Positions 1 through 32,775 of a stretch of 32,775 bases of DNA are shown here, in pieces; the first letter of the stretch is position 1; each line of letters starts with the position of its first letter. The notes under the pieces are model-generated. The model was not told the DNA's origin. It was given only the letters and a program-made list of their open reading frames with translations, and did no database searches. The stretch is from Ferruginibacter sp. Lineage in GTDB: Bacteria; Bacteroidota; Bacteroidia; Chitinophagales; Chitinophagaceae. The stretch spans positions 1-32,775 of the forward strand of contig JANXXM010000056.1 in assembly GCA_025350645.1 (NCBI GenBank). Direction: 5' to 3'. The translations under genes were made by a program, and so were the position numbers.

Positions 1-238
1 AGCAGCAGTCACATCATTTTGCTGCAGCATATCACTTTTTTTTGATGTCGGCGGCGGAACTTGGCAGTAATAAAACCTGCTCGGCGGCCCTAACGGTTGC
101 AAGTCTATCGACTAAGCAGCCATGGCATACTGAGTATTGCCATTTGAGTTTTTCGTTTTCAGATTAAAGTGCTAATAACGCAACGCACTACATGCTTACA
201 CCTGCAAAGATCTATGCTGTCAAAACCAAAACGGCCCC
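1..238 (-). ncRNA. ssrA: tmRNA (ssrA), 5' part, cut by the window edge
   Basis: Transfer-messenger RNA rescues stalled ribosomes and tags the unfinished protein for proteolysis. Read on the minus strand, the RNA begins at 238 with GGGGCCGTTTTGGTTTTGAC, the usual tmRNA 5' end (GGGG..., then a GGxTTxGAC-like block forming the tRNA-like domain). About 97 nt further on, a short reading frame gives Gly-Asn-Thr-Gln-Tyr-Ala-Met-Ala-Ala and then TAG (141 to 112). This fits the Bacteroidota tag pattern GxxxYAxAA. After the stop come GC-rich segments that can form the downstream pseudoknots. The tRNA-like 3' end is missing because the window starts inside the gene; full-length tmRNAs are usually 350-400 nt. 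It was recognised from the tag and the 5' end, not by a covariance search. Confidence 0.9.
112..141 (-). other. tmRNA proteolysis-tag reading frame
   Basis: Nine codons from GGC (141-139) plus TAG (114-112) encode GNTQYAMAA. The C-terminal YAMAA ending is the ClpXP-type degron expected for ssrA tags. The resume codon GGC is inferred by analogy with other Bacteroidota tags that start with Gly. Confidence 0.8.
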
Positions 239-340
239 ATTTTAGATGTTAGATTCCAGATAAAAAATATTATCTTAAAACCGTGACAGTATTGTAAAAT
301 TACGAAACAAAAATGATCCTTCTTTACAAAGATTACTTGT

Positions 341-592
341 TTAAAAGATTTCGTTGTTAAAAACCATTGATATGCTAATTATAAAATGATGATTTGAGGT
401 TTGTATAGTAAATGCTCGGATAAAATATTTACAATTCAATTTATCATTATCATTCAAAATAACATCAACAGCGCATTTTCCATTATCAGAAAGGCGAAGA
501 GGGCCGCTAAAAAGCAGCCCTGATCTTGTGTATGAAGAAGAAAATCTTAATAAATCCCGGAAATCCTATAATAAATCCTCGTGTTCTTCCAT
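341..592 (-). pseudogene. Possible decayed small reading frame with in-frame TAG
   Basis: On the minus strand an ATG (592-590) is followed by eight codons, a TAG (568-566), then 74 stop-free codons in the same frame ending at TAA (343-341). The stretch after the TAG reads like protein, including SGLLFSGPLRLSDNGKC and CKYFIRAFTIQTSNHHF, but I recognise no family. The plus strand is also stop-free over roughly 390-683 in one frame, so chance is a real alternative. The rest of 239-816 holds no gene that I can see. A small hairpin (AGGGC 500-504 with GCCCT 517-521) lies inside this frame. Confidence 0.2.
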
Positions 593-816
593 GAATGATA
601 TTTCTATTAGCCCCTGCTTACAAATCAAAAATCGTAAAAATATTCCGGCGTTATTATACCCACAAGACGGTATTTTTAAAGCCTGAAAGAATTAATTATG
701 TTTAATATCTGCTGCCTGGGTTAGCACAAGAATAATGTTGAAACTTTACTCAAAAAATAAATAAAGTTTTAAACAGCTACCCTACTGCTTTTTATCATAA
801 CTTATAATCATAGTAA

Positions 817-851
817 TATAAAAATCCCCCGGAGAAATTCCGGGGGATTTA
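817..851 (-). terminator. Rho-independent terminator of queA
   Basis: AAATCCCCCGG (822-832) pairs perfectly with CCGGGGGATTT (840-850). On the minus strand the GC stem is followed by TTTTTATATT. It lies 20 bp past the queA stop codon. Confidence 0.85.
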
Positions 852-869
852 TAAAAATTAATTATTTAT

Positions 870-1919
870 TTAGATAATAAGCATTGCATCGCCGTAACTA
901 AAAAAGCGATACTTATCTTTTATAGCTTTTTTATAGGCTTCCATCATAAGGTCGTAGCCTGCAAAAGCACATGCCATTATCAATAAACTTGTTTTTGGCA
1001 AATGAAAATTGGTAACAAGAGAATCTGCAATATTAAAATTATATGGCGGGTGTATAAAGTGGTTTGTCCAGCCTTCAGATGGTTTTAAGAGATGCTGTGC
1101 TGTGTAAGATGTTTCCATAGTACGCATAGTTGTAGTGCCTATAGAACATATTCTGTGGCCTATTTCTTTTGCCTTATTTACAATACCACATGCAGTTTCT
1201 TCAATGCGATAATATTCTGCATCCATTTTATGTTTGCTTAAGTCTTCTACTTCTATTGGCCTAAAAGTACCAAGACCTGTATGCAGAGTTACTTCTGCAA
1301 AACGTACACCTTTAATTTCCAGTTTTTTTATAAGTTCTTTACTAAAGTGCAAGCCGGCAGTGGGTGCTGCTACAGCACCTTCATGTTTTGCATATACGGT
1401 TTGATAGCGTTCTTTGTCTTCTTCGTCCGGCGTGCGTTTTATATATTTGGGTAATGGTGTTTCTCCCATAAAATCCAGCATCTGCCTAAATTCTGCTTCT
1501 GTACCATCCCATAAAAAACGTATAGTACGTCCACGGCTGGTGGTATTATCTATTACTTCTGCTACCAGTTCATCATTTTCTCCAAAATATAATTTGTTGC
1601 CTACACGTATTTTACGGGCAGGATCCACAATTACATCCCATAATTTGTTTGTTTTATTAAGCTCTCTTAGTAAAAAAACTTCAATTTTGGCACCTGTCTT
1701 TTCTTTACGCCCATACATACGTGCTGGAAAAACCTTTGTGTTGTTTACTACAAAAACATCCTTATCGTTAAAATATTCCTGAATATCATTAAAATGCCTG
1801 TTTTCAATATTGCCAGTTTTGCGGTTTATCACCATCATGCGGCTGTCTTCTCTTTTTTTTGCAGGATTTTGGGCAATTAAATTTAATGGAAGATCAAAAG
1901 TAAACTGAGATAATTTCAT
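870..1919 (-). CDS. queA: S-adenosylmethionine:tRNA ribosyltransferase-isomerase
   Basis: QueA transfers the ribosyl part of S-adenosylmethionine to preQ1 at the tRNA wobble position 34, giving epoxyqueuosine in the queuosine pathway; it is cytoplasmic. The 349-residue length is normal for the family. Diagnostic stretches are [20 protein letters not shown] near the N-terminus, [18 protein letters not shown] (about 56-73), [10 protein letters not shown] (about 184-193), [13 protein letters not shown] (about 210-222) and [10 protein letters not shown] near residue 260. The ATG start puts the conserved DLP..LIA motif at the usual distance from the N-terminus. It is transcribed alone, with a strong terminator below and a structured leader above. 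No other queuosine gene is in the window. Confidence 0.97.
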
Positions 1920-2046
1920 GTAACGTATATAATTTTTAATTTTATTACATGCCGTGCAAATGATGTATTTGCTGAAATGGATAGCCTTTTGTTTGCTTAA
2001 AGACGCTTATCATGTTACGGCATGATTTTTTAAGAATGCAAAAATA
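1920..2046 (-). promoter_or_regulatory. queA promoter -7 element and structured 5' leader
   Basis: Reading the minus strand, TATTTTTG (2046-2039) matches the Bacteroidota -7 element TAnnTTTG; no TTG lies at the ideal distance. The predicted leader of about 110 nt has three possible helices. CATGCCGT (2024-2017) can pair with ACGGCATG (1955-1948), closing most of the leader. GCAAAT (1972-1967) pairs with ATTTGC (1961-1956). TCATG (2025-2021) can pair with CATGA (2014-2010), which excludes the long-range helix. I do not recognise a known riboswitch class. The rest of the 1920-2185 gap is AT-rich and empty. Confidence 0.4.
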
Positions 2047-2127
2047 GTCATTATAAACCAAAAGGTAGAGCTAATTTTATATAGCAATGTATATTTTACA
2101 AAAATGCTGCTCTTAGTTAAACAGAAA

Positions 2128-2155
2128 GGACTGTCAAAATATTCAATGACAGCCC
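2128..2155 (-). terminator. Weak hairpin, possible terminator of the TPR gene
   Basis: CTGTCA (2131-2136) and TGACAG (2147-2152), flanked by partly pairing GG/CC, form a short stem 31 bp past the stop of the TPR gene. On the minus strand the bases that follow are T-rich only in part (TCCTTTCTGTTT), so the call is weak. Confidence 0.35.
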
Positions 2156-2185
2156 TCTTCATTCTAAGCTTATTAAAAATTTATT

Positions 2186-3445
2186 CTAAAATTTTATTCC
2201 CTCTCTTATTTTATCGTACTCTGCAGCTTTTTTAGGATTATTCTTTACGTTATATATATCACTTAAATAATCAAGCGAATTTTTATAATTAATTTTTTGT
2301 GATGATTTTACCGGTGGCTTTTCCTGGTAATGTTTTACCATCACTTCTGCAAAAGGTATTACTTCATCCATTTTAGCATTTGCAAGTGCAGTAAGTGCTT
2401 TTTTCTTTTTTATATCTTCTGGTTTTATACTTTTTATTGCTGCTGCAGAAGTACTATAATCTGCCGCATAATTAAAGAGGTGGTTTGTAAGCAGCATGGT
2501 AGCGTCTTTTGAAGTATCTACAGCCATTGCACTTTTTAGAACTGCTGTTAGTTTTTCTTTAGCAGCAGGGTCAGTATTTTTTGCATCTTTACCATAAATG
2601 CTGTTGTACAATTCCACAGCATAATTATAATCGTTGGCAAAGTTAGAAGGGTTTTTTACATATAATTCTTCATACTTAGCAAACATGGCTCCTTTATCTC
2701 CGCCATTGGTAAGCTTATCCATTTCTATTTCGTTCCAGTAATTATTTTTAGGATAATTTGCCTTTCCTTTTGCTAATACAGTTTGCAGGTTAGCATCATC
2801 TTTTTTGCCATTATAATATCCTGAGAGGTATAAATACACATTCTCATAATCCGGGCCAGTCACATTTGCATCTGCCAGTTTTTTATATGCACCCACAGCA
2901 CCGGCTTCGTTTTTTGCATTAATAGCAGCAGCACCTGCATTCATAAGCAAAGCTGTGTCTATTACATTTAATTTTTGATCTGCATACTCATATTTTTTGC
3001 TTAAAATAAAATCTTTTACCTCCAGCGCTTTGTTAAAAGATTTATATGCACCTTCAAAATCTTTTTTGTTAAATTGATTTGCTCCCAGGTTATAAAACCC
3101 GGAATATACATAGAGGTAGGGCCGGTAAGAATCCATTTTTAAATACACATCCAGTTTATCTAATAATTGTGTTTTTTTATAGGCTTCTAATGCTTCCGTT
3201 TTTAAATCGAAAGCTATAGCAGCAGCCAATGTACTATCATTGGAATAATTATTATAAACGGTGGCTTTATAATACCAAACATTGGCCTTGTCTGCGTTTT
3301 TTGGGTCGGCAGTTATTTTATCAATACCAGCTTTGGCTTCTGCGTAATTACCTTTTTTCATTAATGCATCCAGCGCTTCTAAGTTTTGAGCAAATAAGCC
3401 TGCGCCTAATAACAGGCTCAAAGAAAGAACAATAATTTTTTTCAT
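2186..3445 (-). CDS. Exported TPR-repeat protein of unknown function
   Basis: The 419-residue protein begins with a clear signal peptide: MKK, a Leu-rich core, then AGLFAQ at residues 15-20, so it should be exported to the periplasm. There is no lipobox Cys. The mature part is helical and rich in Ala, Lys, Asn and Tyr, in the style of tetratricopeptide repeats (for example the segments around residues 20-65, 115-150 and 175-215). Such repeats usually serve protein-protein contacts. The family is common in Bacteroidota but I cannot name a partner. It is divergent from dnaG across 141 bp. The ATG start is favoured because the signal peptide begins exactly there. Confidence 0.85.
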   Translation of the reverse strand: MKKIIVLSLSLLLGAGLFAQNLEALDALMKKGNYAEAKAGIDKITADPKNADKANVWYYKATVYNNYSNDSTLAAAIAFDLKTEALEAYKKTQLLDKLDVYLKMDSYRPYLYVYSGFYNLGANQFNKKDFEGAYKSFNKALEVKDFILSKKYEYADQKLNVIDTALLMNAGAAAINAKNEAGAVGAYKKLADANVTGPDYENVYLYLSGYYNGKKDDANLQTVLAKGKANYPKNNYWNEIEMDKLTNGGDKGAMFAKYEELYVKNPSNFANDYNYAVELYNSIYGKDAKNTDPAAKEKLTAVLKSAMAVDTSKDATMLLTNHLFNYAADYSTSAAAIKSIKPEDIKKKKALTALANAKMDEVIPFAEVMVKHYQEKPPVKSSQKINYKNSLDYLSDIYNVKNNPKKAAEYDKIREGIKF

Positions 3446-3466
3446 AATTCAATTTTAATTAGGGGT

Positions 3467-3474
3467 TAAAGATA
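3467..3474 (-). promoter_or_regulatory. Candidate -7 element for the TPR gene
   Basis: On the minus strand TATCTTTA differs from TAnnTTTG at one base and lies 21 bp before the start codon. It sits inside a small dyad, AGGGGT (3461-3466) with ACCCTT (3474-3479). No clear -33 TTG was found. Confidence 0.3.
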
Positions 3475-3544
3475 CCCTTTCATACGTAAATAAGAAATTT
3501 TCACACACAATTTCATAAATTATGCCAGCAATGTTTTTAGCTGT

Positions 3545-3573
3545 TTGAAGGCTGTTAAAAATCCTTAATTTTA
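3545..3573 (+). promoter_or_regulatory. Candidate dnaG promoter
   Basis: TTG (3545-3547), an 18-bp spacer and TAATTTTA (3566-3573) approximate the Bacteroidota consensus TTG-N19-TAnnTTTG, with one mismatch in the -7 box. The GTG start lies 13 bp after the box, so the mRNA leader would be very short. Confidence 0.45.
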
Positions 3574-3586
3574 CCTTCCTCAAATT

Positions 3587-5530
3587 GTGATAAGTCAAAA
3601 TACCATACAACAGATTCAAAGCCGCATAGATATCATTGATATTGTAGGTTCCTTTGTAAAATTAAAAAAACGGGGAGCCAATTACATGGGGCTTTGTCCT
3701 TTTCATAACGAAAAATCTCCATCGTTTACAGTATCCCCTGCCAAAGAAATTTATAAATGTTTTGGTTGTGGCAAAAGCGGTAACAGCATTGGATTTTTAA
3801 TGGAGTTGGAAAAATATAGTTATGTAGAAGCACTTCGGTGGTTGGCAAATAAATATGGGGTAGAGATTGAAGAAACTGAAGTAAGCCCCGAAGTTCGTTT
3901 ACAACAGCAGGCAAGTGATAGCTTATACATCATCAACAACTTTGGCCAGCAGTTTTTTACAAATGCACTTTTACATACCAGCGAGGGTGAGGATATTGCC
4001 ATGAGTTACTTGGCTGAACGTGGTTTTAAAAAGGATATTATTGATAAATTTCAACTGGGATATTGCCCGGCAAACGGAGATCAGTTTGCAAACGCTGCCG
4101 TAACTGCACAATACAATAGTGAGCTTTTGGAAAAAAGCGGATTGGTGGTTTTAAGAGATGAAAAGTTGCGGGACAATTACCGGGGGCGTATCATTTTCCC
4201 TATTCATAATCAAAGTGGCAAAGTGCTTGGCTTTGGTGCAAGGCTTATAAAAAATAATGATAAGGCACCAAAATATATAAATACTCCCGAGAATGAAATT
4301 TATGTAAAAAGCAAAATTTTATACGGCTCTTATTTTGCCCGTATGGCCATAGACAAAGCAGATGAATGCCTGCTGGTAGAGGGTTACACAGATGTAGTGA
4401 GCCTGCACCAGGCAGGTGTGGAAAATGTAGTGGCAAGCGGCGGTACTTCTCTTACGCCAGACCAACTTCGGCTGGTAAAAAAATATACCAAAAACCTTAC
4501 AATAATTTATGATGGCGATGGCGCAGGTATAAAAGCGGCATTGCGGGGGATGGATCTTGCACTGGAAGAAGGGCTTAATGTGAGGCTTGTACTAATACCG
4601 GATAAGGAAGACCCGGACAGTTATGTAAACAAAGTAGGAGCTACTGCTTTTAAACAATTTGTAGAAGATAATAAACAGGATTTTGTACTGTTTCAATTAA
4701 GTCTTTCGCTAAAGGATGCAGGCAATGATTCTGCAAAAAAATCTACAGTGGTGAGCCAGATAGCAGAAACTATTTCAAAAATTACGAAGGCGGAACATTT
4801 TACACGGCGGCAGGACTATATTAAGCAGGTATCAGAATTATTAAAAATTGAAGAGGCTGGTTTTAATGACCTGGTAAATAAATTTATCCGAGAAAAAGTT
4901 CAAAAAGATGAAGGAAAAAATACAGTTTTTACAGCGCCAATTTCTGAACCGGATGCAACTATAGCAGCAGATGAAAATGGAGAAATAATTGCTCTTTTTA
5001 ATACAGATGAACTACAGGAACGAGCTATAGTGCGTAGTTTGATAGAATTTGGCATAAAAGAATGGGATGAAGAAAATAGTGTAGCTGCTTATATTTTTAA
5101 GGAGATAGACAACAATGACCTGGAAGCTATGATCGAAAATAAAAAACTGGTAGATATTGTACAGCTTTATCGCCGCTGGTATGATGAAGGAAACAGCCCT
5201 ACGGAAAAAGATTTTTTATATTACGAAAATGAAGAGATAAATAATTTAGTGTTACAATTAATGGAAACTAATACAGAAATAAGCATAAATTGGAACAAAC
5301 ACTACGAAGGAAAAATTGCCACAAGAGAAGATTATTTTAAAGAAGAAGTTATTTCTACACTCTCCTATTTTAAACTGCGTAAACTAAAAAAAATGATTGA
5401 TGAAAATCAGCGTCAGTTAGAAAAAGCCAGCACAGATGAAGATCAGTTTTTATTTTTAAAAACACACCTTGCATTAAAAATTGAAGAGCAACATATTACA
5501 AGGGAACTGGGTACCGTAATTTTTAAATAA
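3587..5530 (+). CDS. dnaG: DNA primase
   Basis: DnaG makes the RNA primers for replication at the fork. The 647-residue protein has the N-terminal zinc ribbon with C37, H40, C58 and C61 (CPFH and CFGC motifs). The catalytic TOPRIM domain follows, with VEGYTDVV (E265) and IIYDGDGAG (D309, D311) as metal-binding acidic motifs. The C-terminal part, from about residue 430, is the variable helicase-interaction region, rich in Glu and Lys. The start is GTG, which gives MISQNTIQQIQSRIDIIDIV, the normal primase N-terminus. It stands alone on the plus strand between two minus-strand genes. No rpsU or rpoD neighbour is present, unlike in enterobacteria. Confidence 0.97.
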   Translation: MISQNTIQQIQSRIDIIDIVGSFVKLKKRGANYMGLCPFHNEKSPSFTVSPAKEIYKCFGCGKSGNSIGFLMELEKYSYVEALRWLANKYGVEIEETEVSPEVRLQQQASDSLYIINNFGQQFFTNALLHTSEGEDIAMSYLAERGFKKDIIDKFQLGYCPANGDQFANAAVTAQYNSELLEKSGLVVLRDEKLRDNYRGRIIFPIHNQSGKVLGFGARLIKNNDKAPKYINTPENEIYVKSKILYGSYFARMAIDKADECLLVEGYTDVVSLHQAGVENVVASGGTSLTPDQLRLVKKYTKNLTIIYDGDGAGIKAALRGMDLALEEGLNVRLVLIPDKEDPDSYVNKVGATAFKQFVEDNKQDFVLFQLSLSLKDAGNDSAKKSTVVSQIAETISKITKAEHFTRRQDYIKQVSELLKIEEAGFNDLVNKFIREKVQKDEGKNTVFTAPISEPDATIAADENGEIIALFNTDELQERAIVRSLIEFGIKEWDEENSVAAYIFKEIDNNDLEAMIENKKLVDIVQLYRRWYDEGNSPTEKDFLYYENEEINNLVLQLMETNTEISINWNKHYEGKIATREDYFKEEVISTLSYFKLRKLKKMIDENQRQLEKASTDEDQFLFLKTHLALKIEEQHITRELGTVIFK

Positions 5531-5576
5531 AGAATTATTGTATAAATAATAAAGTTTAAAAGCACCTCGAAGGAAT

Positions 5577-7172
5577 TTAGCGAGCCACCTTGTGAATCTC
5601 ACTTGTAAAATGAAAAGTAATATCCGGATTGTTAGCAATTTCTGTGTTTAAAAACCATTCGCTTTGTGCAAGGTAAACCACATGTCCGTCTTTATCTTCT
5701 GCAATATTAGCCAGTTTATATTTTGTAAATTCTTCCAGCTTTTTAGGATCTTTTGCAGTGAGCCAGCATGCTTTAAAAAATGGCAGACTGTTCATTTGTA
5801 CAGATGCGCCATACTCCTGTAGCAGCCGGTATTGTATTACTTCAAACTGCAGTTCTCCTACGCAACCTATTATCTTTTTATTGCCGCCAAACTGGGTAAA
5901 AAGCTGTGCTACTCCTTCATCTGTAAGCTGGTTCAATCCTTTTTCCAGTTGCTTTGTTTTCATAGGATCTTTATTGAGCACTTCTTTAAATATCTCCGGC
6001 GAAAAACTCGGTATGCCGGTAAAATAAAACTTTTCACCTTCGGTAAGGGTATCGCCTATTTTAAAATTTCCTGTATCAAATAAACCCACCACATCGCCGG
6101 GGTATGCTTCTTCGATTACATCTTTTTGGCGGGCAAGAAAACTATAGGGATTATTGAAACGCATATCCTTATCCAGCCGCACATGTTCGTAATACGTATT
6201 GCGGCTAAACCTGCCACTGCATACCCGCAAAAATGCAATTCTGTCCCTGTGTTTAGGGTCGAGGTTGGCATGTATTTTAAAAATAAATCCGCTAAACTTT
6301 TCTTCTTCCGGGTTCACATCTCTTGTGGTAGTGTGGCGTGGGCGTGGCGTAGGAGCTATGCGTATAAAAGTATCCAGCATTTCCTTCACTCCAAAATTAT
6401 TTACTGCACTGCCAAAAAAAACAGGTGCGGTATTGCCGCTTAAATAATCAGCCTCGTTCAGTTCTCCATATACACCATCAATCAGTTCCACATCTTCCCG
6501 TAAAGTATTGGCGTCTCTATCCCCTATTTTTTCATTTAAAATTTTATCAGTCAGGTCGGTTATTTTTACCATGTTTTCATCATTTGCTTTTGTACCTGCG
6601 GTAAATAATACCAGGCTTTTTTGATGAAGATCGTACACCCCTTTAAATTCTTTACCACTGTTTATTGGCACCGTCATAGGGTGCAGTTGTATCTTCAGCT
6701 CATTCTCTATTTCTTCCAGCAAATCAAACCTATTCTTACCATCCCGGTCCATTTTATTAATAAAAACAATTACGGGTGTTTTGCGCATGGCTATAACTTC
6801 CATCAGGCGGCGTGTTTGAGGTTCCACACCATTTACACTGTCAATAACCAATACCACACTATCCACTGCGGTAAGGGTACGAAAAGTATCTTCAGCAAAA
6901 TCTTTGTGGCCCGGTGTATCCAGTAAATTTATAAGATGCCCATCGTACTCAAATGTCATTACGGAGGTGGCTACAGAAATTCCACGCTGCCTTTCTATTT
7001 CCATAAAATCCGAGGTAGCATGTTTTTTTATTTTATTGCTTTTTACCGCACCTGCAGTTTGTATAGCACCACCAAAAAGAAGAAATTTTTCGGTGAGCGT
7101 TGTTTTTCCCGCATCCGGGTGAGATATGATGGCAAAGGTTTTTCGTCTGTTAATTTCTGATGTATATTTCAT
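5577..7172 (-). CDS. prfC: Peptide chain release factor 3 (RF3 GTPase)
   Basis: RF3 is a translational GTPase that removes RF1/RF2 from the ribosome after peptide release. The 531-residue length equals the family norm (E. coli about 529). The G domain shows P-loop SHPDAGKT (17-24), switch I with [10 protein letters not shown] (61-70), DTPGH (85-89) and NKMD (139-142). Domains II and III follow, with the [19 protein letters not shown] segment near residue 430 typical of RF3 rather than EF-G, which would be about 700 residues. The ATG start follows a perfect promoter, leaving almost no leader. It converges with dnaG across 46 bp without a visible terminator. Confidence 0.97.
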
Positions 7173-7179
7173 GCGGCTG

Positions 7180-7209
7180 CAAAAGTAGTTTATTACAGCA
7201 GGCTGTCAA
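7180..7209 (-). promoter_or_regulatory. prfC promoter, full Bacteroidota consensus
   Basis: On the minus strand TTG (7209-7207), exactly 19 bp, then TACTTTTG (7187-7180) gives a complete match to TTG-N19-TAnnTTTG. The ATG of prfC begins 7 bp after the -7 box, so the transcript should be leaderless or nearly so. Confidence 0.75.
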
Positions 7210-7252
7210 AATGAATGAGGCAGGGGATATTTTATGCTACTCCCCAAAGACA

Positions 7253-7277
7253 TAAAAAACCCCGGCTTCACCGGGGC
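7253..7277 (-). terminator. Rho-independent terminator of gdhA
   Basis: CCCCGG (7260-7265) and CCGGGG (7271-7276) form a tight GC stem with a 5-nt loop. On the minus strand TTTTTTATG follows. It lies 24 bp past the gdhA stop. Confidence 0.85.
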
Positions 7278-7300
7278 TTAAAAACAATCAAAACAATTTA

Positions 7301-8722
7301 TTAAGGAAAAATACCTAATTCGCCATAGCTAGTGCCTACTTTATTTATAGCATTTACGTAAGCTGCGGTGCGCATATCCGGTATGTTGGGGTTACTGTTC
7401 CATATATCCATAATCTCTCTGGTAGCGGTTATCATCGTTTCTTCCAGCCCGCTGTGCACAAGGTCTACCTCTTCTGGCCCGTGCATAATAAAGGCACGCT
7501 CGCCTGCCCCTACCTGCTTTCCCGTAAGGCTTTCCATTTGCGAAAGTATATGCGAATTCAAGTTTTCGGTAAAACGTTTTTCCATACGTCCGTAGCGTAC
7601 ATGGCTTAGATTTTTCAACCATTCAAAATAACTCACCGTTACCCCTCCTGCATTAAGGTACATATCCGGCACACATAAAATTCCTTTTTGCACAAACACC
7701 TCATCTGCTTCCGGCGTACAAGGCCCATTAGCAGCTTCGCCAATTATTTTTGCTTTTACCCGGGGTGCATTTTCACCATTAATAACATTTTCCAAAGCCG
7801 CAGGTATTAATATATCACACTCCAGTTCCAGTGCATCCGTATTTTTTTCCAGGTTGGTAGCACCAGGAAAATTCAGTATAGATCCTGTAGCTTTTCTATG
7901 CTGAAATACTTGTTCTTCATTCAATCCATCAGGGTTCATAATAGCGCCTTCAAATTCTGCCAGTGCAATCACTTTAGAACCATTTTCTCTAAAAAATTTT
8001 GCAGAATGATATCCTACGTTCCCTAACCCCTGCACTACTACTGTTTTATCTTTTACACCAATTTGCAAGCCTAGTTTTTCCATTACCGCAGGCATATTGC
8101 ATACTTCTCTTATTCCGAAAAAAACACCTAGGCCTGTAGCTTCTGTACGCCCACGTACACCACCTTGTGTTACTGGCTTTCCTGTAACACAACCAGCACT
8201 ATCTATTTCTCCGGGTTTTAAGGATTGGTAGGTATCTACTATCCAGCTCATTTCTCTTGCACCGGTACCATAATCTGGTGCAGGTACATCTATACCAGGG
8301 CCTATAAAATTTTTCTTTACCAGCTCTGCTGTGTAACGGCGGGTAATTTTTTCCAGTTCGTAAACAGAGTAATTTCGGGGGTTTATTTTTATACCGCCTT
8401 TACCACCACCAAAAGGCACATTTACAATTGCACATTTATACGTCATTAAAGAAGCCAGCGCCATCACTTCATCCTGGTTTACTTCATCGCTAAAACGGAT
8501 GCCACCTTTGCAGGGTGTTTTGTGCTGGCTATGCTGCACCCGGTATGCCTCTATTACTTCTATACTTCCATCATCTCTTTTTATGGGAAAGCGCATTTGG
8601 TAAACGCTGTTGCAGGCTTTTATTTGCTCCAGTATACCCTTTTCAAATTTGGTAAATGTAGCGGCCTTATCAAAACTTCTTTCCACACTTTGAAAAAAGC
8701 TGTAGGTTTTATCTGAACTCAT
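7301..8722 (-). CDS. gdhA: Glutamate dehydrogenase (Glu/Leu/Phe/Val family)
   Basis: The enzyme interconverts glutamate and 2-oxoglutarate plus ammonium using NAD(P). In the 473-residue protein the substrate-site lysines appear as CKGGIRF (K72), MTYKCAIV (K96) and PFGGGKGG (catalytic-type K108), with the catalytic aspartate in PAPDYGTG (D150). A Rossmann domain begins near residue 225 with VVVQGLGNVGYHSAKFF. The acidic residue after its second strand (ALAEFEG) hints at NAD rather than NADP, which is inference. The length and the Lys/Asp set fit GDH better than leucine dehydrogenase. It is a single-gene unit with its own terminator. Confidence 0.92.
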   Translation of the reverse strand: MSSDKTYSFFQSVERSFDKAATFTKFEKGILEQIKACNSVYQMRFPIKRDDGSIEVIEAYRVQHSQHKTPCKGGIRFSDEVNQDEVMALASLMTYKCAIVNVPFGGGKGGIKINPRNYSVYELEKITRRYTAELVKKNFIGPGIDVPAPDYGTGAREMSWIVDTYQSLKPGEIDSAGCVTGKPVTQGGVRGRTEATGLGVFFGIREVCNMPAVMEKLGLQIGVKDKTVVVQGLGNVGYHSAKFFRENGSKVIALAEFEGAIMNPDGLNEEQVFQHRKATGSILNFPGATNLEKNTDALELECDILIPAALENVINGENAPRVKAKIIGEAANGPCTPEADEVFVQKGILCVPDMYLNAGGVTVSYFEWLKNLSHVRYGRMEKRFTENLNSHILSQMESLTGKQVGAGERAFIMHGPEEVDLVHSGLEETMITATREIMDIWNSNPNIPDMRTAAYVNAINKVGTSYGELGIFP

Positions 8723-8773
8723 AAAATTGTTTTTGTTATCAATTTTGTTTGTATAAATGTAAAGGGTTTAATC

Positions 8774-9007
8774 TTATTGTGAGGCACTATCTTTTTCTAT
8801 TTTAGATAATTTTCTATCTATAGAAAATACATAAAGAAATAGCCCTACTAAAATGGTAACGCACACCGTTACTACCACATAAATTTTCCCATTAGCACGC
8901 ATGGCATCTGCCATTTCTACCCGCTGCTGTGCATGGGATATACTGCAGATGGCAAAACTTATAATCAATAAAAAAGAACGAAGTAAATATGCGGATATTT
9001 TATGCAT
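8774..9007 (-). CDS. CcmD-family small membrane protein
   Basis: This 77-residue protein has an N-terminal signal or membrane segment (about residues 8-24, ending SHAQQ), a second hydrophobic stretch (about 43-63, VVVTVCVTILVGLFLYVF) and a charged tail, RKLSKIEKD. Small proteins of this shape placed directly after ccmC in Bacteroidota are assigned to the CcmD family, which assists heme handover in cytochrome c maturation. Its start codon overlaps the end of ccmC by 8 bp, so translational coupling is likely. Function is inferred from position and topology, because the sequence is too short for firm motifs. Confidence 0.75.
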   Translation of the reverse strand: MHKISAYLLRSFLLIISFAICSISHAQQRVEMADAMRANGKIYVVVTVCVTILVGLFLYVFSIDRKLSKIEKDSASQ

Positions 9008-9698
9008 TGAGCAAGGTTTTATCTTTTATTAATTGTATCCTTATTTTAAGGGTAGCTATCCATACAGCAAGCAGCGTCCATCCTATTACCGCAGGGTAAA
9101 ATACCATGCGCAACCTGCTGTCAATATCTTTAAAATTTAATGCGGGGTTGCCACCGGCACCGCCTTGCCCGCCAGGGTGCAAACTGCCTACCAGCCTCGG
9201 TATTATCCATATTGATGGAAAGAGCATGGCAAAAGCAAATATATTATACACGGCACTTACCCTTGCTCTTTTATCCATATCAGTAAAAGAACCACGCAGT
9301 ACAAAGTAGGCTCCATATATAAGTAACGCTATGGCGGCACCTATTAATTTTGGTTCTTTTAAAATGCCGGAAAGACTTTGATTTTGATCGGATATCCAGG
9401 TATAATTAGCCCAAATAAAACCAGTAGTGTAGCCCAATATTCCCATAAAAGAACCCATTGCAGCAAAGTTTTTTGCAAAAATATCGTTACGGTATTTTGC
9501 GCCAGCTAAGTATTTTATACTGTACACTATGCTTACGCCGAATAATATCATCATGGCAAACCACATGGCTACGTGAAAATATAAATTTCTTATGCTTTCA
9601 TTTAAAATGGGAAGGTGCGGAATATCTAATAAAAAGCCGCCTACGATGGTATATACAAGGAGAATAAACGATAATATTTTCCACCAGTTTTTATTCAC
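9000..9698 (-). CDS. ccmC: Cytochrome c biogenesis heme-handling protein (CcmC/CcsA-like)
   Basis: CcmC-type proteins display heme at the periplasmic face of the inner membrane for attachment to apocytochrome c. The 232-residue protein has about six membrane segments. Two conserved periplasmic-loop histidines are present, in NLYFHVAMW (H42) and GSLHPGG (H174), which act as heme ligands in the family. The Trp-rich loop is unusual. WANYTW (96-101) is kept, but the following residues read ISDQNQSLSGILKEPKL, without the second Trp and the Asp of the expected W-x-x-W-x-x-D pattern. No other ccm genes (ccmA, ccmB, ccmE, ccmF) are in the window. It overlaps the ccmD-like gene downstream. Confidence 0.85.
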   Translation of the reverse strand: MNKNWWKILSFILLVYTIVGGFLLDIPHLPILNESIRNLYFHVAMWFAMMILFGVSIVYSIKYLAGAKYRNDIFAKNFAAMGSFMGILGYTTGFIWANYTWISDQNQSLSGILKEPKLIGAAIALLIYGAYFVLRGSFTDMDKRARVSAVYNIFAFAMLFPSIWIIPRLVGSLHPGGQGGAGGNPALNFKDIDSRLRMVFYPAVIGWTLLAVWIATLKIRIQLIKDKTLLNA

Positions 9699-9723
9699 AA
9701 CAATCCTTTTTTTATTGACGGCG

Positions 9724-9731
9724 CAAAGATA
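9724..9731 (-). promoter_or_regulatory. -7 element upstream of ccmC
   Basis: TATCTTTG on the minus strand matches TAnnTTTG exactly, 25 bp before the ccmC ATG. No TTG is at the ideal spacing upstream. Confidence 0.4.
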
Positions 9732-9854
9732 AGGAGGATAATCAGGAATGAGGGTTTATAAGAAAGGAATTTGATTGGAGAATTTGTACCTGTAAAAAAA
9801 TAATAGATTTTAAATTAAGATATTTCACGCTGTTTGTACCTGTGTGCAGTAATT

Positions 9855-11681
9855 CTATTCAAACAATTCCAGCTTATTTTTTGGCCTTCTTTTGTCCTGC
9901 CATTTAAAATTTCTTAAATATTTTTTATCGGGTGGCACTTGTCTTAATGGGTACAATGTACCATCTACATTATTTATAAACTTAATTTTATTTACTTCTT
10001 TTTTTACGAAATAAACGTCTACCACATCTCCACTGCTCCTATTCATACCAATATAGGCACTGTCTTCATCTTGCGGGTAAAAAATTGTTTCGGCCGGAGA
10101 CCCTTTTATTCTGGTATAATCTATTTCTCCATTTACAAAATATGCATTAAGTGTGCGGCCTCCTGCCTGGTTATACATGGCAGGGTTTGCCTGGTTTACA
10201 ACCACACTGTTATTAAAAACATACAACCTTTTCGGATTTTGCTTTTCTGTAAAAAGATACATGGTATCTCCTGTTATCTGGCTTTTTCCATTCCACAAAA
10301 TCGGGGCTTTAAACAGCCGGAAAACAGAATCCTCTGTAGAGTAATATAAACTATCGCTCACTGCCTGGGCACTATCATTAAATATTTTTACGTTTTTAAT
10401 TCCGATAAAATATCTAACAGTATCCGTATTATTTTTTGCGGTGAAAGATTGTTTATTCTTGAGTGTATCTATTTTTAAATAACTACTTTTTTTAAGTGTA
10501 TCCTTTATTTGAATAGTAGAAAGTAGCGTGTCTGTCACAATATTTTTGGTAACAGGAAGCTGCCTGGTTTCTAAGGTATCTGTTTTTAAAAAACTGCTTT
10601 TTTTAAGACTATCCGTTTTTTGCAGAGAATTAAATGCAGTGTTGTAACTATTTTTATTGAGAAGGATTTGTTTATTATTTACCGTATCTATTTTTGTGTA
10701 GCTGCTTTTTTTAAGGGTATCATATTTTCGCAGGCCAGAAAATAATGTATCTGCAGTAAGATAAGTACTGTCCTTTTTATCATAAAAAATCATTACCGGT
10801 TTTTGTGTGGCTAAAAAAGAATTATCCTTACTGTTTCGCTCTATTCTATCGCCAAGCACAATTACTTTGTTTAAACTATCTACAACTTTTGCATTTCCCT
10901 CCAGTATAGAAATTCCTTTTTTGTCATCATTAAAAATTTTATTTGCAATGATGTAATGGCCGCTATCGCTAAAAGAAGTTCTGTCAAAAAAATTAGATTC
11001 CCCGGTATCTAAATTATAAACTCCGTTAGTAGTATTTACAATTTTATTATCAGGCGTTTTTATCCTGGTAGGTGCAATAAAATGGGCTTCTTTTAATTGG
11101 GTATTATACAAAAGGCTGTCTGCTACAATATCATACTTAGGATCTACCAGGTGCACATATTTTTTAAAATACACATCTTTTGTATTGCTGTAATACACTG
11201 CATCTGCACTGGTGAGCACTGTTTTGCCATTAAGCACTTTGCCACCTCCCTGGTAGGTAGCTATGCCTGTACCAATATTGTACACTAGGTCATCAGTAAG
11301 CAGTGTACCTTTTCCATCAGTAAGTTTTACATTTTTTTTGAGGTATGCTATGCGCTCTTTACTCACATAGCGCAGGTAGTTTGCATAAGTGTTTACGCTA
11401 TCTGCATCATTTACATGTACATTTCCAAAAACCTCTGCTATGCCTGTGCGCTGGTTTAATACAATACTATCACCCGATAATGTTGTATTGCCCTGGCTCA
11501 CCATTGCATCTCCTGCAAGGGTTTGCAAAACAGTGCTGTCATTTATGGTAATCTGCCTAATATCTCTGCCTTTAAAAATAGTAATTTTTCTTACTGTATC
11601 CTGCACAGGCAGTTGCGCAAAAATATTATCTGCATCAAGTAATAATAAAGCAACAAAAAGGAATTGTAAAAATTTTAGCAC
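9855..11681 (-). CDS. OstA/LptA-like periplasmic protein
   Basis: OstA-fold proteins build the periplasmic bridge that carries lipopolysaccharide to LptD. The 608-residue protein starts with GTG and has a signal peptide (about residues 1-22, ending NIFA). Residues from about 35 to 300 are OstA beta-jellyroll repeats, such as GDAMVSQGNTTLSGDSIVLN and LNGKTVLTSADAVYYSNTKD. A low-complexity insert of three repeats with the core DTLKKSSYxKIDTLxNKQ lies at about residues 319-415. OstA-like beta segments return after it (DSLYYSTEDSVFRL, GKSQITGDTMYLF). Its place near mlaD-like, amidase and lptD genes supports an outer-membrane lipid role. The exact assignment (LptA versus a Bacteroidota-specific OstA-like family) is open. 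Confidence 0.85.
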   Translation of the reverse strand: MLKFLQFLFVALLLLDADNIFAQLPVQDTVRKITIFKGRDIRQITINDSTVLQTLAGDAMVSQGNTTLSGDSIVLNQRTGIAEVFGNVHVNDADSVNTYANYLRYVSKERIAYLKKNVKLTDGKGTLLTDDLVYNIGTGIATYQGGGKVLNGKTVLTSADAVYYSNTKDVYFKKYVHLVDPKYDIVADSLLYNTQLKEAHFIAPTRIKTPDNKIVNTTNGVYNLDTGESNFFDRTSFSDSGHYIIANKIFNDDKKGISILEGNAKVVDSLNKVIVLGDRIERNSKDNSFLATQKPVMIFYDKKDSTYLTADTLFSGLRKYDTLKKSSYTKIDTVNNKQILLNKNSYNTAFNSLQKTDSLKKSSFLKTDTLETRQLPVTKNIVTDTLLSTIQIKDTLKKSSYLKIDTLKNKQSFTAKNNTDTVRYFIGIKNVKIFNDSAQAVSDSLYYSTEDSVFRLFKAPILWNGKSQITGDTMYLFTEKQNPKRLYVFNNSVVVNQANPAMYNQAGGRTLNAYFVNGEIDYTRIKGSPAETIFYPQDEDSAYIGMNRSSGDVVDVYFVKKEVNKIKFINNVDGTLYPLRQVPPDKKYLRNFKWQDKRRPKNKLELFE

Positions 11682-11736
11682 TTAATAATTTTGAAACTGC
11701 AATTTGTACAATTTAAATTAAAAGCTATCACAAAAT

Positions 11737-12759
11737 TTATTTTACTATTTCTACATAGTAAGGGCTGTTAAGGGTATCCGGTGTAGGCACCTGCAAAGGA
11801 ACATTACTATGCTTTTTACCGAATACGGATATGTTTATGTACCGCTTAGGGTTCACCCGAATATCATCCAGTAAAAGATTGAGTTTATTACCTGTGGATG
11901 CAAGATTTTTATATAAAGTAGGGTCGTTCATTAATTTGCCCAATGTACCATTATTGTTACTTAGATTCCCCATCACATTTTTTAAATCGTTAATGGCCTT
12001 ATCCAAAGTATCCAGCGTTTTTTTAAAATTTAATGTGGCAAGGTTTGCAGTGGTTTTATCCAGGTTAGTCATTACCCCTGTAATTTTTTCGTTGTTTGCA
12101 GCAAAGTTTCCGGTAATAGAACTCACGTTATTTAAAGATTTTGCCAGTGCACCGGATTGTGCATCCAGTAAGGTATTGAGCGATGCGGTGGAGTTAAGCA
12201 TGGAAGCAGTAACCTTATTTAAATTACCTAATACGGAAGCTATATTGTTTTTCGCATTAGGATCCAGTATAGCATTAAAATTTCCCAGTAGTGTATCTAC
12301 TGAGCCTACTGCTTTTCTTACTTCGTATAAAACAGGATCCACTTTTTTAAGCACATCATCAAATATTCCACCACTCGTTTCTGTAAGAATAATGCCTTTA
12401 TTGGGAAGGTTTTCAGGAGAATCTCCCAGCTTAATTTCTATGCTTGTAGTACCAAGAGGATTTGATTTAATAATAGCTATGGAGTTTTTTGGAATATTAA
12501 TATCCTTGGTGATATTCATATCAACCATTATCTGCCGCATATCTTTATCTGTAGATATTTTGTATACCGTACCCACCTGAAGCCCGTTTATAACAATAGG
12601 ATTAGAATTTTGTAAGCCCTGTACATTACCATATTTACCGGTAATCATTGTATCGTGACTCCACAATTTTTTTCCTTTAAGAAAATTAAATCCTAATATT
12701 AATAATGCTACTGCTACAACTGCAATGGCACCTACTTTTGTTTCGTTAGAAATTTTCAC
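11737..12759 (-). CDS. MCE/MlaD-family lipid-transport protein
   Basis: MCE proteins bind phospholipids between inner and outer membranes, usually as the MlaD part of an ABC system. The 340-residue protein starts with GTG and has one N-terminal membrane anchor (about residues 10-28). The MCE domain follows at about 38-115, with GLQNSNPIVINGLQVGTV and the closing SNPLGTTSIEIKLG. After it comes a long helical, coiled-coil-like tail rich in Asn, Leu and Thr (about 135-285). No mlaE or mlaF gene (permease or ATPase) is adjacent. The gene lies between the amidase (100 bp upstream) and the OstA-like gene (55 bp downstream) on the same strand, so co-transcription is likely. Confidence 0.9.
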   Translation of the reverse strand: MKISNETKVGAIAVVAVALLILGFNFLKGKKLWSHDTMITGKYGNVQGLQNSNPIVINGLQVGTVYKISTDKDMRQIMVDMNITKDINIPKNSIAIIKSNPLGTTSIEIKLGDSPENLPNKGIILTETSGGIFDDVLKKVDPVLYEVRKAVGSVDTLLGNFNAILDPNAKNNIASVLGNLNKVTASMLNSTASLNTLLDAQSGALAKSLNNVSSITGNFAANNEKITGVMTNLDKTTANLATLNFKKTLDTLDKAINDLKNVMGNLSNNNGTLGKLMNDPTLYKNLASTGNKLNLLLDDIRVNPKRYINISVFGKKHSNVPLQVPTPDTLNSPYYVEIVK

Positions 12760-12859
12760 TCGGTTATATTTTTTTTATTAATTCTAGTAAAAAATAATGC
12801 ATGCCTAATATATTTATACCAATTTATTAGCCAAAGTTGCCTACAGCCTTACTCCATAT

Positions 12860-13804
12860 TTATTTTTGTGCCAGCTTGGGTGCTTCTAATAATTGCTTGT
12901 AAGAAATTACAGCTTTGGTAATTGCTTCTGCTAGTTCCTGCTGCCCTTTATCGCTGTTCAAATATTGTTCATCGCCGGGGTTGCTTATAAAACCAGTTTC
13001 TATTAATATGGCTGGCATAGTTGTGGCTTCTAATACCCATATCCCTTTTGCCCGTTGAAAAATACCCAGTGCTGGTCTGCCTTTGGATGCAATTTCGTCC
13101 ATTACATAGCCCGCCATTCTATCACTTTTTTCTTTATTTCTTTTGGAATAAACCTGCGCAAGCTGCCTTACTTCTGGCGAGCTGGAATTAAAGGTACTAT
13201 AAGCAGAATCTCCTGATGCCTCAAACTGGATATTCTCTCTTATTTTATCATTTTTAATACCAGCATTCCTGGTATTCAAAAGCCACACACTCGTACCATG
13301 GCGCTCTGTGGGTATTTTATAATATTGGTAGGAAGGTATTTCCACATCATAAGGTTCCGTGTGTTTTACTTTTCTTCTGCCCTTACCGGTATAGTAAACT
13401 TTATATCGGGTAACTGTTTTTGAGCCTACCTGCCTGCGACCGGTTTTTAAATCCACTGCATCTGCATGTATACAAATAAAAAGATCTGCACCGGCATCAT
13501 TGGCAATATTTGCTTTTTCCCTGGGATCCTGGTATATATCTGTAGTTCTTGTAGGTATTGTTTTTACATCGGGCAATTGTCTTTTTAGTTCCACCACCAG
13601 TTTTTTTGATATGGCAAGGGTAATATCTTTTTCATTAGACCGCAATGAGTTTTCATACTCCCCAAAAGCACCGCCATCTTTGCCGCCATGCCCGGCATCT
13701 ACCACAATTGTTTTTAATTTTTTTGCTGCCTGTGCAGCACATTGTAAAAATAAAGCGCCTGAAAAAAGGCAGGCTGCAAATATTAATAATCCCTTTTTTA
13801 CCAT
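12860..13804 (-). CDS. N-acetylmuramoyl-L-alanine amidase (Amidase_3)
   Basis: The enzyme cleaves the amide bond between N-acetylmuramic acid and the peptide stem of peptidoglycan, in the periplasm. A signal peptide covers about residues 1-26 and includes Cys22 in LQCAAQ, so a lipoprotein is possible. The zinc-site residues are H39 (VVDAGHGGKDGG), E58 (SNEKDITL) and H113 (ICIHADA). The catalytic glutamate is E269 (PAILIETGF). Between about 120 and 205 there is a large insert compared with minimal Amidase_3 domains, including the basic stretch GKGRRKVKH. It is divergent from lptD across a 90-bp shared promoter region and heads the amidase, MCE, OstA gene string. Confidence 0.93.
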   Translation of the reverse strand: MVKKGLLIFAACLFSGALFLQCAAQAAKKLKTIVVDAGHGGKDGGAFGEYENSLRSNEKDITLAISKKLVVELKRQLPDVKTIPTRTTDIYQDPREKANIANDAGADLFICIHADAVDLKTGRRQVGSKTVTRYKVYYTGKGRRKVKHTEPYDVEIPSYQYYKIPTERHGTSVWLLNTRNAGIKNDKIRENIQFEASGDSAYSTFNSSSPEVRQLAQVYSKRNKEKSDRMAGYVMDEIASKGRPALGIFQRAKGIWVLEATTMPAILIETGFISNPGDEQYLNSDKGQQELAEAITKAVISYKQLLEAPKLAQK

Positions 13805-13873
13805 TTTTATAAAAAAATTTAACAGGTTTTGTTATAATTAAAATAAAGCTTAACCGTATTTTAGTTTAATAGC

Positions 13874-13881
13874 TACTTTTG
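13874..13881 (+). promoter_or_regulatory. -7 element of lptD
   Basis: TACTTTTG matches TAnnTTTG exactly and is 13 bp before the ATG of lptD, again leaving a very short leader. A TTA (13850-13852) is the only -33-like candidate. Confidence 0.45.
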
Positions 13882-13894
13882 CCCATTAGCAATT

Positions 13895-16639
13895 ATGAAC
13901 AACACTAACAAAGGTAAGGCAAAAAATATTTTAGCTTGGTCATTGCCGTTGCTCCTCCTATTATTAACTTACCATTTTGATGGCTTTGCATCATTTATAC
14001 ACTACAATATAAAACAAAGTTTTACAGATACGCCGCCGCCTGTAAAAAACTTAACAGATACCAATATCATTAAAATAAAAAAAAGATCGGATACATTAAG
14101 AAAACCATTTATTGGCGAAGAAAAAAAAATAATTATTGATTCTTCTTTTACTAATGTATCGGATACTTTTTCTTTTAAACGATCTAAAGATACGCTGGAT
14201 GCGCCTGTGGTTTATCATGCAGATGATTCTATGGTATTTGATGTGCCCACAAAAAAAATGATTTTGTATGGCAAAATATCTTCTATAAAATACAGTGATA
14301 ATAATTTATCTGCTCCGCAAATTGAGTATGATCAGAGAACAAGTCTTGTAAAAGCATTTCTAAAAAAAGACAGTGCAGGCAAGGTTTTATCTTATCCCTA
14401 TTTTAGCCAGGCAGATTTTCAATCTGTAAGTGATACGATTGAAGTGAACATGAAAACAGGCAAAGGGCTTACGAAAGGCACGTATACCAAACAAGGCGAA
14501 ATGTTTGTGTACGGCGAAAAAATAAAGAAGATAGATACTTCCGCATTTTATGCGCTCAAAGCGAGATTTACTACCTGCAATTTAGATACACCGCATTTTG
14601 CTTTTGTGGCAAAAAAAATAAAGTTCGTAAATAAAAAATGGGCTTACTCTGGCCCTGTGCATCCGGAGTTTGAAGGTGTACCATTGCCCATACAATTACC
14701 ATTTGGTATTTTTCCGCTTACGCAGGGGCGTCACTCCGGCCTGCTGGCACCTTCATTTACAGCAAATGAACAACTAGGGCTTACCTTAGATAATTTGGGT
14801 TATTATAAAATTATCAGCGGCAATTGGGATGTTATTACGAGAGGTTCCATTTATTCTTATGGAAGCTGGAAGGCAAATGTAAACCCAAGATATTACCGCA
14901 GGTATCATTACCAGGGAAATATTAGTTTGGATGTACAAAAAATAAAACCACTTGATGAAAAAGGCTCTCCCACATTTCTTATAGGCTGGAGTCACAATGC
15001 AGATACAAAATCCCGGCCCGGTACCAGCTTTACGGCCAATGTAAATGCCGGCAGCAGTAAGTACAATTCACAGGTGCCCAATAGCCCGGTAAGAAATTTT
15101 CAAAACCAGTTAAGCTCTTCTATAACCTATTCTAAAAATTGGAAAAACAGGCCTTACAATATTTCCATAAGTGCCAATCATAACCAGAATACAGTAAACA
15201 AACAAATTAATATAAACTTGCCTGACGTGGCTTTTAATGTAAATACTCAATATCCTTTTAGAAAAAAAGATGCGGCAGGAGATTTAAAATGGTATGAAAA
15301 TATTGGTATAGGATATAATGGAAACGGACGAAGCCTCACTTCTTTTTACGATACTGCCGGCAATATAGGAAAACAAGCACTAAATAATTTACAATATGGT
15401 GCCCGCCATTCTATTCCAATTACACTTTCATTGCCACCGCTAGGTGTGCTGCAAGTAGCACCTTCTGTTTCGTACGAAGAAAAATGGTACCAACAAAAAT
15501 TTGTACATACTTACAATCCACTAAAAAAAGCAGAGGATACTGTAAAGACAAATGGTTTTTACACTGCCAGGCAAATGACTTTTGGGATAAGTTTTAGTAC
15601 ACGTATTTTTGGCATGTATGGCTTTGGAAAAAACAGCAATATAAAAGCTGTTCGTCACGAAATAAGGCCCAGTATATCTGCAAATTATTCTCCAAATTTT
15701 AATGCAAAGAATTTTTACAAAGCAAGGATAGATTCTGCAGGCAATACAGGGCTAAGGTCTTATTATGAAAACAGTATTTATGGTGCGTATAATAACCAGC
15801 GTTTTGGCGGATTAAGTTTTAGCCTGGATAATGTGGTGAGCATGAAAGTGCGGGATAAAGCTGATACCAGCGCAAAGGCAGATAAAAAAATAAGTATAAT
15901 TGACGGGCTTAAGCTGGATGGATCTTATAATTTTCTACAGGATTCTTTTAAATTTTCCAATCTTACTTTATCTGCAAGAAGCACCATTACAGACAAAATA
16001 AATATATCTGCAGGTGCAGTATTTAATCCTTATCAAACAGATAAAAATGGTAGAAATATTGATAAACTAGTGTGGTCAAAAAATCCTTTTACGTTAGGGC
16101 AACTGGTAAGCGGATCCGTGCAAATGCAAAGTTCTTTTAAAGGCGGAGATAAAAAAAATAAAAAGAACGACAATAATAAACTAAACAATGGTGCACTTAA
16201 TAACCTGGATAACAGGAATGGGTTGCCTTTGGATGAATACCAAAAGGAAGCAGCTTACATTCAAAACAATCCGGGAGAATTTGTAGATTTTGAAATTCCT
16301 TACCAGGCAGATTTTTCTTACTCTCTCGTTTTTAGCCGCCCTTTTGATGTAGCATCTGCCAAGTTTAAAACAGTATTTACCCAAGCTTTAAATTTTAATA
16401 CTTCTGCAAATCTAAGTCCCAAATGGAAAATAGGTATAAATGGCAATTATGATATTACCCTTAAAAAGATACAAACTGTAAGTATGTTTTTATCCAGAGA
16501 TATGCATTGCTGGCAAATGGCAATCAATATTTCACCGGTAGGTATTTATCGATTTTTTAGTATCAACATAAGTCCAAAATCGGCTATACTGCGAGATCTG
16601 AAAATAAACAGAACAAGATCATTTTATGATACTCCTTAA
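13895..16639 (+). CDS. lptD: LPS-assembly outer-membrane protein LptD-like
   Basis: LptD is the outer-membrane beta-barrel that inserts lipopolysaccharide into the outer leaflet. In this 914-residue protein an N-terminal hydrophobic segment (about 12-30) serves as signal. An OstA-like periplasmic domain covers about 100-250 (for example ADDSMVFDVPTKKMILYGKI). The barrel follows, starting with the LptD-typical segment PLPIQLPFGIFPLTQGRHSG (about 264-283), then alternating aromatic and polar strands to the C-terminus. A charged Lys/Asn-rich loop lies near residues 748-775. It diverges from the amidase and converges with plsC, sharing 4 bp of overlapping stop codons. The family is known as LptD-like in Bacteroidota; LptE is not seen here. 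Confidence 0.9.
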   Translation: MNNTNKGKAKNILAWSLPLLLLLLTYHFDGFASFIHYNIKQSFTDTPPPVKNLTDTNIIKIKKRSDTLRKPFIGEEKKIIIDSSFTNVSDTFSFKRSKDTLDAPVVYHADDSMVFDVPTKKMILYGKISSIKYSDNNLSAPQIEYDQRTSLVKAFLKKDSAGKVLSYPYFSQADFQSVSDTIEVNMKTGKGLTKGTYTKQGEMFVYGEKIKKIDTSAFYALKARFTTCNLDTPHFAFVAKKIKFVNKKWAYSGPVHPEFEGVPLPIQLPFGIFPLTQGRHSGLLAPSFTANEQLGLTLDNLGYYKIISGNWDVITRGSIYSYGSWKANVNPRYYRRYHYQGNISLDVQKIKPLDEKGSPTFLIGWSHNADTKSRPGTSFTANVNAGSSKYNSQVPNSPVRNFQNQLSSSITYSKNWKNRPYNISISANHNQNTVNKQININLPDVAFNVNTQYPFRKKDAAGDLKWYENIGIGYNGNGRSLTSFYDTAGNIGKQALNNLQYGARHSIPITLSLPPLGVLQVAPSVSYEEKWYQQKFVHTYNPLKKAEDTVKTNGFYTARQMTFGISFSTRIFGMYGFGKNSNIKAVRHEIRPSISANYSPNFNAKNFYKARIDSAGNTGLRSYYENSIYGAYNNQRFGGLSFSLDNVVSMKVRDKADTSAKADKKISIIDGLKLDGSYNFLQDSFKFSNLTLSARSTITDKINISAGAVFNPYQTDKNGRNIDKLVWSKNPFTLGQLVSGSVQMQSSFKGGDKKNKKNDNNKLNNGALNNLDNRNGLPLDEYQKEAAYIQNNPGEFVDFEIPYQADFSYSLVFSRPFDVASAKFKTVFTQALNFNTSANLSPKWKIGINGNYDITLKKIQTVSMFLSRDMHCWQMAINISPVGIYRFFSINISPKSAILRDLKINRTRSFYDTP

Positions 16640-17382
16640 ATATTGATGACTTTTTTTTCATAAAACCGTACCATTACGTCGTACACTTCGTCTTTTAAAA
16701 TTTTACTTTCTTTACCTGCCGAGGGTACCGGAGGCAAGAAATACATTTGCAGTTTTACAGGCAGTAAGTAAAATGTTTTTTGTATTGGCATAGCTTTTTT
16801 TGTACCAATAATAATACAGGGAATTACATCTTTATCGGCCGCTACAGCAAGTTTAAATGCACCGTCATAAAATTGTTTCATGGGCAAGTCTGTTCTGTTT
16901 CGGGTGCCCTCCGGGTATATGCACATGTGCATACCTTTTTGTAAAACTGCTTTCATAGCCTCAAAACTTTTTACCCTACTGCGTTCATTTTTTCTGTTTA
17001 CCAGTACAGAGCCACGTTTATAAAAAAAATTAAATATCGGCACTTTTGCAAAGGTATCTTTTGCAATTGTTTTGTTGCCCCCCGGTACAAAAGGTGCAGA
17101 TAGAGGTACATCCAGCAGTGCATTGTGATTATAGACAATGACATAGGTTCCTCCTCTTGCAAAATTTTCCTTTCCAAAAACTTTTACGGGGCAGCCTATC
17201 AACCACAACCAACATGACATCCACAGCCTGGATACTGCAATAAAATAATCCTGCCCTTTTTTTTCATCTTTAAAAAAATAAGAAAACATGGACGGTATAA
17301 AAATGATAAAAAAACTGGTTATAAAACTTAACAGCCCCCATAATGCCCAAATGCGGGCGAAAATATTTTTTACTATATTCAT
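16636..17382 (-). CDS. plsC: 1-acyl-sn-glycerol-3-phosphate acyltransferase
   Basis: PlsC acylates lysophosphatidic acid to phosphatidic acid at the inner membrane. The 248-residue protein has an N-terminal membrane segment (about 12-35), the catalytic HX4D motif in YNHNALLDVP (H86, D91) and the phosphate-binding YPEGTRNR motif (PEGTR at 157-161). Further family motifs are VNRKNERSR (about 128-136) and VIPCIIIG (about 185-192). The start ATG is 5 bp from the end of ung, so ung and plsC probably share a transcript. Its stop overlaps that of lptD by 4 bp in convergent orientation. Acyl-donor specificity cannot be read from the sequence. Confidence 0.93.
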   Translation of the reverse strand: MNIVKNIFARIWALWGLLSFITSFFIIFIPSMFSYFFKDEKKGQDYFIAVSRLWMSCWLWLIGCPVKVFGKENFARGGTYVIVYNHNALLDVPLSAPFVPGGNKTIAKDTFAKVPIFNFFYKRGSVLVNRKNERSRVKSFEAMKAVLQKGMHMCIYPEGTRNRTDLPMKQFYDGAFKLAVAADKDVIPCIIIGTKKAMPIQKTFYLLPVKLQMYFLPPVPSAGKESKILKDEVYDVMVRFYEKKVINI

Positions 17383-17387
17383 ATATT

Positions 17388-18071
17388 TTATCCTGTTGTC
17401 AGGTTCCAGTCAATAGGTTGTTTACCATCTTTAACCAAAAACTCATTTGTTTTAGAAAAATGTTTAGACCCAAAAAATCCTTTGTCTGCACTAAAAGGTG
17501 AAGGGTGTGCTGCCTTTAAAACATGATGACTGTTTTCATCAATAAGTACCTGTTTATCCTGTGCAAATTTGCCCCATAAAAGAAAAACTATATTTTCTTT
17601 ATCGTCTGATAAAGTTTTAATTACTGCATCTGTAAAATCTGCCCAGCCAAATTTTGCATGGCTAAAGGGTTCACCATCCCTTACGGTGAGTGCCGCATTT
17701 AAAAGCAATACGCCCTGCTTTGCCCAATGGGTGAGGTCACCAAAATTTGCTGGCATTGTTATCCCGATATCTGATTTGATTTCTTTAAAAATATTTACCA
17801 GAGAAGGCGGTGGTTTTATACCCGGCATTACAGAAAAGCTAAGACCATGCGCTTGCCCTTTGCCATGATAAGGATCTTGGCCAAGTATTACCACCTTTAC
17901 TTCATTAAAAGCTGTTAAATTAAATGCATTAAAAATATCTCCACCCTTCGGGTAAATGGTTTTACCTGCTGCCCGTTCTGTTTTTAAAAATGCAACGATC
18001 TGCTGAAAGTAATGCTTGGAAAATTCGTTTTTTAAAGCAGTTTTCCAGGTTTCATTTATTTGTACATCCAT
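17388..18071 (-). CDS. ung: Uracil-DNA glycosylase
   Basis: Ung removes uracil from DNA and starts base-excision repair. The 227-residue length is typical of family 1. The water-activating loop is GQDPYHG (64-70, catalytic D66), and the DNA-intercalation motif is HPSPFS (H189). KPPPSLVNIFKE (about 86-97) is the Pro-rich compression loop and LLLNAALTV (about 122-130) is the uracil-pocket strand. The ATG start places D66 close to the E. coli position (D64). It is probably co-transcribed with plsC, whose ATG comes 5 bp after its stop. Confidence 0.98.
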   Translation of the reverse strand: MDVQINETWKTALKNEFSKHYFQQIVAFLKTERAAGKTIYPKGGDIFNAFNLTAFNEVKVVILGQDPYHGKGQAHGLSFSVMPGIKPPPSLVNIFKEIKSDIGITMPANFGDLTHWAKQGVLLLNAALTVRDGEPFSHAKFGWADFTDAVIKTLSDDKENIVFLLWGKFAQDKQVLIDENSHHVLKAAHPSPFSADKGFFGSKHFSKTNEFLVKDGKQPIDWNLTTG

Positions 18072-18127
18072 AATAAAATTTAAATAATAATACTGTCTTT
18101 TTAAAATAATTGTATTTTAAGTACATG

Positions 18128-18154
18128 CAAATATATAGAACGAAAAAACGGCAA
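18128..18154 (-). promoter_or_regulatory. Candidate ung-plsC promoter
   Basis: On the minus strand TATATTTG (18135-18128) matches TAnnTTTG exactly; a TTG (18154-18152) precedes it by only 16 bp, shorter than the usual 19. The leader to the ung ATG would be about 50 nt. Confidence 0.4.
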
Positions 18155-18385
18155 CCGTAGGATTTTTAATTTGTGATCCTTAAAGAACAAATGATTTATT
18201 GTGTTATTGATTTGAGTGAATTCCTTTCCATAAAACCACCCTCAATGTAAGAGATGCAAGTGACAATATAATGAGTGTATATAAAAACAGCAACAATACA
18301 AATGCTGTACAAAAGAAAAGCACTTGTGGCATCTGCAAGCTGGGCCTGCTTATATACCTAACCCTTGCACCAACAAATGTTTTGC
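18155..18385. other. Left flank of the insertion sequence, no certain gene
   Basis: About 230 bp between ung and the insertion sequence. A minus-strand frame enters from the transposase end and runs to TAA at 18204. It encodes a strongly hydrophobic tail (MPQVLFFCTAFVLLLFLYT and onward). Joining both flanks at TTAA gives an in-frame stop just upstream, so it is not simply a gene interrupted by the insertion. It may be a remnant or chance. Confidence 0.3.
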
Positions 18386-18389
18386 TTAA
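18386..18389. repeat. Target-site duplication TTAA, left copy
   Basis: TTAA directly outside the left terminal repeat, matched by TTAA at 19794-19797 outside the right one. Four-base duplications fit the IS1380 family. Confidence 0.6.
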
Positions 18390-18408
18390 TGCAAGATTAC
18401 GCATTAGC
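18390..18408 (+). repeat. Left terminal inverted repeat of the IS
   Basis: TGCAAGATTACGCATTAGC; the inner 13 bases ATTACGCATTAGC match the right end exactly. The outer part differs and is one base longer than the right copy. Confidence 0.7.
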
Positions 18409-19716
18409 CATTTCAAAAGGATACTCAAAGACTTTGGAATAGTTCCAAAGCCCACTAAACCACGCTCTTCTTTTTTTGCTAAGTGCTATTTTGAGTACCA
18501 GTTTATCGTTAATTTTTTCAAAGTAGGCACCTATTGCAAAGGTTCGGTATCGTAGGGTTGACAATGTTTTTTGAGTTTTCTCTTGGAGTACAAATGTTCT
18601 AAAAAGAGCCATTAAATTATAAGCAATCATGGCAAAAGTTAAGGCAGCTTCTGTGGCATAAAAATCTTTTAAATTAAAGCTATCGAAGCCAAAATCATAC
18701 TTTAATTCTTTTATTCTATTTTCTGCATCGGCTCTTCCTCTATATAATCTCCATATTTCAGCAGGTGCAAATTTTAGATTAGTTACGTAGGCTGAGTAAC
18801 GATAATTTTTATAAATTTCTTCTTCTGCAAATAGCCTTAATTGTTTACCAGTAGCATTAGGTCTGTCTTTTATCCTTTGTCTTACGATAACTAAGCGTCT
18901 TGGGTTTGTCCAGGAATCGCTCTGGTACAGTTGCTCACAAATTTCTATGCCTGTATCTAATAAAATCCAATTATTACTGGATGCAATAAGCCTTTGTATT
19001 GGGGCTGAAAACTTTGCTGCTACTACATAATCCATTGTTTTAGATTCTATGTAATCTAAAATATTTGACTGAAAAAAGCCACTATCTAATCGTATTAAAC
19101 TAACCGTTTTATTTTTTAATTTGGATAAAGTATCTTCTAAAAAACCAAGAAAATTATTGGCCGATGAAGTGTCTCCACTTCGAAGCCACATATTGGCAAC
19201 AAGTTTTACATCGGCTATAAATGCAATGAGCGGATGGTGCGATGGCCTTCCTTTTTTGTTTGGATTGTATCCCTTTTTTGCACCTTCCTGAACTCCATAC
19301 CGGGTCATTACGGAAGAGTCAATATCTAAAGTAAAATTATCAAACTTAAAATTGTCAAAAATCCAGGAGTAAAAATATTGGCTTACCTCATGGTTTTTAG
19401 CCTGGGTAAACTTGCTGAAAAAGCGTTTGTAGGTGTCCTGTCCGGGAGTATTTTTCCAATTAAATATTTTACCTAACGCACTATCATGGCGGGTAACCTC
19501 GGTGTGCAAAAACCGATTTGCTCCGCACCAAATGCTGGTTATAAAACTTTCTATAATGGTAGAAGTTTTATAGCCCCGGTTAGAGCCTGATTGAGGAAGA
19601 TCGGTATTTTGTTCAATGAGTTCCCTAAAACCAATTTTTTGCAGCATTTGCTTTAAAAAAATCATACCGCCCCAAGGCGTAATCTCTTTACTGGTATAGC
19701 TTATATCAAATTCCAT
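18397..19716 (-). CDS. IS1380-family DDE transposase
   Basis: The 439-residue protein is the only gene of the element and should cut and paste it. An N-terminal region of about 110 residues precedes the catalytic DDE core. Likely catalytic acids are in FTLDIDSSVMTRYG (about 132-145), LIRLDSGFFQSN (about 203-214) and the C-terminal YRGRADAENRIKELKYDFGF block (about 326-345) carrying the Glu. These motifs are characteristic of IS1380 transposases. Length is normal (about 430-450), with no frameshift or internal stop, so it may be active. The stop codon lies within the left terminal repeat, and the start ATG is followed upstream by a 60-bp non-coding end holding a dyad. Confidence 0.95.
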   Translation of the reverse strand: MEFDISYTSKEITPWGGMIFLKQMLQKIGFRELIEQNTDLPQSGSNRGYKTSTIIESFITSIWCGANRFLHTEVTRHDSALGKIFNWKNTPGQDTYKRFFSKFTQAKNHEVSQYFYSWIFDNFKFDNFTLDIDSSVMTRYGVQEGAKKGYNPNKKGRPSHHPLIAFIADVKLVANMWLRSGDTSSANNFLGFLEDTLSKLKNKTVSLIRLDSGFFQSNILDYIESKTMDYVVAAKFSAPIQRLIASSNNWILLDTGIEICEQLYQSDSWTNPRRLVIVRQRIKDRPNATGKQLRLFAEEEIYKNYRYSAYVTNLKFAPAEIWRLYRGRADAENRIKELKYDFGFDSFNLKDFYATEAALTFAMIAYNLMALFRTFVLQEKTQKTLSTLRYRTFAIGAYFEKINDKLVLKIALSKKRRAWFSGLWNYSKVFEYPFEMANA

Positions 19717-19735
19717 CTCTATAATTTTCTAACGC

Positions 19736-19786
19736 TACGCATTAGGATTTTTAAAAGCTAAATTAACAATTAAAAGCTAATGCGTA
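19736..19786. repeat. Dyad in the right end of the IS
   Basis: TACGCATTAG (19736-19745) and CTAATGCGTA (19777-19786) are a perfect 10-bp inverted repeat around a 31-bp AT-rich loop. The right arm is part of the terminal repeat, so the left arm is an extra, inverted copy of the end sequence just before the transposase start. Confidence 0.75.
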
Positions 19787-19793
19787 ATTTGGG
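19776..19793 (-). repeat. Right terminal inverted repeat of the IS
   Basis: Reads CCCAAATTACGCATTAGC on the minus strand; 13 inner bases match the left end. Confidence 0.7.
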
Positions 19794-19797
19794 TTAA
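19794..19797. repeat. Target-site duplication TTAA, right copy
   Basis: TTAA directly outside the right terminal repeat, matching 18386-18389. Confidence 0.6.
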
Positions 19798-19805
19798 AAT
19801 AAATT

Positions 19806-19928
19806 ATGTTCAACACTTCTACAGGCGGCTGCTACGGTGGGCTGGAAAAAACTTATGTAAATCTTAACCAGGGTCCAAGGTCAACTATAAGCTATTTAAT
19901 GGCAAGATTAATTATGGAAAAATATTAA
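19806..19928 (+). pseudogene. C-terminal remnant of a glycosidase/glycosyltransferase-like gene
   Basis: A 40-codon frame just right of the insertion sequence reads MFNTSTGGCYGGLEKTYVNL, then NQGPRSTISYLMARLIMEKY and TAA. It resembles the C-terminal signature TGGCYDGL...VNxNQGAEST(L/I)xYLLAR of a helical-barrel family often annotated as glycosyltransferase or glycosidase near GH130 genes; the family name is from memory. Compared with that pattern, D became G and AE became PR. A stop (19800-19802) precedes it in frame, and no other part of the gene is present on the far side of the element. It is most likely a decayed gene end, although a very small real gene cannot be excluded. 19929-20100 holds nothing else I can identify. 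Confidence 0.5.
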
Positions 19929-20103
19929 TAAATAAATCAAAAGAGAAACTAGTGAAGCCTGAGGAACGAGGAAATTATGCAGAAAAAAAAGTCATACCTT
20001 TTTAAAATGCAATGGCTTACTATTTCATAATTTTATTTTTCTTTTATTATGCATTTACTGGTTAAAAAAAAATATGATCCGCTTTGCACTCAGCGTATAA
20101 ATA

Positions 20104-20161
20104 GCAAGTATCGGATTTTATCATAGTAAAATAAGTGAGAACTTGCATTATAAAATCGGAT
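20104..20161. promoter_or_regulatory. Paired inverted repeats before the AraC-MGMT gene, possible operator
   Basis: ATCGGATTTTATCAT (20110-20124) and ATTATAAAATCGGAT (20147-20161) are an imperfect inverted repeat matching at 13 of 15 positions. A second short pair, GCAAGT (20104-20109) and ACTTGC (20141-20146), lies in the same area. The right arm ends 2 bp before the ATG. This is a plausible binding site for the AraC-type domain of the gene product (autoregulation), which is inference. Confidence 0.4.
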
Positions 20162-20163
20162 AA

Positions 20164-21006
20164 ATGAAAGAACAGGAATATATCAATTATAACCGCATAG
20201 CTGAAGCCATTAGTTTTATACAAAACAACTTTAAAGAGCAACCGGATTTAGATGTTGTGGCGCAAAAAGTACATTTAAGCCCTTTTCATTTTCAAAGACT
20301 TTTTACCGAATGGGCAGGTACAAGCCCTAAGAAATTTTTGCAATATACAAGTATTGAATATGCTAAAAAACGATTGAAAGAAAACCAGGCCTCGTTGTTT
20401 AATACAGCCTTCGATACCGGACTTTCTGGCGCAGGGCGCCTGCACGACTTATTCATAAATATTGAAGGAATGTCCCCCGCAGAATATAAAAATGCTGGTA
20501 AAAACCTTGCAATCAATTACAGTTTTGCAGCAAGTACTTTTGGCAATATTTTGGTTGCCTCTACACCAAAAGGAATTTGTTATATGGCTTTTTTTGAGGC
20601 GAAAGAAAAAGCATTATCATTATTACATCATCTTTTTCCTAATGCCGTTTTCAGCCAAAAATCAGATAGGTATCAACAGCAGGGGTTGTTTATTTTTCAA
20701 AATGACTGGAGTAATTTAAATCAAATAAAACTACATTTAAAAGGAACTAATTTTCAAATAAAAGTTTGGGAAACCTTATTAAAAATTCCAATGGGCCAGC
20801 TACAGACCTACGGTAACATTGCGGAGCAAATTAAAAGCCCGAAAGCAGCAAGAGCAGTAGGAACAGCAATAGGAAACAATCCCGTTGCATTTTTAATTCC
20901 CTGCCATAGGGTTATTCAATCTACAGGGGCATTGGGAGGTTATATGTGGGGTACTACTCGCAAAACTGCCATTATTGGTTGGGAAGCCGCTAAAGTGAAT
21001 GTATGA
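20164..21006 (+). CDS. AraC-type regulator fused to O6-methylguanine-DNA methyltransferase (Ada-like)
   Basis: The 280-residue protein joins a DNA-binding domain to a suicide DNA-repair domain. Residues about 1-105 are an AraC-type helix-turn-helix (HLSPFHFQRLFTEWAGTSPK and the second helix region AFDTGLSGAGRLHDLF). Residues about 115-278 form an MGMT domain with IPMGQLQTYGNIAEQI and the acceptor-cysteine motif IPCHRVI (C247). A G-G-Y-x-W-G substrate loop follows. The zinc-binding phosphotriester-repair domain of E. coli Ada, with its Cys38 switch, is absent, so the signal for induction is not obvious. It removes alkyl groups from O6-alkylguanine and may regulate its own expression. No alkA or alkB neighbour is present. 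It lies downstream of the insertion sequence. Confidence 0.93.
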   Translation: MKEQEYINYNRIAEAISFIQNNFKEQPDLDVVAQKVHLSPFHFQRLFTEWAGTSPKKFLQYTSIEYAKKRLKENQASLFNTAFDTGLSGAGRLHDLFINIEGMSPAEYKNAGKNLAINYSFAASTFGNILVASTPKGICYMAFFEAKEKALSLLHHLFPNAVFSQKSDRYQQQGLFIFQNDWSNLNQIKLHLKGTNFQIKVWETLLKIPMGQLQTYGNIAEQIKSPKAARAVGTAIGNNPVAFLIPCHRVIQSTGALGGYMWGTTRKTAIIGWEAAKVNV

Positions 21007-21218
21007 TTTAGTGTGAAATAAATTTTACGAATCTTTGATTAAGATAATCTCCTCCATCCCCATATTAGGGTATTGCCGCTTACATAGTGCTGTATTACCT
21101 TTAATATATAATGTTACCTTATACCTTGTTTCATCCGCTGACTCTGATGCTTTAACCACTCTCAAAAAATTGTAATAAAACTTTGTTTTTTATTTTTTAA
21201 ATTTAAATTTTATCAACA

Positions 21219-21530
21219 ATGAGTGAAGACATCAAAAAACTGGAGCTCAGAATTACTGAGCTGGAAAACCAGCTTAAATCTGCAGGTGCACAAAAAGCAA
21301 CTGTAGATCCCGAAGAAATGAAAGTTTTTCAAAAAGTGAGCCAGCAGCTCGGCATTGGCGGCTGTATCAATGAATGCCAGCCGGCAAAACCCTTTCTATG
21401 CCAGGTTTGCCACAGCTGTTATCATTGCTATCACTGCTTTCATTGCCTTTGCAATGAGTGTATTTGCGGGCCTTGCATACTAAACCATGGAGGCACATTT
21501 GGGGGCACACGATTTGGCGGACTAGGCTAA
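21219..21530 (+). CDS. Cys-rich RiPP precursor peptide, azole-type (TOMM/LAP)
   Basis: The 103-residue peptide has two distinct parts. Residues 1-46 are charged and helical, with Ile/Leu spaced as in a coiled coil (I5, L8, I12, L15, L19), and look like a leader. LGIGG (44-48) could be a double-glycine cleavage site. The core, from C49, holds 12 Cys: 49, 53, 61, 64, 67, 70, 73, 76, 78, 81, 83 and 86. Residues 61-76 are a strict C-x-x-C ladder, CQVCHSCYHCYHCFHC, with His or Tyr between. The tail GGTFGGTRFGGLG is Gly-rich. A cyclodehydratase and SagB dehydrogenase directly follow, so Cys-to-thiazole conversion is the expected fate. A metal-binding role of the Cys/His ladder is the alternative. 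The upstream gap (21007-21218) shows only a weak promoter-like AAACTTTG (21178-21185). Confidence 0.8.
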   Translation: MSEDIKKLELRITELENQLKSAGAQKATVDPEEMKVFQKVSQQLGIGGCINECQPAKPFLCQVCHSCYHCYHCFHCLCNECICGPCILNHGGTFGGTRFGGLG

Positions 21531-21545
21531 ATTTTGCGGTATAAC

Positions 21546-21596
21546 AGTAGCTGTTAGGAAATACCTATACCCTTTTTTTTTGACAGCTACTTTTTT
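21546..21596 (+). terminator. Terminator-like hairpin between precursor and maturation genes
   Basis: AGTAGCTGT (21546-21554) pairs with ACAGCTACT (21583-21591), followed by a run of T (21591-21596). The loop contains a small inner TAGG/CCTA pair and a long T tract. It lies 16 bp after the precursor stop and 53 bp before the cyclodehydratase start, so partial termination would raise precursor over enzyme expression. Confidence 0.6.
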
Positions 21597-21648
21597 AAAT
21601 ACCTGCGTATACTTGAAAATATTTTTACACTTAGTGAAATAAAATTTC

Positions 21649-24093
21649 ATGAAATCATTTTATATTCTGGCCCCAGATATTGCAGTAATAGATATGAAGG
21701 ATGGAAATTTCCTTTTCAAATCAGATACACTTTCCATAAAACTGGAGGGAGCTTCTACAGAGTTTCTCGTAAAAAATATTTTGCCCTTGCTCAATGGAGA
21801 AAATGATGTAGAAACCATTGCTGCAAAAGTAAAGAACATTGCTGCCGATGATCTTACCAGCAACCTTAACCAACTGGTAAAAGCGGGTGTATTGTTGTGT
21901 ATGCCGCTACCCTATTCCGAAAAAAATACCGGAGGAGCAGCAACTTTTTTTTCAAACTTTTTAGAAACAACGGGTATGGATGCGCAGGCTGCATTGCAAA
22001 ATATATCGCAATACAAAATAGGTATTGCCGGGCTGGATGCTCATGGTATACAAACCATACTGGCATTGGGCCAGGCAGGCTTTAAAAAATTTAAACTGGC
22101 AGATCCTTTTAAAACAGATGAAAATATTTTAAGCATATTCCCTTTTCTAAAAAAAGAAAAAGCAACCCGGCAGGATGCTGTACAGGATTATTTTTTGCAA
22201 AAAATGCCAGGAGTAAATATCGAAACAGGGCCACCCGAACTTACAAAAGAAAATATTGAAGATTTTATGAGCGATTGCCATTTGATAATTGTTTGTTTTG
22301 ATAAAGGTTTTTCTACTATTAATTATTGGATAAATGAACTCTGTATTTCTAAAAATATTCCTGCATTGTATGCTGCCATAAAAGGCCATATCTGTTTTAC
22401 AGGCCCGTTGGTTGTGCCAGGTAAAACGGCATGCTACATGTGCTATAAAATGCGCAATGTAGCCACCAAAGAAGATTTTGAAGAAGCCATGCTGTATGAA
22501 GAATACCTTAATACACAAAAAACACCCAGCCTGGGTAGCCGAAGCCTTTTACCAGCAGCCATTAATATTGTAGCAGCCATAATATCTGCCGAAGTATTAA
22601 AGTTTTTTTTCTCCTTTTCTCATCTTTCTCTTATTAATAAAATTAATGTTTTTGATACGCTTAGTTTTAAAAATGAATTGCATTCTTTTTTGCAAAAGCC
22701 GGATTGCCCTGTTTGTGTAAAAAAAAAGCATGAGCGTATCCACTACCCTGCTCATGAATTGATAAAACTACATCAGCCATCAGACCTGGGTGCACTTTTA
22801 AAAACACTCGTAAGCAAGCATACAGGTATTATAAAAAATTTAGAAAATATACCCAAGGATATTACAGAACCTACACTTCCATTGGTATATATGGCCGAAC
22901 TTTCCAACCATAATTTTTTAAAGAATGACAAGCATAATAAATTAAATTGTTCCGGCAAAGGGATGAACGAAACCAGGGCTAAAATAAGTGCCGCTGGGGA
23001 AGCTGTTGAAAGATATTCATCTACTATTTATACCAGCAATGATATTTTATTTTCCAGCTACGATGCTATTAAAGAAGAAGCATTGCATCCCAAACACCTT
23101 GTGCTTTATCTTCCAGATCAATATAAAGATATTATTTTTTCACCCTTCGATCCGCAGCAGGAAATAGGCTGGGTAAAAGCGTTTTCTCTCGTGCATAACA
23201 AACCAGTTTATGTACCTGCACACAGTACCATTTTAAATTATAATTTAAAAAACGATAAAGAGTATTTATGCCAAGCTACTTCAAACGGGCTAGCTGCGGG
23301 TGCCAGCATGATGGATGCAGTTTTATCTGCCGCAGGCGAAGTAATAGAAAGAGATGCTTTTGTTATTACATGGCACAACGAACTGCCTTGTAAAAGATAC
23401 GATCCATTTTTGCACCCCTCAATTGAGGTAAAGAATTTGTGCATGGCTTATAAAAGACGAGGAGTAAATATGCGATTATTTGAATTACCTACCGACACAC
23501 CCATGAGAGTATTTTTAGGTATAGGCGTGCAGGCAGAAGGCAGCGGGCCGCAAATAGTAGTAGGGTTGGGTGCAGATTTTAATGCCGCAAAAGCAGCACG
23601 GCAGGCACTCCTGGAAGTTGGCCAGGTGAGGCCAGCTTTTAAACAACGAATACGAATACCCGAAACACAGGCAAGGCTGGCACACTTATTAAAAGACCCG
23701 ATGAATGTAGAGGAACTGGAAGATCATGATTTGCTATACTCTGTAAAAGATAAAATAGCAGCTTTTGATTTTCTCTTTAAACTCCCTTTTTCTGTAATGG
23801 ACTGGGGAAACGATACAGAAAAAACTGCAACAGAACAATTTGAAATACTAACGGATTTTTTTAAAAAAGAAGAGCGAAATTTTATTTATTATAACCTTAC
23901 CTCTCCAGATATGGAACAGTTAGGTTTATTTACTGCAAGGGTAATTATTGCAGATTTTCAACCCATTCATTTTGGCACAAAAAACATACGGCTTGGTGGT
24001 AATAGATTGTACGAGTTTGCACAAAACATTGGCCTCAAAAATAAAAGAACTACCCCGGAAGAAATAAATAAAAATCCTCACCCGCTTGCTTAA
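21649..24093 (+). CDS. Fused TOMM cyclodehydratase (RRE + E1-like + YcaO)
   Basis: The enzyme should bind the precursor leader and, using ATP, cyclise Cys (or Ser/Thr) side chains to azolines. Residues about 1-90 have the winged-helix RRE fold seen in PqqD-like leader-binding domains (FLVKNILPLLNGENDVETIA). Residues about 115-360 form an E1/ThiF-like domain. Its nucleotide loop is degenerate (GIAGLDAHGI), as in ocin-ThiF proteins, and a zinc site is formed by C262, C265, C353 and C356 (CYMC and CPVC). From about 400 on is the YcaO domain, with SGKGMNETRAKISAAGEAVER (435-455, E451 and E454) and the ATP-site segment ATSNGLAAG...SAAGEVIERDAF (543-571). The C-terminus, NPHPLA, keeps part of the Pro-rich end typical of azoline-forming YcaO proteins. 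It is followed after 9 bp by the dehydrogenase gene. Confidence 0.93.
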   Translation: MKSFYILAPDIAVIDMKDGNFLFKSDTLSIKLEGASTEFLVKNILPLLNGENDVETIAAKVKNIAADDLTSNLNQLVKAGVLLCMPLPYSEKNTGGAATFFSNFLETTGMDAQAALQNISQYKIGIAGLDAHGIQTILALGQAGFKKFKLADPFKTDENILSIFPFLKKEKATRQDAVQDYFLQKMPGVNIETGPPELTKENIEDFMSDCHLIIVCFDKGFSTINYWINELCISKNIPALYAAIKGHICFTGPLVVPGKTACYMCYKMRNVATKEDFEEAMLYEEYLNTQKTPSLGSRSLLPAAINIVAAIISAEVLKFFFSFSHLSLINKINVFDTLSFKNELHSFLQKPDCPVCVKKKHERIHYPAHELIKLHQPSDLGALLKTLVSKHTGIIKNLENIPKDITEPTLPLVYMAELSNHNFLKNDKHNKLNCSGKGMNETRAKISAAGEAVERYSSTIYTSNDILFSSYDAIKEEALHPKHLVLYLPDQYKDIIFSPFDPQQEIGWVKAFSLVHNKPVYVPAHSTILNYNLKNDKEYLCQATSNGLAAGASMMDAVLSAAGEVIERDAFVITWHNELPCKRYDPFLHPSIEVKNLCMAYKRRGVNMRLFELPTDTPMRVFLGIGVQAEGSGPQIVVGLGADFNAAKAARQALLEVGQVRPAFKQRIRIPETQARLAHLLKDPMNVEELEDHDLLYSVKDKIAAFDFLFKLPFSVMDWGNDTEKTATEQFEILTDFFKKEERNFIYYNLTSPDMEQLGLFTARVIIADFQPIHFGTKNIRLGGNRLYEFAQNIGLKNKRTTPEEINKNPHPLA

Positions 24094-24102
24094 TACCTGT
24101 AT

Positions 24103-24885
24103 ATGTTTAGAGATAAATATCCTGCCGCATGGACGTTCCATCAAAATTCCTGCAGATCAGAATTAAATACGCTCATGCCACAATACGGGCAGGCACATGC
24201 AGAAAATTATAAGGAATATTTTTTGGCTCCGTCATTTCCTTTACCAGAAGTAAATGTGCCCAAAATGGATTTTACAGATCTGCTTTTTGCAAGGTTTTCC
24301 TGCAGACGGTTTAAAAATACAGCACTTACCCTGCAGCATTTGGCTAATGTATTATTTAGCGGCTATGGGCTAAGGAATGTAATTATGATTGACAATAACG
24401 AATTTAAAGAAAGAACAGTACCCTCGGGTGGTGGTTTATATCCGCTGGAGTTTTATGCTATTGTATCAAATGTAGCAGGATTACAAAAAGGTATTTACCA
24501 CTATGTAATGCAGCCAAATTTACTGGAGCAGGTAAAACAGATAGACTTACCCCGGTCTTTTTTACAAAACTTATTTATGGATCAGTCGTATGTAGCAGCC
24601 GCAGCAGCTATAGTAGTTTGCACAGCCGTAATTGAACGCAGCATGAAAAAATATGCAGATAGGGGCTATAGGTATATATTATTTGAGGCCGGACATGCTT
24701 TTCAAAATATGAATTTAATGAGTACAGCTTGCGGCTTGGGTTCAATGAATATCGGTGGCTTTTTTGATAAGGATATGTGTAGCGTTTTAGGTATAGATAT
24801 AAATGAAGAAATACCCCTGTATGCAATGGCAATGGGTGTAGCAGATGGTACTTCTGTTACTGCAAGAATGCCCGAGAATATGTAA
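24103..24885 (+). CDS. SagB-type FMN-dependent azoline dehydrogenase
   Basis: SagB-type enzymes oxidise thiazoline/oxazoline rings to aromatic thiazole/oxazole using FMN. The 260-residue protein has a nitroreductase fold. FMN-binding motifs are ARFSCRRFKN (about 62-71) and PSGGGLYPLEFYAIV (about 108-122); the family usually shows PSaGarhPlE here. KYADRGYRYILFEAGHAFQN (about 185-204) is the dimer/FMN helix, and CGLGSMNIGGFFD lies near 210. The residues before the SagB domain (1-50) are short, with no RRE. It begins 9 bp after the cyclodehydratase, clearly in the same operon. The expected lysine-tyrosine catalytic pair of SagB enzymes was not pinned down by eye. Confidence 0.9.
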   Translation: MFRDKYPAAWTFHQNSCRSELNTLMPQYGQAHAENYKEYFLAPSFPLPEVNVPKMDFTDLLFARFSCRRFKNTALTLQHLANVLFSGYGLRNVIMIDNNEFKERTVPSGGGLYPLEFYAIVSNVAGLQKGIYHYVMQPNLLEQVKQIDLPRSFLQNLFMDQSYVAAAAAIVVCTAVIERSMKKYADRGYRYILFEAGHAFQNMNLMSTACGLGSMNIGGFFDKDMCSVLGIDINEEIPLYAMAMGVADGTSVTARMPENM

Positions 24886-25052
24886 AAATAAATATTCATT
24901 TCTGTTACCCTTATTTTCATAATCCCTTCATTGCTGTTGGTTAAAAAGATTTTTTTATTTTCAGCATTGGCAAAAAAAATTTTTTTTTGCACACAAAAAA
25001 AATTGACAATAGTATTAGTAACTTTTTGCTATTTTTACTGCGTGTTACAAAT
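24886..25052. other. AT-rich gap with palindromic tract, possible end of the RiPP operon
   Basis: TGCTG (24932-24936) and CAGCA (24962-24966) form a small stem with an inner AAAAA/TTTTT pairing. A near-palindrome of GC, eight A, nine T and GC spans 24970-24990. Either could end transcription of the RiPP genes. I see no gene; a 61-codon frame from a TTG at 24931 is only AT-rich sequence. Confidence 0.3.
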
Positions 25053-25060
25053 TAATTTTG
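25053..25060 (+). promoter_or_regulatory. Candidate -7 element of the SGNH gene
   Basis: TAATTTTG matches TAnnTTTG exactly. A TTG (25026-25028) lies 24 bp upstream, longer than the usual 19. The leader to the ATG would be about 70 nt. Confidence 0.35.
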
Positions 25061-25137
25061 GCGTAGCACTTAAAATCCCTCTCATCTTATTAATGCCCCC
25101 CATTAATTTAATTTAAGTTAACACCAAAATAAATGGT

Positions 25138-26490
25138 ATGCAACACAAAACTGCAATATTCCTGTTATTATTTTTCATCGTAAAAATTGCTTTTCCCCAA
25201 TCAGCAGCAACGCTACAGCAAAAAATATTACCTAATGAAAATAATGCTATACTTAACCCATGGCCTCCGCAGCCAACCCGACTTTGTCCACAACCCTATA
25301 AAATTGTTATCGTAGGATCTTCTACCGCTTATGGTACCGGGGCTACACCATTAGATAGTGCCTGGGCAAGAAAATTCAGACTTTATCTTTTGGAAGAGAA
25401 TTCAGCAGTTCAAGTAATAAATATTGCCACGCCTGGCCTCACTTCCTGGGATGTATCTCCCACCGGTACTGTAGTTCCGGCACCTTTTACCATAGATCCT
25501 GATCGCAACATAACCAAAGCACTTTCTCTTAACCCAGATGCTATAATACTTAACCTCCCATCAAATGATGTAGCCAGGGGAATATCGACTGCAAATATTC
25601 ATAATAATTTTATGAATATTGTAGGCGCAGCTACTGCACAAAATGTACCGGTATGGGTTACAACTACGCAGCCACGAAATGGGCTAAGCCCTGCCGAAGG
25701 TGTTTTACAGGCAGAACTAAGGGATTGGATAAACCTTACTTATGGTAACAAATCAGTAGACTTTTGGACGAACATAGCTAACCCGGATAATACTATTAAT
25801 CCTTTTTACAGCTTTGGTGATGGTGTACACCTTAATAATGAAGGTCACCACGTTTTATTTACAAGAATAATAGAAGAAAAAATATGGGATACTATATGCC
25901 GCAGAAAGGATATACCTCCTGTAGCCAGAGCAGGTAATGATACTACCATATTGATAGCATCTTTACCCATTACTTTAAATGGGTCATTATCTACAGATGC
26001 TGATGGCAGCATTACAGGATATAGCTGGCTTAAAATATCCGGCCCTGCTGGCGCCGGGGTACTTGCCAATGCAAATACTGCGGTGGCAACAGCTTCAACT
26101 TTTTCTGGAGGAATGTTTAAATATCAGCTAACGGTTACGGATAATATTGGCATTTCTTCAAAAGATACAATGATTGTAACTGTAAATAGTGTATTGGCAT
26201 TGGATGATCCCGATAGCCCTGCAAATATTAACGGGGAAACTAAGTCTCTTAAAGTTTTCCCTAATCCTGCTGCTGATGTTATTAATATAAAAATCCCTAA
26301 AGTATTTTTAAACAATTACAATATTACACTTAGCAATAGCATGGGTAATATTATTTTTAAAAAAACGGTAGAAAAAAATAGCGGAAATAATTTTGAAATA
26401 ATAGATATAAAAAACTTGGAAAGCGGTATGTATATTTTGCAGTTTCTGAGTAAGGAGAAAAAAGTTGTACGCAAGATAATTAAGCTTTAA
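25138..26490 (+). CDS. Secreted SGNH/GDSL hydrolase with PKD-like and T9SS sorting domains
   Basis: The 450-residue protein is probably an esterase or acetylhydrolase exported by the type IX secretion system. A signal peptide covers 1-21 (ending AFPQ). The SGNH domain (about 50-255) shows the nucleophile block IVGSSTAYGTG (S61), the block III-like NLPSNDVARG and the catalytic DGVHLNNEGH (Asp/His). A PKD-like beta-sandwich follows at about 262-347 (LSTDADGSITGYSWLKISGP). The C-terminal 85 residues are a T9SS type A sorting domain with VFPNPAADVINI and the ending SGMYILQFLSKEKKVVRKII, normally removed at the cell surface. Substrate is unknown. It shares the last two domains with the protein at 31350-32729. 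Confidence 0.9.
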   Translation: MQHKTAIFLLLFFIVKIAFPQSAATLQQKILPNENNAILNPWPPQPTRLCPQPYKIVIVGSSTAYGTGATPLDSAWARKFRLYLLEENSAVQVINIATPGLTSWDVSPTGTVVPAPFTIDPDRNITKALSLNPDAIILNLPSNDVARGISTANIHNNFMNIVGAATAQNVPVWVTTTQPRNGLSPAEGVLQAELRDWINLTYGNKSVDFWTNIANPDNTINPFYSFGDGVHLNNEGHHVLFTRIIEEKIWDTICRRKDIPPVARAGNDTTILIASLPITLNGSLSTDADGSITGYSWLKISGPAGAGVLANANTAVATASTFSGGMFKYQLTVTDNIGISSKDTMIVTVNSVLALDDPDSPANINGETKSLKVFPNPAADVINIKIPKVFLNNYNITLSNSMGNIIFKKTVEKNSGNNFEIIDIKNLESGMYILQFLSKEKKVVRKIIKL

Positions 26491-26534
26491 AAATATTTGT
26501 TCCCTGTTAAAATATTCTCTAAAGTAATACCTAT

Positions 26535-26583
26535 AAAACTATCAGTTTTGTACATCATCATTAATACTGCATTTCGTATTAAT
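26535..26583. other. Two adjacent hairpins between the SGNH and acyltransferase genes
   Basis: AAAACT/AGTTTT (26535-26540, 26544-26549) with a 3-nt loop, and ATTAATAC/GTATTAAT (26560-26567, 26576-26583) with an 8-nt loop. No T run follows the second, so a terminator or an operator for the acyltransferase gene are both possible. Confidence 0.35.
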
Positions 26584-26639
26584 ATCTTATTACAACGCTG
26601 TAGGTAATCTTACCAAAACGAAAACGCTCTGGCTTTTTA

Positions 26640-27806
26640 ATGGCAAACAAAAAACAATTAACTGTAAACAATTATTTCGAAAATCTGGATGGGCTTCGTT
26701 TTTTTTGTTTTTTATCTGTGTTTTTATTTCACAGCTTTCATAGTGATGATGCTGGAATTAAAGCATCCCCTTTATACCATTTTTTTAAAGTTATCCTTTT
26801 TGGAAATGGTTTTTTAGGTGTTAATTTCTTTTTCGTACTAAGCGGTTTTCTAATTACCTATCTCCTTATTAAAGAAAAAAAAGCTAATACTAATATTCAG
26901 ATTGTACGGTTTTGGATAAGGCGGATATTAAGAATATGGCCACTTTATTTTGCCTGTGTATTGTACGGCTTCGTAATTTTTCCTTACACAAAAATGCTTG
27001 CCGGGGCGGTGCCAAACGAAACAGCAAATATTTGGTATTATCTTGGCTTTATAAGCAATTTTGATTACATACACAAAGGATTGCCAGATGCTACAGGCCT
27101 GGGCGTATTATGGAGCGTATCTATAGAAGAACAGTTTTATCTGGTATGGCCTATTATACTTAGCTTTTTTGCAGTTAAAAAATTTTGGATACCTCTTTTA
27201 CTTATTCTCACCGGCAGCCTGGTTTTTAGGGCATTGAATGATGTGCCAATACTTCACGAAATGCATACTTTATCCTGTATTGGAGATATGGCACTGGGGG
27301 GCATGGGGGCATGGCTTATACTGGAATCTGGATATTTTAAAACTAAAATTGAAGTATTGCCTAAGTGGTTTATAATAACTATATATATTGCCTTTGCTTT
27401 TGTCTTTTTATACAGAGATGAATTTTTATTATCCAGTTACTGGCTTCGCATTTTTGAGAGACTTATCATTTCCGGCATTATGCTGATGATTATACTGGAG
27501 CAATGTTTTGCAAAAAATTCTTTTTATAAAATGAGCAGTTTTAAAATATCCAGCCGTCTCGGTTTAGTAACTTATGGTTTGTACTGTATCCATTTTATTA
27601 TCATTTCTATAATCGTAGGCATCACAAAAAAACTGGGTATTAACAGGCAGGTATGGCAGGTAGTTTTTATGGAGCCCGCAATTTCATTGCTCATAACAAT
27701 ACCCGTTTGTTTATTAAGTTATCATTATTTTGAAAAACCATTTTTAAAACTAAAAGAAAAATTTTCTTTTAAAAAGGAAATACCTGTTTTTGTGAAAACA
27801 GAATAA
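26640..27806 (+). CDS. OafA/YrhL-type membrane O-acyltransferase (acyltransferase family 3)
   Basis: Such enzymes move acetyl or other acyl groups onto sugars of surface polysaccharides. The 388-residue protein has about ten membrane helices. Family motifs are ENLDGLRFFCFLSVFLFHSF (14-33) with the conserved His, RFWIRRILRIWPLYF (about 89-103) with the Arg cluster, and WSVSIEEQFYLVWP (about 158-171). The C-terminus, HYFEKPFLKLKEKF, is the usual closing motif. There is no SGNH extension. It is the first of a plus-strand group of envelope-type genes, but a 195-bp gap separates it from the next one, so co-transcription is uncertain. The acceptor sugar is unknown. Confidence 0.93.
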   Translation: MANKKQLTVNNYFENLDGLRFFCFLSVFLFHSFHSDDAGIKASPLYHFFKVILFGNGFLGVNFFFVLSGFLITYLLIKEKKANTNIQIVRFWIRRILRIWPLYFACVLYGFVIFPYTKMLAGAVPNETANIWYYLGFISNFDYIHKGLPDATGLGVLWSVSIEEQFYLVWPIILSFFAVKKFWIPLLLILTGSLVFRALNDVPILHEMHTLSCIGDMALGGMGAWLILESGYFKTKIEVLPKWFIITIYIAFAFVFLYRDEFLLSSYWLRIFERLIISGIMLMIILEQCFAKNSFYKMSSFKISSRLGLVTYGLYCIHFIIISIIVGITKKLGINRQVWQVVFMEPAISLLITIPVCLLSYHYFEKPFLKLKEKFSFKKEIPVFVKTE

Positions 27807-27826
27807 TATTGTAATGATATCGTTAA

Positions 27827-27886
27827 GCTAAGGGTTGCTGTGCCGATAGCTCGTGCGTTGAGCCGCGGTGGATGTACACACTCGCC
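27827..27886. other. Short GC-rich island in an AT-rich gap, possible dispersed repeat
   Basis: In the 195-bp gap 27807-28001 this 60-bp stretch has about 37 G or C (my count), far above its surroundings. On the minus strand it reads GECVHPPRLNARAIGTATLS, in a frame that continues into the antisense of the acyltransferase. I know of no gene here; a small repeat unit is a guess. Confidence 0.3.
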
Positions 27887-28001
27887 AATATTTATTTTAA
27901 TTAGCATAACAAAATACTATTACAGCAGAGTTTATTTTATGTAAATATATTTTTTAGACATTGATTATATTTAGTCTATATTAATTTAAATTAATTATTG
28001 A

Positions 28002-28649
28002 ATGCAAACAGAACTAAACAATAAACAAATAATCAATTTCTTAAAAAAAACGTACAAGAGTGCAGGTTTTGTTGATAGCCTTAAAATAAAATATCGTTCT
28101 CTGATATGCCCTTTTATAAGCCTTATAAAAATGGTGCAGCCGGGGCAAAAAATAGGAGATGTTGGCTGTGGCTCCGGTCAGTTTCTTTTATTGGTTAGCG
28201 AATTTGCACAACCTTCTTATTTATATGGTATAGAAGTAAGTAAAAAATTAATTGATAATGCTAAAAATTTATTTTCCAGCAGGTCGCAAAATAGTTTCTT
28301 TGCAGAATATGATGGTACTCATTTTCCGGAACAGCTAGGTGAAATGGATATTATTTTTTTGATAGATGTGCTGCATCATGTACCAAAAAAAATGCAGGAA
28401 AATTTTATAAAGAATCTTACAAACTCAATGAAACCCGGCGCCACACTTATTTTAAAAGATATAAACGGCGCCAGTGGGCTGGTATATTTTAATAAATTAC
28501 ACGATATGATTTTTGCCGGCGAAATAGGCAATGAAATGAGCATAACTAAAGCCGCAGATCTTTTAAAGGCAAACGGTCTTACCATTACAGAACAAGAAAA
28601 AAGAAACATGTATGTTTACCCCCACTACAGCATTGTCGCAAAAAAATAA
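28002..28649 (+). CDS. Class I SAM-dependent methyltransferase
   Basis: The 215-residue protein has the Rossmann-like SAM-binding core: motif I is IGDVGCGSGQFLLL (about 51-64), the acidic end of strand 2 is in YGIEVSKKL (about 77-85), and motif IV is FLIDVLHHVPKK (about 116-127). KPGATLILKDING (about 142-154) is the usual post-motif strand. It is a small-molecule or lipid-type methyltransferase, with no DNA or RNA recognition domain. Substrate is unknown. The next gene starts 38 bp before its stop, so the two are coupled and may act on the same surface glycan or lipid-linked product. Confidence 0.85.
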   Translation: MQTELNNKQIINFLKKTYKSAGFVDSLKIKYRSLICPFISLIKMVQPGQKIGDVGCGSGQFLLLVSEFAQPSYLYGIEVSKKLIDNAKNLFSSRSQNSFFAEYDGTHFPEQLGEMDIIFLIDVLHHVPKKMQENFIKNLTNSMKPGATLILKDINGASGLVYFNKLHDMIFAGEIGNEMSITKAADLLKANGLTITEQEKRNMYVYPHYSIVAKK

Positions 28650-29760
28650 TCAGATAGCCAAATGGTTTTTATGTTTTTGCTTCGCCCTTCTTTCTATTTT
28701 TCCTGTTTACAGAAATTTTTATTACAGTAACGGATTGCTTACTTATGAAAGACATAAAGCTGTAATAGAAAAAAGATCTGAGTATTTTAACCCCTGGCAA
28801 TACCGCATTCTTTGTCCATATACAGTAGAGGCGTTGGTAAAGTTATATAGTATTACTGTAGATAAAATTTATCCAGTTGAGCAAAAAATGCATTTTTCTA
28901 TACAAAGCACCAGTGGCACTACAAACGAAACAGATGAGTTTGTAAAGCTTATGCAAACTCCTGGTGCCATACAGTATATGATAGTGTTTATTTTCTTTAG
29001 GTTTACCGAACACTTTTTTATTTTTTTTCTTGCGTGGCGTTTATGGAGTTATTTTGTAAAAAGTAAGTGGCTCATTTTTTTAGGAATTAATTTTTTAGCA
29101 CTCGCTCTGGGCAATGCAGTTGCCGTAGCAGATCTTTCTTTTAATACCTACATGGATATTATTTTTTACCTCACTACAGCTAATATTATTGTATATAAAA
29201 AAAATTATTTATGGCTGGTGCCCATTACAGTTTTAGCTTCCCTTAATCGGGAAACTAGCATATTAATTCCGGCCTTGTATTTTGTTTCACAAACAGATTT
29301 TACCCATTTTAAATTGAGCAAAGCTTTTTGGAAATCGATCATTTTTCCACCTGCAAAAATATGGTGGTTCACTATTTTTTTATATGTACTTTTCTTTGCT
29401 GTGTTCATAAGTTTGCGAATATATTTTGGCTATAAACCACAGCAGGTATTTAAAGTGCCCGCAGGATTGCCTATGCTAAAACTTAATTTTTTTAGTGCAG
29501 TAGGTGTAAAAGCGTTTATGGAATTACTGGGTACTTTTGCAGTAATACCTTTAATTATTTTATATACATTTAAAAGAATGCCTTACCTTTTAAAAAAGTG
29601 GTTTTTGTTTATTGTACCCATTTGGTTTGCTGTTCATTTTGTATCTGTAGTGGCATATCAAACGAGGCTTTTTTTAGTACCACTTGCCATGATAATGATA
29701 CCAATGCTTTTATGGCTCATAGAAAATGAAATAAAAAATAACATTGAAACGCCAAACTAA
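28612..29760 (+). CDS. Polytopic membrane protein, possibly GT-C-like glycosyltransferase
   Basis: I do not recognise a named family. The 382-residue protein has about eight or nine hydrophobic segments. Between the first two, a periplasmic-type loop carries FNPWQYRILCPYTVEALVKLY (about 57-77). A later NRETSILIPALYFV segment (about 211-224) follows a membrane helix. Both motif types appear in predicted GT-C-fold sugar transferases that use polyprenyl-phosphate sugars. That would suit the downstream genes for a polyprenyl-phosphate donor, but it is inference. The ATG start overlaps the methyltransferase by 38 bp. An in-frame TTG at 28633 is an alternative. Confidence 0.65.
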   Translation: MFTPTTALSQKNNQIAKWFLCFCFALLSIFPVYRNFYYSNGLLTYERHKAVIEKRSEYFNPWQYRILCPYTVEALVKLYSITVDKIYPVEQKMHFSIQSTSGTTNETDEFVKLMQTPGAIQYMIVFIFFRFTEHFFIFFLAWRLWSYFVKSKWLIFLGINFLALALGNAVAVADLSFNTYMDIIFYLTTANIIVYKKNYLWLVPITVLASLNRETSILIPALYFVSQTDFTHFKLSKAFWKSIIFPPAKIWWFTIFLYVLFFAVFISLRIYFGYKPQQVFKVPAGLPMLKLNFFSAVGVKAFMELLGTFAVIPLIILYTFKRMPYLLKKWFLFIVPIWFAVHFVSVVAYQTRLFLVPLAMIMIPMLLWLIENEIKNNIETPN

Positions 29761-29781
29761 TAATGTATACCTTAACTGTTT

Positions 29782-30669
29782 ATGAAAAATTATATTAAAC
29801 TCATCAGACCAAAAGACTGGGCAAAAAATCTTTTTTTATTTATCCCAGTTTTTTTTGCGGGGCAATTTTTTAATACTGCAGTATTGTTGCAGTTATTTGG
29901 CGGCTTCGTTTGTTTTAGTTTGGTAGCAAGCAGTATCTATATTATAAACGACTATAAAGATATTGAAGATGATAAAAAGCACCCAGTAAAAAAATTCCGT
30001 CCATTGGCTTCGGGTGTTGTAAATAAAACAATTGCAATCGTTATGGCCATTTCTTTTTTGGTGCTCGGCTTTGTGGGTGCATGGTTTATACGAGATAAAT
30101 TTATGTTTGTACTGGCTATTTATTTTGGCCTTAATCTTTGTTACACATTTGGCCTTAAAAATATTCCTATACTGGATATTATTATTATTGCTATAGGCTT
30201 TGTTTTAAGAATAAAGGCAGGTTCTATTATAGCTAAAATTGCATTGAGTGAATGGCTGGTTATTATGGTTTTTCTATTGGCGTTATTTATGGCAATTGCA
30301 AAAAGACGGGATGATGTTTTGCTAAAACTTTCTTCCGGCGATGATATGCGCAAAGCTGTAAAAGGGTATAATCTTGATTTTATAAATACTGCCTTATCCC
30401 TTATCTGTGCTGTTATAATAGTAGCTTATTTTATGTATGCAACCTCCCCGGAAACCGTAAATCGCCTCCAAACTTATCGCTTATATTATACCTGTTTGTT
30501 TGTATTGGCAGGTATTTTCCGTTATCTACAGCTTATTTATGTGCAGGCAGATTCTCAGTCTCCTACAAAAATTTTATACAAAGACAGGTTTATTCAAATA
30601 ACCATTCTTTTATGGATCATCAGTTTTTATATTATTCTCTATTCAAAAGATATTACTGTTTTTAAATAA
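29782..30669 (+). CDS. UbiA-family polyprenyl-phosphate phosphoribosyltransferase-like protein
   Basis: The protein probably transfers phosphoribose from PRPP to a polyprenyl phosphate in the inner membrane, the first step to polyprenyl-phosphate ribose or arabinose. The 295-residue protein has about eight to nine membrane helices. The UbiA signature NDYKDIEDD (56-64) is followed by KHPVKKFRPLASG (66-78). This KHPxKxxRPxASG form is typical of decaprenyl-phosphate phosphoribosyltransferases (Rv3806c type), not of quinone or heme prenyltransferases. A second acidic site is expected around YKDRFIQI near the C-terminus. The HAD phosphatase gene begins 6 bp downstream, which fits removal of the 5-phosphate. 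DprE1/DprE2 epimerase genes are not in the window. Confidence 0.85.
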   Translation: MKNYIKLIRPKDWAKNLFLFIPVFFAGQFFNTAVLLQLFGGFVCFSLVASSIYIINDYKDIEDDKKHPVKKFRPLASGVVNKTIAIVMAISFLVLGFVGAWFIRDKFMFVLAIYFGLNLCYTFGLKNIPILDIIIIAIGFVLRIKAGSIIAKIALSEWLVIMVFLLALFMAIAKRRDDVLLKLSSGDDMRKAVKGYNLDFINTALSLICAVIIVAYFMYATSPETVNRLQTYRLYYTCLFVLAGIFRYLQLIYVQADSQSPTKILYKDRFIQITILLWIISFYIILYSKDITVFK

Positions 30670-30675
30670 ATTATT

Positions 30676-31272
30676 TTGAAAAAAGATATTGCCTTTTTTG
30701 ATTTTGATGGTACCATTACTACAAAAGATACCATGCTGGAGTTTGCAAAATATTGCCATACAGCTACCCATTACTGGTTAGGCATGGCGCTTATTTCGCC
30801 CTGGCTTGTTGGTATAAAAATGGGGCTGGTAAGTAAAGAAAAAGCTAAAGAAAAATTTATCACTTATTTTTTTAGCAATACAAGCATACAAAAATTTAAT
30901 AACGATTGTACTTCATTTACAAATGAAGTAATACCACATTTAATAAAAGCAGATGCGCTGCAGGCTATAAAAAAATTTCAGTCAGAAAATACGGAAGTAG
31001 TTATAGTATCAGCATCTGCAGAAAACTGGGTAGCACCTTGGTGTGTACAGCAAAATATCGGGTTTTTATGTACGAAGCTGGAAGTAAAAGAAAATAAAAT
31101 TACTGGAAAACTTATGGGACAAAACTGCAATGGTCTTGAAAAAGCAAACCGTATCAAACAACAATTTGATACGGCTTCTTACGAAAATATTTATTGCTAT
31201 GGTGATACTGATGGAGATAAACCAATGTTGCAATTGGCTACTCACCCATATTACAGATTATTTGTACGATAA
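30676..31272 (+). CDS. HAD-superfamily IB phosphatase (SerB-like)
   Basis: The 198-residue protein has the HAD motifs: DFDGT (9-13, nucleophile D9 and acid D11), VIVSASAENWV (motif II Ser, about 112-122), a Lys in motif III (KLEVKENKITGK region, about 135-146) and GDTDGDKPML (176-185, motif IV). The helical cap lies between motifs I and II, as in subfamily IB. The start is TTG, chosen because it is 6 bp after ubiA and gives the normal MKKDIAFFDFDGT opening. By its position it likely dephosphorylates the polyprenyl-phosphate-5-phosphoribose made by the UbiA-type enzyme. HAD and UbiA domains are fused into one protein in some other bacteria. A phosphoserine phosphatase role is possible but not favoured. 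Confidence 0.88.
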   Translation: MKKDIAFFDFDGTITTKDTMLEFAKYCHTATHYWLGMALISPWLVGIKMGLVSKEKAKEKFITYFFSNTSIQKFNNDCTSFTNEVIPHLIKADALQAIKKFQSENTEVVIVSASAENWVAPWCVQQNIGFLCTKLEVKENKITGKLMGQNCNGLEKANRIKQQFDTASYENIYCYGDTDGDKPMLQLATHPYYRLFVR

Positions 31273-31349
31273 AATATATCTCGTTTTATTTTCACTTTTG
31301 TTAACCATATTTTCATAAAGCATCTCCAAAAATTATTTTAAAAACTACA

Positions 31350-32729
31350 TTATAATTTGATGATTTTTCTTATCAGCTTTTGATCTTTTGTAAAAAACTG
31401 TAAGGTGTAAACGCCTTTTTGAAAATGCTTAATATTTATCACTTCTGTAAAAGCTTCTCTGCCTCTGTTTACAGATTTTTTCATCATTATATTTCCATAT
31501 TCATCTGTTATACTTATAGAATATACATCAGCATATTCTTTTGGAATTTTTAAATTAATGAAGTCACTAGCAGGATTGGGGTAAAGTACCAAAGCTTTAT
31601 TTCTTCTAATGGTTTCAGCAACGGCAGGGTTATCATCCAAAGCTAATACACCCGCAACCATTACATCTACAGTATCTTTTGAAACCGCACCTGCATTATC
31701 TGTAACTTTAAATTCATACAAATAATCGCCTTGCACCAGGTTGGATATACTGGCTTGTGTAGTAGTGGCATTTGTTAGTATTCCTGTTGCAGGGCCAGCA
31801 ATTTTTGTCCATAGATAGGAGGCAATACTTCCATCAAGATCAGAAGCAGTTCCATCTAAAGATGCAGAACTCATTGGAGGTATAACTGTTTTATCTGTAC
31901 CTGCATTTACAAGTGGCGGAATGTTTACCCTTGATTGTCTTGCCAGCCACTGGTACATATTTTGGCTTACACCACCTAGCATAAAATTTACAGGTGTTGT
32001 GCCTTGTCCTCCATAAAACTGGTTCCAGCAGCAATGTCCGCCACCACCAAAATTTGTTTGTACATAAATGGCGGAGTTAGCCACAGTCGAATTCATTCTG
32101 TTAACCCTGGTCGGCATTCCCCGGTTGTCGTTAGCTTGTTCAAATCCTAATAATTTTCCACCCGTTGCTGCAAAATTATCAAAGAGATTTGGGTAGGGAG
32201 AATTATCGTCTGGTATTACTCCTTCTACTTCTACTACAGCAGCTATTTGCGAAGCATAAGTATAAGGTCCACCGTAAGCATCACCCGTTACAAAAGTAGT
32301 GCTGCACCAACCACCATGTGATAAACCTGTAAGATAAAGCCTGTTATTATCTACTCTATATGCAGATTTGATGAGTTGAATTTTAGAATTTATAAGGGAT
32401 TCTGGCGGATAAGCTGCTGGCGGTTGAATACTGATTACAATAAATTCAACCGTGTTGCTGTTTACCAACACATTCCCATTCCATCCCTGGGATATATAAG
32501 CACCGGGTCCATTGGATATTAATGCTGCAGGGTTTGTACCTACTTCCCCCAGACCCGGAAAAAAAATAATAGTGGGATAATTAACAGATGTATTAGCATA
32601 GTTTGCGGGTAAATGAACATAAGCATTCCATCCACCAATTTGAGTGAGGGTTTGTTGAGATCTCGAAATAGTAGCAAATAATAAAAAAAATGAAAATAAG
32701 AATACTTTTGGTAAAAAATTTTTACACAT
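31350..32729 (-). CDS. Secreted alpha/beta-hydrolase with PKD-like and T9SS sorting domains
   Basis: The 459-residue protein is probably a surface-released esterase. A signal peptide covers about 1-24 (ending SRSQQ). The N-terminal domain (about 30-270) has the alpha/beta-hydrolase features PTIIFFPGLGEVG (oxyanion region, about 52-64) and LTGLSHGGWCST (nucleophile Ser in G-x-S-x-G), with a likely catalytic His in GGGHCCWNQFY. It resembles polyhydroxybutyrate-depolymerase or feruloyl-esterase-like proteins. A PKD-like domain follows at about 274-360, then a T9SS type A sorting domain with LYPNPASDFINLKIPKEY and the ending KGVYTLQFFTKDQKLIRKII. It converges with the HAD gene; 31273-31349 holds no feature. 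Confidence 0.88.
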   Translation of the reverse strand: MCKNFLPKVFLFSFFLLFATISRSQQTLTQIGGWNAYVHLPANYANTSVNYPTIIFFPGLGEVGTNPAALISNGPGAYISQGWNGNVLVNSNTVEFIVISIQPPAAYPPESLINSKIQLIKSAYRVDNNRLYLTGLSHGGWCSTTFVTGDAYGGPYTYASQIAAVVEVEGVIPDDNSPYPNLFDNFAATGGKLLGFEQANDNRGMPTRVNRMNSTVANSAIYVQTNFGGGGHCCWNQFYGGQGTTPVNFMLGGVSQNMYQWLARQSRVNIPPLVNAGTDKTVIPPMSSASLDGTASDLDGSIASYLWTKIAGPATGILTNATTTQASISNLVQGDYLYEFKVTDNAGAVSKDTVDVMVAGVLALDDNPAVAETIRRNKALVLYPNPASDFINLKIPKEYADVYSISITDEYGNIMMKKSVNRGREAFTEVINIKHFQKGVYTLQFFTKDQKLIRKIIKL

Positions 32730-32775
32730 GGCTGAGGTTTTAAATAATGGATATTGGTTATAACACGTAATAAAA

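What the first reader, a model, noticed from the sequence alone, without database searches (positions are those of the whole stretch)
21219..24885. Compact azole-RiPP locus with an unusual 12-cysteine precursor
Seen: a 103-aa peptide, a fused RRE/E1-like/YcaO protein and a SagB-type dehydrogenase in a row on one strand, the last two 9 bp apart. Known: this enzyme set makes thiazole/oxazole peptides (linear azole-containing peptides). Inference: the product would be a poly-thiazole peptide from a Bacteroidota bacterium, where few such products are characterised. The precursor does not match any TOMM precursor class I can recall.
Basis: partly seen in the sequence, partly recalled or inferred. 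Interest (0 to 1): 0.9.

Follow-up and report, generated by a model that had tools for sequence, protein, structure and literature searches.

The report
New family of thiazole-peptide precursor genes
This three-gene unit in a Bacteroidota bacterium very probably makes a small peptide whose repeated cysteines are turned into thiazole rings; the enzymes are of a known kind, but the peptide belongs to a family that the libraries and papers checked do not name, with a relative in a proteobacterium and enzyme relatives in Chloroflexota.

Summary
Window 21219-24885 carries a 103-aa, 12-Cys peptide, an 814-aa fused RRE/E1-like/YcaO cyclodehydratase and, 9 bp on, a SagB-type dehydrogenase. The model of the fusion matches the heterocyclase LynD over residues 4-813; zinc-type Cys, YcaO Glu/Gln/Arg and a C-terminal PHP are the same in all 40 sequences aligned. 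The azole (TOMM/LAP) reading is well supported, though no chemistry was seen. The peptide is not a one-off: a profile search gave 68 proteins, window included, with a probably helical leader, Cys repeats (7-19 Cys), an ECxCGPC block in 63 of 68 and an RFGxLG-like tail. Same-order units lie in Ginsengibacter and a Mucilaginibacter MAG, with a hairpin after the precursor gene. A homologous Paracoccus precursor sits with a radical-SAM C-methyltransferase and a split cyclodehydratase. In 394 family genomes, precursor and full-length fusion occur in the same two. Closest known precursor: heterocycloanthracin, also (Cys-Xaa-Xaa)n, whose model the window's peptide does not match. Export, leader removal and activity are unknown.

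The parts
21219..21530 (+). Precursor peptide gene, 103 aa: probably helical leader (res 1 to about 46), Cys core (res 49-86, 12 Cys, 7 of 11 gaps are C-x-x-C), ending in ECICGPC, then a Gly-rich RFGGLG tail
   Evidence: ORF; family of 68; same place in L001, L002
21546..21596 (+). Hairpin (16 pairs) plus U-tract between precursor and enzymes: probable partial terminator
   Evidence: -24.1 kcal/mol, z -4.06, 0 of 200 shuffles as stable; hairpins of other sequence at the same place in L001 (z -2.54, 2 of 200) and L002 (z -1.89, 8 of 200); not listed by the simple scan, whose loop limit is 8
21649..24093 (+). Fused cyclodehydratase, 814 aa: RRE-like domain (about 1-90), E1/ThiF-like domain (about 95-360), YcaO domain (about 375-814), ends PHPLA
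24103..24885 (+). SagB/McbC-type dehydrogenase, 260 aa, with Lys183-Tyr184 aligned to a Lys-Tyr of McbC
   Evidence: TIGR03605, PF00881, McbC 6gos_C

Best explanation
The unit is a minimal azole-RiPP (TOMM/LAP) pathway. The precursor is transcribed first and probably in excess, as a hairpin with a U-tract after its gene would stop part of the transcripts (inferred). Its leader docks on the RRE-like domain of the fused protein (inferred from the fold). The E1-like domain helps present the core to the YcaO domain, which uses ATP to close core cysteines onto the preceding carbonyl and give thiazolines (inferred from family and residues). The SagB-type enzyme oxidises these to thiazoles with FMN (inferred). 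The product would be a string of up to 12 thiazoles, mostly two residues apart. The ECxCGPC block and RFGxLG-like tail after the variable repeat may be a C-terminal recognition or processing element (weakest step, about 0.3). The likeliest use is against other bacteria (about 0.5); export and leader removal would be done by proteins not identified here. The confidence given is for azole formation on this precursor.
Against: No chemistry or activity was observed. I saw no exporter, protease or immunity gene shared by the flanks of window, L001 and L002 (by eye; L002 has only about 0.4 kb upstream and 0.9 kb downstream of the unit). Among the three close copies the core is not freer to change than the leader (pN/pS 0.16-0.21 against 0.13-0.24), which does not suggest a fast-diversifying antibiotic. 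MusD, whose PDB title speaks of peptidase activity, is almost as near in fold and sequence as LynD and TruD.
Confidence: 0.85

Rival explanations
1. The azole peptide is made, but it is not a secreted antibiotic: it is a retained or surface molecule, for example metal-binding or redox-active, in which the CGPC block stays as free thiols. (Not exclusive of azole formation.)
For: ECxCGPC in 63 of 68 members; no exporter, protease or immunity gene seen to be shared by three loci (by eye); core under purifying selection like the leader among three copies.
Against: Cys number and spacer residues differ widely across the 68; the block is not universal: L002 has ECTPC and Paracoccus CINECGGGC; heterocycloanthracin too has a constant C-terminal motif.
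Confidence: 0.25
2. The YcaO fusion makes something other than azoles on this peptide (thioamide, amidine) or cleaves it, as MusD is reported to do.
Against: LynD is first by both Foldseek and VIA Z and the match includes the RRE-like part, while the MusD match starts at residue 101; TIGR03604 is above cut-off; a SagB-type gene lies 9 bp away and recurs in L001 (67% identical), in Paracoccus (TIGR03605 118.4 bits) and, by eye, in L002; the substrate is Cys-rich.
Confidence: 0.07
3. The Cys repeat is an unmodified structural or metal-binding protein and its place in front of the azole enzymes is incidental.
For: CxxC is a typical metal-ligand motif (recalled); 14 of 20 precursor clusters on longer contigs not paired with a fusion.
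Against: Same 2 of 394 genomes; same relative order in four loci of two phyla; six contig-length pairings besides the window's own; no confident fold for the peptide (pLDDT 59.6, pTM 0.28).
Confidence: 0.04

Closest known systems
Heterocycloanthracin/sonorensin (TIGR03601) of Bacillus
   Same: Leader, then a length-variable (Cys-Xaa-Xaa)n core, then a constant C-terminal motif; YcaO cyclodehydratase plus SagB-type dehydrogenase (PMC2674419, part 1 of 2 and passages; PMC4603692 section 15).
   Different: The window's precursor does not match TIGR03601 at E <= 0.1; 4 of the 68 rows of A3 (67 of the homologues plus the Paracoccus precursor) match at E <= 0.01, best 4.9e-6; the only one of the four I looked at, P0099, has 23.3 bits against a cut-off of 35. 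Heterocycloanthracin uses a truncated CD fusion plus a separate F protein, and mostly distant precursor genes; here the RRE-like domain is in the fusion and the precursor is adjacent.
Cyanobactin heterocyclases LynD/TruD (fused RRE-E1-YcaO)
   Different: About 21% identity in the aligned part; the precursor is a multi-Cys ladder; no cyanobactin protease seen beside the unit (by eye).
Microcin B17 synthetase McbBCD
   Different: E1-like and YcaO parts fused here; precursor of another kind.
Compact LAP clusters of candidate-phyla-radiation bacteria (PMC7298704, passages)
   Same: Small YcaO plus nitroreductase clusters with a neighbouring precursor in bacteria not known for RiPPs.
   Different: Those have a peptidase gene, and the passage names Ser and Cys as targets; sequences were not compared.
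Paracoccus denitrificans HAMBI_2443 plasmid locus L013 (no annotation in the record stretch)
   Same: Homologous precursor (hhalign 98.8%), E1-like protein, YcaO (TIGR03604 355.6 bits) and SagB.
   Different: Adds a TIGR03975 B12/radical-SAM C-methyltransferase (779.9 bits) and has C and D as separate genes.

Membership tests
TOMM / linear azol(in)e-containing peptide pathway | YcaO-type D protein of the cyclodehydratase subfamily | tested here: met
TOMM / linear azol(in)e-containing peptide pathway | E1-like C protein or CD fusion with leader-binding domain | tested here: met
   TIGR03882 57.1 bits vs 36.9, PF00899; model aligns from residue 3 or 4 with LynD, MccB, PaaA. Leader binding itself not tested
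TOMM / linear azol(in)e-containing peptide pathway | Small Cys/Ser/Thr-rich precursor with a leader | tested here: met
   103 aa, 12 Cys, family of 68
TOMM / linear azol(in)e-containing peptide pathway | SagB-type dehydrogenase (optional feature) | tested here: met
   TIGR03605 135.5 bits vs 78.4
TOMM / linear azol(in)e-containing peptide pathway | Azoline or azole rings in the product | not testable with these tools
   needs mass spectrometry
Heterocycloanthracin | Precursor reaches the TIGR03601 cut-off | tested here: not met
   no match of the window precursor at E <= 0.1; of 68 rows of A3, 4 match at E <= 0.01, one seen at 23.3 bits vs 35
Heterocycloanthracin | Repeated Cys-Xaa-Xaa core | tested here: met
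   Cys gaps in the window 4,8,3,3,3,3,3,2,3,2,3
Heterocycloanthracin | CD fusion truncated at its N-terminus, with a separate F protein | tested here: not met
   fusion not truncated: RRE-like part present in the model; TIGR03693 only 21 bits vs 561.9. The rest of the genome was not searched for an F protein
Thioamide-forming YcaO with TfuA | TfuA gene beside the YcaO gene | tested here: inconclusive
   none noticed among the window ORFs listed, but by eye; only six window proteins were scanned

The most novel reading that the evidence does not exclude
A horizontally spread, cross-phylum RiPP family (Bacteroidota, Alphaproteobacteria and, judged by the enzymes, Chloroflexota) in which one homologous precursor scaffold - helical leader, expandable Cys ladder of period 3 or 4, ECxCGPC-like block and RFGxLG-like tail - is decorated by different enzyme sets (azoles alone, or azoles plus radical-SAM C-methylation). 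The C-terminal block would be a follower that sets the register of ring formation, and the ladder's period would be matched to the enzyme clade.
Probability: 0.35. Interest if true: 0.7.

Novelty: new variant of a known kind. Interest (0 to 1): 0.5.

Why it matters
If right, it is a compact three-gene system for long polythiazole peptides (up to 19 Cys among the 68 relatives) from Bacteroidota. The words 'Bacteroidetes' and 'Chloroflexi' do not occur in the held text of the main published TOMM survey (PMC4603692; its figures and supplements were not seen). The natural series of period-3 and period-4 ladders makes it directly testable how a YcaO cyclodehydratase reads a repeat and whether a C-terminal block matters. 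The Paracoccus relative points to a hybrid azole and C-methyl product.

Tried and rejected
Fusion relatives in viral contigs: none with the single protein; with alignment A2 one locus, a YcaO of another kind (L025). Precursors in plasmids: P0104 no match; the Paracoccus precursor only itself; the Paracoccus C protein only itself at the limit used. The Nonomuraea hit L014 (32% over residues 184-814) was scanned for a Cys-rich precursor: none by the script's criteria in its 14 kb; dropped. In one search, of 59 genomes, three besides the window's match: G045 (same order; 27% over residues 195-813 with 3 stops inside, plus a second short match) and weak ThiF-part matches in G025 and G039; not counted as relatives of the unit. 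In one search G108, and G611 and G693, match only in part (model positions 393-818, 366-819, 212-673); not counted as full-length fusions. In one search, 8 of 395 genomes match the precursor profile; 7 of them at 21-23 bits over model positions 29-79 only, inside frames of 161-703 aa; not counted. Defence models: no match for the three proteins. GC of fusion and SagB gene (0.37, 0.38) is like the neighbouring genes, so transfer rests only on the patchy distribution. The precursor's model is of low confidence: two helices in the leader, nothing reliable in the core. Rows dropped: A2 holds 40 of the 64 close fusions (I left out short pieces and some near duplicates); A3 holds 67 of the 68 precursors (P0089 left out) plus the Paracoccus one; A4 holds 48 of the 68. 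Of 68 precursors, 17 have neither a run of three gaps of 3 nor of 4 (from: 41 + 11 - 1 = 51 have one). The 'tail' count of 64 of 68 uses a loose pattern (F, one of GSNDQA, any, one of LFM in the last 14 residues).

Literature searches: heterocycloanthracin+YcaO+Bacteroidetes 0 papers; Cys-Xaa-Xaa+bacteriocin+anthracis 10; Chloroflexi+YcaO+precursor peptide+linear azol 2; at least 4 of YcaO/Bacteroidetes/thiazole/precursor peptide/SagB 8; linear azole-containing peptide+cyclodehydratase+cysteine-rich+genome mining 0; radical SAM+YcaO+Paracoccus denitrificans+RiPP 1; Chitinophagaceae+YcaO+RiPP 1; sonorensin 66, 20 listed; Herpetosiphon+YcaO 0; at least 3 of Ginsengibacter/thiazole/RiPP/bacteriocin/YcaO/azole-containing 117, 15 listed, none of these with Ginsengibacter. 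Read: PMC4603692 (outline with abstract, section 4 part 1, sections 15 and 27, passages), PMC2674419 (part 1 of 2, passages), PMC7298704, PMC9426513 and PMC7136475 (passages), PMC12455567 (abstract). I saw no description of this precursor family there or in the listings; many papers are not held, and supplements could not be opened.
Full report
What is there. On the + strand of the window, in order: a 103-aa peptide with 12 Cys (21219-21530), a 118-bp gap, an 814-aa protein (21649-24093), a 9-bp gap and a 260-aa protein (24103-24885). Upstream is an Ada-like AraC/methyltransferase gene (20164-21006), downstream a GDSL-lipase/PKD/T9SS-tail gene (25138-26490); neither looks like part of the unit.

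Precursor family. No Pfam or NCBIfam model matches the window's peptide at E <= 0.1. A profile of three copies found 68 proteins, window included, in a database of 5.8 billion. They share a leader of the KLELRITELENQLK kind (helical in a low-confidence model), a Cys-rich core, an ECxCGPC block (63 of 68) and an aromatic tail (64 of 68 by a loose pattern). They hold 7-19 Cys (median 12); 41 of 68 have a run of at least three gaps of 3, 11 have such a run of gaps of 4, one of these has both, and 17 have neither. The block is not absolute: L002 has ECTPC. No precursor came with a Chloroflexota name. This is a small sample, and Chloroflexota as host of the precursor family is inferred from it. Other names given by sources: fusions in Ginsengibacter and Puia, precursors in Flavisolibacter and Puia.

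Selection. Among the window, L001 and L002 precursors pN/pS is 0.13-0.24 in the leader, 0.16-0.21 in the core and 0.28-0.37 after the last Cys. The gene is under purifying selection; in these three copies the core is not freer to change than the leader and the tail is the least constrained part, which speaks neither for a fast-diversifying core nor for a strictly fixed tail.

Conservation of the unit. L001 (Ginsengibacter hankyongi) and L002 (a 4.9-kb contig of a MAG labelled Mucilaginibacter) have precursor, fusion and a SagB-like gene in the same order. In L002 the fusion's frame is interrupted as listed (pieces of 237, 468 and 82 aa), by decay or sequencing error; it was left as is. The SagB of L001 is 67% identical to the window's. 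By eye the flanking ORFs differ between window and L001; L001 has an ABC-2-permease-like ORF on the other strand about 4 kb downstream (13203-14321), for which I noticed no counterpart in the window. In 394 genomes of the window's family a precursor match at E <= 1e-5 occurs in 2 (the window's own and G103), and a full-length fusion in the same 2 (the two draws have the same size and the same listed handles, so presumably are the same genomes). The own genome has one YcaO match and one precursor match. G103 carries the same precursor as L001, so the window's family is Chitinophagaceae. A full-length fusion is in 0 of 35 other same-genus genomes, in G103 alone of 20 genomes of its genus, and in 0 of 394 other genomes drawn from the phylum. 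The unit is rare and scattered, which suggests transfer or frequent loss. By equal longest-contig length, 7 of 66 precursor clusters pair with a fusion cluster, one of them the window's own; of the 20 on contigs of at least 6 kb, 6 pair and 14 do not. The 14 are unexplained: the fusion search scored only the 7,995 best candidates and each cluster reports one contig length, so they are neither proof of orphans nor against it.

Expression. Between precursor and fusion each of the three loci has a long hairpin with a U-run at its end, of different sequence: window -24.1 kcal/mol, z -4.06, 0 of 200 shuffles as stable; L001 z -2.54, 2 of 200; L002 z -1.89, 8 of 200 (sequences). A partial terminator that gives more precursor than enzyme is the natural reading (inference).

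A relative with more enzymes. The only plasmid record in which one place covers at least 80% of the fusion is a 1.7-Mb Paracoccus denitrificans plasmid (28% identity, 94% covered). About 2 kb upstream of the E1-like gene lies a 130-aa peptide of the same plan (leader, 11 Cys, CINECGGGC, GGGFGGLGG end) that aligns to the family profile with 98.8% probability. The order there is precursor, TIGR03975 radical-SAM C-methyltransferase (779.9 bits), C protein, D protein (TIGR03604 355.6 bits), SagB (TIGR03605 118.4 bits). The record has no annotation in this stretch.

Known or new. Heterocycloanthracin (PMC2674419; part 1 and passages read) has the same plan - leader, Cys-Xaa-Xaa repeats of variable number, constant C-terminal motif - but the window's peptide does not match its model; 4 of the 68 rows of A3 match at E <= 0.01, best 4.9e-6, and the one inspected is below the cut-off (23.3 vs 35 bits), so a distant common origin is possible. 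Its enzymes differ: truncated fusion plus separate F protein (PMC4603692 section 15). That survey names some 20 groups; 'Bacteroidetes' and 'Chloroflexi' do not occur in its held text. I therefore call the unit a new variant of a known kind: enzymes ordinary, precursor family apparently undescribed in the sources searched.

Shown: the genes, their families, the predicted fold, conserved residues, the precursor family, its plan, and co-occurrence in the genomes searched. Inferred: leader binding, ring formation and oxidation, attenuation, transfer, Chloroflexota hosts of the precursor. Unknown: export, leader removal, immunity, activity, and the role of the CGPC block and tail.

None of these moved the odds, which rest on the enzymes and co-occurrence.

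Noticed in passing
L025:5431-7571: IMG/VR contig with a 401-aa YcaO-like ORF overlapping a TfuA-like ORF, near a portal-protein-like ORF (2945-5080): perhaps a phage-borne YcaO/TfuA pair (YcaO by tblastn match; the other names by eye).
   Followed up: no
L013:3641-9105: Unannotated Paracoccus denitrificans plasmid cluster: Cys-ladder precursor, B12/radical-SAM C-methyltransferase, split cyclodehydratase and SagB, a predicted azole plus C-methyl hybrid RiPP.
   Followed up: partly
window:18397-19716: IS1380-family transposase (NF033539, 260.2 bits) on the - strand, about 1.5 kb upstream of the precursor gene; may bear on the unit's patchy distribution.
   Followed up: no
L002:804-3254: The fusion gene of the Mucilaginibacter MAG contig is listed in three pieces (237, 468, 82 aa): broken or mis-assembled; left as is.
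   Followed up: no
L001:5716-8454: The fusion gene's frame is open back to 5716, overlapping the precursor gene in another frame (912-aa ORF); the match to the window's protein starts at 6001.
   Followed up: partly
L001:13203-14321: ABC-2-permease-like ORF on the - strand, about 4 kb downstream of the Ginsengibacter unit (by eye); a possible but unlinked exporter.
   Followed up: no
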